This document shows positions 1 to 64,000 of a stretch of 64,000 bases of DNA, piece after piece. The DNA is from Nitrospira sp. GTDB lineage: Bacteria > Nitrospirota > Nitrospiria > Nitrospirales > Nitrospiraceae. The stretch spans positions 2,556,800 through 2,620,799 of the forward strand of contig CP126122.1 in the NCBI GenBank assembly GCA_030123565.1, written 5' to 3'. The notes below the pieces were generated by a model, which ran no database searches, had not been told where the DNA came from, and was given only the letters and a program-made list of their open reading frames with translations. The first letter of the stretch is position 1; every line of letters starts with the position of its first letter. A program made the position numbers and the translations under genes.

Positions 1-968
1 AGAGCCGAAACATCGTGGAGGTCTTCAAACTGGTCGGAAAGGTGGCTCCCAGCAAGACCACCGTCTTGATTCAGGGTGAAAGCGGGACCGGCAAAGAACT
101 GATCGCCCGGGCCATCCACGAAAACAGTCCGCGCGCCCTCAAGCCGTTTGTGGCCGTGAACTGCAGTGCCATGCCGGACTCGCTCCTGGAGAGTGAACTG
201 TTCGGTCACGTCAAAGGGTCGTTCACGGGAGCCCAGTCGCTCCGGAGGGGGCTGCTGGAGGAAGCCGACGGGGGGACTTTTTTCCTCGACGAGGTGGGAG
301 ACCTTTCCGCGGTCGCCCAGGCCAAACTCCTGCGGGCGTTGCAGGAAGGGGAAATCAGGCGGGTCGGAAGCAATGAGACCATTCCCATCGACCTGCGCGT
401 CATTGCCGCCTCACGCCGGCAGCTCCCGCAATTGGTTCAGGCCGGGCGGTTCCGCGAAGACCTGTTGTATCGCTTGAACACGGTCACGATCACGTTGCCG
501 CCCCTTCGCGAACGACCGGAGGATATCCCGCTCCTGGCGGAATTTTTTCTCTCGCGCTATGGGGCCGACAAGGATGTGCGCGTGACGGCCTTGTCTCCCG
601 CCGCCATGCAGATTCTGTTGAAGTATCCCTGGCCGGGAAACGTGCGGGAACTGCAGCATGTGATCGAACGAGCGGTGACACTCGCCACCCATTCGGTTCT
701 CTCCGTCGATGACCTGGCGCAGGAAATTCGCGTCACGACCCTTCGCACGGGAGAGTCACGCCCCGACCTCCCGGGAACACTCAGCGCGCTTCAGCGCGAA
801 CGCATTTTCACGGTTCTGGAATCGATGAAAGGCAACAAAGAACAGACCGCCCGCCTGCTGGGCATCAGCCGGAGGACCCTGTATCGTTTTCTGGCGCGGT
901 ACGGCGGCGGCCGGCCCGCCGCTCATTCCGATCATCCCGACGACCCAACCACTCCGGTGGCCGGATAG
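1..968 (+). CDS. sigma54 enhancer-binding transcriptional activator, 5' truncated by window
   Basis: The frame is already open at base 3 (S-R-N-I-V-E-V-F), so the real start and any N-terminal sensor or receiver domain lie before the window. What remains is an AAA+ sigma54-interaction domain with Walker A GESGTGKE, Walker [11 protein letters not shown] and the PWPGNVREL motif. The sigma54-contact loop reads GSFTGA instead of GAFTGA; the F and T that matter most are kept. The C-terminus is a Fis-type helix-turn-helix ([19 protein letters not shown]). Such proteins bind upstream enhancers and use ATP to open sigma54 promoters. The next gene, a receiver protein, has its own sigma54-type promoter, so this activator could control it (inference). 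Family assignment is certain; the signal it senses is unknown because the N-terminus is missing. Confidence 0.95.
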
Positions 969-993
969 GCGCATTGAGCCGACCTGACACTGC

Positions 994-1008
994 GTGCCAT
1001 TCTGGCAC
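994..1008. promoter_or_regulatory. Perfect dyad GTGCCA-TTC-TGGCAC, possible enhancer site
   Basis: A perfect 6-bp inverted repeat with a 3-bp spacer, centred about 120 nt upstream of the start predicted from the sigma54-type promoter at 1096. That is the usual position of an enhancer-binding-protein site. Function is inferred. Confidence 0.4.
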
Positions 1009-1095
1009 AGGGCCATGCCGGAAGATCCTCCTCTGCGATCGTTGAAACAGCCCTGTTCAACACAAGCCAGGGCCATTCGCCATCCCGCTTCCGAG

Positions 1096-1111
1096 TGGCA
1101 TCACACTTGCG
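1096..1111 (+). promoter_or_regulatory. sigma54-type promoter of the receiver gene
   Basis: Reads TGGCATCACACTTGCG. The -24 GG and -12 GC are separated by exactly 10 bases and both TGGCA and TTGC are intact. Predicted transcription start is near 1121, leaving a leader of about 112 nt before the ATG at 1234. Confidence 0.65.
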
Positions 1112-1233
1112 TGCTGGGAAAACCGTCATGCGATTCAACCACGCCTTACATGCGTATGGTGAGCCGTCAGCTGGACGAATACGAAAAGACCGACGACGGT
1201 CGCTCCAAGATGCATGGACGAAAGGAGACTTCC

Positions 1234-1647
1234 ATGGATGGGTACGGAAAACGAGTGCTGGTCGTAGAAGACGACGATGTTGCCCGGGACATGTTGAGCG
1301 CCATCCTCATCCAGGCTGGCTATATGGTTCATGCCGCGAGGGATGGGCAGGAAGCGTTGGCCGAGATGAAGCGGAGACACTTCGACGTGGTGGTCACGGA
1401 CTACCACATGCCGCGGCTCAATGGGATGGAATTGTTGTCGCTCAGCCGCATCGTCTGGCCGGACACGCCGGTGATCATGATTTCGGGAGACCATACCGAA
1501 TTGTCGCACATGATGGATCAGCGAGGGGTCTATGCCTGGGTCCCGAAACCCTACGATACGTGGTTTCTTCTCGAAGTGATCCGAGATGCGGCCCATGCCC
1601 CGGCCGGGGACCGTTCTCATAACATGACCTCGCAAACCGGTAGCTAA
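1234..1647 (+). CDS. single-domain response regulator (CheY-like receiver)
   Basis: 137 residues, essentially one receiver domain. It shows the acidic pocket (VLVVEDDDVA), the phospho-acceptor Asp in VVVTDYHMPRLNG, the conserved Ser in MISGD and the Lys in WVPKPYD. No output domain follows, so it should act through protein contacts or as a phosphate shuttle. The ATG at 1234 is preferred because AAAGGAG sits just upstream; the frame is open further upstream to about 994 but that part looks non-coding and would overlap the promoter. Its sigma54-type promoter and the sigma54 activator immediately upstream suggest linked control. Partner kinase not identifiable here. Confidence 0.88.
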   Translation: MDGYGKRVLVVEDDDVARDMLSAILIQAGYMVHAARDGQEALAEMKRRHFDVVVTDYHMPRLNGMELLSLSRIVWPDTPVIMISGDHTELSHMMDQRGVYAWVPKPYDTWFLLEVIRDAAHAPAGDRSHNMTSQTGS

Positions 1648-1705
1648 TGTCCTGTCCTTGCAGTTCGTTGAATTGATCTGCGTGGCTGCTCCCTCCTCTC
1701 CCTTG

Positions 1706-1735
1706 CCCTCTCCCCTCTCGGGGGAGAGGAGAGGG
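1706..1735. repeat. REP-like palindrome in intergenic DNA
   Basis: CCCTCTC-CCCTCTC followed by GGGGG and AGAGGAGAGGG forms a strong hairpin with a small bulge. This kind of CCTCTCCC palindrome is scattered through many GC-rich genomes as an extragenic repeat. It may also stop transcription after the receiver gene, although no T-tract follows. Confidence 0.6.
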
Positions 1736-1851
1736 TGAGTGGTCAACCGTTGGGGTGATGGCATGAATCTTTAGACATCACACTAAGACAGGTTGACGGT
1801 GTCGTGATTCGGCTGCTCCGAACCGTGAGCCTGGTTCAGCCCTCCTCCTCA

Positions 1852-1886
1852 TGAAAGCAATCGGGCACCAGACTCGGTTGCTTTCA
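1852..1886. other. 9-bp stem-loop in the RND operon leader region
   Basis: TGAAAGCAA and TTGCTTTCA are perfect inverted arms with a 17-nt loop. They lie upstream of the enhancer-like sites, so this could be a terminator-like structure, an operator or part of a small RNA. No gene is convincing in the surrounding 1648-2231 interval. Confidence 0.35.
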
Positions 1887-1937
1887 GTGTTTCATGTCCC
1901 CTTTTCATGTTCCTCGATACGAAGATTCCCATATTCT

Positions 1938-1948
1938 CGCACTGTGCG
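1938..1948. promoter_or_regulatory. Candidate enhancer site CGCACTGTGCG (site 1 of RND operon)
   Basis: Perfect palindrome around a central T, about 124 nt upstream of the transcription start predicted from the sigma54-type promoter at 2041. A second copy with two mismatches (AGCACGGTGCG) lies at 1990-2000, 52 bp away or about five helical turns. Related sites occur before three other sigma54-type promoters in this window. Confidence 0.5.
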
Positions 1949-1989
1949 CCTCGTGCGGAACCGCTCGCTTGTCCGTCACCTGTCATCTC

Positions 1990-2000
1990 AGCACGGTGCG
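1990..2000. promoter_or_regulatory. Candidate enhancer site AGCACGGTGCG (site 2 of RND operon)
   Basis: Matches CGCACTGTGCG at 9 of 11 positions and is centred about 72 nt upstream of the predicted start. It is in phase with the perfect site at 1938-1948. Confidence 0.4.
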
Positions 2001-2040
2001 GATCACGGTGGAATTACAGAAAAGAGCGCGGGACAAACCT

Positions 2041-2056
2041 TGGCACTTCACTTGCT
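2041..2056 (+). promoter_or_regulatory. sigma54-type promoter of the RND-TolC operon
   Basis: Reads TGGCACTTCACTTGCT, with a perfect -24 TGGCAC and -12 TTGCT and a 10-base GG-GC spacing. Predicted start near 2067, leader about 165 nt to the ATG at 2232. Confidence 0.72.
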
Positions 2057-2231
2057 GCCTTATGTGAGGTTGAGCATTGCAAACTGCGTCGGCCTATGGT
2101 CTTCACGGCGCTACAACAACGCAAAGCGATCGTCGCCTCCCTGCTGAGACCTGCCGTTCTCATCCTCGCATGACGGCGGCATCCGTTGTCCAGCATTCGC
2201 GTCCGGACAACATCGTTGAGGAGCTCGTCGG

Positions 2232-5200
2232 ATGGTCCGTGCCGCCCTGAAAAACCCCTTCGCCGTCGCAGCCATCAGCCTGATCGTCGTCATTCTCGGG
2301 ATCGTGTCCTACAAGAACATGGTGGTGGACATCTTCCCGGAGATCAACCTGCCGGTGATCGCGGTCGCGACGTTTTACAAGGGCATGGGGCCGTCGGAGA
2401 TCGAAGGGGCCGTCACGCTTCGCCTCGAACAGGCCTATCTGCAGGCTTCCTACATCGAACATATCGAATCGCGATCGTTGCCCGGTGTGAGTCTGATCAA
2501 AATCTATTTTCACTCCTCCTATGACGTCAATGCCGCCGTCGCCGAAATCACGAGTCTGACCTATTCGAATCTCCGCTACCTGCCGCAAGGCATTTTCCCG
2601 CCCATCATCATCAAGTTCGGCGCGGCAAGCCTGCCCATCGCGGTCCAGACCACCAGCAGCGAGACGATGACGGAAAAGGAAGTGCGCGACCTCGCCTACT
2701 TCAACGTCCGCCCGCAGCTCGGCCACGTGCCCGGCATCTCCTTTCCCACGACCTTCGGCGGAACCGTGCGTCAGATCACGGTCTTTCTCGATCCGGAACG
2801 GATGATGGCCCGCGGGGTGTCCACGCACGAGATCGTCAACTCCGTCAATGCGCAGAGCGTGCTGCTGCCGGCCGGAGACGTCAAGATCGGCGACTTCGAT
2901 TACAACGTCTACACCAACAGCATGATCAAGGTCGTGGATCAGATGAACGAGATCCCGATCAAAATGGTCAACGGCGTGCCGCTCTACTTGCGCGACGTCG
3001 GTAAAGCCGTCGACTCTACGATGGTGCAGGTCAACATCGTCCGCATCAACGGCAATCGGGCGGTCTATCTGCCGATCATGAAGCAGGCCGGCGCCAACAC
3101 GTTGCAGGTGATCGACGGCATCAAGGAAGTGATCCCCAAGCTGATCGGCGTTCCAAAGGACCTGACGGTCAAGCTGCTGTTCGACCAGTCGCTCTATATC
3201 CGCCAGGCGATCCACACCTTGGAACATGAGGGGCTGCTGGGAGGCGGCCTCGCCTGCCTGATGGTCCTGCTGTTCCTGGGCAGTCTGCGGTACACGATCA
3301 TCATCGCCATGGCCATTCCGCTGTCCGTGACGGCGGCGTTCATCGGCCTGTATTTCACCGGCCACACGGTCAACATCATGACCTTGGGAGGGTTGGCGCT
3401 GGCGGTGGGACGACTCGTCGACGACGCCATCGTGGTCGTGGAGAACACCCACCGCCATATGGACATGGGCAAGTCGGCAAAGGACGCAGCCGGCGACGCC
3501 GTCACCGAGGTCGCGTTGCCGATGCTCATCATCACCATCACCGTCTTCCTCGTCTTTCTGCCGATCGCGTTCTTCACGGGCATCATCAAGTTCCTGTTCG
3601 TGCCCCTGGCGCTCACCGTCGCCTACGCCATGATGGCCTCCTATTTCGTCGCGCTCACGGTGGCGCCCGTCTCCCTCGCCTGGCTCTTCCGGAAGGGCCA
3701 TGGGGCGGCGGAGCATCCGGCCCCTCCGCAGCGCGGACTCGCCGCCTGGTGGCATCGAGTCAATCTGTTCGACCCCTTCGTCGAGCGGTATCTCGTCGTC
3801 CTGCGTTGGTGTCTCGGTCATAAGGCCGTCGTGATCATCACGGTGTTGATCGCGTTCTCCGGTACGCTCCTGGTCACGCCGAAACTGGCGACGGAGTTTT
3901 TCCCGAAGGTGGACGCGGGGTCGTTCATCTTGAACGTCTCCGCCCCGGAAGGAACCAGAATCGAGAAAACGGAAGCGATCATCGCGAAAATCGAAGGATT
4001 CATCCGCGAGGCCATTCCCGCCGCGGAGTTGGATCAGGTCGTCTCGAACATCGGCTTGCCGCAGGGCTGGATGGTGCTGTACTCCCCCGTCAATGGTCCG
4101 CACCAAGCCTTCATCCTGGTCAGCCTGGTGCGAGACCATGAGATCCGAACCGACGATATCATCGCTCGTTTGCGTACCACCCTTCGCGAAGAACTCCCGG
4201 GTTTGAAGTTTTCGTTCCAGACCGGCGGCATCGTGAGCGACGTGATCAACTTCGGGTTGCCCGCCCCGATCGATATCAAGGTCAGCGGGCAGAACATGGC
4301 CGATCTGGCCGACACCGCCGGACGCCTCCGCGACCTCGCGGCCGCCGAGGCCGGCACGGCGGATGTCCAGGTACGGCAGGGCATGGACTATCCCGAGATT
4401 CACCTGGACATCAATCGAGACAAGGCCTTGACCGCCGGATTGAACGAACAACAAATCGTCACCGATCTCATTACCGGCCTGGCCTCCAACGTAACCTTGA
4501 ACCCCGGCTACTGGATCGACCCCCGGACCAACAACGCCTATTTCGTCGTCACGCAGTTCCCCGAACAGATCCTCGTCGCCTTCGAAGACTTTCTCAATCT
4601 TCCCCTGGTCGGCACGAACGTGGAGCGGCCGGCCGCCGTCAGCGTGGGAGGGAACAGAACGATCGGCAGTTCCCTCATCATGCAACAGACCCCCTTCACC
4701 GAACGGCCGCAACTCCCCCGCGTCGCCGCCAATCACGGCTCACCGGTCCTGCTCAGGGATTTGATCGACGTCACCCGGCGCAGCGGACCTGAAACCGTCG
4801 ATCACTACAATCTGCAACGAACGATGGACGTGCTGGTGAGCGTGCCGGGGAACGATCTCGGCCGCGTCGCGACCAAGATCGAAGAAGCGATCAAGCGTGT
4901 CGACGTTCCGAAGGACTTGCGGGTCACCATGAAGGGGGAAATCGACAGCTTGCGGGCTGCCTTGAAAGGCTTCGCCGGAACCCTGCCCCTGGCGATGGTG
5001 CTGATCTATCTGGTGATGGTCGGGCTCTTCCGCTCCTGGCTCGACCCCTTCGTCGTCATGTTCGCCGTCCCGCTGGGGTTCATCGGCGTCATCTGGATGT
5101 TGTTGCTGACCCATACCTCCGTCAACGTCGAATCGCTGATCGGCACGCTCATGATGATCGGCATCGTCGTGTCGAACAGCGTCCTGCTCGTCGATTTCGC

Positions 5201-5498
5201 CAATAACAAACTGAGCGAAGGGATCCCCCTCGAAGATGCCGTCGTGGAAGCCGGTCGCCTCAGGATCAGGCCGATCCTCATGACGTCGCTGGCCACCGTG
5301 ATCGGACTGGGTCCCATGGCGCTCGGCATCGGCGAAGGCAGCGAAACGAACATGCCCCTCGCGCGCGCCGTGATCGGCGGCTTGACGGTATCGACGTTCA
5401 TGACGCTCCTGTTCATCCCGGTCTTACACGCGCTCGCCCGGCGCAGATCGGCTGACGTCCACAGCCGGCAGCCGATCGACAGCCCAAGCAGGGGATGA
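2232..5498 (+). CDS. RND-family efflux permease (hydrophobe/amphiphile type)
   Basis: 1088 residues, the normal size for an inner-membrane RND pump that exchanges protons for drugs or other small molecules. The N-terminus (AAISLIVVILGIVSYKNM) is TM1 and is followed by the first periplasmic porter domain. TM4 carries the proton-relay acidic pair in GRLVDDAIVVVEN. A second half with repeated topology ends in the TM11-12 region (GIVVSNSVLLVDF). It is the first gene of an operon with an adaptor and three TolC-like proteins, and a sigma54-type promoter lies 165 nt upstream. The substrate cannot be read from sequence; the first-half motif is of the multidrug type rather than the metal-type family seen at 36.9 kb. 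Confidence 0.95.
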   Translation: MVRAALKNPFAVAAISLIVVILGIVSYKNMVVDIFPEINLPVIAVATFYKGMGPSEIEGAVTLRLEQAYLQASYIEHIESRSLPGVSLIKIYFHSSYDVNAAVAEITSLTYSNLRYLPQGIFPPIIIKFGAASLPIAVQTTSSETMTEKEVRDLAYFNVRPQLGHVPGISFPTTFGGTVRQITVFLDPERMMARGVSTHEIVNSVNAQSVLLPAGDVKIGDFDYNVYTNSMIKVVDQMNEIPIKMVNGVPLYLRDVGKAVDSTMVQVNIVRINGNRAVYLPIMKQAGANTLQVIDGIKEVIPKLIGVPKDLTVKLLFDQSLYIRQAIHTLEHEGLLGGGLACLMVLLFLGSLRYTIIIAMAIPLSVTAAFIGLYFTGHTVNIMTLGGLALAVGRLVDDAIVVVENTHRHMDMGKSAKDAAGDAVTEVALPMLIITITVFLVFLPIAFFTGIIKFLFVPLALTVAYAMMASYFVALTVAPVSLAWLFRKGHGAAEHPAPPQRGLAAWWHRVNLFDPFVERYLVVLRWCLGHKAVVIITVLIAFSGTLLVTPKLATEFFPKVDAGSFILNVSAPEGTRIEKTEAIIAKIEGFIREAIPAAELDQVVSNIGLPQGWMVLYSPVNGPHQAFILVSLVRDHEIRTDDIIARLRTTLREELPGLKFSFQTGGIVSDVINFGLPAPIDIKVSGQNMADLADTAGRLRDLAAAEAGTADVQVRQGMDYPEIHLDINRDKALTAGLNEQQIVTDLITGLASNVTLNPGYWIDPRTNNAYFVVTQFPEQILVAFEDFLNLPLVGTNVERPAAVSVGGNRTIGSSLIMQQTPFTERPQLPRVAANHGSPVLLRDLIDVTRRSGPETVDHYNLQRTMDVLVSVPGNDLGRVATKIEEAIKRVDVPKDLRVTMKGEIDSLRAALKGFAGTLPLAMVLIYLVMVGLFRSWLDPFVVMFAVPLGFIGVIWMLLLTHTSVNVESLIGTLMMIGIVVSNSVLLVDFANNKLSEGIPLEDAVVEAGRLRIRPILMTSLATVIGLGPMALGIGEGSETNMPLARAVIGGLTVSTFMTLLFIPVLHALARRRSADVHSRQPIDSPSRG

Positions 5499-5509
5499 GA
5501 GAGGACCCA

Positions 5510-6736
5510 ATGGCGATATCAGGAGAGCCTCACACGAGTTCGCAGTTTCCGGAACCTCGCTCCCATATGAAGCCGGCGCGCTTGATCGTCGCCGGCGTGG
5601 TGCTCGGAGGGTTGGCAGCCGTGATCGCGGTCATTGCGCTCAACGGACGCGAAGAACCGGCGGTCTCTTCGACGCCGCAGCAGCCGGCCGCCGCAACGCC
5701 GCATGGACAGGAGGCTCGGAGTTCGTCCGCCCCCGCCGTGCAGGTGGTCAAGCCGCAGCGTCGCGACATCGTCAAGACCCTCACGTTACCGGCCAATATT
5801 TCCCCCTGGTACCAAGCCACCCTGTACGGCAAGGTCTCCGGCTACTTGAAATGGATTGGAGCCGACAAGGGTGATGCCGTCAAGAAGGGACAGCTTTTGG
5901 CCGTGATCGATGCGCCGGAGATCGACGATCACTACAAACAGGCCGAGGCTGATTACAACATCAAACGCATCACGTTCGAGCGGTACCTCAGTGTCTGGCA
6001 GGACAATCACGACATCATCGCGAAGCAAGACGTGGACGTTGCACGGTCCGCCGCAGAATCGGCCAAGCATCTCCGTGACAGTCGCCGGACCCTGCTCGAA
6101 TACACCAAGGTCTATGCACCGTTCTCAGGGGTCATTACGGCGCGGTTTGCGGACCCCGGCGCCTTGATCCAAGCAGCGACCGGCTCTGCCACCCAGGCGG
6201 TTCCCCTCTTCACCGTCATGGACATGAGCACGGTGCGGGTCTACGTCAACGTGCCGCAAGAGGCCGCGCAGCTCTCAAAGGCCGGGACTCCCGCCGTCCT
6301 CACGATCCGCGAATTGCCCCAGGAGCGGTTCGAGGCGACCGTTACCCGCACGACCGAAGCCCTGGATCCGGCCACGCGAACGTTGCTCGTCGAGATCGAC
6401 CTCGACAATGCGGCACGCAAACTCCAACCGGGCATGTTCGCCAACGTCACCCTGGACCTCGAACGACATCCCGATACCCTTGCCGTTCCGCCCGCGTCCG
6501 TGATCACGACCAAGGGCGGACAGGAGAAGTCCCTCTACGTGGTCGATCAGGGGAAGGCCAAACTCACCCGCATTCAGACCGGCCTCGATGACGGCCTCTG
6601 GGTCGAAGTGACCGAAGGCTTGACCGGCAGCGAGGACGTGGTCGTGGTCGGAAAGGGCGGCCTCAAAGATGGCCAAGAGGTCCGCGCGTCTCCGTACAAC
6701 CTGCCGGACGGGAAACCGGCCCGTCAAAAAATATGA
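5510..6736 (+). CDS. RND periplasmic adaptor (membrane fusion protein)
   Basis: Bridges the upstream RND pump to an outer-membrane channel. An N-terminal membrane anchor (residues about 18-45) is followed by a short Pro/Ala-rich linker. Next come the lipoyl/barrel-sandwich half VSGYLKWIGADKGDAVKKGQ, a short hairpin, the second lipoyl half (APFSGVITARFADPGALIQ) and the beta-barrel domain (RTLLVEIDLDNAARKLQPGM). The ATG at 5510 is preferred because GAGAGGA precedes it. An in-frame ATG at 5495 overlaps the permease stop (ATGA) but has no well-spaced ribosome site. It overlaps the next gene by 4 bases, so the operon is tightly coupled. Confidence 0.93.
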   Translation: MAISGEPHTSSQFPEPRSHMKPARLIVAGVVLGGLAAVIAVIALNGREEPAVSSTPQQPAAATPHGQEARSSSAPAVQVVKPQRRDIVKTLTLPANISPWYQATLYGKVSGYLKWIGADKGDAVKKGQLLAVIDAPEIDDHYKQAEADYNIKRITFERYLSVWQDNHDIIAKQDVDVARSAAESAKHLRDSRRTLLEYTKVYAPFSGVITARFADPGALIQAATGSATQAVPLFTVMDMSTVRVYVNVPQEAAQLSKAGTPAVLTIRELPQERFEATVTRTTEALDPATRTLLVEIDLDNAARKLQPGMFANVTLDLERHPDTLAVPPASVITTKGGQEKSLYVVDQGKAKLTRIQTGLDDGLWVEVTEGLTGSEDVVVVGKGGLKDGQEVRASPYNLPDGKPARQKI

Positions 6737-8193
6737 GGGGCATGATCGACATGGGCATTCATCACAGGTCGGTCGCAGGGGCCGGACTGTCGGCTCGCCG
6801 ACTATACTCACTCCTGGTGGGTGTGTGCCTGTTCACCGCAGGCACGGGGCAGGTGCTCGCGCAACCGGAGCAGAATCCGTCCCCCGGCGCCGTACCGGTC
6901 GCAGACGGTCCCCTGACCCTGACGACGGCGATACATACCGGCCTGGAAACCCATCCGTCGATCACCGAATCGCGCCACCGTTCCCGCATCGCCGGCGCCC
7001 TGGCGAAACAGGCCAGAGGCGACCGATACCCTTGGTTGGAAGCGTCGATCGCAGAGAGCAGCGGCGCCCTGCGCATCGTCACCACCGACGGTAAGACGGT
7101 CCATGATCGGGGCGGGCACGGATTTGATCCGGGCGGCGCACTCCCCCACCACAATCAAAACATGCTGACCGGCGGGTTGCTCCTCAACCAATTGATCACC
7201 GACTTCGGCTATACGGCCCACCGTATCGCAGCCGGCGAAGCAACAGAGTCTGCGACGGAGAAAACGATCCTGACGAACAAGGCCTATGTCATCCTCAATG
7301 TCCAAAAAACCTACCTGTCCTGCCTGCTTCAACAACACTTGGTCTCCATCGCGGCGGAGACGGTCACGCGGCGCAAAGTCATCCGCGACCAGATCCAGGC
7401 CCTGTATAAAAACCAGCTGAAATCGAAAGTGGATCTGGACCTCATCCAGGTCGAGGTATCCAATGCCGAATTGGCCTTGATCAGGGCTCAGAACGACCTG
7501 CATCAGGCGTTTGCCGCCTTGAACAACGCGATGGGCTTGGAGCGTCCGGATCACTACCGGTTGGAAGATATTCCCGTTACAGTGAGCCCGAGCCCGGACG
7601 TCGATCAGCTCATCGCCGCCGGGCTCGCGAACCGACCTGAACTCCTGGGTGGCCGCGACCAGTTGGTCGCGAGCGAGGAACTGCTCCGTGCGGCGAAGGC
7701 CCTGCATTTCGGCTCGATCACCGCCGTGGGCTCCATCGGCATCACCAAGTACGGCACGGTCCACGACGGAGGGATTCCTTCCGACGGCCTCGCGCCCTTC
7801 TGGGGCGTCGGGGCTACCGCGAAGGTGCCGATCTTCACCGGATTTCGCATTCAGAACCAGGTCAAAGAAGCGGACGCCCACAAGGGCGAATCGGAGGCGG
7901 AGCTGCGGAACCTGGCCAACGAAGTCGTCCTGCAGATCGTCCGTGCGTACCTGGCAAGGACCACGAACGCCGAACAGATCGTTCTGGAACGGGATCGTGT
8001 CGCCTTCGCCCAAGAGGCGTTGAAACTGGCGCAGGAGCGATACCGGCTCGGTCTGAGCCCCATCGTCGAGGTGGTGCGCGCCACCACCAGTCTCTTCGAG
8101 GCCGAATCGCGCCTCAAAGAAGCTCAATACATCTATAAAACCGCTGAAGCCGTGGTCGCCTATGCAGTCGGACAGGACTACAAACGGTATTAG
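6733..8193 (+). CDS. TolC-family outer-membrane efflux protein, paralogue 1 of 3
   Basis: 486 codons with an N-terminal signal sequence (SLLVGVCLFTAGTGQVLAQ) and two repeats of the long-helix/strand TolC unit. It shows the family signature around LKSKVDLDLIQVEVSNAELA and NNAMGLE, and LALAQERYRLGLSPIVEV-like C-terminal helices. The protein would form a trimeric channel for the RND pump. Its start overlaps the adaptor stop as ATGA and its end overlaps the next paralogue by 32 bases. It shares the same internal motifs with the next two genes, so this is a tandem amplification with later divergence. Confidence 0.93.
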   Translation: MRGMIDMGIHHRSVAGAGLSARRLYSLLVGVCLFTAGTGQVLAQPEQNPSPGAVPVADGPLTLTTAIHTGLETHPSITESRHRSRIAGALAKQARGDRYPWLEASIAESSGALRIVTTDGKTVHDRGGHGFDPGGALPHHNQNMLTGGLLLNQLITDFGYTAHRIAAGEATESATEKTILTNKAYVILNVQKTYLSCLLQQHLVSIAAETVTRRKVIRDQIQALYKNQLKSKVDLDLIQVEVSNAELALIRAQNDLHQAFAALNNAMGLERPDHYRLEDIPVTVSPSPDVDQLIAAGLANRPELLGGRDQLVASEELLRAAKALHFGSITAVGSIGITKYGTVHDGGIPSDGLAPFWGVGATAKVPIFTGFRIQNQVKEADAHKGESEAELRNLANEVVLQIVRAYLARTTNAEQIVLERDRVAFAQEALKLAQERYRLGLSPIVEVVRATTSLFEAESRLKEAQYIYKTAEAVVAYAVGQDYKRY

Positions 8194-9547
8194 CCTCTCC
8201 CTCTCGACCTGCCTCGTCGCGCTCTGCCTGACATCGGCTTGGGCGGCGGACGAGGCTCCTTCGAGCCAACCGTCCTCCGCCGACTATACATTGACCTGGG
8301 AGGAAGCGATCAGAACGGCGGTCGAGCGGCACCCGCAGATCAGGATCGCCGAACAGGACGTCGCAGCTTCAGAGGCCGTCGTCAAACAGATCGAATCGGC
8401 CAACTATCCACAGATCACCGGCATCTTCTCCAATTCAGCCGGCAACACCCGCGTGCTTGCCAACCTGGGGATTTCTGGATCCTTGCCGAAACCGACCAAT
8501 TATCTGACCTCGCCCGGCTTGCGCGCCGATTTGTTGATCACGGACTTCGGCCGCACCGCGCACAACATTCTGGCCCAAAAATCCCTCACCTCCTCCGCCA
8601 AGAATGCCGTCCTGGCTTCGAAGGCCCTGACGATCCTGACCGTGCAACAGGCCTACTTGAATGCGCTGAAGCAGCAACGGCTCGTGCAGGTCGCGCGCGA
8701 AGTGCTCGCGGAACGGGAATTGATCCGCCGGCAGACGGAAATCTTTCATCGGCGGGAGCTGCGATCCAAATTGGATCTCGACTTTGCGTCGGTGGAAGCC
8801 AACCGCGCCGAATTGACCTTGATCAAGGCGGAGAATGACCTGCAGGCCGCCTATGCCGCCTTGGGCAATGCGATGGGACAGCAGGGTCCGGCCCGCCCCT
8901 CACCGATGGCCCTGCCGACCGCCAAACAGCAAATAGCCCCGATCGATGCGCTCCTGCAAGAGGCCATGGAAAAGCGTCCGGAACTGCTGGGTGGACGGGA
9001 CCGGCAACAGGCGGCGGCGGAAGCGGTGAAGGCGGCGAAGGCGCTGCGCTTCGGGTCGGTGACCGCCATCGGCACGCTCGGTTACACCTGGTGGGGCCGT
9101 GAAGAACGGACGAACGGAAAGGACGTCAACAATCCGGGAGCCCAACAAGGCTGGTACGGCCTGGGCGGAACCAGCTCCTTCCCTTTATATACCGGCGGTC
9201 GAATCAGCGGCCAGATCGAAGAAGCGGAAGCCAGGCAAGGCGAAGTGGACGCAGGGACCCAGACCATCGCCAACCAGATCGCCCTGCAGGTCGCACAGGC
9301 CTACTTCAGCCGCTTGACGGCGGAGCAGCAGATCACGGTCGCACAAGAGAAGGTGGCCATCGCGCGTGAAGCCCTGACGCTGGCGAGAGAACGGTACAAG
9401 GCCGGATTGGGGTCGATTCTGGACGTGGTCACGGCCACGACCGACCTGCTGAGCGCCGAAACCGGCCTGGCCCAATCGCAGTATGAACTCCAGGCGAGCG
9501 AAGCGGCGCTGACCTATGCAACGGGGACGACCTATGGCCGCTATTGA
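8162..9547 (+). CDS. TolC-family outer-membrane efflux protein, paralogue 2 of 3
   Basis: 461 residues. A signal sequence (CLVALCLTSAWAADE) is followed by two TolC repeats with the motifs LRSKLDLDFASVEANRAELT and GNAMGQQGP, which align with the flanking paralogues. The ATG at 8162 is the only plausible start in this frame and lies inside the previous gene, and the next gene again starts inside this one, giving translational coupling of all three channels. It may offer an alternative exit duct for the same pump, or serve pumps encoded elsewhere. Confidence 0.92.
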   Translation: MQSDRTTNGISLSLSTCLVALCLTSAWAADEAPSSQPSSADYTLTWEEAIRTAVERHPQIRIAEQDVAASEAVVKQIESANYPQITGIFSNSAGNTRVLANLGISGSLPKPTNYLTSPGLRADLLITDFGRTAHNILAQKSLTSSAKNAVLASKALTILTVQQAYLNALKQQRLVQVAREVLAERELIRRQTEIFHRRELRSKLDLDFASVEANRAELTLIKAENDLQAAYAALGNAMGQQGPARPSPMALPTAKQQIAPIDALLQEAMEKRPELLGGRDRQQAAAEAVKAAKALRFGSVTAIGTLGYTWWGREERTNGKDVNNPGAQQGWYGLGGTSSFPLYTGGRISGQIEEAEARQGEVDAGTQTIANQIALQVAQAYFSRLTAEQQITVAQEKVAIAREALTLARERYKAGLGSILDVVTATTDLLSAETGLAQSQYELQASEAALTYATGTTYGRY

Positions 9548-10988
9548 CGGCAGGTTGTGTCGAAGGCACGATGCCGCTTCACAGCTGCGCCTGTTTCGGC
9601 GCCTTGCGAACGGCCTCGCGACGGCCGCCGTGATCGGGACGACCACCTTCCTATGGCCGGCGGACTCGCCGAGCGAAGAGGCGCAGCCTCCGATCAAGCA
9701 ATCACACGAGGTTCCCGACACGAAGGGAGCGTTCCTCGGCTATCGCACCGCCATTCAGATCGGTCTCGAACAGCATCCCCAGTTGCAGCGGTCCGAACAG
9801 CGCGCCAAGGGCGCCGAGGCTCTCGCCGAGCAGGCCCGCTCGCGCTATTATCCGGAACTGAACGCCTATGCCATTCAGACCGGAGGAACGATCCGACCGT
9901 TGAGTGCCTTCAACATTGCCGGGGCGCAGAACAAACCGACCTCCTATATCGAAAGCGCCGGGTTTCGGGCGGATCAGCTTCTCTATGACTTCGGCCAGAC
10001 GGCGCACAAAATTCTTGCGGAGGAGGCCGGGCGGGAGGCGGCGGAACAGGACATCCTCACGCACAAGGCCTTGGTCATTCTGCGGGTGCAACAGGCCTAC
10101 ATCCACTGCCTGCGGCAAAAACGGCTAGTCGACATCGCGGAGGAAACCGTTCGGGAACGGGGCCTGTTGCGCGATCAGATCGCGATCCTGTATCGGCGCG
10201 AGCTGAAGTCCAAACTGGACCTCGATTTGATTTCCATCGAGCTGCGCAATGCCGAAGTTCAGCTCCTCCAGGCCAGGAACGAACGGCGCGCGGCCTTTGC
10301 CGCGCTCAACAACGCGATGGGGGTGCAGGGGCCCGAAGAATACACGCTGGAGGACGTTGCCCTGTCGGACTCCTCGGCAGACGGCCTGGAGACGCTCATC
10401 ACCCAAGCCTTGGAAGAACGCCCGGAAGTGCGCGGGGCCACCGACCGGATCCGCCAGGCAGCCGAACAATTCAGTTCAGCCGAAGCCATGAACCGGCCGA
10501 CCGTTTCCAGCCAGGGCATATACGGCGTCATCCACTTCAGCGATGCCCCGCTGAATCAATATGCCGGGTCGCATGTCGGCCAAACCAACCTCTGGTGGGG
10601 TGTCGGAGCGACCCTATCGGTCCCGATCTTCACCGGATTCCTGATCGAGAATCGCGTGGCCGAGGCCCGCGCGCAGCGGTACAAGCGCGAGCACACGAAA
10701 CTGGACCTGACGAATAAAATCACGCTCGAGGTGACCGACGCCTATCTGTCGCTGCAATCCGCGCGGCAACAGATCCGGGTGGAAGAGCAGGAAGTGGCCT
10801 CCGCCCGCAGCGCCCTCACCTTGGCGAAGGAACGGTACCGCCTTGGCTTGGCGTCGATCGTCGATATCACCACCGCCGCCACCGCCCTGCTCATGGCTGA
10901 AGTGCGCCTGTCGGAAGCCCACTATGCGGTCCAGACCGGCATCGTGGCCGTCGGGTATGCGCGCGGCAGAACGTACCAGGAATTCTGA
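9516..10988 (+). CDS. TolC-family outer-membrane efflux protein, paralogue 3 of 3
   Basis: 490 codons with a long, Arg-rich N-terminus before the hydrophobic signal (LATAAVIGTTTFLWPA); the internal ATG at 9534 is a possible alternative start. It carries the same signature helices as its neighbours (LKSKLDLDLISIELRNAEVQ, NNAMGVQGP, LTLAKERYRLGLASIVDI). It is the last gene of the RND operon; 234 nt further on lies the sigma54-type promoter of the next unit. No obvious terminator hairpin was found between. Confidence 0.92.
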   Translation: MQRGRPMAAIDGRLCRRHDAASQLRLFRRLANGLATAAVIGTTTFLWPADSPSEEAQPPIKQSHEVPDTKGAFLGYRTAIQIGLEQHPQLQRSEQRAKGAEALAEQARSRYYPELNAYAIQTGGTIRPLSAFNIAGAQNKPTSYIESAGFRADQLLYDFGQTAHKILAEEAGREAAEQDILTHKALVILRVQQAYIHCLRQKRLVDIAEETVRERGLLRDQIAILYRRELKSKLDLDLISIELRNAEVQLLQARNERRAAFAALNNAMGVQGPEEYTLEDVALSDSSADGLETLITQALEERPEVRGATDRIRQAAEQFSSAEAMNRPTVSSQGIYGVIHFSDAPLNQYAGSHVGQTNLWWGVGATLSVPIFTGFLIENRVAEARAQRYKREHTKLDLTNKITLEVTDAYLSLQSARQQIRVEEQEVASARSALTLAKERYRLGLASIVDITTAATALLMAEVRLSEAHYAVQTGIVAVGYARGRTYQEF

Positions 10989-11113
10989 CGTTCCGATCGC
11001 TCACCGTGCAGCTATCCATTCGCCAATCTCGTCTTCTCGTCATGAAGCGCGCTTCGGTCGGACTCCGTCGAGAGATCGGTGTTCAAGGGAGCGGAACATC
11101 GGACTGACGATGC

Positions 11114-11148
11114 GTCACAGTGCGTTCTCGCTACGTGCGCTCTGTGCA
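11114..11148. promoter_or_regulatory. Two candidate enhancer sites before the exported-protein gene
   Basis: Minus-strand CGCACTGTGAC (11114-11124) and plus-strand CGCTCTGTGCA (11138-11148) each match CGCACTGTGCG at 9 of 11 positions. They are centred about 128 and 104 nt upstream of the start predicted from the sigma54-type promoter at 11222. Confidence 0.4.
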
Positions 11149-11187
11149 TGAACGCTCCATTCGCGAACCTCCTCATATTGAACTGTC

Positions 11188-11204
11188 ATGAAGTTGTTCT
11201 TCAT
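11188..11204. promoter_or_regulatory. Dyad ATGAAG-TTGTT-CTTCAT next to sigma54-type promoter
   Basis: Perfect 6-bp inverted repeat ending 18 bp before the -24 element. It is closer than usual for an enhancer, so it may be a separate operator. Confidence 0.3.
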
Positions 11205-11221
11205 TTCACGCGAGACACGGT

Positions 11222-11237
11222 TGGCACGTGATTTGCG
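11222..11237 (+). promoter_or_regulatory. sigma54-type promoter, near-perfect consensus
   Basis: Reads TGGCACGTGATTTGCG and matches TGGCACG-N4-TTGC exactly, with 10 bases between GG and GC. Predicted start is near 11247, giving an unusually long leader of about 230 nt before the ATG at 11477. Confidence 0.8.
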
Positions 11238-11476
11238 CTCTCTTAAGCACAGAGATCATTTTTGATCGGCCATCTACGAACTCCGCGGCTACCAAGGGGG
11301 ACGCAGACGTGATGCTGCACCCAGCCGTTTCACCCGTTGTTTCTTCACTCCGCTGCGGTCATCGAAGATGCGTGGCGTTCCCGGAGGTCGTTCGCCCTCC
11401 TCCGCAATCCCGTCGTCGTGACAGCCGTCGTCATCACATTTCTTGTGATTCCCCAGAGAAGAGAAAGGAGCCGATC

Positions 11477-11941
11477 ATGACCTCGCGTCGCTTGTACAGA
11501 CGGTTACTCTCCGCCTTGCTGGTTGCTTCCTGCCTGTGGATGGTGCCTACCTTGGCAGGAGCGTGGGTGGCGCCTCCATGGATCGACAAAATCGCCTTGG
11601 TCGTGATGGAACAAAAAAACTTATCCAAGAGCGGGAACTTTGACCCCTACTTCAAGCAATTGGAAACGGTGAGCGAAGCGGCCGTCAAGGGGGAGTACAA
11701 CGGAAAGCGAAAGGGAATGAACCGTTTCCTGGAAATGCTGGAAACGAAGGAAGGCGGGATCAGCACCGACGCTGCGCATAAAATTTTTGCCGCCGTCGTC
11801 AAATCGGTCCCCTACGCCGTCCTCCTCCCGCTCAAGAGCGAAGACAAGCTGGATCAGGAGGAAAAGGCGTTGATAGACCGCATGAAGCGATTTGCGGCCT
11901 CCATCAAAAATCAGGATGAGCGGGCGGCCCTCGGGTTCTGA
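11477..11941 (+). CDS. small exported protein of unknown function
   Basis: 154 residues. A clear Sec signal peptide (RRLLSALLVASCLWMVPTLAGA, described in parts: Arg-rich start, 15-residue hydrophobic core, AGA cleavage motif) is followed by a helical, Lys/Glu-rich mature domain of about 125 residues. There is no cysteine in the mature part and no family I recognise. The start is well supported by AAAGGAG seven bases before the ATG. It stands alone behind a near-consensus sigma54-type promoter, so its expression is probably switched by one of the sigma54 activators. A periplasmic stress or metabolite-response role is only a guess. Confidence 0.82.
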   Translation: MTSRRLYRRLLSALLVASCLWMVPTLAGAWVAPPWIDKIALVVMEQKNLSKSGNFDPYFKQLETVSEAAVKGEYNGKRKGMNRFLEMLETKEGGISTDAAHKIFAAVVKSVPYAVLLPLKSEDKLDQEEKALIDRMKRFAASIKNQDERAALGF

Positions 11942-12095
11942 GACCGAGTGCGGTGCGATCGTCCTACAGGCCGGCTCTGTGCCGCCGGTCCAATGAACAG
12001 AGAACCTGACGTGCTCATCGGCAGAGGGTGAGCAGGCAGTTCCACCGGCGGCCACATGGGTGAATCATCGAGACTTCCCGTCGAAAGGACACGCC

Positions 12096-12521
12096 ATGAG
12101 CAACGTGGGTATTCCAGCTGAAGGCTTCAAGACGGTCGGACAGATTGTGGGAACGAACGTCGTGCGATTTCGTTCCGACCAAAATGCGTTGGCGATCACG
12201 ATCGAACTGCTCTCCGCCCATCTTTCCGGCGCCCCGGTGCTCGATCAACACGGCACCTATGTGGGATTCATCAGCGAGTTCGATATTCTCAAGGCCCTCG
12301 ATGCCGAAAAGGACCTGAACGATCTCACGGCCGACGCCCTCATGGTCAAGGATCCCATCGCCGTTCAGCGGTCCACCACCATCAGGGAAGCGATCAAGAT
12401 CATGACGAGCATGCATTTGCTGAATCTCCCGGTGGTGGACAACGGCAAGGTGGCCTATTCAGTCACACGGCACGATCTCCTCCGGGCCTCGATCGGTCTC
12501 GCCGTGGGCATCGAAGCCTGA
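12096..12521 (+). CDS. CBS-domain-pair protein
   Basis: 141 residues consisting of two CBS repeats. The first runs around VVRFRSDQNALAITIELLSA to GFISEFDILKAL. The second is VKDPIAVQRSTTIREAIKIM to VAYSVTRHDLLRAS. Stand-alone CBS pairs usually bind adenine nucleotides and act as energy or ligand sensors for partner proteins. The ATG at 12096 follows AAAGGACACGCC; the frame is open further upstream, but that part is not convincing. It lies 54 nt before a LexA-like regulator on the same strand and may share its transcript. Confidence 0.88.
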   Translation: MSNVGIPAEGFKTVGQIVGTNVVRFRSDQNALAITIELLSAHLSGAPVLDQHGTYVGFISEFDILKALDAEKDLNDLTADALMVKDPIAVQRSTTIREAIKIMTSMHLLNLPVVDNGKVAYSVTRHDLLRASIGLAVGIEA

Positions 12522-12575
12522 CCGCCCGGGCCGGCACGGATGTGTCGTTCCGTTCACACATTTGAGGAGGAGCCT

Positions 12576-13220
12576 GTGGACCTGAAGGGTCTCATTCATC
12601 GAGAGCTGGGCGAGGGGTTGACCGAAAAGGAACTGGCGTCGGCGGTGGGAGTTCCGATGCGGACGCTCACGAAGATTCTTGCCGACAAGGCTCCGGCGGA
12701 CCCTGCCGTCTGGGAGCAATTCGCGAAATATTTTCGTATGGACGCAGACTTCCTGCGATCCGGTGGTTTGACCCGTTCGGGAGCCTTGTTCGAATTGTCC
12801 GGGGGCGATCCCGCCGCATCTGCCGGCCGCATGCGAAAGGTTCCCGTGTTGAGCTGGAGTCAAATCGACAGGATGGTGACCAGCAAGGACATGCCGCCCA
12901 TGATTCGCGCGGAGGCGATGCTGGAAACGGATGTGGCGGGGCCACGGACCTTTGCGTTGCATGTAAGGGACGACTCGATGCAGCCGTTGTTCACCGAGGG
13001 CGAGATCATCTTTGTGAATCCGGATCTCGAGTGCAAGCCGGGAGACTACGTCATCGCCGATAGTCGGGACGGAGGCGAAGACTCCATCCTCCTTCGGCAA
13101 ATCAAGCGCATCGGCAGCCAACGCATGCTCCATCCGTTGAATCGGAAGTACGAAGACCTTCCGGTGGCGAAGCAGGATCAGGTCCTGGGTAAAGTCGTCC
13201 GGTTGAGAAAAAATCTCTGA
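12576..13220 (+). CDS. LexA/CI-like transcriptional regulator (HTH + S24 peptidase fold)
   Basis: 214 residues. The N-terminal helix-turn-helix is around EKELASAVGVPMRTLTKILA. The C-terminal S24 fold carries the nucleophile Ser in HVRDDSMQPLF. In LexA the catalytic Lys lies in a VKRL-type segment; the corresponding segment here reads ILLRQIKRI, with Arg at that position by my alignment, and no Ala-Gly cleavage site is evident. It may therefore be a non-cleaving repressor of the phage-CI type. A GTG start at 12576 is chosen because GAGGAGGA precedes it; the frame's earlier ATG at 12540 has no ribosome site. Confidence 0.85.
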   Translation: MDLKGLIHRELGEGLTEKELASAVGVPMRTLTKILADKAPADPAVWEQFAKYFRMDADFLRSGGLTRSGALFELSGGDPAASAGRMRKVPVLSWSQIDRMVTSKDMPPMIRAEAMLETDVAGPRTFALHVRDDSMQPLFTEGEIIFVNPDLECKPGDYVIADSRDGGEDSILLRQIKRIGSQRMLHPLNRKYEDLPVAKQDQVLGKVVRLRKNL

Positions 13221-13266
13221 CTGCGTAGCCTGTGAGTTCGGCCGAGGGAAAGAGAACCGGAGCGGC

Positions 13267-13638
13267 ATGACGTCACGATCGACCATGGTGCGGATCAAAC
13301 GGGTCTACGTCGAACCGAGCCCTGGTGATGGGGTTCGCATTTTGGTCGATCGGGTGTGGCCGAGGGGTGTGAGCAAGGAGCAGGCACGCCTTGACGCCTG
13401 GCGAAAGGAGCTGGCGCCGAGTACGGAGCTCCGAAAATGGTTCGGCCATGATCCCAAAAAATGGGATGACTTTCGCACGCGATATCGTATGGAGTTGAGA
13501 CGGCCGGAACAGAACCAGGCGATCCAGGAACTTGCCCGGCTCGCCCGATCCAAAACCGTCACGCTCCTATACGGAGCGGCGGACACCGAACATAACCAGG
13601 CGGTGGTACTGAAGGAATTGATTGAGCAGATGAGGTGA
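13267..13638 (+). CDS. DUF488 family protein
   Basis: 123 residues. Recognised by the family pattern: an RVWPRGVSKEQARLDAWRKE segment followed by LRKWFGHDPKKWDDF and a C-terminal VTLLYGAADTEHNQAVVL motif. The molecular function of this widespread small cytoplasmic family is not established. The ATG at 13267 has GGAGCGGC upstream; an internal ATG at 13285 is also possible. It follows the LexA-like gene by 46 nt and may be co-transcribed. Confidence 0.88.
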   Translation: MTSRSTMVRIKRVYVEPSPGDGVRILVDRVWPRGVSKEQARLDAWRKELAPSTELRKWFGHDPKKWDDFRTRYRMELRRPEQNQAIQELARLARSKTVTLLYGAADTEHNQAVVLKELIEQMR

Positions 13639-13780
13639 GGGGCGGGTTCACACGTCAGGCTGCGTCACAACCTGAACGGAAACCGATGTTGTTTTGCCGA
13701 TGCAGGGCGACGGTCCGAACCAACCTTCACCAGAAACAGACCCCACGACTCGAAGTCAGAGGCGATCGTCCCAACGGGAC

Positions 13781-13882
13781 TTAGGCGCCCAGTCCCCACG
13801 TGCTCCAGATGGCAATGGCGGCCACTGCCAACATGACCCAGGCTAACTCCCGATCCCCGACTTTCTTCAACATCTCCACCAT
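13781..13882 (-). CDS. 33-residue single-span membrane protein
   Basis: Encodes a short basic/acidic N-terminus (MVEMLKKVGDREL) followed by one hydrophobic segment of about 16-18 residues (AWVMLAVAAIAIWSTWG). Support comes from a strong ribosome site (AAAGGAG, 8 nt before the ATG) and from a sigma54-type promoter ending about 55 nt upstream of the start, with an enhancer-like dyad further up. A longer in-frame reading to 13975 would run through the promoter and is rejected. No family recognised; size and topology resemble small regulatory membrane peptides. Confidence 0.65.
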   Translation of the reverse strand: MVEMLKKVGDRELAWVMLAVAAIAIWSTWGLGA

Positions 13883-13936
13883 GAGCCGACTCCTTTCTTG
13901 TTTTGCGTGCTCAAGGCCCGTGATGACAATCAATGT

Positions 13937-13952
13937 AGCAAGGCACATGCCA
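13937..13952 (-). promoter_or_regulatory. sigma54-type promoter of the 33-residue membrane protein
   Basis: On the minus strand it reads TGGCATGTGCCTTGCT: TGGCA and TTGCT intact, G at position 7, and 10 bases between GG and GC. Predicted start is near 13927, about 45 nt before the ATG. Confidence 0.68.
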
Positions 13953-14004
13953 CTACGAGCAAAGCGGAAATTCAATATATTTGAGCCCCTGAGGCTTTAA
14001 ATCG

Positions 14005-14039
14005 AGCGAATTCGCACCTATTGCACTGTGCGAATCGCT
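14005..14039. promoter_or_regulatory. Long dyad containing a GCACTGTGC enhancer-like core
   Basis: AGCGAATTCGCAC and GTGCGAATCGCT form inverted arms (one-base bulge) around an 10-nt centre. Inside, 14022-14032 reads TGCACTGTGCG, 10 of 11 matches to the perfect palindrome at 1938. Its centre is about 100 nt upstream of the predicted start at 13927. Confidence 0.48.
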
Positions 14040-14113
14040 GCAAGATCGGCCTTCAGCGAAAAAGACAAACCAACCGGCTCAGATTGGGAGAGAGACAGGA
14101 TTCCAGGACTGCT

Positions 14114-14770
14114 TCAATGGAGGAAATGAGCACCCTGCTTGAAAGACGTGTTTTTCGGGAGGCTCAATGCCCTGGTGAGAGAGACACAGACAAGAACCCC
14201 AAGGACTTCTAAAAGGAGGAGCTGCCATTTGACCCGCTGCATCCACGATTCGTAGGTCATGGATTCGACCGGCAATTCACGCTCGACTCGAATTTCGAAA
14301 TCTCCGATGGCCTTTTCGATGGTCATGAACAGCGCGCGGCCGTTCCCGTTTCGCACATACAACCGAACTTGCTCCTGCTGGTCCGTCCCGACAAGCGCCG
14401 CCAACTGCTTTTTACTGTCGATGAACTCCTTGAAGCGGGCGGAAAGCACCTGCACCCCGGCCTGCAGGCCCGGTGTGTCGGCGGTCAGGTCGCCCAACCG
14501 CGCAATGCCGGTTGCCAGCCGGACTTCGGCTGAATGGATCGGTTCGAGAAAGGATTGCTGTTCGGCCAGCAGGTACCCGCGAAAACTCGTCTCCACGTCC
14601 ATGACCAGGCGCTGCAACCGCAACAGCTCCTCGAGAATTTTCGAGCGATGGAGCTGCCGCTCATGTTGAACCCGCCATTGTTCGAAGAGGAAGGCATGGC
14701 CGAAGAAGGAGACGGCCAGGGCGGCCGTGACGACGAGGAAGAGTCCGATGAACCGACCGCGTATACCCAT
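14114..14770 (-). CDS. CHASE3-domain membrane sensor without transmitter domain
   Basis: 218 residues from the preferred ATG at 14770. TM1 (FIGLFLVVTAALAVSFFGHA) is followed by a periplasmic helical CHASE3 domain with the signature VMDVETSFRGYLLAEQQSFL. TM2 (WQLLLLEVLGVLVCVSL) is followed by only about 20 cytoplasmic residues. CHASE3 normally precedes HAMP, kinase or cyclase modules, none of which are present here. It resembles the sensor part of the kinase at 28038 in domain type. Either it is a stand-alone regulator or the remnant of a larger gene. The frame extends upstream to 14911 but that part is Arg-rich and unlikely to be translated. Confidence 0.78.
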   Translation of the reverse strand: MGIRGRFIGLFLVVTAALAVSFFGHAFLFEQWRVQHERQLHRSKILEELLRLQRLVMDVETSFRGYLLAEQQSFLEPIHSAEVRLATGIARLGDLTADTPGLQAGVQVLSARFKEFIDSKKQLAALVGTDQQEQVRLYVRNGNGRALFMTIEKAIGDFEIRVERELPVESMTYESWMQRVKWQLLLLEVLGVLVCVSLTRALSLPKNTSFKQGAHFLH

Positions 14771-14892
14771 CGATGCGTGCGACGCTCTCCGATCTACTCG
14801 ACGATCCGAAAGCAGCGCATCCTCGCGCCCCCACCCTTCGGAAGAACCTGATTCATTGACACGACGGTGAAGCCTTGCGAGAGGTCTACAGT

Positions 14893-14927
14893 AACGGATG
14901 GGAGGAGGCATGCTCCTCCCATCCGTT
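14893..14927. terminator. 15-bp perfect stem-loop after nxrB1
   Basis: AACGGATGGGAGGAG and its exact complement flank a 5-nt loop, 13 nt beyond the nxrB1 stop codon on the minus strand. No T-tract follows, so it may act as a processing or stabilising 3' hairpin as much as a terminator. Confidence 0.6.
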
Positions 14928-14940
14928 GGCTGCCTGATCC

Positions 14941-16230
14941 CTACAGCCAGTTCACGCGTTCGGCCGGCCGAATATAGATCGGCTCTTCGACCTGAATGCG
15001 CGCCACTTCCTTCCCCGACTTGTTGAAGCCCAGCACGGTATCATTGTACATGTCGAACCGCTTCCCGTGGATCTGAGTCTCGAACACCTTCGGGCCCGGA
15101 ATGACGTCGTACCGGAAAATGATCTGCTGGCTGGCTCTCCAGAGTTGGAGCACCGCCAACAGTTCCCGACTCGGCACGAGATACTTCTCGATCGCGTTGT
15201 CCACCCCCGGCCCGAACATCTGCCGGTTGTAGCCCCGCGGCGCGTGCCGCGGCGGAATGTAGAAGCCGTTGGGCTCCGTGCCCCACTGCGGGTACAAGGG
15301 CAACGCCACCTGCTCCACGCGGATCGCGTAGTACAGCGGGTGCCACCGGTCTTCCGCCCACAGCCCGTCTTCGCCGATCCGCACCAGGCTCTGCATGCGG
15401 ATCTTCCCCACGCAGGCCGCCATACAGCGCGTTTCCATCGGCTCGCCGCCCGTCAAGGGGTCCTTCCCCTCGATCCGCGGATAACAGGCGATGCACTTCT
15501 CCGACACCCGGGTCGTGCCCCGGTACATCGGCTTCTTGAACGGGCACTGCTCCACGCACTTCTTGTACCCCCGGCACCGGTTCTGGTCGATCAATACGAT
15601 GCCGTCTTCCGGCCGCTTGTAGATCGCCTTCCGCGGACAGGCCGCCAGGCACCCCGGATACGTGCAGTGGTTGCAGATCCGCTGCAGATAGAAGAAGTAC
15701 GTCTCATGCTCCGGCAGGCTGCTGCCGGTGAGCTTCCACGGTTCGTCCCGCGTGAAGCCCGACTTGTCGACGTTCTCGACAATGGCCCGCATCGAGGTCG
15801 CCGTGTCTTCATAGATATTCACGAACCGCCATTCCTGGTCCGTGGGGATGTACCCGATCGCCGCCTGGCCCACCTTGGCCCCCGCGTCGAAAATCGTCAT
15901 CCCTTCGAACACCCCGTACGGCGCATGGTGCTTGCGGCCCACCCGCACGTTCCACACCTGCCCGCCCGGATTCACTTGCTCGATGAGCTGGGTGATCTTC
16001 ACGTCGTAGAACTGCGGATACCCGCCGTACGGCTTCGTCTCCACGTTGTTCCACCACATGTACTCCTGCCCCTTCGAGAAGAGCCAGGTCGACTTGTCGG
16101 CCATCGAACAGGTCTGACAAGCCAAACAGCGATTGATGTTGAACACAAAGGCAAACTGCCACTTCGGATGCCGCTCCTCATACGGATACAGCATCTTCCG
16201 TCCCAGTTGCCAGTTATAGACTTCTGGCAT
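14941..16230 (-). CDS. nxrB: nitrite oxidoreductase beta subunit, copy 1
   Basis: 429 residues. Electron-transfer subunit of periplasmic nitrite oxidoreductase, carrying electrons from the molybdenum subunit to the next carrier. Four cysteine groups for [Fe-S] clusters are visible: NRCLACQTCSMADKSTW, then CNHCTYPGCLAACPRK, CRGYKKCVEQCPFKKP, and CIACYPRIEG with CMAACVG. There is no signal peptide, as expected for co-export with the Tat-bearing alpha subunit. It differs from the second copy at 47965 in three residues and about seven nucleotides by eye. The ribosome site CGGAGGTTAAGAG precedes the ATG. It lies 146 nt downstream of nxrA1. Confidence 0.97.
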   Translation of the reverse strand: MPEVYNWQLGRKMLYPYEERHPKWQFAFVFNINRCLACQTCSMADKSTWLFSKGQEYMWWNNVETKPYGGYPQFYDVKITQLIEQVNPGGQVWNVRVGRKHHAPYGVFEGMTIFDAGAKVGQAAIGYIPTDQEWRFVNIYEDTATSMRAIVENVDKSGFTRDEPWKLTGSSLPEHETYFFYLQRICNHCTYPGCLAACPRKAIYKRPEDGIVLIDQNRCRGYKKCVEQCPFKKPMYRGTTRVSEKCIACYPRIEGKDPLTGGEPMETRCMAACVGKIRMQSLVRIGEDGLWAEDRWHPLYYAIRVEQVALPLYPQWGTEPNGFYIPPRHAPRGYNRQMFGPGVDNAIEKYLVPSRELLAVLQLWRASQQIIFRYDVIPGPKVFETQIHGKRFDMYNDTVLGFNKSGKEVARIQVEEPIYIRPAERVNWL

Positions 16231-16376
16231 CTCTTAACCTCCGTTAGGCGTGAGACGCGAGGCGGGAGGCGAATGCCTTGTGAGGCGGGAGACGATAGGC
16301 GTGAAGGGAATCCCCTTACGCTTCACGCCTCACGCTTCACGATTCTTCACCCCTAACGCCTGACCCCTCACGAGTT
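16231..16376. repeat. Low-complexity GGCGTGAG/CACGCCT repeat between nxrA1 and nxrB1
   Basis: This spacer is built of variants of GGCGTGAGACG and CTTCACGCCTCACG. A hairpin of AGGCGTGAAG and CTTCACGCCT with a 14-nt loop occupies 16297-16330. Similar GTGACG/GAGACG wording appears at about 57580-57600 and 60411-60499. The nxrA2-nxrB2 spacer is unrelated, so the element was gained or lost after duplication. Confidence 0.6.
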
Positions 16377-19300
16377 TTAGACCTTGATCTTGATATGTTC
16401 ACCCTTGAGCCATTTGATCATGAACTCGTTTTCCTGACCCGGCGTGAAGCCGGTCCGGACCGGTTCCCACGGACCACGGGCTCCGATGCCGCCGTCTTCC
16501 GCCTTGGTGATACGGATCAGACATTCCTTCGGCACCGTGTTGACCGCGTGGTGATCGATTTCGAACCCCCATTTGAACTTCAAGGCATTGGCCTGCTTCC
16601 CAGGCAACGAGTCGGTCTGGTGCATCGGCATCAACCAGCTCCTGGTAAACGACTGTTGGGCGCCGTACCGGAAGTTGGCCTGATAGCCGGTATCCACCGC
16701 GATGGCGCGCCCGTCCGGCCGCGTCTCGTGGCCCTTCACCGACTTCGGCGTCGACACGTACGGGGCATGTTTCGCCATCGTCACGTGGTATGGATAAGAG
16801 GGGTTGTACTTGGCACGGATCATCAACCGCGCCACCTTGTAGTACGGATCCGAAGGCTTCCAGCCGCGATAGGGCCGGTCCACCGGGTTGCCGTCGACAA
16901 AGACGTAGTCGCCGTCGTTGATGCCGCGGTCTTTCGCCGCCTGCGGATTAATGTGGATCTGGTGCTCGCCGACGCCCGGTGTCCGTTTGTCCATGCGGTA
17001 CGGATCGCCGAAGTTCGACTCGTAGATCTGCACCCAGTCGTTCACCGACCATTGGCTGTGCACCCGGTGCCGGGTCTTGGGCGTGACACAGTAGAACTGG
17101 TAGCCCTTCTCCCACAACGGGTTCGGATAGCGCCTGATTTCCTGCCACGGCAACTTGATGTTCCGCACCGTCTTGTCGTCATGGTGCTGTGCCGTGATGG
17201 GAATCCCATAGTCGTCCGGACGGACGAACGGGTTCGTCGTCATGATGGCATTGGGTAGATACGGCGTACACTCCGGGCCTTCTCGGTGCGAGATGAAGTT
17301 TTCTCCGTACTCGATGGCTTCCGGCTCGATGCGGTAGCTTTCAAGCCGTCCCGACCTGGTCCAATGGGGCTTGGATTCGTTGGTTTCTTCCCAGAGCGGA
17401 TGCCGCGGATAGGTGCGACACATGACCATCCAGCCCTTTTCCGATTTCAACATGACGTCGGCGCTATAGCCGAAGAACGTGCTCGACGCGTCGAGAATGC
17501 GTTGCACGTAGACATCCACACGGTTCTGATACACAAACTTATAGGTATCAGCCATCCGCTGCTCACCGGTGAGGTCTTTCAGTTTCGCTGCCACCCCCGA
17601 GAAGGTGTCGAGGTCGTTGCGGGTGTCGTACAGTGGACGAATCCCGCCTTTCCAGATCTGCACCCAGGGGTTGGATACCGTGGCGGTCATTTCCGGATAG
17701 GTGAACTCCATCCAGGAATTCACCGCAAAGGCTACGTCTGCATGGTTGACGTCCGAGGTCATCTCGATGTCTTGGGTGACCAACATCTCGATGTTCGGAT
17801 CGACGTTTTTCACCATGTCGTAGTGATGCTTGGCGTTGTTGAGAATATTGACGTTCACGACCCAGCGGACTTTGCTGGGGCTCGGCATGTGGGTCTTGCC
17901 GGTGAACACCTTGCGCCCGTACTTCGGCGTGTTGACGATCAAGGCATTGTCGCCGTGATTCCAATAGCCCGGCTCTTCGCCGTAATAGTACTTGCGATAC
18001 TTGATTTCTTTCCCGTGCACATCCTGGTTCAGGTTCATATTCCAGGGGTCTTCTCCGAGATAGACGCTGGCGCCAGCACCGGACCAGGGCGAGGCTTGCC
18101 AAATGCCGACTTTATAATTGCCGGACCAGGTATGACAGCCCGTCCCGAACTTCCCGATATTGCCCGTCAACATCATCACCAATGCGGCGGCACGCCCCAT
18201 GGACGTCATGTGGAAATAGTGACAGACGCCTTCCCCATTGTGGATGGCCGCCGGCTTGACCGTGCCGCAATCCCGCGCCCAGCGAACGATGAGGTCCTTC
18301 GGCGCGCGGTTGACCTGATGCACCGTATCCAGGTCGTAGTCCTGAAGGTGAATCGTGTACATCTGATAGATCGGCATGACGTCGATTTCACGCCCGTTCA
18401 GCAGCTTGACTCGATAGGTGCCGGTCAAGGCCGGATCGATGCCGCTCTCCTGTAGATGGAGGCCGACCTGCTCGCGGTGCAAAGGAACCGCCTTGCCCTT
18501 GGCCAGGTCCCACACCATCATCCCGCCGAGCCGTTGCACCTTCTCTTTGGTCAATCCCTGCACTCGTCCCGAGTACGACTTGGAGAAGTCCGGCAACTGA
18601 TAGTCTTGCAGGACTTCGTGCGGATCCAGATACTGCAAGGTATCCGTCCGTACCAACAGGGGCATGTCCGTAAAGCCCTTGATGAAGTCGATGTCCTGAT
18701 AGTTTTCATCGAGGATGATTTTGCACGAGCCGAGAAACAGCGCGCCGTCCGTTTCAGGACGGACTGGAATCCAATAGTCGGCACGGCTGGCGGTCGGATT
18801 GTATTCCGGCGTAATCACAACAAGACGCGCTCCCCGCTCCATGCTCTCCAGCTTCCAGTGCGCTTCCGGCATCTTGTTCTCGACAAAGTTCTTGCCCCAG
18901 CTGGTATTCAGCTTGGTGAATCGCATGTCGGACAGGTCGACGTCGCAGTTCTGCGTCCCGTTCCACCAGGGCTGAGAGGGATCCTGGTCGCCGTGCCACG
19001 TATAGTTGTTCCAATAACGGCCGCCCTGCGCTTGATCGGGATTGACCTTGCGAACCCAGGAGTCCAGCAACGGCAAGACACAATTGTTGAACCTGGTATT
19101 GGCATGTTTTCCCATCATTCCGAGGATCGGCATACCGGCACGATGCTTGAAGCAGCGCACGCCCGCGCCCTTCATCATCTCGATCATTTCCGGTGCATAG
19201 CCCTGCTCCCGGAGACGCCGCGCCCCGGCTTCGCCGCTGTAGCGGGTTGAAATGACGACCAGCGCTTTTGCCACATACGTAAACGCGGTATCCCAGGACA

Positions 19301-19817
19301 CCCGAACCATATCATCCAGGAACCGGCTGTCGAATTTGTATTTGCGCTTCACATCGGGCGTCAGCTCCGGCGAGCCGTCGTCCATCCACTGCTTCCAGCC
19401 CTTGCGCATCAACGGCCCCTTCATGCGATACGGGCCATACACGCGCCGGTGGAAGGTGAACCCCTTCAAGCACATGCGCGGGTTATGGGCGAACGTGCCG
19501 CGGTTGCCGTAGAGGTCTTCGTAGGTCTGGTGGTCATAGTTCTGCTCGACGCGCATCACGACGCCGTTCCGGACGAAGGCCCGGATGCGGCAGGCATGGG
19601 TGTCGTTCGGCGAGCAGCACCAGGTAAAGGACGAGTCATACCGATACTGATCGTGATAGACGCGCTCCCACGACCGGTCCGGGTATTCGCCCAATGGATT
19701 GTCGACCTCCACGACGGGTTGGAGCGCGGTCAACGCCAAGGCCTTGTCGGCAATGGCTGCAGCCGCCACCGTCCCCGCCGAGACTTTTAAGAACTGCCTG
19801 CGGGATAACTGCATCAT
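16377..19817 (-). CDS. nxrA: nitrite oxidoreductase alpha subunit (molybdopterin), copy 1
   Basis: 1146 residues. Catalytic subunit that oxidises nitrite to nitrate at a bis-molybdopterin molybdenum centre (type II DMSO-reductase family). The N-terminus has a twin-arginine signal (LSRRQFLKVSAGTVA), placing the enzyme in the periplasm. Cysteines near the start (FTWCCSPNDTHACRI and MCLKGF) fit the proximal Fe-S cluster region. Start chosen at the first of two adjacent ATGs with GAGGAGG five bases upstream; the frame reads back to 19958 but without support. It is preceded by a sigma54-type promoter about 240 nt upstream and by a GAF-type sigma54 activator gene. It is clearly less similar to copy 2 than the nxrB pair. 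Confidence 0.97.
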   Translation of the reverse strand: MMQLSRRQFLKVSAGTVAAAAIADKALALTALQPVVEVDNPLGEYPDRSWERVYHDQYRYDSSFTWCCSPNDTHACRIRAFVRNGVVMRVEQNYDHQTYEDLYGNRGTFAHNPRMCLKGFTFHRRVYGPYRMKGPLMRKGWKQWMDDGSPELTPDVKRKYKFDSRFLDDMVRVSWDTAFTYVAKALVVISTRYSGEAGARRLREQGYAPEMIEMMKGAGVRCFKHRAGMPILGMMGKHANTRFNNCVLPLLDSWVRKVNPDQAQGGRYWNNYTWHGDQDPSQPWWNGTQNCDVDLSDMRFTKLNTSWGKNFVENKMPEAHWKLESMERGARLVVITPEYNPTASRADYWIPVRPETDGALFLGSCKIILDENYQDIDFIKGFTDMPLLVRTDTLQYLDPHEVLQDYQLPDFSKSYSGRVQGLTKEKVQRLGGMMVWDLAKGKAVPLHREQVGLHLQESGIDPALTGTYRVKLLNGREIDVMPIYQMYTIHLQDYDLDTVHQVNRAPKDLIVRWARDCGTVKPAAIHNGEGVCHYFHMTSMGRAAALVMMLTGNIGKFGTGCHTWSGNYKVGIWQASPWSGAGASVYLGEDPWNMNLNQDVHGKEIKYRKYYYGEEPGYWNHGDNALIVNTPKYGRKVFTGKTHMPSPSKVRWVVNVNILNNAKHHYDMVKNVDPNIEMLVTQDIEMTSDVNHADVAFAVNSWMEFTYPEMTATVSNPWVQIWKGGIRPLYDTRNDLDTFSGVAAKLKDLTGEQRMADTYKFVYQNRVDVYVQRILDASSTFFGYSADVMLKSEKGWMVMCRTYPRHPLWEETNESKPHWTRSGRLESYRIEPEAIEYGENFISHREGPECTPYLPNAIMTTNPFVRPDDYGIPITAQHHDDKTVRNIKLPWQEIRRYPNPLWEKGYQFYCVTPKTRHRVHSQWSVNDWVQIYESNFGDPYRMDKRTPGVGEHQIHINPQAAKDRGINDGDYVFVDGNPVDRPYRGWKPSDPYYKVARLMIRAKYNPSYPYHVTMAKHAPYVSTPKSVKGHETRPDGRAIAVDTGYQANFRYGAQQSFTRSWLMPMHQTDSLPGKQANALKFKWGFEIDHHAVNTVPKECLIRITKAEDGGIGARGPWEPVRTGFTPGQENEFMIKWLKGEHIKIKV

Positions 19818-20055
19818 GAACACCTCCTCGTAAAAAGACAGGACGGACCTGCGGCGCCATGCACCCACAACGCCGCACACTACTTCACGGATGACCGGAA
19901 CAGGATGATTGTTGCCGAACCCCTTTCCAGGCGCATGGCTCCCCGCCACGAGAGCCACCGGTCACACAGCGACGCGGCGGCGCGCATCCTCTGCGCACAG
20001 AACCACGCTCCTCCGTTAGATGGAGTAATACGTAAAAAATCACGAGCACCTCTTG

Positions 20056-20071
20056 TGCATCTCATATGCCA
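20056..20071 (-). promoter_or_regulatory. sigma54-type promoter candidate for nxrA1
   Basis: On the minus strand it reads TGGCATATGAGATGCA: TGGCA intact, TTGC changed to ATGC, and 10 bases between GG and GC. Predicted start near 20046, leader about 229 nt. Supported by the sigma54 activator gene directly upstream and by two dyads at enhancer distance. Confidence 0.58.
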
Positions 20072-20164
20072 CGAACGACCGCCCAAACGTCGTCGCCTAT
20101 GTCGTTGAAATACCGAACAGGGAGAAGGACGAACGGACGAATCTCGCGGCCTGAACCACCAAGG

Positions 20165-20214
20165 CCACGATCTCGCGTGGTGGTTTTCCGCGATCCCACC
20201 ACGATACATCGTGG
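20165..20214. promoter_or_regulatory. Tandem 16-bp dyads upstream of the nxrA1 promoter
   Basis: CCACGATCTCGCGTGG (20165-20180) and CCACGATACATCGTGG (20199-20214) start 34 bp apart, about three helical turns. They are centred about 127 and 161 nt upstream of the predicted nxrA1 start. Both share CCACGAT and end in CGTGG, and the second has perfect 6-bp arms. This is the classic position and spacing of an enhancer-binding-protein site. Confidence 0.55.
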
Positions 20215-20269
20215 GCGTAAGACCTACGGTGAGCCGGCAAGATGAACGTGATGGGAGGACAGGATCGAT

Positions 20270-21790
20270 CTACGGACGGGAAGGACGACGGATCGCGAGT
20301 TTCTGCATCCGGCTGCGGAGCGTGCTCGGCGCCAACCCCAATTGTTCTGCGGCACCGCCTGCCCCCTCGATTCTCCAGTCGACCAATGCCAATGTCTGCC
20401 GGATGAGACGGCGCTCTTCATCCTGCAAGGTCCGACGCGGGCTCGACTCGTCGGACAGCCGCATATTCACTGGGGCCGGATCGATGTGCAACAGGGGATC
20501 GTGACAGAGGATCAGCCCGCGCTCCACGAGGTTTTCAAGCTCTCGCACGTTGCCGGGCCAGGCATACTGCACCAATCGTTCCATCGACGGCCCATCGAAG
20601 TCCCGACAGGCACGTTTGAGACGTTGGGCATGGTGGCGAAGAAAATGCCGCGCGAGAATCGGGATATCCTCGGGGCGCTCCCTCAAGGCGGGTAAATGGA
20701 TAGGAAAGACATTCAGCCGATAAAACAGATCGCTGCGGAACCGTCCCTGCGCAATCGCGGTCCGGAGGTCGGCGTTCGTGGCGGCGATCACCCGCACATC
20801 AACGGGAACGGCCCGCGCCCCGCCGACTCGATCGACCAGGCCGTCCTGAAGCACCCGCAGGAGTTTCGCTTGCGCCTCCAGCGGCATCTCGCCGATCTCA
20901 TCGAGAAACAACGTGCCGCCGTCGGCAAGCTCGAATCGTCCGATGCGTTGCTGATCGGCCCCGGTAAAGGCGCCCCGCTCATGGCCGAACAACTCGCTTT
21001 CGATCAGCCCCGACGGCAATGCCGCGCAATTGAGCCGCACGAAAGCCCGTTCGCGCCGCGGGCTCCACTCGTGGATGGCCCGCGCCAACACCTCCTTGCC
21101 CGTCCCGGTTTCGCCGGTGATCATCACGGTCGCCGTTGTCGGCGCCGCTTGCCGCGCGAGCGCCAACACCTGTTCGAACGCCTGGCTCCGGCCCACGACG
21201 ATGCCGTAGTTCTGCGTCGATTTCAGTTCCTCGGCCAGATAGACATTCTCCCTCGCCAATTGTTCCCGCAGGCGATTGATTTCCTCATAGGCGTTCACCT
21301 GTGCGATGGCGAAACCGATCTGCGTGGCGACCTGTTGCAGAAACTCCACGTCGTCCGGGTCGGGAGGGCCCGCTTCGACGCTGCCGATATTCAGCGTCCC
21401 GAGGCAGGACTCCTGCACAACCATGGGAAGGTTGATCATCCGCCCGAGTCCCTCCTGCAGGTAACTTTCATCCTCGATGAACAGTTGCTCCTTCTGCAGG
21501 TGAGGACGCACGTGCACGCGATGGTGATCGTAGACCCACCCCACGGCGCTGCGCTCACGGGGAATCATGGCATCGCTCTGCAGCACGACTTTCGGGAGGT
21601 TCGTTTCCATCGCATAAAAGCGAAACGCATCGGACCCCAGATCGTAGATGGTGATGCCTGCGCGTTCCCAGCGAATCACCTTCGCCAATTGGTCGGTAAT
21701 GGCGCGAAACAGACTCTGCCTGTTGCGCTGCGAATTCAGCACGTTGGTCACCGACAGGAGCGTACGATAGCTGAGATCGATATTGCGCAA
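20270..21790 (-). CDS. GAF-type sigma54 activator upstream of nxrA1
   Basis: 506 residues in the FhlA/NorR layout. The N-terminal GAF domain (about residues 20-175) is for small-molecule or redox sensing. A coiled linker ([20 protein letters not shown]) follows. The AAA+ domain has Walker A GETGTGKE, an intact GAFTGA loop and Walker [11 protein letters not shown]. The Fis-type helix-turn-helix ([20 protein letters not shown]) is at the C-terminus. It is transcribed in the same direction as nxrA1, and the tandem dyads and sigma54-type promoter lie between them, so it is the natural candidate regulator of nxrA1B1 (inference). The ligand is unknown; the GAF domain lacks an obvious metal-binding Cys cluster. 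Confidence 0.93.
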
Positions 21791-22127
21791 GGCATTTACC
21801 TCGATGCAGGGATCACCGACGGGTCGTGTCGATTAGGAGAAACCGACAAGAACGCAGGCTCAACGGACTGGCCGAACCAAGACACGTCGTGCCGCCATGA
21901 ACGCATGGGCTCCGGCTGTCCCGACATCATAGGTTCATCAGGAACCCTTATTCCAGCGCCGAGGCCTTGTTAAGAAGAATTTAATCCGGCGGCCGGAGGG
22001 TGCGCGCGAAGTCGATCGGCGCGCGAAGGCATCTCCTCGCTTCACCGAGGGGACCGGACGGGGCATCCGCAGACCTTACGACAAAAGCCGGTCGCGGCAA
22101 AGACGTCCCGCATGGGGGCAAGTGGTG
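21791..22127. other. Intergenic, no gene seen
   Basis: Lies between two minus-strand genes. It holds a short AT-rich patch (TTAAGAAGAATTTAA near 21970) that could be part of the promoter for the GAF-type activator. No coding frame with a ribosome site or recognisable product, and no tRNA, was found. Confidence 0.4.
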
Positions 22128-23660
22128 TCAACGGTCTCCGAAAGAACGTCTTCCGTTGTCCCGATCGGAGCCGGACCTGAGTCTTGCAGGACTGCGCCCT
22201 CCTTCCGGGCCCAACAGTCCAGAGCCGGGACCGATCGAGGGCGTCAGGGGAACGGTCGAATCTCCCAGATCAGGGCTTCGCTGCGGCACAAAGGAGCTGG
22301 GAATGCGATCGCGGCGATCCCGATCTGATGTTCGGCCGAACGTGGCCGAGGTCCGCCCCTTATGCGGCGCCGTGACGGCACCCTTCTTCGGGGCGACGAT
22401 GTCTGCTGGGTCCTCGTCTTCTTCGAGGAGGGGAGCGGTCGGCTCCCCGCTGTCGCCTATCACAAAATTGGTGGCCATCACCTCATTCGCCATGGATTCC
22501 GCCGACGGCAATTCGTCGGCATACACATCGGTTTCATATTCGGGTGTCGATGCGGAAGCGAGAGAGGTCCAGACCGATTGTCCGGATTCGGCGATGTTAA
22601 TACTCGTCACGGTCGAGAGCCCAGGCCTGATCGGATGCTCGCGGAGTTCATCGGCGGGCAGCGCAATCCGTACCGGCACACGCTCGACGATGTGAATGAA
22701 GTTCCCGGTGGAATTGTCCGGCGGAAGCAGCGCGAACGGGCTCCCGCTGCCCGGCACCAGGCCCTCGACGGTGCCATGGAAGGTCTGCTTCGACCCGTAC
22801 AGGCTCACATTCACCAAGGCCAGTTGCCCCGGCCTGACGTGCTGCAGTTCCGTTTCCCGCAAATTCGCCTCGACCCAGAGATGGTCCAGCGGGACGATCG
22901 TCATGAGCGGAGCGCCGGGCTGCACACGGTCTCCCACTTGTGCCTTGCGCTTGGCCACGTAACCGGACACAGGAGCCCGGATTTGTTGGCGGGCATACTC
23001 CAGATGCGCCTCGATGAGCTGATGCTTGGCGAATTCGACGGCCGGGTGCGCCATGACCGTCGTGCCCCCGATCTGCGCATCGAGCGTATCGAGTTCGGCC
23101 TGCGTCTCCCGTACCTCTGCTTCCAAGGAGGCGATTTTATCCATCGTATTTTGCACGATTTGCTTGGAGACCGCGCCGCTCGGAGCAGCCTTTTGATAGC
23201 GCTCCATGTCGTGCTCAGCCAGCTCCAAGCGGGCGGTTCGGGATTTCAATTTTTCCGCCAACTGCTTCCTCGTCATGAACAGGGCGGCGACGCGCCGAAC
23301 CTCTTCACCCAGCCTTCCGCGCGCGCGCCCCAATGCCGCGTAGGCCAGATGCTCGTCGAGGCGAATCATCAGGTCGCCTCGATTCACGAATTGGGTTTCT
23401 TCGAACAGCACCTGCGTGATGATACCGGAGGCTTGCGCCGCGACCGGCACCAGGTTGCCCGTCACGTAGGCGTTATCGGTGCGGACCCAAAACCGGTCGT
23501 GCGTCCACCAGTAGACCAGATAGCCGATGGAGGTGACCAGGACCAGCAAGGCTACGACCAGCAGCCGGCGATTCCGGCGGGCACGAATGGCCTTGGGGTG
23601 AATTCTGAGCGAACCGGATGAAGGAGTGGGATTCGGTGTTTCCGTTGTCGTATTGGTCAT
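22128..23660 (-). CDS. emrA: EmrA/HlyD-type membrane fusion protein with long C-terminal tail
   Basis: 510 residues. A cytoplasmic N-terminus is followed by one membrane span (LLVVALLVLVTSIGYLVYWW). The periplasmic HlyD/EmrA region has lipoyl halves (VAAQASGIITQVLFEETQFV and APVSGYVAKRKAQVGDRVQP), a long coiled-coil hairpin and a beta-barrel. The last 150 or so residues are Pro/Ser/Arg-rich, with two acidic patches, and look disordered; this is well beyond the usual EmrA length of about 390. It is the last gene of a minus-strand operon after the outer-membrane factor gene, 3 nt away, and would link it to the EmrB-type pump. Confidence 0.9.
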   Translation of the reverse strand: MTNTTTETPNPTPSSGSLRIHPKAIRARRNRRLLVVALLVLVTSIGYLVYWWTHDRFWVRTDNAYVTGNLVPVAAQASGIITQVLFEETQFVNRGDLMIRLDEHLAYAALGRARGRLGEEVRRVAALFMTRKQLAEKLKSRTARLELAEHDMERYQKAAPSGAVSKQIVQNTMDKIASLEAEVRETQAELDTLDAQIGGTTVMAHPAVEFAKHQLIEAHLEYARQQIRAPVSGYVAKRKAQVGDRVQPGAPLMTIVPLDHLWVEANLRETELQHVRPGQLALVNVSLYGSKQTFHGTVEGLVPGSGSPFALLPPDNSTGNFIHIVERVPVRIALPADELREHPIRPGLSTVTSINIAESGQSVWTSLASASTPEYETDVYADELPSAESMANEVMATNFVIGDSGEPTAPLLEEDEDPADIVAPKKGAVTAPHKGRTSATFGRTSDRDRRDRIPSSFVPQRSPDLGDSTVPLTPSIGPGSGLLGPEGGRSPARLRSGSDRDNGRRSFGDR

Positions 23661-23663
23661 GGA

Positions 23664-25172
23664 TTAACTCGGGTTGTGTTTCGGCCGCTTTTCGATGTCC
23701 GGATTGTGATAGCCCCCGCCCAACGATTCGATGAGATCAACCGCGGCGACCAGCTGGTCGCTCTCCAACGCCCTCAAGGCGTATTCCTGCTCGAGCATCG
23801 GATACTGATGACGCAACACCTCGCGATCGTCGTCGAGACCGCTAACGAGCCGCACCTTCGCCAGCCGCCAGTCGGCGCCAAGCGAGGCGAGCAGCCGTTT
23901 GTGCGACTCCATCATCTCTCCGGTCGTTTGCCAGGCGCTCAAACTGTCGGCCACTTCCCGCATCGCGTCCAGCAAGGTGTCGTTGTACAGCTCCACCGCC
24001 GCGTCATATTCGGCGCGTTGGGCCCCCAACTCTCCCCGGAGCCTGCCTCCTTCGAACCAAGGCATGCGCAGACCCGGAGCCAATCCATACGAAAAGCTCT
24101 GGCCGCTGAAGAGGAAATTGGCCAGTTTGTCCGTGCCCTTCGTCAACGTCAGGGCATTGAACCCCACGAATCCCGTCAGGTCGATCGTGGGATAAAATTG
24201 TGTCTTGGCAACCTTGACCATCCGCGAGGCGGCGTGGGCTCGATAGAGGGCCGCGGCCAGGTCTGGGCGATGGACCAGCAACCCCATGGACAGGTGATCG
24301 GGCGCCGCAATCTGCTTGGGAATGGCCACCACCGGTTTGGCAAACAGATGGGCCGCTTCATCCGGTCCTTTCCCGGCCAATCTGGCAAGCAAGTGGCGCT
24401 GTACATCCAGTTGGTCGCGGACCGCGGCCTGCCGTTTGAAGGCCGCTTCATACTCCGCCACGGCGATCTTCACCGGTTGGTCGTTATCCAGGCCGAGACG
24501 GAACCGGGTCTCCGCGAGCTTCTGCAGATCACGCCGGATGCCGACGATGGTTTTCACCACATTGAGCTGCTGCTGGAGCGCTTGCCCCCGGAAGTACGCA
24601 CGCGCAATGCCGGTGGTCAGCCGCAGGCGCACCTCGGCGGTTTCCGCCTCCTCGGCCGCCGCATGCCCCAAGGCCGCTTCGAGCATGGCCCGGTTCTTTC
24701 CCCAGAAATCGAATTCGTACCGGAAGCTCAACGGATTGATGATGCCATACGCGATTCTTATGCCGGCCACCTCCGGATTCAGAGCCGCAAAGACACCGTG
24801 TTGGGAGATGCGTTCATAGGTGAGCGACGCATCGGCTTCCATAAACGGCAAGAGCCGCGCCCCTTCGACCTTCACGAGCGCTTCCGCCTGGCGCAGCCTG
24901 GCCGATGCCTGTTTCAGTCCGGGATTGTCTTTGAGAGCAGTCTCGATCAGCTCATTTAATTCCGGATTACCGAACTGTTCCCACCACAGATCCTCCGGCC
25001 ACTTCTGCAGCCGGTTCGTCACCTCGTCCAGAGTCTCCTTCATCTCCGGCGGATCGAGATACTCGGCCGGAGGGTCGCCCTTCGGAATCCAGGCACAACT
25101 GCCGAAGAACAGCGCGCAGCCGATCCCGAGACCGATCCGCAGCCGGCGCGCCGTCGTGGAACTCGCTGTCAT
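23664..25172 (-). CDS. NodT-type RND/EMR outer-membrane lipoprotein channel
   Basis: 502 residues. The ATG at 25172 overlaps the stop of the upstream pump gene as ATGA; the frame reads back to 25712 only as antisense-like overlap and is rejected. The N-terminal signal (IGLGIGCALFFGSCAWIPKG) ends in a plausible lipobox Cys. The mature protein carries the two NodT repeats typical of TolC-like channels (LNELIETALKDNPGLKQASA; LRMPWFEGGRLRGELGAQRA). It would form the outer-membrane exit for the EmrAB-like pump encoded on both sides. Confidence 0.92.
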   Translation of the reverse strand: MTASSTTARRLRIGLGIGCALFFGSCAWIPKGDPPAEYLDPPEMKETLDEVTNRLQKWPEDLWWEQFGNPELNELIETALKDNPGLKQASARLRQAEALVKVEGARLLPFMEADASLTYERISQHGVFAALNPEVAGIRIAYGIINPLSFRYEFDFWGKNRAMLEAALGHAAAEEAETAEVRLRLTTGIARAYFRGQALQQQLNVVKTIVGIRRDLQKLAETRFRLGLDNDQPVKIAVAEYEAAFKRQAAVRDQLDVQRHLLARLAGKGPDEAAHLFAKPVVAIPKQIAAPDHLSMGLLVHRPDLAAALYRAHAASRMVKVAKTQFYPTIDLTGFVGFNALTLTKGTDKLANFLFSGQSFSYGLAPGLRMPWFEGGRLRGELGAQRAEYDAAVELYNDTLLDAMREVADSLSAWQTTGEMMESHKRLLASLGADWRLAKVRLVSGLDDDREVLRHQYPMLEQEYALRALESDQLVAAVDLIESLGGGYHNPDIEKRPKHNPS

Positions 25173-26767
25173 GGCACTTCCTCCATCAATTCTTCCGCGC
25201 GCATCTCCCGCAATTCCTCGGCGGGGGTCGGCGACAACGGCAAATGGGTCGGATGCGCGAACCACACGAACAAGGCCAATCCGCCGAACAGGTAACTGGC
25301 AACCAAAAATGCATCGCTCATACTCAACAGATTCGCTGCCTGCTTGATTATGGCACCCAGCCTGGCTTGGACTTCCGAGGGACTGAGTCCCGCCGCACTC
25401 AACTTGGCCGCCAACTGCCCCATCGGATCGAACGAAATCGACTGCCGCCCTCCGAAGTGATCGGCCAGATGCAGCTGATGAAAATGCGTCCGACGGAAGA
25501 GCACGATGCCTTGAAACGTGATCCCGAACGCGCCGGCTGCGACACGCAACAGATTGGCGACATCGGCAGCGCGGGTGACCTTGGGACCTGACAGGCCGTG
25601 CAGGAGCAGCACCGTCATAGGCGTAAAGAACGACCCCAAGAAAATCCCCTCCACGACCATCGGCCAGAATAGCTCCTCGTAGGAATGGGGATCGTCGTAC
25701 AGACCGATCCAATAGAACGTCAAGGCAAAGCCGAGACTATTGAAACAAACCAGCCAGCGCGCATCGACGTACTTGCAAAGATAGTGCATCACGGCGATGA
25801 CCGGCGCCCCCAACAGCACCATCGGCAACAGCGCCAGGCCTGCCAACTTCGACGAATACCCTAGGAGATACTGGATCTGGACGATCAGCAGGGACAACAG
25901 TCCCTGGATCGAAAAAAAGCCGAGCGTGAGGCTGATGACGCCGATCAGAAAATTGCGGTGCAAGAACAGGCGAAGATCCAGGATCGGCTGTCGCTCGCCG
26001 AGCTCCCAGATGACGAAGCAGGGAAACGCGATAACCAGGATCACCGCAATGACCTGGAGAAAGGGCGAGTCCAGCCAATCGAAGTCATTGCCCATGTTGA
26101 GCAACGTCTGGAGCCCCAGCAGCAGCACGGCCAGCAGCAGGAACCCGACCGTGTCGAAACGGGAGTACCGGCGCCGAAAGCCCCGGCCGTACAGCAACGC
26201 GCCGAGGGTGCCGACGATGACGAGGGTCAGCACAAAATCCAGATAGAACAGAAACCGCCAGCCGAGCATATAAGCGATATAGCCCCCCACCGGCATGCCG
26301 ATCGTGAAGGGTGTGATGCTGAACAGGCCCCAGACGGTGAGGGCGAGTGCCTTCAACCGCTTGGGATATTCGTTCAGCAACATCGATTGGACCAGCGGAA
26401 TGGTGATGCCGCCGGCAATGCCCTGGATGATCCGAGCGGGCACGAATTGCGCGAGGGTCTTGCTGTCCCCGCAGAGATAGGAGGCCACGCTGTACACCAA
26501 GAACGCCGCGATCAGCAGCCGGTAGTCGCCGATCCGTCCAGAGAGATACCGTGCGAGGGGAAAGCCCAGCGCCAGCCCGACCATGAAATCGGTTTGCGCC
26601 CACGTGAGAAAACTAGGCAGTACTCCCCCGAGATCCCCTGACACGTGCGGCAAGAGGGCGATGTAAGAACCGGCGTTGAACAGGACGACGATGTGCGCCA
26701 AGCCAAGCACGGCATTGAAGAGTACGAACCGCCATCCATGTAACCGCCTGAGATATACAGCCGCCAC
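25169..26767 (-). CDS. emrB: EmrB/QacA-type (DHA2) major-facilitator efflux pump
   Basis: 532 residues with about 14 hydrophobic spans, the DHA2 drug:proton antiporter topology. It shows the loop 2-3 region (GFPLARYLSGRIGDYRLL) and the motif-C-like TM5 segment (GLFSITPFTIGMPVGGYIA). It starts with GTG at 26767 since no in-frame ATG lies nearby, 19 nt after nirC, so the pump is probably co-transcribed with the nitrite channel. With the downstream outer-membrane channel and fusion protein it forms a complete tripartite exporter. Substrate unknown. Confidence 0.9.
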   Translation of the reverse strand: MAAVYLRRLHGWRFVLFNAVLGLAHIVVLFNAGSYIALLPHVSGDLGGVLPSFLTWAQTDFMVGLALGFPLARYLSGRIGDYRLLIAAFLVYSVASYLCGDSKTLAQFVPARIIQGIAGGITIPLVQSMLLNEYPKRLKALALTVWGLFSITPFTIGMPVGGYIAYMLGWRFLFYLDFVLTLVIVGTLGALLYGRGFRRRYSRFDTVGFLLLAVLLLGLQTLLNMGNDFDWLDSPFLQVIAVILVIAFPCFVIWELGERQPILDLRLFLHRNFLIGVISLTLGFFSIQGLLSLLIVQIQYLLGYSSKLAGLALLPMVLLGAPVIAVMHYLCKYVDARWLVCFNSLGFALTFYWIGLYDDPHSYEELFWPMVVEGIFLGSFFTPMTVLLLHGLSGPKVTRAADVANLLRVAAGAFGITFQGIVLFRRTHFHQLHLADHFGGRQSISFDPMGQLAAKLSAAGLSPSEVQARLGAIIKQAANLLSMSDAFLVASYLFGGLALFVWFAHPTHLPLSPTPAEELREMRAEELMEEVP

Positions 26768-26786
26768 CGCCGAATTCCGTAGCTCC

Positions 26787-27665
26787 TTAATACGAGGGAG
26801 AATAACCCGATTGACCGGACGGGGATTTTACCTGTCCGCCCGGCACCACCGCCGGGGCAGGCTGCGCCGACGGCGCGACGGCATGATGGGCCGCATACAG
26901 CGCCAATCCGGTAAACAGCATTCCCCCGATCAAATTCCCCAGCGTCACCGGAATCTGATTCCACAACCACCAGGTGGAGAAGGTAATATTGCCTCCTAGC
27001 ATCATACCGATCGGAATCAGAAACATGTTCACGACCGCGTGCTCGAATCCCTGGGAAAAGAACAGCAATGTCGGCCCCCAGATGGCGAGCATTTTCCCGG
27101 AGAACGAGGTCGACATATAGGCCGCAACGACCGCGAGACTGACCATCCAGTTACAGAGCATCCCTTTGGTAAAGGCCGCGAGGAGGCCGGCTGAACCGTG
27201 CGACACATAATAATTGGTCTTCGCCTCGGCAACCGCAATAAGCTTGGTGCCGACCGCATTGATATGGGCATCTCCTGCGGTGGTCAGGGCGATCGCGAAC
27301 AATCCCGCATACAAGACGCTGCCGAGGAGATTGCCTAGAAACACCCAGCCCATGTTTGCCACCACATGACGGAGGCCGGCGTTTTTCTGACCATCGGCCA
27401 CTGCGACGGGGAGCAGCGCAAAGCTGCCGGTGATGATCTCCGCCCCGAGCAAAATCGCCAGGGCCAAGCCGAACGGGAACAGCAAACTCCCGATGATCCA
27501 ATATCCCGTTTCAACCGCCGCTGTCACGGCCATACTCGTCCCGATGCCCAAATAGGCGCCGGCCAACATGCCACGAAGCACCAGCTGGCGCGGCGGCAGA
27601 CTCAACTTCAATGCGCCGCCGGCCAGCATACTGTCCACTACGCCGTATGGCTTCACATAGTCCAT
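26787..27665 (-). CDS. nirC: formate/nitrite transporter family channel (NirC-like)
   Basis: 292 residues, six membrane spans expected. The FNT hallmarks are visible: TKGMLCNWMVSLAV with the conserved Lys and Asn, and SQGFEHAVVNMFLIPIGM with the conserved pore His. FNT proteins move nitrite, formate or similar small anions across the inner membrane; beside nxr and in this organism nitrite is the likely substrate, for uptake or to relieve cytoplasmic nitrite. The C-terminal tail is Pro/Ser/Gly-rich and disordered. A sigma54-type promoter lies about 74 nt (start to ATG) upstream and an efflux operon follows 19 nt after the stop. Confidence 0.94.
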   Translation of the reverse strand: MDYVKPYGVVDSMLAGGALKLSLPPRQLVLRGMLAGAYLGIGTSMAVTAAVETGYWIIGSLLFPFGLALAILLGAEIITGSFALLPVAVADGQKNAGLRHVVANMGWVFLGNLLGSVLYAGLFAIALTTAGDAHINAVGTKLIAVAEAKTNYYVSHGSAGLLAAFTKGMLCNWMVSLAVVAAYMSTSFSGKMLAIWGPTLLFFSQGFEHAVVNMFLIPIGMMLGGNITFSTWWLWNQIPVTLGNLIGGMLFTGLALYAAHHAVAPSAQPAPAVVPGGQVKSPSGQSGYSPSY

Positions 27666-27748
27666 CGCATCCTCCTTGTTCGCCGTTCAACGCAGGTCCG
27701 CCATCCGCCGGACCCATCGCACCGAACCTTCGTTGGACTGCCGATATG

Positions 27749-27764
27749 AGCAAACCGCGTGCCT
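27749..27764 (-). promoter_or_regulatory. sigma54-type promoter of the nirC-emr operon
   Basis: On the minus strand it reads AGGCACGCGGTTTGCT: GGCACG, TTGCT and a 10-base GG-GC spacing; only the first T is changed. Predicted start near 27739. Confidence 0.72.
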
Positions 27765-27825
27765 CGCCAGTGAGCTTCGCTCGATAACGATCGAACTCCG
27801 CGAGGAGCCTTCATTCGCCCATTTT

Positions 27826-27844
27826 CCTAGAAGCTGTCTCTAGG
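27826..27844. promoter_or_regulatory. Dyad CCTAGA-N7-TCTAGG upstream of nirC
   Basis: Perfect 6-bp inverted repeat centred about 97 nt upstream of the predicted nirC start. Could be an enhancer or an operator shared with the divergent kinase gene. Confidence 0.35.
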
Positions 27845-27885
27845 TCGAAAGAACCATTCCACGAAAGCCAAAATCCGGGCGCAAT

Positions 27886-27904
27886 CGCACTGTCGCACAG
27901 TTCA
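27886..27904. promoter_or_regulatory. Overlapping enhancer-like sites (ACTGTCGCACAGT) upstream of nirC
   Basis: ACTGT-CGC-ACAGT is a perfect dyad at 27889-27901. It is flanked by plus-strand CGCACTGTCGC (27886-27896, 8 of 11 to the common site) and minus-strand TGAACTGTGCG (27894-27904, 9 of 11). Centre about 156 nt upstream of the predicted nirC start. Confidence 0.45.
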
Positions 27905-28037
27905 AAATCGCTCGATGTGGAGAGATCGGAGGCTCTGAACCAGTCCACACGGCGTTCGATGAGAGGGGAAATCGCTGGATTCGCCTTTACGGTTGCGCTT
28001 CGGGATCGCTGCAAAGGATCGGGCAGCGAGGTTGCAC

Positions 28038-30041
28038 ATGGACAGGGGTGAAGACTACGATAAGGCTCGGAGACTGAGAGCCCCCTTGAGCGACCTGCTG
28101 AGCAATCTGCCCATCGCCCGCAAGCTGTTTCTTGCGTCGGTCATCCCTGCTCTGACCGTGCTCCTTCTCAGCATCCTGACCTATCGCAGCGTCACGACCT
28201 TTTCCGACGACGAAGGCCAGCTCAACGATATCTATTATTCTCAGCGGTTGGCATCGGAATACCTCCGGCTGATCGTCGACCTCGAAACGGGATTCCGAGG
28301 TTTCGTCCTGACGAGCCAGGAACACTATCTATTCCCCTATCGAACCGCGCAGGATCACGTCCTGAACCTCGGCCGAACCCTGGAAGCGCACGTCTCCCAG
28401 TACGAAGACCAGCGGGAGCTCATCGCCGCCATCCAACAGTTGGTCAGGCAATTCATTGAGGAAAAAGAGGAACTGATCGAAGCCGTCAAGGCCGAACATA
28501 CGAACGAAGCGCGACTCTATATCGAAGAGGGAAAGGGGCGCGCGTTGATGTTGAAGATCCGGCAGGAGATGGGCCGGCTGGACCACCTCGCCCAAGCCGC
28601 CCTGAACAACAAACTGGCCAAACTCGCGCAGGATCGCGACGACATGTTGATGACGATTCTGGGAGGCGGCCTCTTCGCCTTGACCTGCATGGTGGGGGTA
28701 TTGCATCTCATCGCCCGTTCCATCACGACGCCGCTCGAGCGGCTGGCCAAAGCCGTGGTGGCATCCGAAGCCACTCCCGTCCCCGAGGTTCCGGTGATGA
28801 CCAGAACGGACGAAATCGGGAATCTGTCGCGCGTCATCCATGCCATGAGCTCGGCCATCCATTCCCACATCGTCGCAGTGGAACAGTCGGAAGCCAACCT
28901 GCGCCAGCTCAATCAAGACCTGGCCGGTTCTGAAGCCAAGTATCGCAGCATCGTCGACCACGCCCCCTTCGGCATTTTTACGACCCGCGGCATGACCCTG
29001 ATCTTCAGCAACCGATACAACAGCATCCTTGCGGGACTCGACCCCAGTGAAGAAAAGGATCCCGACGCGGTGCGACGCGCCATTCATCCGGAAGATCGCG
29101 ACCGGGTCATCGTGGAATTCGCGCAGGCCGTGGAGGAAGGACGGTCGTACGAAACGGTCTTCCGGTTTCTTCACGCGGACGGGACTGTCCGAAAGGTCCT
29201 GAGCCGGCGCATCCCGATTCGAGACCCTTCGGGACAGATCGTGATGTACCAGGGATTCAACGTGGATATCACCGCGCTCGACCTCATGCAGACACGCTTG
29301 CGTCGGGCCGAACGGCTCGCGACGCTCGGTCAGGTCGCCGCAGGAATCGCGCACGAAATCAGGAACCCCCTCGTCGGCATAGGCTCGACGGCCTCACTGT
29401 TGCTGGACGACACCGATCCGAACGATACTCGACGGCCCGATCTCGACGTCATTCTCCAGGAGACCAGGCGTCTCGATCGGATCGTCAATCAAATCATCGA
29501 CTATGCCCGCCCCCGCGAGGTCATGCCGGCCGCCTTCGACATGGCACAACTGGTGCAGGAAGTCGGTAAGGTGTTGGACGAACCCCTGGCCCGCAAACAG
29601 GCGACGATCCACCTGTCGGCGCCGGCGCCGCCCTACACCATCCATGCCGATCGCGATCAATTCAAACAGGTGCTGCTCAACGTGATCCAGAACGCCCTCG
29701 AAGCCACGCCGCCGGGCAAGACCATCACCGTGACCCTGGCCCAGCAATCCCGCGGTGTGGAACCGGGTTTGGAGATCGTCGTGACGGATCGGGGAAGCGG
29801 GATCAGTCCCACCCACCTGCCGCATGTGTTCGAACCGTTCTTCACCAGCGGCAAGCCGCGCGGCACAGGGTTGGGGCTCGCCATCTGCCGCAACATTCTC
29901 GATGCGCACGGCGGAGACATTGTGCTGGAGAGTGAGTTGGGGAGCGGCACCACCGTTCGCGTGTGGTGCCCCTTACGGCAACAGCCACAACGTATGCAGG
30001 GAGAAGGGAACCATGCGGGCCACCATCTACGTCACGGATGA
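28038..30041 (+). CDS. hybrid-topology sensor histidine kinase (CHASE3-HAMP-PAS-HisKA-HATPase)
   Basis: 667 residues from the ATG at 28038, which has GCGAGG upstream; a TTG at 27993 is possible. Order of domains: TM1 (LFLASVIPALTVLLLSIL), periplasmic CHASE3 (LIVDLETGFRGFVLTSQEHY), TM2 near residue 215, HAMP, PAS (KYRSIVDHAPFGIFTTRG), H-box (LGQVAAGIAHEIRNPLVGIG), and HATPase with FEPFFTSGKPRGTGLGLAIC. It is a two-component sensor of the NtrB/ZraS style. Its last 29 bases overlap the next gene, a sigma54-activating response regulator, which must be its cognate partner. It is divergent from nirC. Confidence 0.94.
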   Translation: MDRGEDYDKARRLRAPLSDLLSNLPIARKLFLASVIPALTVLLLSILTYRSVTTFSDDEGQLNDIYYSQRLASEYLRLIVDLETGFRGFVLTSQEHYLFPYRTAQDHVLNLGRTLEAHVSQYEDQRELIAAIQQLVRQFIEEKEELIEAVKAEHTNEARLYIEEGKGRALMLKIRQEMGRLDHLAQAALNNKLAKLAQDRDDMLMTILGGGLFALTCMVGVLHLIARSITTPLERLAKAVVASEATPVPEVPVMTRTDEIGNLSRVIHAMSSAIHSHIVAVEQSEANLRQLNQDLAGSEAKYRSIVDHAPFGIFTTRGMTLIFSNRYNSILAGLDPSEEKDPDAVRRAIHPEDRDRVIVEFAQAVEEGRSYETVFRFLHADGTVRKVLSRRIPIRDPSGQIVMYQGFNVDITALDLMQTRLRRAERLATLGQVAAGIAHEIRNPLVGIGSTASLLLDDTDPNDTRRPDLDVILQETRRLDRIVNQIIDYARPREVMPAAFDMAQLVQEVGKVLDEPLARKQATIHLSAPAPPYTIHADRDQFKQVLLNVIQNALEATPPGKTITVTLAQQSRGVEPGLEIVVTDRGSGISPTHLPHVFEPFFTSGKPRGTGLGLAICRNILDAHGGDIVLESELGSGTTVRVWCPLRQQPQRMQGEGNHAGHHLRHG

Positions 30042-31404
30042 CGAACCAGCCATTCGCACCGCCATCGTCAAACGCCTCTCACGGCGCCACCACGCCGTCA
30101 CCGGATTCGAATCGGGCGAAGACCTGCTCCGGGCTGTCACACAACACCTGCCCGACCTCATCCTCCTGGATCTGAAAATGCCCGGTATGGGAGGGCTGGA
30201 GGCGCTCCGGCAGATCCGCCCGATCGCCCCGCAGACCCTGGTCATCATGTTGACGGCGTACGGCACGGTGGAAGACGCCGTCGAAGCGATGCGGTTGGGC
30301 GCCTACGATTTCTTGATCAAAACGGTCGATCTCTCCGGCGTCGACCCCGTCGTCGATCGCGCCCTCGAATTCCTCGCACTGCGCCACCGGGTCGAATTCT
30401 CGCTCGAAGACCAGAACAGTCCCTACGCGTTGTCCAATCTCGACGTCCGCAGTCCCGCCATGCAACTCCTGCTCGGTCAGGTGCGGGACGTGGCGCAGAA
30501 CGCCAGGTCGTCGGTGCTGCTCCAGGGCGAAACCGGCACCGGCAAAGAATTTCTCGCGCGCGTCATCCACTGCAACGGCCCGCGTGCCACAGGCCCCTTC
30601 GTCGCCGTCAACTGCACCGCCATTCCGAAAGAGCTGTTCGAAAGCGAGTTGTTCGGATACGAACGCGGCGCCTTTACCGGCGCCCACCAGCGCAAACGAG
30701 GCCTGCTGGAAAAGGCGGAGGGCGGCACCCTGTTTCTCGACGAAATCGGCGATCTGGATCAGGCCATGCAGGCCAAATTGCTGCGGGTGCTCCAGGAACG
30801 GTCGTTCCGGCGCGTGGGCGGCACGGAGGACCTCTCCGTCGATTTCCGCTTGATGACGGCGACCAATCGCGACCTCAAGAAGGAAGTCGCGCGCGGCGCC
30901 TTCCGCGAAGACCTCTACTTCCGCCTGAACGTGGTCACGTTCGAATTGCCTCCGCTGCGCGTGCGCACGGAAGACATTCTGCCGCTCTGCATGCAGGCGG
31001 TCCTGCGGTTCGGGAAGGAGTTCGGCAAGGAGGTCGTCGAAATCGAACCCGAGGCGCAGGCACTGCTGCAGCGATACAGCTATCCCGGCAACATTCGCGA
31101 ACTCCAGAACATCATCGAACGCGCCATGATCCTCTGCCACGACAAGACCTTGACCGCCGGCTGCCTGCCGCGCGAACTCCATGACCAGGGGCCGCAGATC
31201 GCCGTGGCCATGGGCCAGAGCGAACATCCTTCGCTGCGCATCGAGATGGTGCTGGGCCGGCAAACCCTGTCGGATATCGAGTCCGCCCTCATCGAGGAAG
31301 TGGTTCGACTCTCGGATCACAACAAGACGCTCGCCGCCAAACATCTGGGGTTGACGCGATTCGCCCTGGATCGCCGGCTGAAAAAGCAGATGGAACACGA
31401 CTGA
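30013..31404 (+). CDS. NtrC/ZraR-type sigma54 response regulator
   Basis: 463 residues. Receiver domain with TDDEP acidic pocket, phospho-acceptor Asp in LILLDLKMPGMGG and Lys in YDFLIKTVD. AAA+ domain with GETGTGKE, an intact GAFTGA and [11 protein letters not shown]-terminal Fis-type helix-turn-helix (NKTLAAKHLGLTRFALDRRL). The ATG at 30013 (GAAGGGAACC upstream) is preferred over the long frame that begins inside the kinase gene. Translational overlap with the kinase indicates a cognate pair. This is one of four sigma54 activators in the window and a candidate for the CGCACTGTGCG enhancer sites. Confidence 0.94.
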   Translation: MRATIYVTDDEPAIRTAIVKRLSRRHHAVTGFESGEDLLRAVTQHLPDLILLDLKMPGMGGLEALRQIRPIAPQTLVIMLTAYGTVEDAVEAMRLGAYDFLIKTVDLSGVDPVVDRALEFLALRHRVEFSLEDQNSPYALSNLDVRSPAMQLLLGQVRDVAQNARSSVLLQGETGTGKEFLARVIHCNGPRATGPFVAVNCTAIPKELFESELFGYERGAFTGAHQRKRGLLEKAEGGTLFLDEIGDLDQAMQAKLLRVLQERSFRRVGGTEDLSVDFRLMTATNRDLKKEVARGAFREDLYFRLNVVTFELPPLRVRTEDILPLCMQAVLRFGKEFGKEVVEIEPEAQALLQRYSYPGNIRELQNIIERAMILCHDKTLTAGCLPRELHDQGPQIAVAMGQSEHPSLRIEMVLGRQTLSDIESALIEEVVRLSDHNKTLAAKHLGLTRFALDRRLKKQMEHD

Positions 31405-31469
31405 TCGCCTCCGGCGGCCCCCTTCACTTCCGGGTTGAACAGCGTCCGCCGAGAGCGGATAATCGGCTC

Positions 31470-32624
31470 ATGGACCAATGCGCGACAGCCGACCCCCGTG
31501 AGCGATGGATTCCGCCGATTGTCGCCGGATTGAGCGGCGGCCTGTTCGTGTTCGACCTGTTCATGCCGTTGGGGGTGGCCAACGGAGTGCTCTACGCCGG
31601 CGTCGTGCTGCTGGCATCGGCCTCTTCGAACCCGCGACTCCTGATGCTCACCGCGGTCGGCACCACAGGCCTCCTCCTCGCTGGAGCCTCTCTGGGACCT
31701 CACCTCGGCACCATTCCCCTCTGGGTCGGAGTCGTCAATCGCACCCTCAGCCTGGTCATCGTCTGGGTCTCGGCCATACTGCTGCGGCAGCGACACCAGG
31801 CGGAAGTCCGGCTGCGACAGGCCAAGGATGAACTGGAAGATCGCGTCGCCGCCCGCACCAAAGAACTCGCCGACGTCAACCAATCGCTGTTGAACGAAAT
31901 CTCCGAACATGTCGAAACGGAGGAGTCCCTCCGGGCAAGCGAGCATGCGCTCGCCGTCAGCCGGCAGGAGTTACAAGATCTGGCCGCCCGACTGCTGACG
32001 GCGCAGGAGGAGGAACGTCGGCGCATCTCCCGAGATCTCCACGACGACATCAATCAACGGCTGGCCATGCTGGTTGTGCAAGTCGAATCGCTGGATACAG
32101 ATCTTCCGGCCACCGCCGGCGCCTGCAGCAAAGAGTTACGGTCGATCCAGGACCGTCTGATCGAACTGTCGGACGATGTCCGCCATTTGGCCTATCAGTT
32201 CCACCCCTCCATCCTCGACGACCTCGGACTCACCGTCGCCTTGCAGCGTCTGGTGGAGGACTGTGCCGCACGCGCGAACTTCCAGGGCACGTTCGAAGTC
32301 CACTTGGCGCCCCGCCCCGTGCCGCAGGAGGTATCGACGTGCCTCTATCGCATCGCGCAAGAATGCCTGGCCAATGTCATGAAACATGCGCAGGCCACGA
32401 GGGTGCTCGTGTCCCTGTCGTCCACCGCCGATACCGTCAGTCTCACCGTAGAGGACAACGGGGTCGGATTCGATGCGCAGGCGGGAACCGACAATCGCGG
32501 CCTCGGGCTGGTCAGCATGGCGGAACGGGTGCGGCTGGTCCAGGGCACCGTCACGATCGACTCGGCTCCGCAGCGGGGCACCCGCCTGCATATCAGCGTG
32601 CCGCACATGGAGGTGCCGGCGTGA
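31470..32624 (+). CDS. NarX/DegS-type sensor histidine kinase (HisKA_3)
   Basis: 384 residues. The N-terminal third holds four or five hydrophobic spans (for example LFVFDLFMPLGVANGVLYAG and TLSLVIVWVSAILLRQRH) with almost no periplasmic domain. Then comes a coiled coil (ELEDRVAARTKELADVN) and the HisKA_3 box with the phospho-His in EERRRISRDLHDDINQRLA. The HATPase has DNGVGFDAQAGTDNRGLGL. It probably senses a membrane or intracellular signal. Its stop overlaps the GTG start of the LuxR-type regulator that follows, so the two form a pair. Confidence 0.93.
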   Translation: MDQCATADPRERWIPPIVAGLSGGLFVFDLFMPLGVANGVLYAGVVLLASASSNPRLLMLTAVGTTGLLLAGASLGPHLGTIPLWVGVVNRTLSLVIVWVSAILLRQRHQAEVRLRQAKDELEDRVAARTKELADVNQSLLNEISEHVETEESLRASEHALAVSRQELQDLAARLLTAQEEERRRISRDLHDDINQRLAMLVVQVESLDTDLPATAGACSKELRSIQDRLIELSDDVRHLAYQFHPSILDDLGLTVALQRLVEDCAARANFQGTFEVHLAPRPVPQEVSTCLYRIAQECLANVMKHAQATRVLVSLSSTADTVSLTVEDNGVGFDAQAGTDNRGLGLVSMAERVRLVQGTVTIDSAPQRGTRLHISVPHMEVPA

Positions 32625-33265
32625 CGACGATGCCGCGAGTGCTGCTGGCCGACGACCATACCCTGGTCTTGGAAGGCTTTCGACGCATCGTGGAGCAACG
32701 GTGCGAGGTCGTGGGAACGGTCGAAGACGGTCGCGCCTTGCTCGATGCCGCCACGCGCTTGCATCCCGATCTGATCCTGCTGGACATCTCCATGCCGCTG
32801 CTGAACGGCATCGATGCGGCAAGGCAGGTGAAAAAGCTGCTTCCCGACGTCAAACTCGTCTTCGTCACCATGCATGCGGATCCGGCCTATGTGAGTGAGG
32901 CGTTCAAGGCCGGCGCGTCGGCCTACCTCCTCAAACGGTCCGCCGCCCGGGAACTGGACCATGCCATCGACTCCGTCCTGAAGGGACAATATTTCGTGAC
33001 CTCCCTGCTGACGCGGGACCTCGTCACCTCCCTGGCCGAAGGCCATGGGAACCTCTTCGTGCAACGGCAAGACCTGACCCCGCGCCAGCGGGAGGTGCTT
33101 CAGCTCGTTGCGGAAGGGCGCACCATCAAGGAAATCGCCGCGTTGCTCAATATCTCACCGAAGACCGTGGAATTTCACAAGGCCCAGATCATGTTCCATC
33201 TCAACCTGCACACCACGGCCGAATTGACCAAGTATGCCCTCGCCCATGGGTTGACATCCGCCTAA
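32621..33265 (+). CDS. NarL/LuxR-type response regulator
   Basis: 214 residues. Receiver with LLADDHTLVLEGF, phospho-acceptor Asp in LILLDISMPLLNG and Lys in YLLKRSA, then a LuxR helix-turn-helix (LTPRQREVLQLVAEGRTIKE; ISPKTVEFHKAQIM). The GTG at 32621 is chosen because GGAGGTG lies six bases before it and it overlaps the kinase stop (GTGA); an ATG nine bases later is the alternative. It is the cognate partner of the upstream kinase. Targets unknown. Confidence 0.93.
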   Translation: MTTMPRVLLADDHTLVLEGFRRIVEQRCEVVGTVEDGRALLDAATRLHPDLILLDISMPLLNGIDAARQVKKLLPDVKLVFVTMHADPAYVSEAFKAGASAYLLKRSAARELDHAIDSVLKGQYFVTSLLTRDLVTSLAEGHGNLFVQRQDLTPRQREVLQLVAEGRTIKEIAALLNISPKTVEFHKAQIMFHLNLHTTAELTKYALAHGLTSA

Positions 33266-33432
33266 CCGGACAGAGCCGCTCGCGAAAGGACCCCGCAATA
33301 ATTCATGGCCGACCTAGGAAATCGCCTAGTTGTCAGTCACGTCGTCGTTCGGTACCTTACTACCCAGATGGTGCGCCGAACTCCATGTACATATGTCGTT
33401 CTGTCCCGATCCCGTCGAAGGAGGTCTGGGCG

Positions 33433-33636
33433 ATGGATTCCGCAGCCACGCAATGCCAATTTTGCTGGCGTGTTCAAGACAAAGGACCGGACGGGCATTC
33501 CCCTGCGGTGTGGGCCGATCTGCCGGCGTTCCTGCAGAAATACGATGTGACGCCCCATGATCTCACCCTGTCCGAAGGGTATTGCCCACAGTGTAACCAG
33601 TTCTATTGCCGGCTTATACAAGAGATCTGGTCCTGA
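33433..33636 (+). CDS. small Cys-rich (zinc-ribbon-like) protein
   Basis: 67 residues with two CxxC pairs (CQFC near the start, CPQCNQFYC near the end), the pattern of a small zinc ribbon. AAGGAGGT sits nine bases before the ATG, which makes the start convincing; the frame's earlier ATG at 33385 has no such site. No family recognised. It precedes another CxxC-containing small protein by 44 nt, possibly the same transcript. Confidence 0.68.
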   Translation: MDSAATQCQFCWRVQDKGPDGHSPAVWADLPAFLQKYDVTPHDLTLSEGYCPQCNQFYCRLIQEIWS

Positions 33637-33680
33637 CCGGCCGAAACCCGACTCCACCGAACAGCCAGCGAGGCCCGATC

Positions 33681-33887
33681 GTGGGATGCCCTCGATGCCG
33701 AAATCTCATGGTGCAGGAAACGTTCGTCGATCTGCAGGCCGATACGAGTCCTGTCAGTTTTACCGGTTGGCGTTGCGTGGTCTGCGGCGCCATTGTGGAC
33801 CGGTTGATCGTCCAACACCAGACCGTTCGTCCGAAGCCCCATCTGCATCAGACCAAGGCACGCAAACCGCTGATGCGGCTCGGATGA
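33681..33887 (+). CDS. small zinc-ribbon protein
   Basis: 68 residues from a GTG at 33681 with GCGAGG upstream. It begins VGCPRCRNLMVQETFVDLQ and has a second pair in WRCVVCGAIVD, giving the CxxC-about30-CxxC arrangement of a structural zinc ribbon. A basic His/Lys-rich tail follows. I recall similar short proteins from other Nitrospira genomes; function unknown. The frame runs upstream to a TTG at 33606 inside the previous gene. Confidence 0.66.
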   Translation: MGCPRCRNLMVQETFVDLQADTSPVSFTGWRCVVCGAIVDRLIVQHQTVRPKPHLHQTKARKPLMRLG

Positions 33888-34268
33888 GCGCAGCGACCGG
33901 CCTCACAGGATCCCCTCAAAGGATTTTTCAGCACCGTTCTCCAGCAGCCGGCACCTGTGGGCGAGGATCACCCCCCGCAACCGAGTCCATCGGATAACCC
34001 TTTGCCGGGTCGGCTCCATCGGACCGGACAGTGCCGAACCCGCTTCATCGCGAGCCGTCGAGATACCTCTCCCATACCACGCACTGTGCTCTCGATGGAG
34101 CCATCGGCCCGGCATCCATCACCATCTCTCCACGCCATGAACCGTCGGGACACGCGATCGACTTGATGAATGAAAAGATGTTACGTTGCTTGTTCGACAC
34201 AAACGACACGGCGTCGTGAATCGGCGCTCTATGCCGGTGATTCGGGGTGTTGCGGAGGGAGGAAGGTC
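33888..34268. other. Intergenic before the heavy-metal RND operon, with one CGCACTGTGCT site
   Basis: No gene is convincing. At 34080-34090 the sequence CGCACTGTGCT matches the enhancer-like site at 1938 in 10 of 11 positions. A TTGCT at 34186-34190 would sit at the right distance for a -12 element, but the matching -24 element is absent (AAGATG), so I do not call a sigma54 promoter here. Confidence 0.4.
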
Positions 34269-35642
34269 ATGATGACACATCTACGCCGACCACGGTCTGT
34301 CTGGAATTCGAATCCCCAGAAAGGGGTCTGCGCGGGGCACAGGCAAGCGACTGCCGCCTGTATCTTCGGCGCGTTGCTTTGTCTGGGGCTCTCAAACCCG
34401 ACGCCCGGCCCGGCTGCCGAACCTTCTCCCCCGCTCTCCCCAATGACGCCTGAACCGGCCTACTCCCTGGAGACCATATTGACCTTTGCATTGTCGCGTA
34501 ACCCGTCGGTCACCAGCGCCGAGGGCGCCATCGATCAGAACCGGGGCTATCAGGTCGCAGCCCACACCTACCCCAATCCCTCGGTCAATGCCAATACCGG
34601 CCACGGCACCATCCGGGATGCGGGACGCGCGGACGTGCGTGATACGCTGACCCGGCAATCGATCACGGAATACAATGTGACCATAGGCCAGCCGCTCGAA
34701 TGGCCCTCGAAACGGGCAGCCCGCCAGCGTGCGACGGAGGCGGGCGTCGCCGTCGCTTCTGCAGGCCTCGAAGAAACCCGCCTGAATTTGAAGGCCGATG
34801 TCAAGGTCGCATTTTACGATCTGCTCTTGGCCCAGCGCGCGGTGACGCTGGCACAACAAAACCTCGCCACCATCGAAGACGTTCACAAGGCCGTGCGCAC
34901 CCGTGTGCGCCTGGGAGAAAGCCCGCAATTCGAAGCGATTCGCTCGGAGGTGGAAGTCCTCAAGGCCAATCAATCACTCACCCAAGCGGTCAACCGCGTG
35001 CGCGTCAGCCGCGTGATGCTCGACATGTTGACGGCCGGCTCGCTGGGAACCTCCTACTCGATCAACGGGCAGTTCCACCGCGTCGGCCCCAGCTTCGGTC
35101 TCGACCTTCTGACGCAACGTGCGCTCACGCAACACCCGACCATCCTGCGCCTGACGAAATTCGTCGAACAGGCCGACCATACCCTGGAATTCGAACGCCA
35201 AGCCCGGGTGCCGAACATTACCGTCGGCGGCAGCTACTGGCGGGAAATCGGGCGCGAAGCCTTTCAAGGCGGCCTCACGATCCCGACTCCCCTGTGGGAT
35301 CGGCGGCAGGGCGAAATCATGGCGGCCTTCGGCAGCAAACGGAAGGGGGAAGCCGATTTCCTCCGCGCCCGGAACGAATTGATCCGCAACATCAGCCAAC
35401 ACTTTCAAGACGCCAAGACCACCGCAGAGTTGATCGAAGTGTATGAGAAGGGTCTGCTCAAACAGGCCGAAGAAGCACTGCGGATCGCCAAGTTCAGTTT
35501 CCAACAGGGCGCGTCCAGCCTGATCGAAGTGCTCGACGCGCAACGCGTCCAACGTCAAATTCTGTTAGACTATGCGCAGGCCCAATTCGATCTCTCGATC
35601 GCATTGGCGCTCCTGGAACGCGCCGTGGGAGGCGCTCTCTAA
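34269..35642 (+). CDS. czcC: CzcC/CusC-type outer-membrane channel of a heavy-metal RND system
   Basis: 457 residues from the ATG at 34269, which has GGAGGGAGGAAGG upstream; the frame back to 34170 is unsupported. A signal sequence (CIFGALLCLGLSNPTPGPA) is followed by two TolC-like repeats (FALSRNPSVTSAEGAIDQNR; YDLLLAQRAVTLAQQNLATI) and the CzcC-like C-terminal helix (LIEVLDAQRVQRQILLDYAQ). It is followed directly by the adaptor (TAATG junction) and the CzcA-like pump. Metal specificity is not readable from this subunit. Confidence 0.9.
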   Translation: MMTHLRRPRSVWNSNPQKGVCAGHRQATAACIFGALLCLGLSNPTPGPAAEPSPPLSPMTPEPAYSLETILTFALSRNPSVTSAEGAIDQNRGYQVAAHTYPNPSVNANTGHGTIRDAGRADVRDTLTRQSITEYNVTIGQPLEWPSKRAARQRATEAGVAVASAGLEETRLNLKADVKVAFYDLLLAQRAVTLAQQNLATIEDVHKAVRTRVRLGESPQFEAIRSEVEVLKANQSLTQAVNRVRVSRVMLDMLTAGSLGTSYSINGQFHRVGPSFGLDLLTQRALTQHPTILRLTKFVEQADHTLEFERQARVPNITVGGSYWREIGREAFQGGLTIPTPLWDRRQGEIMAAFGSKRKGEADFLRARNELIRNISQHFQDAKTTAELIEVYEKGLLKQAEEALRIAKFSFQQGASSLIEVLDAQRVQRQILLDYAQAQFDLSIALALLERAVGGAL

Positions 35643-36874
35643 TGCCGCAGACCGAACCGATTTCCACCGAACCGCAGCCATTCCGGCACAGCCATCTTCG
35701 GATGCGCTCCGCGACGGTCCTTCTCGGCGTGATCGTCCTGTTCCTGTCCTCAGGATGCGAAGGACCGCCTCCGAACGCGACCGGCGCCAATCCACCGGCT
35801 CCCGCCCTCGACAAGGGCTTGGTGCGCCTGACCGCCGAAGAGATCCGGTCCTCTGGAATCGTCGTCGAACCGGTCGCACGCGGTCAATTCCGGACCATCC
35901 GTGAGTTTCCCGGCACCATCGAACCGAATGAACATGCCTTGGCGGAAATCACGACTCTCGTACGCGGCCGGGTCATCGATGTCTATGCGGACCTCGGCAG
36001 GGAAGTAAAAGGAGGGACTCTCCTGGCGCTGCTCTACAGCAGTGAGCTGGGCATGGCCCAGTCGGCCTATCTGAAAGCCTCGGCGAAACTGAACGTCGCC
36101 GACCGGGCGTTCCGCCGGGCAGAATTGCTGCTGAAAGAGAAGGTGATCGGCCTGGCTGAATTGCAGCGACGCGAAGGAGAAATGCTCAGCCTGCGGGCGG
36201 AGCTGCGGGAGGCCCGCGATCGCCTCCTGCTCTTGGGTTTGACCGAGGAAGATCTGCGGAATTTGGATCGCAACCATACGATCCGTTCCCATGTACCGGT
36301 GGTGGCCCCATTCGACGGCCGGGTGATCGCCCGCAACCTGACCAAGGGCGAGGTCGTGGAGACGACGGAGAAACTGTTCGTGGTCGCAGACCTGTCCGAC
36401 GTCTGGGTGACCGCCGTCATCCCCGAAAAGGATATTCCGTACATCCGTCCCGACCAAACGAACGCGGAGCAATCGGTAGAGGTCCTCGTGGCCGCCTATC
36501 CGGGACAGGTCTTCAAGGGACGCATCACTTACGTGGGCGATGTGCTCGATCCCGCGACCAGGACCATGCGCCTGCGACTGGAACTTCCGAATCCCGAGCG
36601 CAAACTCAAACCCGCGATGTACGCCACGGTTCGGGTCTATTCAGAACCGGAGCCGAATGTGCTGTTCATCCCCGAGGCCGCCGTTCAACGCGACCGCGAT
36701 CGGCAGTTCGTCTTCGTCCAGCGTGAGCCGACCCTCTTTGAAGCCCGCGATGTGAAGCTGGGCAATTCAAACGGCCACGATGTCACGGTGCGAGACGGGC
36801 TGTTGGAGGGCGAGTCGATCGTGACGAAAGGAGCGTTTGTCCTGAAGTCCGAAATGCTCGGGGAACAGATCTAG
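35642..36874 (+). CDS. czcB: CzcB/CusB-type adaptor lipoprotein
   Basis: 410 residues. The signal sequence ends in a lipobox (VLFLSSGC), so the protein is probably lipid-anchored in the inner membrane. The fold is that of HME-RND adaptors: VRGRVIDVYADLGREVKGGT as first lipoyl half, a helical hairpin, APFDGRVIARNLTKGEVVE as second half, then beta-barrel and membrane-proximal domains. No Met-rich CusB-like copper motif is visible, so a divalent cation such as Zn, Co, Ni or Cd, or copper, remains open. Four nt separate it from the pump gene. Confidence 0.92.
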   Translation: MPQTEPISTEPQPFRHSHLRMRSATVLLGVIVLFLSSGCEGPPPNATGANPPAPALDKGLVRLTAEEIRSSGIVVEPVARGQFRTIREFPGTIEPNEHALAEITTLVRGRVIDVYADLGREVKGGTLLALLYSSELGMAQSAYLKASAKLNVADRAFRRAELLLKEKVIGLAELQRREGEMLSLRAELREARDRLLLLGLTEEDLRNLDRNHTIRSHVPVVAPFDGRVIARNLTKGEVVETTEKLFVVADLSDVWVTAVIPEKDIPYIRPDQTNAEQSVEVLVAAYPGQVFKGRITYVGDVLDPATRTMRLRLELPNPERKLKPAMYATVRVYSEPEPNVLFIPEAAVQRDRDRQFVFVQREPTLFEARDVKLGNSNGHDVTVRDGLLEGESIVTKGAFVLKSEMLGEQI

Positions 36875-36878
36875 CCTG

Positions 36879-39800
36879 ATGTTAGCTTCTTTCCTGGCCT
36901 TTGCCCTCCGTCAACGTGTCCTGGTCGTGGTGATCGCGTGCATTCTCACCGCCGGAGGCATCTACGCCTTCCGTACCATCGCCATCGACGCCTTCCCGGA
37001 TGTCACCACGGTGCTCGTCCAGGTCGTCACGAAAGTGCCCGGACTGTCTCCGGCCGAGGTGGAACGGTTCGTCACGTTCCCCATGGAGCTGCAACTGATG
37101 GGCGCCCCGGGCCTTACCGACATTCGCTCGTTCTCAAAAGTCGGCCTGTCGATGATTACCGTGGTCTTCAGGGATGATATCGACATCTATTTGGCCCGGC
37201 AGGTGGTGCTTGAGCGCATCCTCGAAGTCCAGGAATTCCTGCCGCCGGGAACCACCTCGCAATTGGTGCCGAATACGACGGGGTTGGGAGAGGTCTATCA
37301 GTTCTACCTGGAAGGACCGCACGACAACGACAACGGATTTGTGATGACCGAGAAGGACTTGATGGAGCGGCGGACCCTCGAAGACTGGGTGATTCGGCCG
37401 CTGCTCAAGGGGCTGCCCGATGTCGTGGACGTCAATTCGCTGGGTGGGTTCGTCAAGCAATATCAGGTGATGGTCGAGCCGGGTCTGCTTCGAAAATATG
37501 GGCTCGCGTTGCATGACGTGTTCGATGCCGTCGCCAAGAACAACGCCAATGCCGGCGGGAATATCCTGGAGAAGGACGACGAAAAATACGTGATTCGCGG
37601 CGTGGGGCTGATCAAGACGCTGGAAGACATCGAACACATCGTCGTCAAGGAAGTGGGCGGCACACCGGTGTACGTGCGGGATGTGGCGGAAGTCCGGATC
37701 GGGCACGCCGTCCGGCACGGCGCCGCCGTGCTGAACGGCAAGCACGAGGTGGTCACCGGCATCGTCCTCATGTTGCGCGGCGGCAATGCCAGAGATGTCG
37801 TGCAGTCCATCAAGGACAAAATCGACGAGATTCATGAGAAGCGAATCCTGCCCGACGGTTTGCGCATCGTTCCCTTTTACGACCGGATCGAACTGATTAC
37901 GGCGGCGCTCGCCACCGTGTATAAGGCCCTGCTCGAAGGCATCGTGCTGGTCGTCGTGATCCTCTTTCTGTTCCTCGGAAACGTGCGCAGCGCCCTCATC
38001 GTGACCGCCACGTTGATCGTGACGCCGCTGGTCACCTTCATCGTCATGGATCAGGTCGGGTTGACGGCGAATCTCATGTCGCTCGGCGGATTGGTGATCG
38101 CGATCGGCATGATGGTCGATGGCTCGGTCGTCGTGGTCGAGAATGTCTATCGGCACCTGGCCGAGCAAAAGAGCGACCGGTTCAACAAGACCGAAGTCAT
38201 CCTGCACGCCGTCACCGAAGTCGGACAACCGGTGATCTTCGGCATCCTGATCATCATCCTCGTCTTCCTGCCGATTCTGACGCTGCAGGGCATGGAAGGA
38301 AAAATGTTTCAACCGCTGGCCAACACGATCATCATCGCGCTGGTGGTGTCGCTGTTGCTGTCGCTCACGCTCTCGCCCGTCCTCTGCGCGCTGGCGCTGA
38401 AGCGCGGAACCGAAGAGGACACGTTTCTGCTCCGTTGGGCCAAGCGCGTGTATCTCCCGGCCTTGCAATGGGCGATGGGCCATCGCGCGACCGTGTTGGC
38501 CCTCGCGCTGGCGCTTCTGGGAGCCAGCCTGGCGCTGTTCCCGTTTCTCGGCGGTGAATTCATTCCCATCCTCAACGAGGCGGCCATCTCGCCCCAGACC
38601 ATTCGTTATCCCAGCATTGCGTTGGACAAATCGATCGAGATCGAAAAGGAAATGCAGCGTGCCGTGCTGGAATTTCCCGAAGTGCGCATGGTGGTGTCCA
38701 AGATCGGTCGCTCGGAGATGGGAAACGACCCTCAGGAACCGAACGCCAGCGACCCCGTCGTGAGTCTCCGTCCGATGGATCAATGGACCACCGCCAAGAC
38801 CAAAGCGGCGCTCGACGATGCCGTCCGCAAGCGCATCGAAAAAGTTCCGGGGGCCAACTTCCTGTTGAGCCAGCCGATCCAGCAGCGCGTGGACGAACTG
38901 CTGTCCGGCGTCCGGTCCGAAGCGACGATCAAAATTCTGGGAGAGGATTTGGAGGTGTTGAGGACGACGGCGGAGAAGGTTCAGACCATCATGGCCTCGG
39001 TCAGGGGCGTGGGTGATGTGCGGGTCGAGCAGCTGTTCGGACAGACCTACCTGACCATCGACATCGACCGCGACAAAATCTCCCGGTACGGCATCAACGT
39101 CGCCCACATCCAGGAAATCATCACGACGGCGATCGGCCAGGAAGCGGCGACCCGCGTCTACGAGGGTAACAAGCGATTCGATCTGACGTTCCGGTATCCG
39201 GAGAAATATCGCAACAGCGTCGAAACCATCCGGAACATCCTCTTGACGACGGCGAACGGCGCCCTGATTCCGCTCGGCGATCTCGCCACGATCGAATTAC
39301 GTGAGGGACCGTCGCTGATCAGCCGTGAAGGCCTGCAGCGCCGAATCTACGTCGGGTTCAATACCCTCGGCCGCGACATCGAAAGCGTGGTCGCGGAAGC
39401 CCAAGCCAAAATCGCGCAGCAGATCCATCTTCCGTCCGGCTATCGCTTTGTGTGGGGTGGGTCCTTTGAAAACATGCAGCGGGCGATGGCGCGATTGAAA
39501 ATCATCCTGCCGATCACGATCGGCTTGATCTTCATGCTGTTGTTCGCCTCATTCAATTCCGTCCGCCATGCGGCGCTGATCATTCTGAATCTGCCGTTCG
39601 CGATGATCGGCGGCATCGTCGCCTTATGGGTGACGGGAGAATATCTGAGCGTGCCCGCCTCGGTGGGGTTCATCAATCTGTTCGGCGTCGCGGTCCTCAA
39701 CGGGATCGTGCTGGTCTCCTATTTCAACAAGCTGCGCGAGGACGGCCTGCAGGGCGACGAGGCCGTGATCAAGGGGTGCACGCTTCGGCTCCGACCGGTC

Positions 39801-40013
39801 CTCATGACCGCCTTGGTCGCCCTCCTCGGCTTGATACCGCTGGCATTCGCCCATGGAATCGGTTCGGAAGTCCAACGCCCTCTCGCCGTCGTCGTGATCG
39901 GCGGGCTGGTCAGTTCCACCCTGCTGACGTTGATCGTCCTGCCGGTGCTCTATCGATGGTTCGACCATGACCAAGAGGGGCAAACCGCAGCGGGCGGCAG
40001 GCCTGCACATTGA
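36879..40013 (+). CDS. czcA: CzcA/CusA-type heavy-metal RND efflux pump
   Basis: 1044 residues, full length for the HME-RND class. Family markers: IAIDAFPDVTTVLVQV after TM1, SFSKVGLSMITVVFRDDIDI in the porter domain, and the TM4 motif AIGMMVDGSVVVVEN, in which the single acidic residue is typical of metal pumps. The second-half repeat includes VNVESL-like region PASVGFINLFGVAVLNGIVL. It exports cations from the periplasm or cytoplasm through the CzcB/CzcC-like partners encoded just upstream. An IS5-type element is inserted 26 nt after its stop codon. Confidence 0.95.
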   Translation: MLASFLAFALRQRVLVVVIACILTAGGIYAFRTIAIDAFPDVTTVLVQVVTKVPGLSPAEVERFVTFPMELQLMGAPGLTDIRSFSKVGLSMITVVFRDDIDIYLARQVVLERILEVQEFLPPGTTSQLVPNTTGLGEVYQFYLEGPHDNDNGFVMTEKDLMERRTLEDWVIRPLLKGLPDVVDVNSLGGFVKQYQVMVEPGLLRKYGLALHDVFDAVAKNNANAGGNILEKDDEKYVIRGVGLIKTLEDIEHIVVKEVGGTPVYVRDVAEVRIGHAVRHGAAVLNGKHEVVTGIVLMLRGGNARDVVQSIKDKIDEIHEKRILPDGLRIVPFYDRIELITAALATVYKALLEGIVLVVVILFLFLGNVRSALIVTATLIVTPLVTFIVMDQVGLTANLMSLGGLVIAIGMMVDGSVVVVENVYRHLAEQKSDRFNKTEVILHAVTEVGQPVIFGILIIILVFLPILTLQGMEGKMFQPLANTIIIALVVSLLLSLTLSPVLCALALKRGTEEDTFLLRWAKRVYLPALQWAMGHRATVLALALALLGASLALFPFLGGEFIPILNEAAISPQTIRYPSIALDKSIEIEKEMQRAVLEFPEVRMVVSKIGRSEMGNDPQEPNASDPVVSLRPMDQWTTAKTKAALDDAVRKRIEKVPGANFLLSQPIQQRVDELLSGVRSEATIKILGEDLEVLRTTAEKVQTIMASVRGVGDVRVEQLFGQTYLTIDIDRDKISRYGINVAHIQEIITTAIGQEAATRVYEGNKRFDLTFRYPEKYRNSVETIRNILLTTANGALIPLGDLATIELREGPSLISREGLQRRIYVGFNTLGRDIESVVAEAQAKIAQQIHLPSGYRFVWGGSFENMQRAMARLKIILPITIGLIFMLLFASFNSVRHAALIILNLPFAMIGGIVALWVTGEYLSVPASVGFINLFGVAVLNGIVLVSYFNKLREDGLQGDEAVIKGCTLRLRPVLMTALVALLGLIPLAFAHGIGSEVQRPLAVVVIGGLVSSTLLTLIVLPVLYRWFDHDQEGQTAAGGRPAH

Positions 40014-40039
40014 TACCGCGAACGTCCCGTCTTCCCTAG

Positions 40040-40850
40040 GGCGTGTCGTCAAATTGAGTAAATGTGTAGTAAGTTGCGGGAATGATACGACGGTATGGGT
40101 TACGCGACGACCAATGGGAGCGAATCGGTGTGTTGCTCCCTGGCCGGGTTGGCCAAGTCGGTCGTCCGGCGACGGACAATCTGGCTCTTCGTTGAAGCGG
40201 TTCTCTACCGCTACCGGGCCGGCATTCCCTGGCGCGACTTACCGGAGCGGTTTGGCGACTGGAAGAATACCCATCGCCGGTTTAGTCGCTGGGCGGAGCG
40301 TGGTGTGTGGGAGCGTGTGTTTCAGCAGCTAAGTCGTGATGCGGATAACGAGTACGCGATGATCGACAGCACCATTGTGCGGGCTCATCAGCACAGCGCC
40401 GGCGCGCGAAAAAAAAACGGGCCGCAAGCCATTGGGCGGAGCAAAGGCGGGTTGAGTACCAAGATTCATGCGACGGTGGATGCCTTGGGTAATCCGCTCG
40501 GCGTTCATTTGTCAGCGGGACAGGCCAGTGATCTGGAGGGCGCAGATGTGTTGCTCCCGCAGATACACGCTCCTATCTTGATTGCTGACAAGGGATACGA
40601 TGCGGATGCGCGTGTGGTCAAACCGTTGACAGAGGGCGGCATACAGGCTGTCATTCCGCCGCGGAGCAATCGTCACACGCGGCGAACGTATGACCGTGCC
40701 TTGTACAAGGCACGGCATTTGATCGAGAACTTCTTTGCCAAACTCAAGCCATTCCGCTGCCTCGCCACCCGCTATGACAAAACTGCCCGGAACTTCTTGG
40801 CGGCCCTGCACCTCGCCGCCTCAGTCATTTGGTTGATTTGACGACAGCCC
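40040..40850 (+). mobile_element. IS5-family insertion sequence flanked by CTAG
   Basis: About 811 bp. The left end (GGCGTGTCGTCAAATTGAG) and the reverse complement of the right end (GGGCTGTCGTCAAATCAACC) form imperfect inverted repeats around the shared TGTCGTCAAAT. CTAG is present on both sides (40036-40039 and 40851-40854), which fits the 4-bp target duplication of this family. The right repeat overlaps the transposase stop. Confidence 0.85.
40082..40841 (+). pseudogene. IS5-family transposase, frameshifted
   Basis: Translation from the ATG at 40082 gives a normal N-terminus (MIRRYGLRDDQWERIGVLLP), then fails at a TGA after about 37 codons. From about 40183 the correct sequence continues in the next frame (LFVEAVLYRYRAGIPWRDLP, then the catalytic-core segments NEYAMIDSTIVRAHQHS with the first Asp, ADKGYDAD with the second, and the C-terminal YDRALYKARHLIENFF with the Glu). 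The break is explained by one extra T at about 40182 in GACAATCTGGCTC. The intact 248-codon frame from 40095 is therefore not the native protein. A programmed shift is possible but no slippery sequence sits at the junction. Confidence 0.85.
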
Positions 40851-41004
40851 CTAGTGAGATACCGAGGTTTTTCCGGGAAACGTATCTGGTACGATGAGCG
40901 GCCTCGATCGCCGGTTTTCACTTGTCGCTGGATATCCGACGGGGGCGTTCCCCCTACCCTGTGCTGCGCCTTGAATCGTAAGGAGCGCGGGAATAGGGGA
41001 GGGA

Positions 41005-41213
41005 CCCTTGTTGTTCGTAGCCGGACTGTTCGAAACCTGTTGGGCGATCGGGTTGAAGTACAAGGAAAAATTTACCAGACTCTGGCCGACGGGGAAACCC
41101 TCGTGACGATGGCGGCACATTTCGGTTGTTTTGCCCAAGCACAGAAGACCATTCCCGTAGACACAGGCTATGCGGTGTAGACCGGCATCGTGGGACTCAA
41201 AGGCAGTTCCTGA
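41005..41213 (+). pseudogene. sugE-like small multidrug resistance transporter, degenerate relic
   Basis: The frame from 41005 reads PLLFVAGLFETCWAIGLKYK then EKFTRLWPTG, which is the start of a SugE-type SMR transporter without its Met. It then shifts frame near 41095 and continues TMAAHFGCFAQAQKTIPVD and TGYAV, where the family Trp codon is TAG, followed by TGIVGLKGSS, which joins the middle to the C-terminus with the intervening TM region missing. A start loss, one frameshift, one nonsense codon and an internal deletion make it non-functional. It lies 150 bp after the IS element. Identification rests on family memory. Confidence 0.72.
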
Positions 41214-41256
41214 TTGATCGCACACCGGTTCCTCGCCCAAAGGCCCACACCGCATC

Positions 41257-42447
41257 ATGTTGCCCCTCACGACATCCGATCAACAGAACGCGTCGCTGCT
41301 GCGCTTTCCAAATCGTCATAATATGAATCGACGTCACTGGTCCCTTGGCGAATGGCTGCTGATCCTCCCCGCCGGAACCGCCGGCCTGTTCTTCGTATAT
41401 GGCCATGAATGGTCGAGCGATCTCTCGAATCCCGTTCGATTGGGCGCCATGCTCGGATGGCTCTTGTGCGTGATCATCCTCGCAGCCTTTGCCGTGCTGC
41501 GCCATGCGGAACACCTCGCGACGAGGCTGGGCGAACCGATGGGCACCGTCATCCTAACCCTGTCGGTCACCGGGATCGAGGTAATGATGATCGCCGCCTT
41601 CATGTATACCGGGTCGGGCAATGCGTCGCTCGCACGGGATGCCATGTTTGCCGTCGTGATGATCGTCCTGAACGGCATGGTCGGCCTCTCGCTCCTGCTC
41701 GGCGGCCTGCGGTATCACGAGCAGACCTACAATCTCCAGGGAGCCAACGCCTTTCTTGCGGTCATCGTCCCGTTGGCGGTCTTGGGGCTCGTGATGCCGA
41801 GTTACACGATCTCTTCACCGGGCCCCACCTACTCACCCCATCAATCCATTTTTCTGATCGTGATGTCCTTGGGATTGTACGGGGTCTTCCTCGCGATTCA
41901 GAACCTCCGCCACCGCGACTATTTCATGGCGCCCCGGGCGATCGGCAAACGCAAGACTGCGCTCCTTCACTTGCCCCACCCTCCTCCCCCCGGCACCTCC
42001 GTCTGGTTCCACACGATTCTGCTCTTCGCCTATCTCCTCCCTCTCGTCGTGCTGTCGGAACACATGGCCGTACCGATGGACCATGCGCTTCGACTGTGGC
42101 AACTTCCCCCCGCTCTTGGCGGCGTCCTGGTGGCCGTGCTCGTGCTGGCGCCGGAATCCCTGGGTGCGGTCCGCGCCGCTCTCGCCAACCAGTTGCAACG
42201 CTCCGTCAATATCCTGTTGGGGTCGGTCCTCGCCAGTATCAGCCTCACGATTCCCTCGGTGCTCGCCATCGGATTTTTTACCAAATCGACGATCATTCTC
42301 GGCCTGGACACGGTCGATACCATTCTGCTCATCCTGACCTTCGTCATCAGCATGCTGACGTTCGCCGTCCGACGCACCAACGTGCTCTTGGGCGCTGTCC
42401 ACTTGCTCCTGTTTTGGGCCTATGTCATGCTGATCTTCGAGAAGTGA
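41257..42447 (+). CDS. ChaA/CAX-type cation:proton antiporter
   Basis: 396 residues, about 11 membrane spans. Two inverted repeats carry the CAX family motifs: GEPMGTVILTLSVTGIEVMM in the first half and APESLGAVRAALANQLQRSV with LLGSVLASISLTIP in the second, both with the essential acidic residues. It would exchange Ca2+ or Na+/K+ for protons across the inner membrane. Neither the ATG at 41257 nor the later ATG at 41323 (MNRRHWSLGEW) has a strong ribosome site; the shorter form would still hold all spans. It lies between the sugE relic and the nxrA2-side activator. Confidence 0.9.
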   Translation: MLPLTTSDQQNASLLRFPNRHNMNRRHWSLGEWLLILPAGTAGLFFVYGHEWSSDLSNPVRLGAMLGWLLCVIILAAFAVLRHAEHLATRLGEPMGTVILTLSVTGIEVMMIAAFMYTGSGNASLARDAMFAVVMIVLNGMVGLSLLLGGLRYHEQTYNLQGANAFLAVIVPLAVLGLVMPSYTISSPGPTYSPHQSIFLIVMSLGLYGVFLAIQNLRHRDYFMAPRAIGKRKTALLHLPHPPPPGTSVWFHTILLFAYLLPLVVLSEHMAVPMDHALRLWQLPPALGGVLVAVLVLAPESLGAVRAALANQLQRSVNILLGSVLASISLTIPSVLAIGFFTKSTIILGLDTVDTILLILTFVISMLTFAVRRTNVLLGAVHLLLFWAYVMLIFEK

Positions 42448-42515
42448 CAGGCAACGGACCGCCACACCCTCGCCTGGCGGAATGAACATGATGAATGGGA
42501 CGGAGAGAGACGAGG

Positions 42516-43937
42516 ATGTCGGGCACCAAACATAGAGTTTTCACCATCTTGCTGGTCGAAGGCAACGCCGGGGACGTGGATATGTTCCTGCGGACCGTCG
42601 AGCAGGAGCTGCCGCGCCATGAAGACGAGCAGGTCGAGCTGGTCATCAATGCCACGGCCGAAGGCGCGCTGGAACGTCTGCAACAACAGCCGATCGACCT
42701 GATCATCGCCGACGTTCGTTTACCCGGCATGAGCGGCATCGAGCTCCTACGGCGCGTGCAGGATATGAACCGGCGCATTCCCGTCATCATCGTCAGTTGG
42801 ATCAATGCGACCGACACGGTCATCGATGCCATGCGGCACGGGGCCTTCGACTACATCGTCAAACCCTACGAAACCATGGATCTGGCGACGCGCATTCATC
42901 GGGCCATGCGCATGTCTGAAATCTTATTGCAGGCCGTTCCCGATGAGCCAGCCGCTCCCCGCATTCCCTTCAAGAACCTCGTCGGGGTCAGCGCCCCCAT
43001 CAGAAACGTCATGGCGATGATCGAAGCCATCGCCAAGGTCCCCTCGACGACGTTGATTATCGGAGAAACCGGTACGGGCAAAGAACTGATCGCGAAGGCG
43101 ATCCATGAGCGGAGTCTCGATTGCGACGGACCGTTTCAAGTCGTCGACTGCACCACCTTCGCGGAAGGCACCGTGGAAAGCGAGCTGTTCGGCCACGTGC
43201 GCGGCGCATTCACTGGCGCCGTGGCCGACAAGACCGGCTTGATCGAGTCAGGAAGGCACGGCACCGTCTTCCTCGATGAAATCGGCGACCTCCCCGCCAA
43301 TCTCCAAGCCAAACTATTGCGCGTCTTGGAAGAAGGCGAGGTCCGGGCCGTCGGCAGCACGCAGCAGAGGAAAGTCAACGTCCGCTTCATCGCGGCCACC
43401 AACCAGGACCTGGCCGAGAAGGTCAAGCGGAACGAGTTCAGGAAAGACCTTTTCTTTCGCCTGAATGTCATGGTGATCCGCGTACCGCCCCTGCGCGAAC
43501 GCACGGAAGACGTCCCCGTCCTCGCACGTCACTTCATGGCCCGCTATGCCAAGGAGTTTACGAAACACGTGGAGGATCTCCATCCGTCGGCGGTCACCGA
43601 GCTGGTCGCCTACCCCTGGCCGGGAAACGTCCGAGAGCTGCGAAATGTGATGGAGCGGGCCGTGATGCTCGCGAAGGGCGATCGTATCGGCTTGGCCGAC
43701 GTGGCCGGCATGCTGGCGGTTCCCGACGAACGCCAGCGAGAGTCCATCGATGAAGACTACCTGCATCTTCCTTACGCCAAGGCCAAAGAACAGGTGTTGG
43801 AAGCCTTCAACCGGCGGTACATCTCGACCAAACTGACGATCCACCGAGGTAATGTCACCCACGCCGCTCAGGATGCCGGCCTTCCGCGCTCTTATTTCCA
43901 TGAAATCATGCGTCGCTATACAAAAGATGAAAAATAG
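42516..43937 (+). CDS. NtrC-like sigma54 activator with atypical receiver, upstream of nxrA2
   Basis: 473 residues from the ATG at 42516 (GACGAGG upstream; an ATG at 42495 is the alternative). Its receiver begins ILLVEGNAGDVD, where the usual acidic pair is replaced by E-G-N, but the phospho-acceptor Asp (LIIADVRLPGMSG) and Lys (YIVKPYE) are kept. The AAA+ domain has GETGTGKE, intact GAFTGA and TVFLDEIGDL, followed by a C-terminal Fis-like helix-turn-helix (NVTHAAQDAGLPRSYFHEIM). It faces the same way as nxrA2 and ends about 475 nt before it, mirroring the GAF-type activator before nxrA1, so it is the likely regulator of nxrA2B2. No kinase gene adjoins it. Confidence 0.93.
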   Translation: MSGTKHRVFTILLVEGNAGDVDMFLRTVEQELPRHEDEQVELVINATAEGALERLQQQPIDLIIADVRLPGMSGIELLRRVQDMNRRIPVIIVSWINATDTVIDAMRHGAFDYIVKPYETMDLATRIHRAMRMSEILLQAVPDEPAAPRIPFKNLVGVSAPIRNVMAMIEAIAKVPSTTLIIGETGTGKELIAKAIHERSLDCDGPFQVVDCTTFAEGTVESELFGHVRGAFTGAVADKTGLIESGRHGTVFLDEIGDLPANLQAKLLRVLEEGEVRAVGSTQQRKVNVRFIAATNQDLAEKVKRNEFRKDLFFRLNVMVIRVPPLRERTEDVPVLARHFMARYAKEFTKHVEDLHPSAVTELVAYPWPGNVRELRNVMERAVMLAKGDRIGLADVAGMLAVPDERQRESIDEDYLHLPYAKAKEQVLEAFNRRYISTKLTIHRGNVTHAAQDAGLPRSYFHEIMRRYTKDEK

Positions 43938-43964
43938 CGCTGTCAGTATTATATGACACTGCGC
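43937..43964. terminator. Stem-loop just after the nxrA2-side activator
   Basis: GCGC-TGTCA and TGACA-CT-GCGC form an imperfect hairpin that begins at the stop codon. No T-tract directly follows, so termination is uncertain; the dyad could also be an operator. Confidence 0.4.
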
Positions 43965-44412
43965 CCAACCAAATGACTCCAACTAATTGTTTTTTCTTCA
44001 TTTTCTGAAATAGCACCTACCAGTCAGCCTTTACAGACACAACATTGTCATTGTTTTTCATATAGTTACAAGGCTATCCCATCGACGTAGTCAGCAGTTC
44101 CTGACCTCTATGTTTTTACCCCCCTCACACCCCCCGTTCTGCACCAGAATTAACAACTCAACTAATTGATTTTAAGCACTTTTTTTAAAATGCCCCGTGG
44201 CCATTTCCGCCTTCCCTGCGGCACATGAATTGTATTGCCTTCAACGCGCGAGCGAGTGTCCGCTCACGAAATTCGAAGTACGGGTGACCGATGTTTCCAA
44301 TTCGACACATGGAAAGGGGGTGGGTGAAACTAGATTGCATTCTGGGGAGTGTAGTGAGTTTGTACGAACAGGTGCATGAGGGAATCATGTGCCTCACAAG
44401 GAGGTAGCTACT
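43965..44412. other. AT-rich upstream region and leader of nxrA2
   Basis: About 450 bp without a gene. It is markedly richer in A+T than its surroundings up to about 44200, with T-runs at 43989-43996, 44053-44058 and 44181-44187. The decamer CAACTAATTG occurs twice, at 43980-43989 and 44159-44168. The DNA looks bendable and could bind IHF-like or H-NS-like proteins. It bears no resemblance to the nxrA1 upstream region. Confidence 0.5.
44219..44234 (+). promoter_or_regulatory. Weak sigma54-type promoter candidate for nxrA2
   Basis: Reads CGGCACATGAATTGTA. The -24 GGCAC is good, but the -12 element is TTGTA instead of TTGCA. The GG to G spacing is right. Predicted start near 44245, leader about 168 nt. 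Confidence 0.35.
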
Positions 44413-47400
44413 ATGCAGGTTTCCGTTTCACGGAGACAGTTTCTCAAAATCTCGGCGGGAACCGTCGCGGCAGTGGCCGTGGCGGACAAAGTCCTCGCGC
44501 TGACCGCGTTGCAACCGGTCATCGAGGTTGGAAACCCGCTGGGCGAGTACCCGGACCGGTCGTGGGAGCGCGTCTATCACGATCAGTACCGGTATGACTC
44601 GTCCTTTACGTGGTGCTGCTCGCCGAACGACACCCACGGTTGCCGCATCCGGGCCTTCGTCCGGAACGGCGTCGTGATGCGCGTCGAGCAGAACTATGAC
44701 CACCAGACCTACGAAGACCTCTACGGCAACCGCGGCACGTTCGCCCATAACCCGCGCATGTGCTTGAAGGGGTTCACCTTCCACCGGCGCGTGTACGGCC
44801 CGTATCGCTTGAAGGGGCCGTTGATGCGCAAGGGGTGGAAGCAGTGGATGGACGACGGCTCGCCGGAGCTGACGCCCGACGTGAAGCGCAAATACAAATT
44901 CGACAGCCGGTTTCTCGACGACCTCAACCGGGTCTCCTGGGATACGGCCTTCACCTATGTGGCCAAGGCGTGCATCCTCATCGCGACCCGCTACAGCGGC
45001 GAAGCCGGCGCGCGGCGTCTCCGGGAGCAGGGCTATGCACCGGAAATGATCGAGATGATGAAGGGCGCGGGCGTGCGCTGCTTCAAGCATCGGGCCGGTA
45101 TGCCGGTGCTCGGCATTATCGGAAAGATGATGAACACCCGCTTCAACGGCGGATGCCTGCCGTTGCTGGATTCCTGGATCCGCAAGGTTGATCCGGATAA
45201 GGCACAAGGTGGAAAGTACTATTCCAACTACACCTGGCACGGCGACCAAGATCCATCCCATCCGTTCTGGAACGGCACCCAGAACTGCGACGTGGACCTG
45301 TCCGACATGCGGTTCTCCAAGCTGAACACCAGCTGGGGCAAGAACTTTGTCGAGAACAAGATGCCGGAAGCGCACTGGAAGCTCGAGTCGATCGAGCGCG
45401 GCGCACGGATCGTCGTCATTACGCCGGAATACAACCCCACGGCATACCGAGCCGACTACTGGATTCCCCTTCGGCCGGAGACCGACGGTGCCAACTTCCT
45501 CGGTGCCAGCAAGATTATCTTCGACGAAAATCTGCAGGACATCGACTACATCAAGGAATTTACCGACTTGCCTCTCCTCATTCGGACGGATACCCTTCAG
45601 TATCTCGATCCGCGTGACGTGATTCCGGATTACAAGTTCCCGGATTTTTCCAAGAGCTATTCGGGACGCATCCAGTCGTTGAAGCCGGAGCAAGTTGAAC
45701 GGCTTGGCGGCATGATGGTGTGGGACCTGGCGAAGAACCAAGCAGTCCCTCTACACCGCGAACAGTGCGGCTTCCACTTCAAGGAGAGCGGTATCGACGT
45801 AGGCCTGACCGGCACCCATCGGGTGAAGCTGGCCAATGGCCGCGAAATCGACGTCATGCCGCTTTATCAGATGTATCAGGTGCACCTCCAGGACTACGAC
45901 CTGGATACGACGCACCAAATCACGCGGGCGCCGAAGGACCTGTTGGTCCGCTGGGCGCGTGATTCAGGCACGATCAAGCCGGCCGCCATGCACAACGGCG
46001 AAGGCGTCTGTCACTATTTCCACATGACGGAAATGGGTCGTGCGGCCGCATTCGTGATGACCATCACGGGTAACATCGGGAAGTTCGGAACCGGTTGCCA
46101 TACCTGGTCCGGCAACTACAAAGCCGGTATCTGGAACGCCGTTCCGTGGTCTGGTGCGGGCCTCGCGGTGCATACCGGTGAGGATCCGTTCAATCTGACC
46201 TTGGATCCGAACGCCCACGGCAAAGAGATCAAGACCAGATCGTACTACTATGGTGAAGAAGTGGGATACTGGAACCATGGTGATACGGCCTTGATCGTCA
46301 ATACGCCGAAGTACGGACGCAAGGTGTTCACCGGCAAGACTCACATGCCTTGCGCCAGCAAAGTCCGTTGGGTCACCAACGTGAACATCCTCAACAACGC
46401 CAAGCACCACTACGACATGGTGAAGAACGTCGATCCGAACATCGAGATGATCGTCACACAAGACATCGAGATGACCTCGGACGTCAACCATGCGGACGTG
46501 GCGTTTGCGTGTAACTCGTGGATGGAGTTCACCTATCCGGAAATGACCGGCACGGTATCCAACCCGTGGATTCAGATCTGGAAAGGTGGGATCCGTCCGC
46601 TGTACGACACCCGCAACGACGCCGACACCTTTGCCGGCGTGGCAGCGAAGCTGTCAGAAATGACCGGCGATGCCCGGTTCCGCGGTGTCTTCCACTTCGT
46701 CTACATGAACCGCGTCGATGTCTATCCGCAGCGGATGCTGGATGCCAGCTCCACCTGCTACGGGTACAGCGCCGACGTCATGTTGAAGTCGGAAAAGGGG
46801 TGGATGGTGATGGGTCGTACCTATCCGCGGCATCCGCTCTGGGAAGAGACCAACGAGTCCAAGCCCCAGTGGACGCGGTCTGGCCGCATCGAGACCTACC
46901 GTGTCGAGCCGGAAGCCATCGAGTACGGAGAAAACTTCATCGTACACCGGGAAGGCCCGGAGTGTACGCCGTACTTGCCGAATGCGATTTTCTCGAACAA
47001 TCCGTTCATTCGGCCGGACGATTATGGGATTCCCATCACGGCACAGCACCATGACGACAAACATGTGCGGAACCTCAAGCTGCCGTGGCAGGAAATCAAG
47101 CGGCATCCGAACCCGTTGTGGGAGAAGGGCTACCAGTTCTACTGTGTCACGCCCAAGACCCGGCACCGGGTGCACAGCCAATGGTCGGTGAACGACTGGG
47201 TGCAGATCTACGAGTCGAACTTCGGCGATCCGTACCGCATGGACAAACGGACACCGGGTGTCGGCGAACACCAGTTGCACATCAACCCGCAGGCGGCGAA
47301 AGACCGCGGCATCAACGACGGCGACTATGTCTTTGTCGACGGCAACCCGGTGGACCGGCCCTATCGCGGCTGGAAGCCCTCGGATCCGTTCTACAAGGTG

Positions 47401-47856
47401 TCCCGTTTGATGATCCGGGCCAAGTACAACCCTGCCTATCCGTACCACGTGACGATGGCGAAACATGCCCCGTACGTGTCGACGGCGAAGTCGGTGAAGG
47501 GCCACGAGACGCGGCCGGACGGGCGCGCCATCGCGGTGGATACCGGCTATCAGTCCAACTTCCGGTACGGCGCCCAACAGTCGTTTACCAGGAGCTGGTT
47601 GATGCCGATGCACCAGACCGACTCACTCCCCGGCAAACACACGATTGCCTGGAAGTTCAAGTGGGGGTATGCCATCGATCACCATGGCATCAACACGACT
47701 CCGAAGGAATGTCTGATCCGCATCACCAAGGCGGAAGACGGCGGCATCGGAGCCCGTGGTCCGTGGGAACCGGTCCGGACCGGCTTCACGCCGGGTCAGG
47801 AAAACGAGTTCATGATCAAGTGGCTCAAGGGTGAACATATCAAGATCAAGGTCTAG
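44413..47856 (+). CDS. nxrA: nitrite oxidoreductase alpha subunit (molybdopterin), copy 2
   Basis: 1147 residues. Same domain plan as copy 1: Tat signal (SVSRRQFLKISAGTVAAVAV), N-terminal Cys region (FTWCCSPNDTHGCRI), and the long molybdopterin domains including YNPTAYRADYWIPLRPETDG. The last 90 or so residues are almost identical to copy 1, but many substitutions are spread through the centre (for example around KACILIATRYSGEAG versus KALVVISTRYSGEAG). AAGGAGGT lies eight bases before the ATG at 44413; the upstream in-frame ATG at 44389 is unsupported. Followed by nxrB2 after 108 nt. Confidence 0.97.
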   Translation: MQVSVSRRQFLKISAGTVAAVAVADKVLALTALQPVIEVGNPLGEYPDRSWERVYHDQYRYDSSFTWCCSPNDTHGCRIRAFVRNGVVMRVEQNYDHQTYEDLYGNRGTFAHNPRMCLKGFTFHRRVYGPYRLKGPLMRKGWKQWMDDGSPELTPDVKRKYKFDSRFLDDLNRVSWDTAFTYVAKACILIATRYSGEAGARRLREQGYAPEMIEMMKGAGVRCFKHRAGMPVLGIIGKMMNTRFNGGCLPLLDSWIRKVDPDKAQGGKYYSNYTWHGDQDPSHPFWNGTQNCDVDLSDMRFSKLNTSWGKNFVENKMPEAHWKLESIERGARIVVITPEYNPTAYRADYWIPLRPETDGANFLGASKIIFDENLQDIDYIKEFTDLPLLIRTDTLQYLDPRDVIPDYKFPDFSKSYSGRIQSLKPEQVERLGGMMVWDLAKNQAVPLHREQCGFHFKESGIDVGLTGTHRVKLANGREIDVMPLYQMYQVHLQDYDLDTTHQITRAPKDLLVRWARDSGTIKPAAMHNGEGVCHYFHMTEMGRAAAFVMTITGNIGKFGTGCHTWSGNYKAGIWNAVPWSGAGLAVHTGEDPFNLTLDPNAHGKEIKTRSYYYGEEVGYWNHGDTALIVNTPKYGRKVFTGKTHMPCASKVRWVTNVNILNNAKHHYDMVKNVDPNIEMIVTQDIEMTSDVNHADVAFACNSWMEFTYPEMTGTVSNPWIQIWKGGIRPLYDTRNDADTFAGVAAKLSEMTGDARFRGVFHFVYMNRVDVYPQRMLDASSTCYGYSADVMLKSEKGWMVMGRTYPRHPLWEETNESKPQWTRSGRIETYRVEPEAIEYGENFIVHREGPECTPYLPNAIFSNNPFIRPDDYGIPITAQHHDDKHVRNLKLPWQEIKRHPNPLWEKGYQFYCVTPKTRHRVHSQWSVNDWVQIYESNFGDPYRMDKRTPGVGEHQLHINPQAAKDRGINDGDYVFVDGNPVDRPYRGWKPSDPFYKVSRLMIRAKYNPAYPYHVTMAKHAPYVSTAKSVKGHETRPDGRAIAVDTGYQSNFRYGAQQSFTRSWLMPMHQTDSLPGKHTIAWKFKWGYAIDHHGINTTPKECLIRITKAEDGGIGARGPWEPVRTGFTPGQENEFMIKWLKGEHIKIKV

Positions 47857-47860
47857 GACC

Positions 47861-47910
47861 GAGGCGCAAAGACTGAGAGGAACGCCTCTCGGCACTTCGT
47901 CCTCAGTACT
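47861..47910. other. Competing hairpins between nxrA2 and nxrB2
   Basis: GAGAGG-AACG-CCTCTC (47875-47890) can form a tight hairpin, while GAGGCG at 47861 can instead pair with CGCCTC at 47884-47889, and ACTGAG at 47872 with CTCAGT downstream. This could tune nxrA:nxrB mRNA levels. Not seen in the other operon. Confidence 0.35.
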
Positions 47911-47964
47911 TGAAACGAATGCGAACCATTAACCACGTGATCATGTTCAGAAGGAGGATTCACA

Positions 47965-49254
47965 ATGCCAGAAGTCTATAACTGGCAACTGGGACGGAAG
48001 ATGCTGTATCCGTATGAGGAGCGGCATCCGAAGTGGCAGTTTGCCTTTGTGTTCAACATCAATCGCTGTTTGGCTTGTCAGACCTGTTCGATGGCCGACA
48101 AGTCGACCTGGCTCTTCTCGAAGGGGCAGGAGTACATGTGGTGGAACAACGTGGAGACGAAGCCGTACGGCGGGTATCCGCAGTTCTACGACGTGAAGAT
48201 CACCCAGCTCATCGAGCAAGTGAATCCGGGCGGGCAGGTGTGGAACGTGCGGGTGGGCCGCAAGCACCATGCGCCGTACGGGGTGTTCGAAGGGATGACG
48301 ATTTTCGACGCGGGGGCCAAGGTGGGCCAGGCGGCGATCGGGTACATCCCCACGGACCAGGAATGGCGGTTCGTGAATATCTATGAAGACACGGCGACCT
48401 CGATGCGGGCCATTGTCGAGAACATCGACAAGTCGGGCTTCACGCGGGACGAACCGTGGCGGCTGTCCGGCAGCAGCCTGCCGGAGCATGAGACGTACTT
48501 CTTCTATCTGCAGCGGATCTGCAACCACTGCACGTATCCGGGGTGCCTGGCGGCCTGTCCGCGGAAGGCGATCTACAAGCGGCCGGAAGACGGCATCGTA
48601 TTGATCGACCAGAACCGGTGCCGGGGGTACAAGAAGTGCGTGGAGCAGTGCCCGTTCAAGAAGCCGATGTACCGGGGCACGACCCGGGTGTCGGAGAAGT
48701 GCATCGCCTGTTATCCGCGGATCGAGGGGAAGGACCCCTTGACGGGCGGCGAGCCGATGGAAACGCGCTGTATGGCGGCCTGCGTGGGGAAGATCCGCAT
48801 GCAGAGCCTGGTGCGGATCGGCGAAGACGGGCTGTGGGCGGAAGACCGGTGGCACCCGCTGTACTACGCGATCCGCGTGGAGCAGGTGGCGTTGCCCTTG
48901 TACCCGCAGTGGGGCACGGAGCCCAACGGCTTCTACATTCCGCCGCGGCACGCGCCGCGGGGCTACAACCGGCAGATGTTCGGGCCGGGGGTGGACAACG
49001 CGATCGAGAAGTATCTCGTGCCGAGTCGGGAACTGTTGGCGGTGCTCCAACTCTGGAGAGCCAGCCAGCAGATCATCTTCCGGTACGACGTCATTCCGGG
49101 CCCGAAGGTGTTCGAGACTCAGATCCACGGGAAGCGGTTCGACATGTACAATGATACCGTGCTGGGCTTCAACAAGTCGGGGAAGGAAGTGGCGCGCATT
49201 CAGGTCGAAGAGCCGATCTATATTCGGCCGGCCGAACGCGTGAACTGGCTGTAA
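47965..49254 (+). CDS. nxrB: nitrite oxidoreductase beta subunit, copy 2
   Basis: 429 residues with the same four Fe-S cysteine groups as copy 1. The three residue differences from copy 1 lie within a 15-residue stretch near residue 155-170 (ENIDKS, PWRLSGS here; ENVDKS, PWKLTGS in copy 1). Outside that patch I see only isolated silent changes, such as CAGATCATCTTCC against CAGATCATTTTCC and a TAA instead of TAG stop. AGAAGGAGGATTC precedes the ATG. The near-identity in DNA, against diverged nxrA partners, points to recent gene conversion or strong constraint. Confidence 0.97.
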   Translation: MPEVYNWQLGRKMLYPYEERHPKWQFAFVFNINRCLACQTCSMADKSTWLFSKGQEYMWWNNVETKPYGGYPQFYDVKITQLIEQVNPGGQVWNVRVGRKHHAPYGVFEGMTIFDAGAKVGQAAIGYIPTDQEWRFVNIYEDTATSMRAIVENIDKSGFTRDEPWRLSGSSLPEHETYFFYLQRICNHCTYPGCLAACPRKAIYKRPEDGIVLIDQNRCRGYKKCVEQCPFKKPMYRGTTRVSEKCIACYPRIEGKDPLTGGEPMETRCMAACVGKIRMQSLVRIGEDGLWAEDRWHPLYYAIRVEQVALPLYPQWGTEPNGFYIPPRHAPRGYNRQMFGPGVDNAIEKYLVPSRELLAVLQLWRASQQIIFRYDVIPGPKVFETQIHGKRFDMYNDTVLGFNKSGKEVARIQVEEPIYIRPAERVNWL

Positions 49255-49260
49255 AGCGCA

Positions 49261-49294
49261 CACCGAGGAGAGAGGCGTTCCTCTCTCCTCGGTG
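49261..49294. terminator. 15-bp perfect stem-loop after nxrB2
   Basis: CACCGAGGAGAGAGG and its exact complement around a 4-nt loop (CGTT), starting 6 nt after the stop codon. There is no T-tract. It parallels the 15-bp hairpin after nxrB1 in position and size but not in sequence. Confidence 0.6.
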
Positions 49295-49309
49295 GGGATA
49301 ACAGCACAA

Positions 49310-49352
49310 CGAAGGCAGGAGGTTCGAAAGGGCCTTCTGCCTTCGTATTTTT
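49310..49352 (+). terminator. Rho-independent terminator of nxrA2B2
   Basis: CGAAGGCAG pairs with CTGCCTTCG across an 18-nt loop and is followed by TATTTTT. It is the intrinsic terminator of the operon, in series with the preceding hairpin. Confidence 0.75.
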
Positions 49353-49569
49353 GATCCGAGTTTGATCCTCAATGCTCCCAATGATTTTTACATCGAAATG
49401 ACAACCGGCCTATTGAGGCATACAGCCGGAATAGACTCCATCCAAGTCCCACCCCTCTCTCTCATCGTAGCCATTTCTATGGAACCTCTGGGTAATTTTT
49501 GTCTCCATCCTGAACATTGCCGAGACCTCTGCCGAATGCTCAATTAATCAGCTGTTCCGTAGAGCTTGC

Positions 49570-49598
49570 TTGACAGGTCCCATAACAGAAGCTATACT
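49570..49598 (+). promoter_or_regulatory. sigma70-type promoter of bfd
   Basis: TTGACA (49570-49575), a 17-bp spacer and TATACT (49593-49598). The -35 is perfect and the -10 has one deviation. Predicted start near 49605. Confidence 0.72.
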
Positions 49599-49608
49599 GG
49601 CTACAGTT

Positions 49609-49627
49609 GAGAACGCTTATCAGTATC
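49609..49627. promoter_or_regulatory. Putative Fur box at the bfd transcription start
   Basis: GAGAACGCTTATCAGTATC matches the 19-bp consensus GATAATGATTATCATTATC at 15 positions by my count. It lies a few bases downstream of the predicted start, suited to iron-dependent repression. Confidence 0.5.
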
Positions 49628-49686
49628 GAAAAACTAAGCGGTCCGCGCGTCCGGCAAGAACAAATATTCAGCGGGAGATGCCACTC

Positions 49687-49893
49687 ATGTATGTTTGTTT
49701 ATGTAAAGGCTTGACGGAGTCAGATGTGCGGGAAGCCGGCCGCCAGGGCTCCCTGACAACCCGGCAAATCATTGCCGAGTTCGGCCTGCGTGAAAATGGG
49801 TGTTGCGGTCGTTGCGCGAAGAACATTCACGAGCTGGTGGCCTTGGCAAAAAGCCACCTTGAGGGTATTTGTCACAAACCTGTTCCGTCCTAG
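49687..49893 (+). CDS. bfd: bacterioferritin-associated ferredoxin (BFD-like [2Fe-2S])
   Basis: 68 residues. Shows the BFD pattern of CxC near the N-terminus (VCLCKGLTESDV) and CxxC about 34 residues later (GCCGRCAKN), four ligands for a [2Fe-2S] cluster. In characterised systems Bfd reduces stored iron in bacterioferritin to release it. The ATG at 49687 fits the family start exactly (MYVCLC). The upstream sigma70 promoter with a Fur-like box supports a role in iron supply, important in a cell with iron-rich NXR and cytochromes. Confidence 0.9.
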   Translation: MYVCLCKGLTESDVREAGRQGSLTTRQIIAEFGLRENGCCGRCAKNIHELVALAKSHLEGICHKPVPS

Positions 49894-49956
49894 ATCACCC
49901 TGTCAGGTCAGCCACAACTATTTCTGAAACAAGAACCCTCCCCAACGGGGAGCAGT

Positions 49957-50571
49957 CTATCGTCTTTCCCCTTGGGCAAATCCCCATTTCACAGCGGCAG
50001 CCACATTTGCCACCCGTTGCCCCAAGTCACGGGCAGCAGCCAACTCTTGTTCATCGAGGCCGGGGCTGTCACCTTCTGTCGTCGCAGAGGCTCCAAATGC
50101 CCCGCCCCCGCTGACGACAATCATATAGTTCCCAAGCATCGCCGCCAGAATCGATAGCATCGTCAGTTCTTTTCCGCTGGAAATTTGCCCCCCGGTGGCA
50201 AACGCGGCCCCCACCTTGTTTTTGAGTTTAAAATCCGGGAACACTCCAAACTTGAATTGCCAATCGTCGATAAAGGCCTTGACCTCACCGGCCATATTGG
50301 ACCAGTAGACGGGAGATCCAAGGATGATGGCATCGGCAGCGAATATATCTTCAGCCGTGACCTGCTGCACCCGTTTCACCGTCACCTGCGTGCGGACAAC
50401 TGTCCTTGCCCCCTCGGCCACCGCCCCGGCCATCCGCTCAGTATGGCCTGAAAGTGAGTGGTAGGCCACCAACACGTTGACGATCGGTAGACTATCGGCA
50501 GCCTGCCCGGTGGTTGCAGTCGCCAAACAGCCGGTGACACACAGAAGCAACAGTCGCCATAGTCGAATCAT
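49957..50571 (-). CDS. exported WrbA-like flavodoxin-fold protein, probable lipoprotein
   Basis: 204 residues. The body is a WrbA/NAD(P)H:quinone oxidoreductase-type flavodoxin: FMN phosphate loop HSLSGHTERMA, the SPVYWSNMAGEVKAFIDD loop and the GGQISSGKELTML segment. Unusually it has an N-terminal signal (LWRLLLLCVTGC) whose V-T-G-C matches a lipobox. It would thus sit on the periplasmic side, where NADPH is absent, so another electron donor or an apo role must be assumed. It is convergent with bfd (63 nt between stops). A dyad TCAGGT-N9-ACCTGA lies at 50619-50639 upstream of its start. Confidence 0.85.
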   Translation of the reverse strand: MIRLWRLLLLCVTGCLATATTGQAADSLPIVNVLVAYHSLSGHTERMAGAVAEGARTVVRTQVTVKRVQQVTAEDIFAADAIILGSPVYWSNMAGEVKAFIDDWQFKFGVFPDFKLKNKVGAAFATGGQISSGKELTMLSILAAMLGNYMIVVSGGGAFGASATTEGDSPGLDEQELAAARDLGQRVANVAAAVKWGFAQGERR

Positions 50572-50711
50572 GACGCACCCTCTTGATGCTTACAGAAGCG
50601 GAGGTTGAATCGGCAGAGTCAGGTTTATGAATGACCTGATCGAACTGGCGCTTCCCGATCGGAAGGCACGGAAAGGATTCCCACAATGCTCGCCCGACAG
50701 AACGGAGTTCC

Positions 50712-50897
50712 TTAACGGCGGACCGTTTCCTCATCCATGTGCTCTTCGACGGACACTTCGGTCAAGGTTCCGCGATAGTCGCACTTGTGACAACGGATGC
50801 GGAACTCTTCGATCCACTTTTCCTGTACATATGATTGACGACACTTCGGGCAGACAAACACGCCTCTTTTATAGAGCACGCGCCGTTTCTCTTTCAT
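50712..50897 (-). CDS. small zinc-ribbon protein
   Basis: 61 residues with CPKC and CHKC pairs 18 residues apart (VFVCPKCRQSYVQEKW; FRIRCHKCDYRGTL), a typical structural zinc ribbon. The N-terminus is strongly basic (MKEKRRVLYKRG), the C-terminus acidic. GTAAGGAGGATATTC immediately before the ATG gives a strong ribosome site. Function unknown; nucleic-acid or protein binding is possible. Confidence 0.78.
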   Translation of the reverse strand: MKEKRRVLYKRGVFVCPKCRQSYVQEKWIEEFRIRCHKCDYRGTLTEVSVEEHMDEETVRR

Positions 50898-50998
50898 GAA
50901 TATCCTCCTTACAAATCACACGATAGGGTGAGGATGGCACAGGGGCCGTCGGAATTGCAAGACAACGCCTGGCTTGGCTCTCCACCGTTCAAAGCAAC

Positions 50999-51027
50999 TT
51001 GACGGCCCAATAGCAGCCAGCTAGGAT
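50999..51027 (+). promoter_or_regulatory. sigma70-type promoter implying a leaderless DUF192 transcript
   Basis: TTGACG, 17-bp spacer, TAGGAT. The ATG at 51034 begins six bases after the -10, so transcription should start at or next to the start codon. No ribosome site fits between. Confidence 0.5.
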
Positions 51028-51033
51028 GCGGCC

Positions 51034-51546
51034 ATGATGAAAAACGTCGCGCTTCTTTTGCGCGGGAGACGCAGTTCAATCGCGCTGAATCTCCCGATGT
51101 GCTGCATAGCGATCATCGCCCTGTTTTCAACTGCGATATCAACCGAAGCCGCCGACCATTCCGCAGACACCCTCATCACCGTCAAGACACCGAAAGGCGC
51201 CCTGATCCAGGCTGAATTGGCGGACACAGCCATGAAGCGGGCTCAGGGTTTGATGTTTCGCGAACACCTCCCAGACGATCGCGGTATGTTGTTCATCTTC
51301 GGCGACGCCCAGCCCTGGACCTTTTGGATGAAGAACACCAAAATTCCCCTCGACATCATCTGGATGGACGCGAAGAAAACGATCATCCATATCGAACGCA
51401 ACGTCCCCATCTGTACCAGGCAGGACGACGGCTGCCCGCAATACCATTCCGACGAAGGCGCGCTCTATGTTCTGGAACTGGGTGGGGGGCGGGCGGAGGC
51501 ACTTCAATTGCAGCGCGGCATGCGATTGAGCTTCAAACAGCCCTAG
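51034..51546 (+). CDS. DUF192 family exported protein
   Basis: 170 residues. The N-terminal hydrophobic signal is about residues 18-36 (LPMCCIAIIALFSTAISTEA). The DUF192 domain follows: AQGLMFREHLPDDRGMLFIF, WTFWMKNTKIPLDIIWMD and YVLELGGGRAEALQLQRGM. The family is small, usually exported and of unknown biochemical role. Two adjacent ATGs (51034, 51037) lie directly after the predicted -10 element. It is convergent with the MscS-type gene, only 7 nt between stops. Confidence 0.88.
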   Translation: MMKNVALLLRGRRSSIALNLPMCCIAIIALFSTAISTEAADHSADTLITVKTPKGALIQAELADTAMKRAQGLMFREHLPDDRGMLFIFGDAQPWTFWMKNTKIPLDIIWMDAKKTIIHIERNVPICTRQDDGCPQYHSDEGALYVLELGGGRAEALQLQRGMRLSFKQP

Positions 51547-51553
51547 CCGGTCT

Positions 51554-53077
51554 TCAGTTCGACGGCATAGGCTTGCGGTCTCCCCAGAAAAAACTCTGAA
51601 TGCGCTCGATCAGCGAGCGGGTGTGAGTGACCGCCGAGAGGGCCGCCGCATCACGAGACAGCTGTGCCTTCGCAGCGGCCGTCGCCGCCTGGCGCCTGGC
51701 TACGACCTCACCGATTCGTTCGAGCAACCGCCGATCGTCTTCCACGATTCGCATGAGAGCGTCTTTCCCTACAGCGACGACCGAGAGTTCCGTCGCCGCC
51801 ACCACTGTGGCCGAGCGCGGCTCACCTGTCAGCAGCGACATCTCGCCGAAGAACTGCCCGCTGCTCAGGGTCGTGACGGTGGAACTGAGTCCCCCCTGCT
51901 CCAATCGCACATCGGCTTGTCCCGACACAATGACGTAGAGGACAGCTCCTGGCTCACCCTGGCGGACCACCCGCTCACCGATCAGGTAGGATTCCCAGCG
52001 CGCTTCCCGTGCCAGGACTTCGATCTGCTTCGTATCCAGCATGGCAAGAAAATCGACCGCCGTCAGTTGTGCGATGATCCGCGCGATGGACTGCTCCTTC
52101 GGCGCCGTATCGCCATCCACGATATTGTGAACCACCCGTTGAGGGAACGGAATTTCGATGCCTTTTCGTACAAAGGCATGCCAGATATAGGTCCGGACCA
52201 GGCTCTCAATGATCGGGTACCGTCCGTAATCCAGAATCGGAAACTTGATACGATACTGAATGCCCGATTCGTTGAACGCCGTCACCATGGCGACGGGCTT
52301 CGGATCCGTCGCGACTCCCGGCACGGACGATGCCGCCTCGATCAAGGTCGCGCACACCTGATCCGGGGCGGTTCGATAGGCGGCTTCGACGTAGACCGAG
52401 CAGAGGTGTGTCGTCGTCGGCCTGGTAAAATTCGTGACCCCGCTTTGAATCACGAGATCATTGGGTAGCGACACAAGATCCTGCGTACGGGTCAAGAGCG
52501 TGACATGTTCCATGCCGATGTGCGTCACAATGCCTTCTCGGTCGAGCACCGTGATCCAATCCCCGATCTTGACGATCTTGCCCAGCTCGATGCCAGAAAA
52601 GAATCTGGTCAACGTATCTTTCAGCGCGACCCCGACCATCGCCGCCGCCACGGTCGGCAACGCCACCAGGGCCACGAGGTTGATCCCCATGACCAGCCAG
52701 AGGATCAGGACCCCCGCAGCCACGACTTCGGCGCCGATCAACAGGTGCCGGACGATGTCTGGGATATACCGCTGCCCTCGATCGATCAGCCACTCGCCGA
52801 TGATCAGGTGATCGAGAATCGTGAAGAGAAAAAAGGAAGCGCCGAGCCACGCCGCGACATCGAGTCCGGAGCGGACCATCTGCGGAAGGCTCTCGACCAG
52901 TTCGCTGCGAGCTGCCAGCGCCGCGATGACGAACAACAGAGCGACGCTGCCGGCATAGAAGGGAAGCGGCGGGGCCGGCCTGCCGCGTCGGGACGACAGA
53001 TAGGCCACACCGATCAGCGCAGCGGCCACGACGACACAAATCGCGATCACCGTGCCGGCTAGAATCCCGAGACCCAT
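51554..53077 (-). CDS. MscS-family mechanosensitive channel fused to a cyclic-nucleotide-binding domain
   Basis: 507 residues. Four N-terminal spans are followed by the MscS pore helix and beta domain (MVGVALKDTLTRFFSGIELG, KIVKIGDWITVLDREGIVTH, VSLPNDLVIQSGVTNF). A linker leads to a cNMP-binding jelly-roll with the phosphate cassette GQFFGEMSLLTGEPRSATVV, in which the GE and R ligands are present. It ends with a short Ala-rich helix. MscS-cNMP fusions behave as cyclic-nucleotide-modulated channels (bCNG type) with little mechanosensitivity in studied cases. It lies 54 nt downstream of the Rel/Spo gene on the same strand and may share its transcript. Confidence 0.92.
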   Translation of the reverse strand: MGLGILAGTVIAICVVVAAALIGVAYLSSRRGRPAPPLPFYAGSVALLFVIAALAARSELVESLPQMVRSGLDVAAWLGASFFLFTILDHLIIGEWLIDRGQRYIPDIVRHLLIGAEVVAAGVLILWLVMGINLVALVALPTVAAAMVGVALKDTLTRFFSGIELGKIVKIGDWITVLDREGIVTHIGMEHVTLLTRTQDLVSLPNDLVIQSGVTNFTRPTTTHLCSVYVEAAYRTAPDQVCATLIEAASSVPGVATDPKPVAMVTAFNESGIQYRIKFPILDYGRYPIIESLVRTYIWHAFVRKGIEIPFPQRVVHNIVDGDTAPKEQSIARIIAQLTAVDFLAMLDTKQIEVLAREARWESYLIGERVVRQGEPGAVLYVIVSGQADVRLEQGGLSSTVTTLSSGQFFGEMSLLTGEPRSATVVAATELSVVAVGKDALMRIVEDDRRLLERIGEVVARRQAATAAAKAQLSRDAAALSAVTHTRSLIERIQSFFWGDRKPMPSN

Positions 53078-53131
53078 GCGGTTGTCACCTGACGTGGGGA
53101 AGAGAACCTGAGACCGAAACTCGGGCGACGA

Positions 53132-55309
53132 TCATTCTTGCCACGTACGAACCCGCCGCACCGTGATCACGCCATCGACCTTTTCGACCGCCTTGAGCAC
53201 CCGCGCCAGGTGTGCGGTGTCAAGGACTTCGACGACGAAGTCCAGCATCGCCTTTCGATCCTCGCGGGTCGTAATTTCGGCGCGACTGATGTTCGCTTGG
53301 CATTCCGAAATGGCCGTGGACACATGCGCCAGCACCCCGGTCTTGTCCACGGCAATGACCGAAATCTTTACGGCATGGGTACTGGGCGTGGAATGGTCCC
53401 ACTCCACTTCGACCAGACGGTTTTTATCGTAGTCCAGCGCTTCCAGATTCGGACAATCGACGGTATGGATCGTCAACCCCCGTCCCCGCGTGATGTAGCC
53501 CAAAATGCGATCGCCCGGCACAGGATTGCAGCAGCGCGACAACTGCATGAGCAAATCCCGCGCACCCTTGACCTGCACCCCCCTGTCATCGGCCCGGCCG
53601 GTGACCGATTTCGGCGGCGCAGGCGTCTCCGGTACCAACGTCTGGCTCTCCGCGAGGGCCGGTGGAGCGAGCTTGCTCATTACCTGGGAGGTCGGCAGGT
53701 GTCCGAAGCCGACGGCAGCCGCCAACTCGTCAGTCGTCTCATACCCGACCTGTTTTGCCACCGCGAGGAGTTGCTCCGAACGCATCATCTGGGCCGGCGC
53801 CAGGCCATGTCGTCGAAACTCCGCTTCCAGCAGCCGCTTGCCGATCTCGACGCTGCGGGACTGCTCCTCCGCCTTGATCCAATGTTTGATCTTCGTTTTG
53901 GCCCGCGACGTCCGGACGAACTTCAGCCAATCCCTGTGGGGTGTTTGGTTGGCGGCGGTCAGAATTTCCACCATGTCCCCGCTCTCCAACATATGTTTCA
54001 GCGGGACGATCTTGCCGTTGACCTTGGCGCCCACGCAATGGTCCCCGATCTCCGTATGGATGGAGTAGGCAAAATCCACCGGCGTGGAGCCTTTGGGCAA
54101 CTCCTTCACCATGCCTTGGGGCGTAAACACATAGACGACGTCATGAAACAGATCCAGTTTGACGGAGTCCATGAACTGCCGATTGTCCGGCAAGTCTTGA
54201 TGCCACTCCACGAACTGCCGCAACCAACTGAAGACCTTGCCGTCCTTCTCGTCGATGCGACCCTGCTCTTTGTATTTCCAATGCGCGGCGATACCCTGCT
54301 CCGACACCCGATGCATCTCCTCCGTGCGGATCTGAAATTCCACATGCTCGCCCTTGGGGCCGACCACCGTGGTATGCAGCGACTGGTAGAGGTTGGATTT
54401 TGGAATCGCAATGTAATCCTTGAAGCGGCCGGGCAGGGGCCGCCACAGGGAGTGGATGACGCCGAGCAGCGCATAACAATTCATCTTGGTGTCGGTAATG
54501 ATACGGAGCGCCGCCAGGTCGTACACTTCCTCGAACGAAATCGACTGCTTTTCCATTTTCTGATAGATGCCGTACAAATGTTTAGGCCGCCCGGACACCT
54601 CACCCTGTAATCCCGCCTCGGCCATGGCCTTCTTCACGAGATCGATGACTTCCAAAATGTACTGCTGCCGATCCTCGTCCCGCTTCGCCACACGGACGCG
54701 CAACGATTCGTAGACGTCCGGCTTGAGATGCTTCAGACAGAGATCTTCCAACTCGTTCTTGATCCAGCCGATCCCCAGCCGGTTGGCCAGCGGGGCATAA
54801 ATTTCCAACGTCTCCTGGGCGATTTCCTGCCGCTTGCCCTCGCTGAGATACTCCAGGGTCCGCATGTTGTGCAGCCGGTCCGCCAGCTTGATGAGGACGA
54901 CGCGGATGTCGTCCGCCATCGACAGCACCATCTTGCGGAAGTTCTCCGCCTGCTTTTCTTCGTAGTTGCGAAAGGTGATCTTGCCGATCTTGGTGACGCC
55001 GTCGACCAGATGCACCACGTCTTTCCCGAACCGCTGTTCCAATTCATGGGGCGTGGCCAGCGTATCTTCCAGCGTGTCGTGCAGGAGGCCGGCGACAATA
55101 GCCGTGACGTCGGTCTTGAGGTGGGTCAGTAGGCCGGCGACCGCCAAGGGGTGCCGCAGGTAGGGCTCGCCGGACCGGCGCATTTGCCCCTCATGCGCTT
55201 TGGCGGAAAAATCATAGGCCCGGCGCACGAGGTCCAGATCCGCCTCGACGTTGTAGCTCTTCACCCGCTCGATCAATTGACCGAGGTCTGTCACCGTCTC
55301 ATGCGGCAT
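53132..55309 (-). CDS. spoT: bifunctional (p)ppGpp synthetase/hydrolase (Rel/SpoT)
   Basis: 725 residues with the full long-RSH layout. The hydrolase HD domain has the catalytic LLHDTLED near residue 77, intact. The synthetase has GRPKHLYGIYQKMEKQ and the G-loop variant RFKDYIAIPK, the RxKD type found in bifunctional enzymes rather than the ExDD of RelA-only enzymes. TGS is near PVDFAYSIHTEIGDHCVG, followed by a helical/zinc-finger region with CCNPVPGD and a C-terminal ACT domain. It sets the stringent response. Its ATG lies next to the recJ stop (2 nt), so recJ and this gene form an operon. Confidence 0.96.
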   Translation of the reverse strand: MPHETVTDLGQLIERVKSYNVEADLDLVRRAYDFSAKAHEGQMRRSGEPYLRHPLAVAGLLTHLKTDVTAIVAGLLHDTLEDTLATPHELEQRFGKDVVHLVDGVTKIGKITFRNYEEKQAENFRKMVLSMADDIRVVLIKLADRLHNMRTLEYLSEGKRQEIAQETLEIYAPLANRLGIGWIKNELEDLCLKHLKPDVYESLRVRVAKRDEDRQQYILEVIDLVKKAMAEAGLQGEVSGRPKHLYGIYQKMEKQSISFEEVYDLAALRIITDTKMNCYALLGVIHSLWRPLPGRFKDYIAIPKSNLYQSLHTTVVGPKGEHVEFQIRTEEMHRVSEQGIAAHWKYKEQGRIDEKDGKVFSWLRQFVEWHQDLPDNRQFMDSVKLDLFHDVVYVFTPQGMVKELPKGSTPVDFAYSIHTEIGDHCVGAKVNGKIVPLKHMLESGDMVEILTAANQTPHRDWLKFVRTSRAKTKIKHWIKAEEQSRSVEIGKRLLEAEFRRHGLAPAQMMRSEQLLAVAKQVGYETTDELAAAVGFGHLPTSQVMSKLAPPALAESQTLVPETPAPPKSVTGRADDRGVQVKGARDLLMQLSRCCNPVPGDRILGYITRGRGLTIHTVDCPNLEALDYDKNRLVEVEWDHSTPSTHAVKISVIAVDKTGVLAHVSTAISECQANISRAEITTREDRKAMLDFVVEVLDTAHLARVLKAVEKVDGVITVRRVRTWQE

Positions 55310-55311
55310 GC

Positions 55312-57018
55312 TCAGGATACCTCACCGCTCATGCGAAGGGCCTTGATGCGCAACTGCATCCGATCGTAGCCGTTCCAATGGTTGCGCTCGGGACTAAAGG
55401 CCAAATCGACCGGCCGGCCGACCTTGAGCCCCAACTCTTCAAACGAGCCCATGCGAAACCCGATACTGTCAAAGATAAATGACCGCCCTTGCCGGACACG
55501 GAGCTTGAGATGCTTCTCACCGACCACCCGCGCATCCACCACATCGAGGCCGCGGACCGCCAGCGTCGGTTCCGGGTTGCCTGCTCCGAAGGGATGTAAG
55601 GATTCGAGTTCTTGGATCAAGTTGAAATTGACCTCCGTGAGGTTCACCTCGGCATCGACATGCAAGGTCGGCATGGAGGGGGAGACGCCGGTCCACTGTG
55701 CAACCACTTCGCAGAATCGCCGGCGGAACTCCTCCAACCGCGTTTCCTTGATCGTCAATCCGGCAGCGCTCGGATGGCCGCCATAGGCCTCCAGCAGATC
55801 CCGGCACTCGGATAGCCCCTGATAGAGATCAAAACCCTCCACCGTCCGAGCCGATCCCTTGCCGATCCCTTGACCGTCCACGGCAATCACGATGCTCGGC
55901 CGATGGAACCGATCCACCAACCTGGCCGCGACAATCCCGACCACGCCTAGGTGCCAATCGTGCGAGCCCAACACGATCGCGGCAGCCGGTTCATCCTGAG
56001 CCAAGGATGCAACCGCCTCGCTGATGATCCCTTCTTCGATCTGCTGGCGCTGCCGGTTGAGCTGCTCCAATTGTTCGGCAATCTGCATGGCCTCCACATC
56101 GGATTCCGTCGTCAGCAACCGCACACAGGCCATCGCGTGGTCCAACCGGCCCGCGGCATTCAGCCGGGGACCCAGGCGGAAGCCGACGGTGTCGCTCGTA
56201 CAGGCCTTCGTGATGCCGGCCGCCTGTTTCAGGGCGCGAATGCCGCAACGCGAGCCGCGCGTGATCTGCGTGAGCCCTTCTCGAACCAAGATGCGGTTCT
56301 CATCCTGAAGCGGTACGATGTCGGCCACCGTCGCCAAGGCCACGAGGTCCAGGCAGGATTCCGGATCCACATCGCCCGATCCATACCGCTGTCGGTAGGC
56401 CGACACTACCTTATAGGCCAGTCCGGCAGAGCAAAGCCCCTTGAACGGATAAATCGCGCCTCGCCGGTGGGGATTGAGCACGGCGAGGGCCGGAGGCATT
56501 GTGGCGTCGGTCTGGTGGTGATCCGTCACGACGACATCCATGCCGAGCTGCCCGGCGAGTGCAATCTCGCGATGCGAGGTCGTACCGCAGTCGGAAGTCA
56601 CCAACAACGTGATGCCCTCCTCTGCCAGACGCCGGATCGCCCCTTCGTTCAAGCCGTATCCTTCTCGAACCCGGTGCGGAATATACCCGCAGCCATTCCC
56701 CCCGAGACCTTGATAGAACGACAGGTAGAGACTTGTGGCCGACACCCCATCGACATCATAATCGCCATAGAAACAGACCTGCTCCTGCCGAGAGAGGGCC
56801 AGATGCAACCGCTCTACGGCCAGCTCCATATCGGGAATCAAGAATGGATCATGCAGACCTCCCTGAGCCCCGGACATCCATCGACTCGCCTCATCGGCGG
56901 TGGTCACACCGCGCGCAAGTAACACTGATGCCGTCACAGGCGAGATCGACAATATCCGCGACAGATTATTCTGCAATGCAACATCCGACGGTCGAAATAC
57001 CCACAGTTTTTCCTGCAT
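55312..57018 (-). CDS. recJ: single-stranded-DNA-specific exonuclease RecJ
   Basis: 568 residues, the usual RecJ length. DHH phosphoesterase motifs are intact: CFYGDYDVDGVSATS (motif I), VTSDCGTTSH (motif II) and VVVTDHHQTD (DHH motif), then the DHHA1 domain with GSHDWHLGVVGIVAARLVDR and GGHPSAAGLTI. A C-terminal OB-like domain ends the protein. The 5'-3' exonuclease acts in recombination and mismatch repair. It is the first gene of the recJ-spoT(-mscS) set; the 220 nt before it carry the pup terminator but no gene. Confidence 0.96.
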   Translation of the reverse strand: MQEKLWVFRPSDVALQNNLSRILSISPVTASVLLARGVTTADEASRWMSGAQGGLHDPFLIPDMELAVERLHLALSRQEQVCFYGDYDVDGVSATSLYLSFYQGLGGNGCGYIPHRVREGYGLNEGAIRRLAEEGITLLVTSDCGTTSHREIALAGQLGMDVVVTDHHQTDATMPPALAVLNPHRRGAIYPFKGLCSAGLAYKVVSAYRQRYGSGDVDPESCLDLVALATVADIVPLQDENRILVREGLTQITRGSRCGIRALKQAAGITKACTSDTVGFRLGPRLNAAGRLDHAMACVRLLTTESDVEAMQIAEQLEQLNRQRQQIEEGIISEAVASLAQDEPAAAIVLGSHDWHLGVVGIVAARLVDRFHRPSIVIAVDGQGIGKGSARTVEGFDLYQGLSECRDLLEAYGGHPSAAGLTIKETRLEEFRRRFCEVVAQWTGVSPSMPTLHVDAEVNLTEVNFNLIQELESLHPFGAGNPEPTLAVRGLDVVDARVVGEKHLKLRVRQGRSFIFDSIGFRMGSFEELGLKVGRPVDLAFSPERNHWNGYDRMQLRIKALRMSGEVS

Positions 57019-57225
57019 GGATCCTCTATCTCTCTCCCTGACTCTCTGCGAAATATTCAGAAGTGACTGAGAAGTAAAGGGAATGGTATCGACTCACCCC
57101 ATCTTTGTCAAACGGGGCGCCGTCCCGACAGGAGTGAGACGAACGGCACGGGAGCAATGGGCCCTGTGGTTGACGGACAAACCTCAGGCGAAAGGGGAGG
57201 AGATCGGAACGGAGCACACAATTAA

Positions 57226-57255
57226 AAAAGGGAGGGGACTATTCCCCTCCCTTTT
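57226..57255 (-). terminator. Intrinsic terminator overlapping the last codons of pup
   Basis: On the minus strand AAAAGGGAGGGGA pairs perfectly (13 bp) with TCCCCTCCCTTTT, followed by further T. The 5' arm consists of the last Pup codons (K-G-G-E), and the stop codon TAG forms the loop. Confidence 0.88.
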
Positions 57256-57436
57256 GCACGTAGTTCTTCACAAACTCTTCGGCATTTTTTTCGAGGACAT
57301 CGTCGATTTCATCGACCAGCTTGTCGATGTCCTCTTTCATTTTCTTCCCGGACTCGACGACTTTCGGGTTCGGCTTGACCTCTTCCTTGCTGTGGGATTC
57401 TTTCCTGGATTCCGGTCTCCTCTCCTGTTTCTCCAT
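57239..57436 (-). CDS. pup: prokaryotic ubiquitin-like protein Pup
   Basis: 65 residues. The charged, disordered N-terminal half is followed by the Pup signature LVDEIDDVLEKNAEEFVKNY and the C-terminus VQKGGE. Pup is attached through its C-terminal Glu to lysines of target proteins by PafA, marking them for the Mpa-proteasome. Mycobacterial Pup ends GGQ and needs Dop deamidation; this one already ends GGE and is ready for ligation. The ATG at 57436 has GGAGGTG six bases upstream; a TTG 18 bases earlier is unlikely. PafA, Dop and proteasome genes are not in the window. Confidence 0.93.
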   Translation of the reverse strand: MEKQERRPESRKESHSKEEVKPNPKVVESGKKMKEDIDKLVDEIDDVLEKNAEEFVKNYVQKGGE

Positions 57437-57602
57437 CGGAGCACCTCCAGTCAATCAGGAACTGTTACGGCCAACCGTCTCTCGTCACATTACCCTAGGG
57501 CCGCCGAACGCGTCAAGCCGACGGGCGAAACGCGGACCGTCGTTCGTATGTGGTTATTCGACCGGAGCGCTTCGGGATACGCGTCACGCTTTACGCCTTC
57601 CA

Positions 57603-59660
57603 CTATTTGACAATCAGCGAAACGATCAGCAGCGCTACGATATTGATGACCTTGATCATCGGGTTGATCGCCGGACCGGCCGTATCTTTATAGGGGTCGC
57701 CGACCGTATCGCCGGTCACCGCCGCCTTGTGGGTGTCGGTACCCTTCAAGCCCTGCTCCTCAATGTATTTCTTGGCGTTATCCCAGGCGCCGCCGCCGCT
57801 GGTCATCGAGATCGCGACGAACAGTCCCGTCACGATGCTGCCGACGAGCACGCCGCCGAGCGCTTGGGGACCGAGGATCGCACCGACCAGAATCGGCGAG
57901 GCCACGGGAATCAGCCCCGGGATCATCATCTTTTGAATCGCCGCCTGTGTCACGATATCCACACAGGTGCCATATTCAGGTTTGCCGGTGCCTTCCATGA
58001 TGCCCTTGATCGTCCGGAACTGCCGTCGGACCTCTTCTACGACCAGACCAGCCGCCTCTCCCACCGCTTTCATGCAGAGCGCGCCGAAAATGAACGGCAA
58101 CATCCCGCCCAGGAACAGCCCCACCAGGACCTTGGGATCGGAAAGGTCGAACGCGGCCAGAGCGGGATTGTATACCGCCACCTCGCGTGAGAACTCGGCG
58201 AACAGCACGACGGCCGCCAAGGCTGCAGACCCGATGGCATACCCCTTGGTCACCGCCTTCGTCGTGTTGCCGACCGCGTCGAGCGGGTCGGTGATGTTCC
58301 GCACTTCGCTGCCGAGATGCGACATTTCCGCGATGCCTCCCGCATTGTCGGTGATCGGCCCGAAGGCATCGATCGCCACGACAATCCCGGCCATCGACAG
58401 CATGGATACCGCCGCCACCGCTACGCCATACAGGCCGCCGGAGGCTGCGCCGCCACAGATCCAATAACTCGTGAGAATCGCCCCCCCGATCACCACCACC
58501 GGCCAGGCGGTGGACTGCATGCCGACCGCCAATCCGGCTATGATGTTCGTGGCGTGACCGGTCTCACTGGCCTTGGCAATGGCCTTCACCGGCGCGAAAC
58601 TCTTGGACGTATAATAGTCGGTAATGAAGACCATCGCCAGCGTGACGACAAGCCCCATCAAGGCTGCGATGTAATAGCTGATGCCGCTCACGCCGCCCAC
58701 GTCCTCCATGACAGTGGTCGTGATGGGGAAAAACGCCACCGCCGCAATGCCGCCGGCCACGAACAGTCCCTTGTACAGGGCCGGCATGATTTCTCCACCC
58801 GGACTGACCTTCACGAACAGGATCCCGATGATAGTCGCAAAGATCGTCACTCCACCGAGGACCAGTGGATAGAGAATCGGCGCGCTGGCACCCTTGAACA
58901 TCGTAAAGGCCAACACCATGGCCGCCACCGTCGTCACCGCGTAAGTTTCAAACAGGTCTGCCGCCATCCCGGCGCAGTCACCGACATTGTCACCCACATT
59001 GTCCGCGATGACCGCCGGGTTGCGCGGATCGTCTTCCGGAATGCCTACCTCGACCTTCCCGACGAGGTCCGCGCCGACATCCGCCGCCTTCGTGTAGATC
59101 CCGCCGCCGACCCGCGCAAACACCGAAATCAAACTGCCGCCAAAGCCCAGGCTCAGCAAGGCATGGATCGCCTTCTCCTGCCCGGCGAATTGGGAGGCCA
59201 GCGTATAAAAACTCGTAATGGCCAACAGGCCCAACCCGATCAGCAACAGCCCCGTCACAGCGCCCCCGCGGAAGGCCACGGTCAAGGCCGCATTCATCCC
59301 ATCATGTGCCGCCTGTGCCGTGCGGACGTTGGCCCGGACCGCGATGATCATGCCGACATAGCCGGCGATGGCCGATGCCCCCGCCCCGACCAGAAAGCCA
59401 ACCGCTGTCAACAACCCGAACTTGTCCGAGACCGCCCCACCCCCCCACAACAATACGAACAGAACTGCCGCCACCATGCCGACCGTGCGGTACTGGCGAT
59501 TCATATAGGCTGCGGCGCCTTCTTGAATGGCCTTGGCGATTTCCTGCATTTTGGCATTACCGGCATTGAGCTTGAACACCCACATGGCGAGATACAGGCC
59601 GTAGGCAATCCCGGCCGCCGCTGCAATCAACGCAAACGTAATGATCGCTGAGTCACTCAC
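57603..59660 (-). CDS. hppA: membrane-bound proton-translocating pyrophosphatase
   Basis: 685 residues from a GTG at 59660 preceded by ACAGGAGGAGAACACT; the ATG upstream in frame (59747) adds an unlikely Ser-rich leader. About 16 spans. Substrate-binding acidic motifs are visible: GVGGG-type [20 protein letters not shown], then [20 protein letters not shown] and [16 protein letters not shown]. The segment [11 protein letters not shown] has Lys where K+-dependent enzymes have Ala, so this is the K+-independent H+-pumping class. It couples pyrophosphate hydrolysis to proton export, an energy-saving device useful for a nitrite oxidiser. Confidence 0.96.
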
Positions 59661-60100
59661 AGTGTTCTCCTCCTGTCGGCAGAATGATGAAACTGAACCT
59701 CCAGCTGAACTGCCAGAAAACGGCCCTGAGTTGACACGAACCCTCACATCGATCGACGGTTGTCACAGAATGTCCCCTGGCCTCGTTTCCTCGTGAGCAG
59801 ATGAGACAGCGGGAAACCGCAATGGGGATCGACAACAGACGCGGATGCTAACTATCTGAAAAGTGGCGCCATTCTATAGGGGAGGCCGAAGCGGATCAAG
59901 AAAAAATCTGGAGGCAGACTGGATCAGCCTCCCTCCTTGGGACGGTAATGGAAAAGAATACTCGTTGGGCGCGCGCAATAGAAGGATCGACCAGGCCAGC
60001 CTCCCTTCATCGATGAGGAAAATGGATGGAGAATGATGAGGGTTGTTGGAGAACCATTCCTGATAATCGGTGCAAGGGACAGCGCCGCGCAGTTCAAGGT
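59661..60100. other. Divergent intergenic region, no gene seen
   Basis: Lies between the hppA start (minus) and the promoter of the small plus-strand gene. Contains two near-copies of CAGCCTCCCT (around 59925 and 59998). No coding frame with a ribosome site, tRNA or clear promoter for hppA could be assigned. Confidence 0.4.
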
Positions 60101-60129
60101 TTGCGGTGAAGGGGCGACTTTGTTATAGT
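60101..60129 (+). promoter_or_regulatory. sigma70-type promoter of the small gene at 60156
   Basis: TTGCGG, 17-bp spacer, TATAGT, ending 26 nt before the ATG. The ribosome site GAGGGGAAG lies between. Confidence 0.6.
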
Positions 60130-60155
60130 GCGCGCGAATTCCCGAGGGGAAGTCG

Positions 60156-60410
60156 ATGGGACTGGCGCCTGAATATATCCTGGTGGATCAGCAGAAGTTC
60201 AGCAAGGCCAAGCTGTCGCTGGACAATCACGTCTACAAGAACTGCGAAATGGACGACTGCGACATCTACTACAGCGGCGGGCAGTACGAGCTGATCGACA
60301 CCCACATCACGAACTCGCGCCTCATCCTCAACCACCCCGCCAAAGGCATCTACAGCGCGATTCAGATCTTCAAGATGAAGTCCCCCGGCTCCCGGATCGT
60401 CTCTGAGTGA
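60156..60410 (+). CDS. conserved-looking small protein of unknown function
   Basis: 84 residues, no signal peptide or membrane span. The centre has an acidic/Cys-containing stretch (YKNCEMDDCDIYYSGGQYEL) with strand-turn repeats that could form a small beta-helix-like fold. A good promoter and a GAGGGGAAG ribosome site seven bases before the ATG support expression. I do not recognise the family. Confidence 0.7.
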   Translation: MGLAPEYILVDQQKFSKAKLSLDNHVYKNCEMDDCDIYYSGGQYELIDTHITNSRLILNHPAKGIYSAIQIFKMKSPGSRIVSE

Positions 60411-60499
60411 CGGGTCTCCCGTGACGCGTCGCTCGTATCTCGCGTGACTGAAAGACTCTCGGTCTTCAACGAGAGACGGTTCACGAGAGACGAACGTCG
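60411..60499. repeat. GTGACG/GAGACG low-complexity intergenic repeat
   Basis: Composed of variants of CGTGACG, CACGAGAGACG and their complements (for example GAGAGACGGTTCACGAGAGACG). The same type of wording fills the nxrA1-nxrB1 spacer at 16231-16376 and a short stretch near 57580. It separates two convergent genes and may act in termination. Confidence 0.5.
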
Positions 60500-61747
60500 T
60501 TACTTGACGACCGGAATATTTTCGCTGAACTTGACGATCGGGATGGATTGGAACACGGGGTCCTGGGCCCCCTTGGAGGATTCCGCCTCGATGCGCTGCA
60601 GGAATGCAGCCGGTCCGGTCACTGGAGCGTAACTCAGAACGGCTTCGACGTCGAAGGTCTTGGTGTCCTTCGGCGTGGGGAAGGTGAAGGTTTCAACCCG
60701 CTTTTCTTCCGGCTTCAGGACCGTTTCTTCGAGCACCTTGACGGCCTCGAAATCGAAGATGGTCTTCTGGCCCTTGGCGTCGGCATAGGTCCGGCCGTAG
60801 ACGCGCCTGTCGCTGAAGACGGTCTTGAGGTTCTTGCCTTTGATATCCAACTCCAGCACCACAGCGACCCAGCCGGGATGGGTCGTCGGAAGGTTGTGTG
60901 GAACCAGGCTCTGCACGGCCACCGTCACGGTGGTCTTCTCCCCCTCGACCTTGGTCGCCACATTGAGTTTGGCGGCTTCCTGCCGGAGTTGGCCGATCCG
61001 GCCCGGAAAGGTGTGGTTGGCCACTTTACGTTTGTTCTCACCGTTGGCCGATTCACCGACCTGTTCCGGCATGTGGCAGGTCTGACATTCCTTCCCCGAC
61101 TTCACGGCCTTGCTCTGATCCCAATTGCCCAAGAGGTCGTTGCTCTTACCGAGCTCCGCCGCAGCCGGCACCACCTGGTGGCAATTCAAGCAGAGGTCCG
61201 ATTTGTGGAACAGACCCAACTCCATCGACTGGTGCGCCAGGTTCTGCGCAAAATCCTTGTACGGCCCGTACATGGTCTTGCTGCCGAGGTCGTATTTCGG
61301 TTCAGGCGGCTGTTTCGTCCGGTCCACCTGTTTGATGAGGTGACATTGTACGCAAGCCACGCCGTCCAGCGACGGTTCGCCCGATTGAGCCTGGGTGACG
61401 AACAATTGAGCATGGTCGGCAAATTCACGCACATGCGGAGCATGGCAGCGGAAGCACATGGCCTTGTCTTTACCGGCCTGAGAGGTCAGGTAGGCATCGA
61501 GCGCGGCACGGAAGGTCGGCGTATGGATCGAGCGTGATAACGGGGAGGTTTCCCACTCTTCGAACACCCGCTCATGGCAACGCTTACATTTGCTTGAACT
61601 GGGAAAGGCCTTTTCGATCGTCGCTTGCGCCTTGGCATCCTGTGCCAACCCCTGCTGCACCCCGTGGCCGGTCATGACCACCGCCAGCAGCAGCGCACCG
61701 ATCGCGATCCCTTGGAGTACCCCTCGTCGATTCTTCACCGTCTGCAT
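60500..61747 (-). CDS. periplasmic pentahaem cytochrome c (c554-like)
   Basis: 415 residues. A signal sequence (LQGIAIGALLLAVVMTGHGV) is followed by five CxxCH haem motifs at about residues 54 (CKRCH), 98 (CFRCH), 132 (CVQCH), 186 (CLNCH) and 221 (CQTCH). A C-terminal domain of about 180 residues, rich in beta structure, lacks haem. The arrangement resembles the cytochrome c554/multihaem family. It would carry electrons in the periplasm. It shares heme order, spacing and the YGPY motif with the next gene upstream, so the two are paralogues in one operon. Confidence 0.9.
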   Translation of the reverse strand: MQTVKNRRGVLQGIAIGALLLAVVMTGHGVQQGLAQDAKAQATIEKAFPSSSKCKRCHERVFEEWETSPLSRSIHTPTFRAALDAYLTSQAGKDKAMCFRCHAPHVREFADHAQLFVTQAQSGEPSLDGVACVQCHLIKQVDRTKQPPEPKYDLGSKTMYGPYKDFAQNLAHQSMELGLFHKSDLCLNCHQVVPAAAELGKSNDLLGNWDQSKAVKSGKECQTCHMPEQVGESANGENKRKVANHTFPGRIGQLRQEAAKLNVATKVEGEKTTVTVAVQSLVPHNLPTTHPGWVAVVLELDIKGKNLKTVFSDRRVYGRTYADAKGQKTIFDFEAVKVLEETVLKPEEKRVETFTFPTPKDTKTFDVEAVLSYAPVTGPAAFLQRIEAESSKGAQDPVFQSIPIVKFSENIPVVK

Positions 61748-61807
61748 ATCCTCCGCACATCGGGCATTCCTCGATACCTGTGCCCTACAACCTTTCGGCG
61801 CCCCGAC

Positions 61808-63115
61808 TCAGAGTGACTTGACCCGGTAGGTGAGCATGCGAGGCCGAGTATATTCTTCGATCACCTTTTTCGCGGTGGCGCGCTCCTGGTCGTTCGCCAG
61901 GGTCGCCAGATACTTGTCTTTGAGGTCCGCCCCAGGCTCAGGGATCAAGGCATAGGTGAGCACGACCTCGATCGTCGCCGGCTCTCCCCCTGCCTTCAGG
62001 GCCTGGGAGAACGGCACACGACGCGTGTGGCCGCCCTTGATGAACGGGTCCGGAATCTGTCCGCGTAGGATCTGGTCGTACGGCAGACCGAACCGCTTCG
62101 TCTCCTCGCCCAACACATGTCCCTGTGCGTCCTTGGTCGTGATCGAGAGGAAGAACTGTTTCAACACCGGATCACCGTCCGGGAAACTATGCGGAAGACT
62201 GCCGATCTTCACGAGCACGGTGCCGTCCACGCCTGTCCCGGATTTTGTCGCCTCCACCTCGATGCGCGGCATCCATTCCGCCTGGAGATTACGGTTCTTC
62301 AACAACGTCCCGGGAATGACGACCCCGCGAAACCAATGCCGGCCGATCGCGCGGGTCATGGCGCCTCGTTTGGAGGTGGAACTGCCGGTAGACGGTTCCA
62401 TATGGCAATCTTGGCAAATGGTGCCCTGCAGGATTTCTCCCGGGAGATCCCTCTGCAACACGTCCTTCACCTTGTCGAAATGGCAGGAGGCGCAGAAATT
62501 GGCTCCGCGATACAACGGAGATTGGGTCGCCGGATGCACGAGGTTTTCCTCCGGATCGGCATAGGGTCCGTAGAGCATCTCCCCCGGCTGCACCTTGTAG
62601 GTCGGCGGCGACTGGGGCGTGGTTTCCACTGCGTTGACGAGGTGACAGGAGGCGCAGCCGATTCCCTCGACCTGCGGCTTGCCGGACAGCACTTGCGCCG
62701 TGATCTTCTCGACATGTTGTGGAAATACCGTCACGGCCGGGGCATGGCAGGTGAGACAGCGCTGCCGTTCCAGTACTGTGGGATTCGTCTGCATCCAGAG
62801 TCCCAACACCGTCCGGAACACCGGCGATTCGAACGAGGTGCCGTGCAACAAGGCGGCATCGACCCGGCCGAACGTCTTCAGATCCGGTGTCTGTTCCCGC
62901 ATGCCTTTCCATTCTTCATAATGCCGGTCGTGGCACTGTTTGCAGTCTTCCGAGCGGATGAAGATCTTTTCGATCTCGGCGACCCAATCGGCCGGGGCTT
63001 GGCCGTCGTTCTTCTGCGCGATCGCCCGCTCATGGAAGGTAACATTCAGCACCGCCATCACCAGCAGCAGTCCGCCCATCGCCAGCTTTTGAATCGGTCG
63101 TGCCTTGTCGTTCAC
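61808..63115 (-). CDS. periplasmic pentahaem cytochrome c, paralogue of the downstream gene
   Basis: 435 residues from a GTG at 63115; the frame reads back to 63181 but that would overlap the preceding gene's end. The signal/anchor segment is KLAMGGLLLVMAVLNVTFHE. Five CxxCH motifs lie at about residues 58 (CKQCH), 120 (CLTCH), 154 (CASCH), 208 (CASCH) and 234 (CQDCH), then a C-terminal beta-rich part. Position near an NxrC-like haem protein gene suggests a periplasmic electron chain (inference). 60 nt separate it from the second cytochrome gene. Confidence 0.9.
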   Translation of the reverse strand: MNDKARPIQKLAMGGLLLVMAVLNVTFHERAIAQKNDGQAPADWVAEIEKIFIRSEDCKQCHDRHYEEWKGMREQTPDLKTFGRVDAALLHGTSFESPVFRTVLGLWMQTNPTVLERQRCLTCHAPAVTVFPQHVEKITAQVLSGKPQVEGIGCASCHLVNAVETTPQSPPTYKVQPGEMLYGPYADPEENLVHPATQSPLYRGANFCASCHFDKVKDVLQRDLPGEILQGTICQDCHMEPSTGSSTSKRGAMTRAIGRHWFRGVVIPGTLLKNRNLQAEWMPRIEVEATKSGTGVDGTVLVKIGSLPHSFPDGDPVLKQFFLSITTKDAQGHVLGEETKRFGLPYDQILRGQIPDPFIKGGHTRRVPFSQALKAGGEPATIEVVLTYALIPEPGADLKDKYLATLANDQERATAKKVIEEYTRPRMLTYRVKSL

Positions 63116-63138
63116 CGCGCTCTCGCCACCAGTGCCGT

Positions 63139-63612
63139 TTAGTCTCGCCGACAGCCGACGAAGTGAAAGTTCACGCCCCACCCGACCGGATCGCCGGGAT
63201 CGGCCGGCTCGTAGGTTCCGACCGTGAAGTTACATTCTTTCATCGCAGCCTTGACGGCCTTTCCGAAATCGATCAGCGTACGGACCTCTTTCTTATCGAT
63301 TTCTTTGATCACCGACCGCACCTTGATACCGGCATAGTCGGCACGGGAATTGCCGATCACTTCGAAGACGGCGACCCCTTCCGCCCGCTGCAACTTCAGT
63401 TCTTTTTGAATCTCCTCATCGACCTCACCGACCGCAATCCCGAATTCCTCTCCCAGCTGAATGGCTTCTTCCGCCGTCATCTCACCGTTGGTACCCGTGC
63501 CTGACCAGGCCTGGCTGCCCCATCCTGCCGCTGCGAACAGAGCCCCACACACAAAAAAAGCCCTTCCGAGAGAAAGGGCTTTTTTCAAGAACGATCGGGT
63601 CTTCGTAGGCAC
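63139..63612 (-). CDS. exported PDZ-domain protein
   Basis: 157 residues from a GTG at 63612; an ATG at 63678 would add 22 residues. The Lys/Arg start (TKTRSFLKKALSLGR) and hydrophobic core (AFFVCGALFAAAG) form a signal peptide. The mature part holds a helical segment (TAEEAIQLGEEFGIAVGEVD) and a PDZ-like domain with the carboxylate loop GVAVFEVIGNSRADYAGIKV. It may bind C-termini of periplasmic partners such as the adjacent cytochromes. An intrinsic-terminator-like hairpin lies inside the signal-peptide codons, so expression may be attenuated or the start may be further downstream. Confidence 0.75.
   Translation of the reverse strand: MPTKTRSFLKKALSLGRAFFVCGALFAAAGWGSQAWSGTGTNGEMTAEEAIQLGEEFGIAVGEVDEEIQKELKLQRAEGVAVFEVIGNSRADYAGIKVRSVIKEIDKKEVRTLIDFGKAVKAAMKECNFTVGTYEPADPGDPVGWGVNFHFVGCRRD
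63554..63585. terminator. Perfect bidirectional terminator-like hairpin inside the PDZ gene
   Basis: AAAAAAGCCCTT and AAGGGCTTTTTT are exact 12-bp arms around an 8-nt loop, with T-runs on either strand. It lies within the codons for residues about 9-20 of the PDZ protein. Confidence 0.7.
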
Positions 63613-63692
63613 ACCCTCCAACCTGTCCGCCTCATGACTTGAGAAATGCCGACTCCGATGGGTCGGCGCTTCTGTCATCCTATCAAGAACAA

Positions 63693-64000
63693 TTACGTCT
63701 TTGTGACCGGGTCCAACGCGAGTTGAAACCAGGGGGCAATGGCCTTTTGGCCGTTGCGTTCTTTGTTCTCACCGTTCCACACCGCAAAGGACACCGCCTG
63801 GATACGTCCGGGAATCAACTTGGCTTCATTTTCCTGCTCTTCACTGGACAGCGGTCGGCGCATCACCACATGCCACGTGCCGTCTTTCCAGGTAGCTTTT
63901 CCCTGGATGCGTCCCTGCTTCTCCTTGGTCGTCAAGGTGCTGAACCCCCCCCCGATCAAATCTTCCACCGAAGAGGCTCGCCGGGGAATGACCTCGAACC
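63693..64000 (-). CDS. type II DMSO-reductase-family haem subunit (NxrC-like), 5' truncated by window
   Basis: The last 101 codons of a gene that starts beyond the window; the frame is open to base 64000 (F-E-V-I-P-R-R-A). The C-terminal motifs TWHVVMRRPLSSEEQENEAK and VSFAVWNGENKERNGQKAIA fit the ethylbenzene-dehydrogenase gamma-like family, whose members bind one haem b and include the candidate NxrC subunits of nitrite oxidoreductase. In this setting it may be an NxrC paralogue or an anchor/electron-relay subunit. Assignment is by motif memory. Confidence 0.78.
   Translation of the reverse strand, partial: FEVIPRRASSVEDLIGGGFSTLTTKEKQGRIQGKATWKDGTWHVVMRRPLSSEEQENEAKLIPGRIQAVSFAVWNGENKERNGQKAIAPWFQLALDPVTKT

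Follow-up and report, generated by a model that had tools for sequence, protein, structure and literature searches.

A conserved pair of dyads as a putative enhancer at the sigma54 promoter of nxrA1 in Nitrospira

Two dyads between a sigma54 activator gene and nxrA1 of Nitrospira very probably constitute an enhancer (UAS) pair of the nxrA1 sigma54 promoter, to be bound by the adjacent GAF-AAA+-HTH activator. They are read as landing sites of this activator since they show strict conservation and accompany the activator wherever it occurs. On the minus strand the gene order is the activator, a 452-bp gap, nxrA1 and nxrB1. Within the gap, the distal dyad, an 18-bp spacer, the proximal dyad, the TTTCAACGACATAG block and a -24/-12 element follow one another towards nxrA1. 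The features are listed below, with positions counted in the window, the whole stretch of DNA analyzed.

G000:C1:2556800-2620799: the window, 64 kb of a closed 4.62-Mb Nitrospira genome
20270..21790, minus strand: activator gene, GAF-AAA+(GAFTGA)-HTH_8 sigma54 activator, candidate binder of the dyads
20199..20214, minus strand (read 20214 to 20199): distal dyad CCACGATGTATCGTGG, CCACGA-TGTA-TCGTGG, centre at -161.5
20181..20198, minus strand: spacer; TGG (20196-20198) and CCA (20181-20183) extend the dyads inwards, and CGCGG (20188-20192) forms a middle half-site
20165..20180, minus strand (read 20180 to 20165): proximal dyad CCACGCGAGATCGTGG, CCACG-CGAGA-TCGTGG, centre at -127.5
20097..20110, minus strand: IHF-like block TTTCAACGACATAG (TTTCAA-N4-ATA compared with WATCAR-N4-TTR), at a distance of 102-105 bp from the distal dyad
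20056..20071, minus strand: putative sigma54 -24/-12 promoter TGGCATATGAGATGCA, TGGCA-N7-TGCA in 22 of 22 loci
20033..20044, minus strand: conserved, predicted initially transcribed stretch CGTGATTTTTTA, recognized from the alignment and kept in nearly all loci
16377..19817, minus strand: nxrA1, molybdopterin subunit of nitrite oxidoreductase, with a TAT signal
14941..16230, minus strand: nxrB1, iron-sulfur subunit, 3' of nxrA1

The initial annotation had placed two dyads here, 127 and 161 nt upstream of the predicted start, and both the dyads and the distances were recovered, with the -12 at 20057 and +1 predicted at 20045. The distal dyad has perfect 6+6 arms and a 4-nt loop, while the proximal dyad has perfect 5+5 arms with the sixth pair broken. 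Their start-to-start spacing is 34 bp as annotated, and its description as three helical turns is only approximate, the value being 3.2 turns at 10.5 bp per turn. The middle half-site CGCGG is located 11 bp, or about one turn, from the inner half-site of the distal dyad.

The window has many single 16-bp dyads when two mismatches are allowed, and the two dyads might be chance inverted repeats in GC-rich DNA. This reading is scarcely credible. The pair is the only one of same-arm 5-6-5 dyads within 60 bp of each other across the 64 kb, against a mean of 0.017 such pairs in Markov shuffles of the window, and none of 4000 shuffles of the intergenic region yielded one. Even with up to two mismatches allowed, the pair matches a single place in the 4.6-Mb genome. 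The conservation of the pair in all orthologues, seen in the alignment, refutes a chance origin. In a scan of 84,980 species with a pattern related to the pair, 16 stretches were found, of which 14 come from Nitrospira-type nitrifiers, Ca. N. defluvii among them; the remaining two, from Corynebacterium and Microbacterium, were read as chance matches in GC-rich actinobacterial genomes.

The phylogenetic footprint comprised the 22 activator-nxrA1 loci in which the whole gap between the activator stop and the nxrA start could be read. Activator orthologues in the genus show 82-90% identity and are followed by nxrA. Loss of the dyads where the synteny of the activator and nxrA1 is kept, the outcome that the initial annotation had set against its own reading, was not seen: both dyads are retained exactly 34 bp apart in 22 of 22 loci, and the pair is also kept in G024 and in a second genus (G039). 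Invariant columns account for 20/23 of the arms, 0/9 of the loops, 9/10 of the promoter, and 22/348 of the other intergenic positions (arms versus other intergenic columns, Fisher P=1.3e-18, only a guide since the rows are related). The right arm TCGTGG of the proximal dyad and the inward TGG/CCA extensions are kept in nearly all loci, and the proximal left arm alternates between CCACG and CCGCG in some genomes. A middle half-site, CGTG or CGCGG, is present in most loci and missing in the clade of L010-L012, L016, L017, and L030. In the same clade, the loops of the two dyads are mutually reverse-complementary (ATATGT and ACATAT), and the whole module is a long near-perfect inverted repeat.

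Whole-genome pattern counts gave a single pair in each genome, including those with two nxrA copies; the exception is G007, which has two pairs and two activator-nxrA1 loci. The pair is absent from the same-genus genomes without a close activator orthologue, G002 (66% complete), G008, G009, G015, G025, G027, and G028. The region upstream of the window's own nxrA2 (44200-44389) contains no dyads of the nxrA1 kind. A sigma54 activator of the response-regulator type (42495-43937) precedes this second copy. The remaining single matches to CCACGA-N4-TCGTGG from the genome-wide scans were discarded, as they mostly lie within coding ORFs and are about as numerous as those of a reversed-pattern control. 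The initial annotation had also contrasted the dyads with CGCACTGTGCG sites elsewhere in the window. This contrast is weak and not meaningful: one exact copy (1938) and a total of four places within one mismatch were found, against 2.1 expected by chance.

Inverted repeats located 38-71 nt past the activator stop codon could also be RNA hairpins in the activator mRNA, acting as a transcription terminator or a 3'-end stabiliser, and the arm changes seen beside paralogues (CCGCGA/TCGCGG and CTACGA/TCGTAG) keep the pairing. However, no T run follows the dyads on the minus strand, and a terminator and sigma70 scan gave nothing at the dyads. Folding is weak compared with shuffles (z -1.75), and the proximal hairpin is missing from the best fold. 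An Rfam search of the upstream region returned only two sub-threshold chance matches. The geometry is also contrary to a hairpin function. Among the 22 loci, the distance from the activator stop to the dyads drifts over the 38-71 nt given above, while the 34-bp spacing is fixed and the start of the distal dyad stays 139-145 bp from the promoter; this argues against a terminator and indicates that the dyads keep their place relative to the promoter, and not relative to the gene before them. RNA hairpins are thus a very improbable explanation.

The putative promoter TGGCATATGAGATGCA has three mismatches to TGGCACG-N4-TTGCW and is absent from a scan allowing two. The sequence match by itself is insufficient, and the element is accepted as a promoter because it is conserved, every one of the 22 loci having GG and GC at an interval of 10 nt. 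Between the dyads and the promoter, the block TTTCAAYGACATAG (20097-20110, minus strand) occupies a constant position in 22 of 22 loci, with 7 of its 14 columns invariant. Its match to the IHF consensus has two mismatches in fixed positions. Judged from its sequence, the conserved TTTCAA-N4-AT block may be an IHF bend site between enhancer and promoter. The genome encodes sigma54 (rpoN, PF04552 at G000:C1:608254-608736), and its IHF genes were recognized with IHF-alpha above the cut-off and IHF-beta slightly below. The leader of nxrA1 extends for about 220 nt from the predicted start. A motif GACCG...TGGAAAGGGG is common to both nxrA leaders, about 137 nt before the start in nxrA1 and at about 44285-44320 in nxrA2, although their promoters differ; in other same-genus genomes TGGAAAGGGG corresponds to CTGGAAGGAGGG. 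The shared motif is possibly a leader RNA element.

The protein expected to bind the dyads was approached through relatives of the activator in other genera. In G039 (genus g9), an activator with 75% identity, nxrA, and the 34-bp pair occur together. In G172 (genus g20), an activator with 61% identity adjoins an unrelated small gene and not nxrA; it is accompanied by a variant pair, CCGCGACATATCGTGG and CCGCGACTAATCGCGG, again with 34-bp spacing, as well as by TTTTCAACGAGATAG, which has the same TTTCAACGAGATAG block, and by the promoter-like CGGCATGGCTCCTGCT (GG-N10-GC). Relatives elsewhere have CCGCGA-N4-TCGCGG, GCGCGA-N4-TCGCGC, or TCGCGA-type dyads 16-95 nt past the activator stop, usually followed by a -24/-12 match; in L154, the GCGCGA-N4-TCGCGC dyads are 33 bp apart. 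Downstream of the related activators lie, among others, genes for a subunit of a bd-type oxidase and for a NirK-like copper oxidase (TIGR02376 at 180.9 bits, below the cut-off of 296.3). Since related activators carry versions of the dyad before other genes, the dyads follow the activator and not nxrA. The claim of the initial annotation that the dyads are an enhancer for the adjacent GAF-type activator gains support from this tracking into other genera.

CTACGA-type as well as CCGCGA-type variants adjoin paralogues. A more distant paralogue, L140 (48% identity), is encoded in the same genome as the window, with CTACGAGATTTCGTGG and CTACGATATGTCGTAG upstream of a DsrE-like gene. In G023 and G019, relatives of L140 are accompanied by CCACGA dyads, and the single CCACGA-N4-TCGTGG matches in these two genomes are the site of the paralogous activator. 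A CGA-N4-TCG dyad is present within 200 nt of the stop in 18 of 34 activators, against 1.0 expected from shuffles. From these sequences, CGA-N4-TCG appears to be the core site of the activator family. The rule is not universal across the family: a dyad fitting the strict rule was not found at 16 of the 34 activator loci, including L134 and L022 (60-61% identity, helix NPETLRSR). The 60%-identical universal paralogue (L134, L022-L024) was considered as a dyad carrier and set aside, as no dyad was seen. In genus g14, CGA-N4-TCG dyads were observed upstream of nxrA (L124 and L130, with L122 also listed), and a TGGTATGRGAGTTGCC promoter is located about 150 nt before the nxrA start; the logic is the same and the outer bases are different.

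A dyad upstream of a promoter leaves its protein unnamed, and further sigma54 activators are encoded nearby in the window. The pair could therefore serve a different regulator, either one of the response-regulator-type sigma54 activators (29824-31404 or 42495-43937) or a protein that represses nxrA1. Yet the dyads accompany the GAF activator into other genera, where they stand before other genes, and the pair is missing from every same-genus genome without the GAF activator. The arm sequence shifts between activator subfamilies, and positions of -127 and -161 are typical of activators, not of repressors. A different regulator is accordingly improbable, and the adjacent GAF activator is the preferred candidate.

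The AAA+ domain, the GAFTGA loop, and the Fis-type HTH were all found in the activator adjoining nxrA1. Its recognition helix contains PSTLRSR, in contrast to the KRTTL-type helix of the paralogues L137-L139. By sequence, its best NCBIfam score is to FhlA, which has a Fis-type HTH as well (405.8, residues 118-502), far below the equivalog cut-off of 830. It shares the GAF-AAA+-HTH architecture of NifA, the closest full-length solved structure being 9qq6 (residues 5-500), but scores 404.7 against the nifA equivalog cut-off of 528.85, and no NifA-type UAS (TGT-N10-ACA) was found between the distal dyad and nxrA1 in the 22 loci. The score to the NorR equivalog, 345.5, is likewise below its cut-off of 476. 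At glnA, NtrC uses two dyads separated by about three turns, with a -24/-12 promoter downstream; unlike the nxrA1 activator, NtrC is a response regulator, and its site sequence is unrelated. By analogy, the closest worked-out precedent for a GAF activator that uses several enhancer sites as an assembly scaffold is NorR. At norVW of E. coli, three enhancer sites are needed and scaffold the NorR oligomer (PMC2941729). Similar to the arrangement at nxrA1, NorR is a GAF-AAA+-HTH activator whose gene adjoins its target, and the sigma54 promoter of the target is preceded by several enhancer sites (PMC2941729). In contrast to the three sites of NorR, nxrA1 has two full dyads and at most a middle half-site, and their sequence is different.

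The dyads, their conservation, their locked geometry, their uniqueness in the genome, and their co-occurrence with the activator can be read directly from the DNA. From these we infer activator binding, DNA looping, a role of IHF, and a signal sensed by GAF. Dimers of the activator would bind the dyads via the TCGTGG half-sites, and the fixed 34-bp spacing would allow a higher-order ring to nucleate from them. A bend, perhaps made by IHF at the TTTCAA-N4-AT block, would lie between enhancer and promoter, and the AAA+ ring would then remodel sigma54-RNA polymerase at the -24/-12 element, so that nxrA1 and nxrB1 would be switched on from the start predicted at 20045. The GAF signal may be nitrite or NO, a guess prompted by nxrA and nirK as targets of the family.

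A wider model is tentative, and may well prove wrong. It proposes a subfamily of GAF-type sigma54 activators in Nitrospiraceae with a shared core CGA-N4-TCG and subfamily-specific outer bases (CCA with one helix, other bases with the helix NPSTLRSR), by which nitrite oxidoreductase, nirK, and a bd-like oxidase gene would be wired into one nitrite- or NO-responsive circuit. The defluvii-type genus would have a private copy with its own code driving only nxrA1, and if so, this would account for the differing expression of nxrAB paralogues. Close activator relatives were observed before NirK-like or bd-type oxidase genes at L145, L151, L156, L164, and L165, in most cases with CCGCGA/TCGCGG-type dyads between the activator and the gene. 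The core shared by nirK and oxidase genes, and the activator relatives beside them, suggest a wider nitrogen-oxide circuit.

In N. moscoviensis, sigma54-dependent and NifA-like regulators adjoin nxrAB, and the paralogues are differentially expressed (PMC6606698). The choice of Nitrospira between near-identical nxrAB copies is called unresolved in that paper, in which the word "promoter" occurs 0 times and no binding site is given (PMC6606698). A literature search of open-licence papers found no described cis-site of nxr. The kind of element is textbook, while the site, the protein that owns it, and the core of the family appear to be new members of this kind. The outcome is a 60-bp control element together with its expected reader protein, the sole promoter in the genome bearing it, and an nxrA copy without it. 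The question of copy choice in nxr can thereby be reduced to a binding and reporter experiment, for which Nitrospira genetics is unnecessary.

The two nxrB copies of the window (14941-16230 and 47965-49254) differ at only 7 of 1290 bases, whereas the nxrA proteins are 86% identical. The near-identity of the nxrB copies against the diverged nxrA proteins suggests gene conversion of nxrB.

Follow-up and report, generated by a model that had tools for sequence, protein, structure and literature searches.

A predicted intrinsic terminator lying partly within the coding sequence of a free-standing pup gene in Nitrospira

At the 3′ end of pup in this Nitrospira genome, the last codons of the gene take part in a hairpin that looks like a transcription terminator, and the question raised by the locus is what this hairpin does at the end of a gene that stands apart from its usual partners. 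The gene (57239..57436, minus strand) was found in a window of 64,000 nucleotides, which is the whole stretch of DNA analysed, and codes for a protein of 65 amino acids with the C-terminus QKGGE, followed by the stop codon TAG. In profile searches, the product matched the Pfam family of Pup (PF05639; 3.3e-21; 76.4 bits, cut-off 27) and NCBIfam TIGR03687 (3.9e-17; 62 bits, cut-off 41.45), and its end conforms to the GG[EQ] C-terminus expected of Pup. Judged by its sequence, the window protein is an ordinary Pup. Pups ending in GGE do not require deamidation by Dop, although Dop would still take Pup off its targets; as the tail ends in Glu, deamidation is unnecessary here, and on this point we agree with an earlier note on the same DNA. 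A Glu end, rather than Gln, was common to 27/27 pups of the genus, 96/104 of other Nitrospiraceae, 11/15 of a sister family and 30/37 of those located within proteasome operons.

The final codons, read on the minus strand, are CAA AAG GGA GGG GAA TAG, followed by TCCCCTCCCTTTTTT. They give rise to the hairpin AAAAGGGAGGGGA-ATAG-TCCCCTCCCTTTT (57255-57226, minus strand), with 13 of 13 positions paired and a loop of four nucleotides, followed by TT. The earlier note had placed the KGGE codons in the 5′ arm and the TAG in the loop. This was correct overall and can be refined: according to sequence, fold and genus alignment, the 5′ arm (57243..57255) starts at the second base of the Gln codon, continues through Lys-Gly-Gly and ends at the second base of the Glu codon; the third base of Glu and the stop codon form the loop (57239..57242). 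The 3′ arm (57226..57238) is noncoding, and its TTTT together with the next TT makes up a U-tract (57224..57229). A 61-nt stretch containing the hairpin had a minimum free energy of -24.5 kcal/mol (z = -4.4), and none of 200 dinucleotide shuffles was as stable. The hairpin thus shows the G/C-rich stem, short loop and U-tract of an intrinsic terminator. An Rfam search of the window found no family. The hairpin could also be ruled out as a dispersed repeat, since the 30-mer, with up to 3 mismatches allowed, occurs at a single place in the 4.62-Mb, one-contig genome.

Concerning how unusual this arrangement is, 0.90 Mb of the genome were scanned with a stricter threshold, which yielded 28 terminator-like hairpins at 738 gene ends (3/521 in an internal control). 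Only two of the 28, that of pup and a weaker one, overlapped a coding sequence. Other sites mostly began 7-105 nt past the stop codon, so that the overlap at pup is exceptional. The weaker case, also followed by U residues, is at the gene end of L297:1283-3556.

The stem was then looked for in other genomes, its absence from close relatives being, according to the earlier note, what would refute the idea. It was not absent. Pup was found in 27 of the 29 Nitrospira genomes searched, and every one of these full-length, readable genes ends in QKGGE and has the stem formed by the same codons, with no mismatch in 24/27 and 13 pairs in 18/27. The other two genomes (G002 and G011) gave no match to pup, an empty answer that proves little; because neither recJ nor the locus was matched in them, an assembly gap is likelier than a true loss of pup, which is disfavoured. 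The stems were evaluated by a stem score (at least 24 being strong) and by dinucleotide shuffles of the downstream sequence of each gene (p ≤ 0.05). A first measure, the count of minimum-free-energy pairs between the coding end and downstream sequence, had been dropped because shuffles were nearly equal. With loops of up to 10 nt, all 27 genus pups had a stem overlapping the coding sequence at p ≤ 0.05, with scores of at least 24 for all but one. As controls, such scores were reached by 0/25 of the hppA 3′ ends of the same loci (loops of up to 10 nt) and by 0/37 of the pups within proteasome operons. When loops of up to 32 nt were allowed, 22/27 genus pups passed p ≤ 0.05 (20/27 in a 60-shuffle run). 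It has to be considered that pairing with the purine-rich arm was also fairly good for shuffled downstream sequence (mean 21.5 for shuffles versus 30.2), which is explained by the pyrimidine-rich spacer; part of the signal is therefore one of composition, and the single-genome p values are to be tempered.

Outside the genus, again with loops of up to 32 nt, strong stems (at least 24) were seen in 39/104 pups of other Nitrospiraceae and 6/15 of the sister family; hence, the hairpin is not universal after relocation of the gene. The tight 4-nt loop is typical of Nitrospira, and related arrangements in other genera have long or nested loops. In another genus of Nitrospiraceae, one locus (L105) has a separate palindrome right at the pup stop codon, GAGTGACTCG...CGAGTCACTC, apparently a different solution for the 3′ end. 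A link between the GGE end and the hairpin, implied in the earlier note, did not hold, since GGE also ends the 30 of 37 in-operon pups mentioned above, which lack the hairpin. In one run, moreover, two of 12 Gln-ending pups of the relocated families (L036 and L164) had a stem overlapping the coding sequence at p ≤ 0.05, and L036 missed this level when the test was rerun.

The proposal that protein and RNA functions constrain the same bases was borne out by hairpin conservation, covariation at the Lys wobble position and Gly codon bias. Among the 27 genus pups, the wobble base of the Lys codon and its partner in the 3′ arm were G-C in 16, A-T in 6, G-T in 4 and G-A in one (p 0.0009 in a Fisher test of the 26 standard pairs, relatedness ignored). 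On a tree of recJ plus hppA DNA (FastTree), two changes of the coding-side base were placed, each in a clade of its own; T stands opposite in both clades with A, and the G-T states adjoin one of them. The passage from G-C through G-U to A-U is the classic compensatory route, followed here by way of synonymous changes. Conservation accompanied by compensatory change, as looked for in an intrinsic terminator, was therefore found. As for glycine, the codons GGC or GGT were used at the first Gly of the tail in 0/27 genus pups versus 25/37 in-operon pups, and no GGY codon was present at either Gly of the genus pups. In a sample of the genome, GGC was the commonest Gly codon (0.43), followed by GGG (0.26), GGA (0.19) and GGT (0.12); this background, derived with a gene caller, was preferred to an earlier one based on greedy ORFs, which included antisense ORFs. 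In all, and particularly because the Lys wobble pair changed together twice from G-C to A-T, there is good evidence in these comparisons for selection acting on RNA pairing through the KGGE codons.

The genomic site of pup was compared in a synteny set of 183 pups, formed by 27 from the genus, 104 from other Nitrospiraceae, 15 from the sister family and 37 from other families of the phylum. Two contig-end fragments (L034 and L160), two rows for the same places as others (L084 and L085, equal to L086 and L087) and two second copies in other families (G207:C135 and G235:C89) were left out. In the window, pup does not adjoin dop or prcB, as in a dop-pup-prcB operon. Its neighbours, on the same strand, are what we take, from their sequences, to be hppA, for a proton-pumping pyrophosphatase (upstream; 57603..59747, with a possible start at 59660), and recJ, for a single-stranded-DNA exonuclease (downstream; 55312..57018). 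All the Nitrospiraceae pups (131/131) adjoin hppA and/or recJ, 120 of them both, and so do 14/15 of the sister family, the remaining locus showing neither. In every other sampled family of the phylum, pup adjoins dop and/or prcB (37/37). Both neighbours were seen in 25/27 genus loci, 95/104 of other Nitrospiraceae and 6/15 of the sister family, recJ or hppA being unseen at some loci because the contig or the retrieved stretch ends early. This distribution between families indicates that pup probably left the proteasome operon in the common ancestor of Nitrospiraceae and the sister family, one move being the simplest reading.

Two promoter-like blocks, functional by inference, were recognized as footprints in the genus. 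One is upstream of pup (57487..57516, minus strand; TTGACG, 18 nt, TAATGT) and occurs as a TTGACG...TAAGGT-like block in 26 aligned genus loci, with a -10 element matching the sigma-70 consensus poorly. The other lies between the hairpin and recJ (57083..57111, minus strand; TTGACA, 17 nt, TACCAT) and is present in 27 aligned loci. The distance from the pup stop codon to the recJ start is 192-220 nt in the genus. Conservation extends over the 3′ arm of the hairpin and is lost in the stretch between the arm and the promoter-like site of recJ; one of the genus alignments of the locus took in 19/27 loci.

With respect to the partner genes, the earlier note had stated that no pafA, dop or proteasome genes adjoin pup and had suggested locating them in the genome. 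None was matched in the window by tblastn with both genomic sets, but a full Pup-type set lies 127 kb away, in addition to a UBact-type one. Four genes of the Pup-ligase family were found, in two clusters, and the same number occurs in 23/29 genus genomes. The Pup-type set (C1:2480416-2486772) has the order mpa-dop-prcB-prcA-pafA and lacks pup; mpa, dop, pafA and prcB are above the NCBIfam equivalog cut-offs, and prcA was named by its position and sequence only. The second set (C1:80047-86931) contains mpa, dop, UBact (NF033388, 4.4e-22), prcB, prcA and pafA, with mpa, dop, pafA and prcB all below those cut-offs. The PafA, Dop, Mpa and 20S genes that a Pup needs are thus in the genome, so that the window Pup is not an orphan; presumably, it is served by the mpa-dop-prcB-prcA-pafA set. 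Mpa of the UBact set (operon at L007:7048-13932) ends in NQII and that of the Pup-type set (L006:15004-16773) in GHYL, which suggests different docking to the 20S core. The Pup-type operon has, about 1.4 kb from its pafA, a CRISPR-Cas locus (L006:2793-8968; G000:C1:2472792-2478967) with an array of ten units of about 73 nt, Cas4 (Cas4_II), Cas2, Cas1 and a 1039-aa Cas9-like protein weakly matching known Cas9 models (7.6e-13).

Taking these data together, it is very probable that the hairpin is an intrinsic (Rho-independent) terminator of the free-standing pup, located partly within the coding sequence. Given the promoter-like blocks before both pup and recJ, it most likely ends a one-gene transcript. 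After leaving the dop-pup-prcB operon and settling between hppA and recJ, as synteny suggests, a single-gene pup would have required a 3′ end of its own. The KGGE codons, rich in A and G, would already have provided a suitable 5′ arm, and a short stretch rich in C and T right behind the stop codon would have sufficed as 3′ arm to complete the terminator. Selection then kept the Lys and Gly wobble bases in pairing forms, as shown by the synonymous covariation and the codon bias. RNA polymerase would release some 10-20 nt past the coding sequence, separating pup from recJ, which would use its own conserved promoter-like site. A terminator overlapping a coding sequence could work because the ORF is short (195 nt), and, extrapolating from E. 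coli, the polymerase may arrive at the hairpin ahead of the leading ribosome. A point against is that, in E. coli, the coupled ribosome represses a terminator placed closely behind a stop codon (PMC4824070); the first ribosome is cited there as catching the polymerase within about 100-200 nt, and on these figures, the pup ORF may just escape. A review mentions the use of short distances between stop codon and terminator as an indicator of uncoupled transcription (PMC7858274).

The same geometry admits another interpretation. A ribosome on the last codons would occupy the 5′ arm together with the stop codon of the loop; strong translation of pup would thus lead to read-through into recJ and weak translation to termination. 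The hairpin indeed forces competition with the ribosome, and its overlap with the stop codon is both exceptional in the genome sample and conserved; furthermore, PMC4824070 reports that termination in E. coli fell from about 90% to below 10% when the terminator was preceded by a stop codon at 5 bp, a repression that was gone once translation was removed. Against such a translation-sensing switch, a conserved promoter-like site belongs to recJ itself, there is no evident reason to co-regulate this gene with pup, and the short ORF may escape ribosome repression, considering the catch-up distance given in the same paper. We regard the switch as unlikely. An equally doubtful proposal combines two claims: that the KGGE bases were recruited as a terminator arm more than once, in line with the different loop types of Nitrospira and other genera, and that the terminator, because its loop holds the stop codon, responds to pup translation, with heavily translated messages running into recJ.

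Other explanations do without termination or without function. The hairpin could be a 3′-end stabiliser or processing element, which would account for the three or four genus members (depending on the count; L009, L018 and L031 among the loci with weak U tails) that retain the G/C stem with a weak U-tract. Since at least five U residues occur right at the arm in 23/27 genus pups, and most members retain the A-U section of the stem, from which the U-tract derives, this seems quite improbable. Chance pairing of GGR codons with a pyrimidine-rich spacer, inherited among close relatives without selection, would agree with the good pairing of shuffles of the same composition. It was already disfavoured by the conservation throughout the genus with decay right past the 3′ arm, the two independent compensatory changes, the lack of GGY at both Gly codons and the result with the hppA 3′ ends, and it can be considered very improbable.

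Under the terminator reading, one stretch of bases would carry two codes in a clean and conserved manner, one for the reactive tail of the Pup tag and one for a signal in the RNA, and compensatory evolution is visible through synonymous changes. Nitrospiraceae keep pup apart from the other genes of the Pup-proteasome system, usually with a second, UBact-type set, and with pup standing apart, the supply of Pup could be controlled independently. The pup end also offers a natural test of a terminator in a coding end when ribosomes follow RNA polymerase. Nitrospirae Pups with a G[EQ] end (PMC2588565) and Nitrospirae pupylation genes as such (PMC2588565, PMC3511204, PMC7947786) are already published. 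In the titles and abstract openings searched, no pup terminator, hppA-pup-recJ site or pair of proteasome sets in one Nitrospira was described. The components are known; the overlap of hairpin and coding sequence and the relocation of pup were not described in the literature searched.

Compared with known systems, the window Pup resembles its family (PF05639/TIGR03687) in length, GG[EQ] tail and scores far above the cut-offs. It differs in gene position, as it is outside the proteasome operon, between hppA and recJ, while in most actinobacteria pup is directly upstream of prcB (PMC3511204). UBact (NF033388) shares with it the genome and the possession of its own mpa, dop, prcB, prcA and pafA; unlike Pup, it ends in RTGE, is inside its operon and belongs to a different NCBIfam equivalog. 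The hairpin is like intrinsic terminators in its G/C-rich stem, 4-nt loop and U-tract, and unlike the usual ones in that its 5′ arm lies entirely within the coding sequence and its loop takes in the stop codon. Where 3′ ends have been mapped in other bacteria, their medians are 37-91 nt past the coding sequence (PMC12207403), versus the roughly 10-20 nt expected for pup. Finally, in ribosome-mediated attenuation, e.g., at the pyrBI leader (mentioned in PMC4824070), as possibly at pup, the position of the ribosome could decide whether the hairpin forms; however, attenuation of the pyrBI type acts at a leader peptide, while the pup hairpin ends a real gene.
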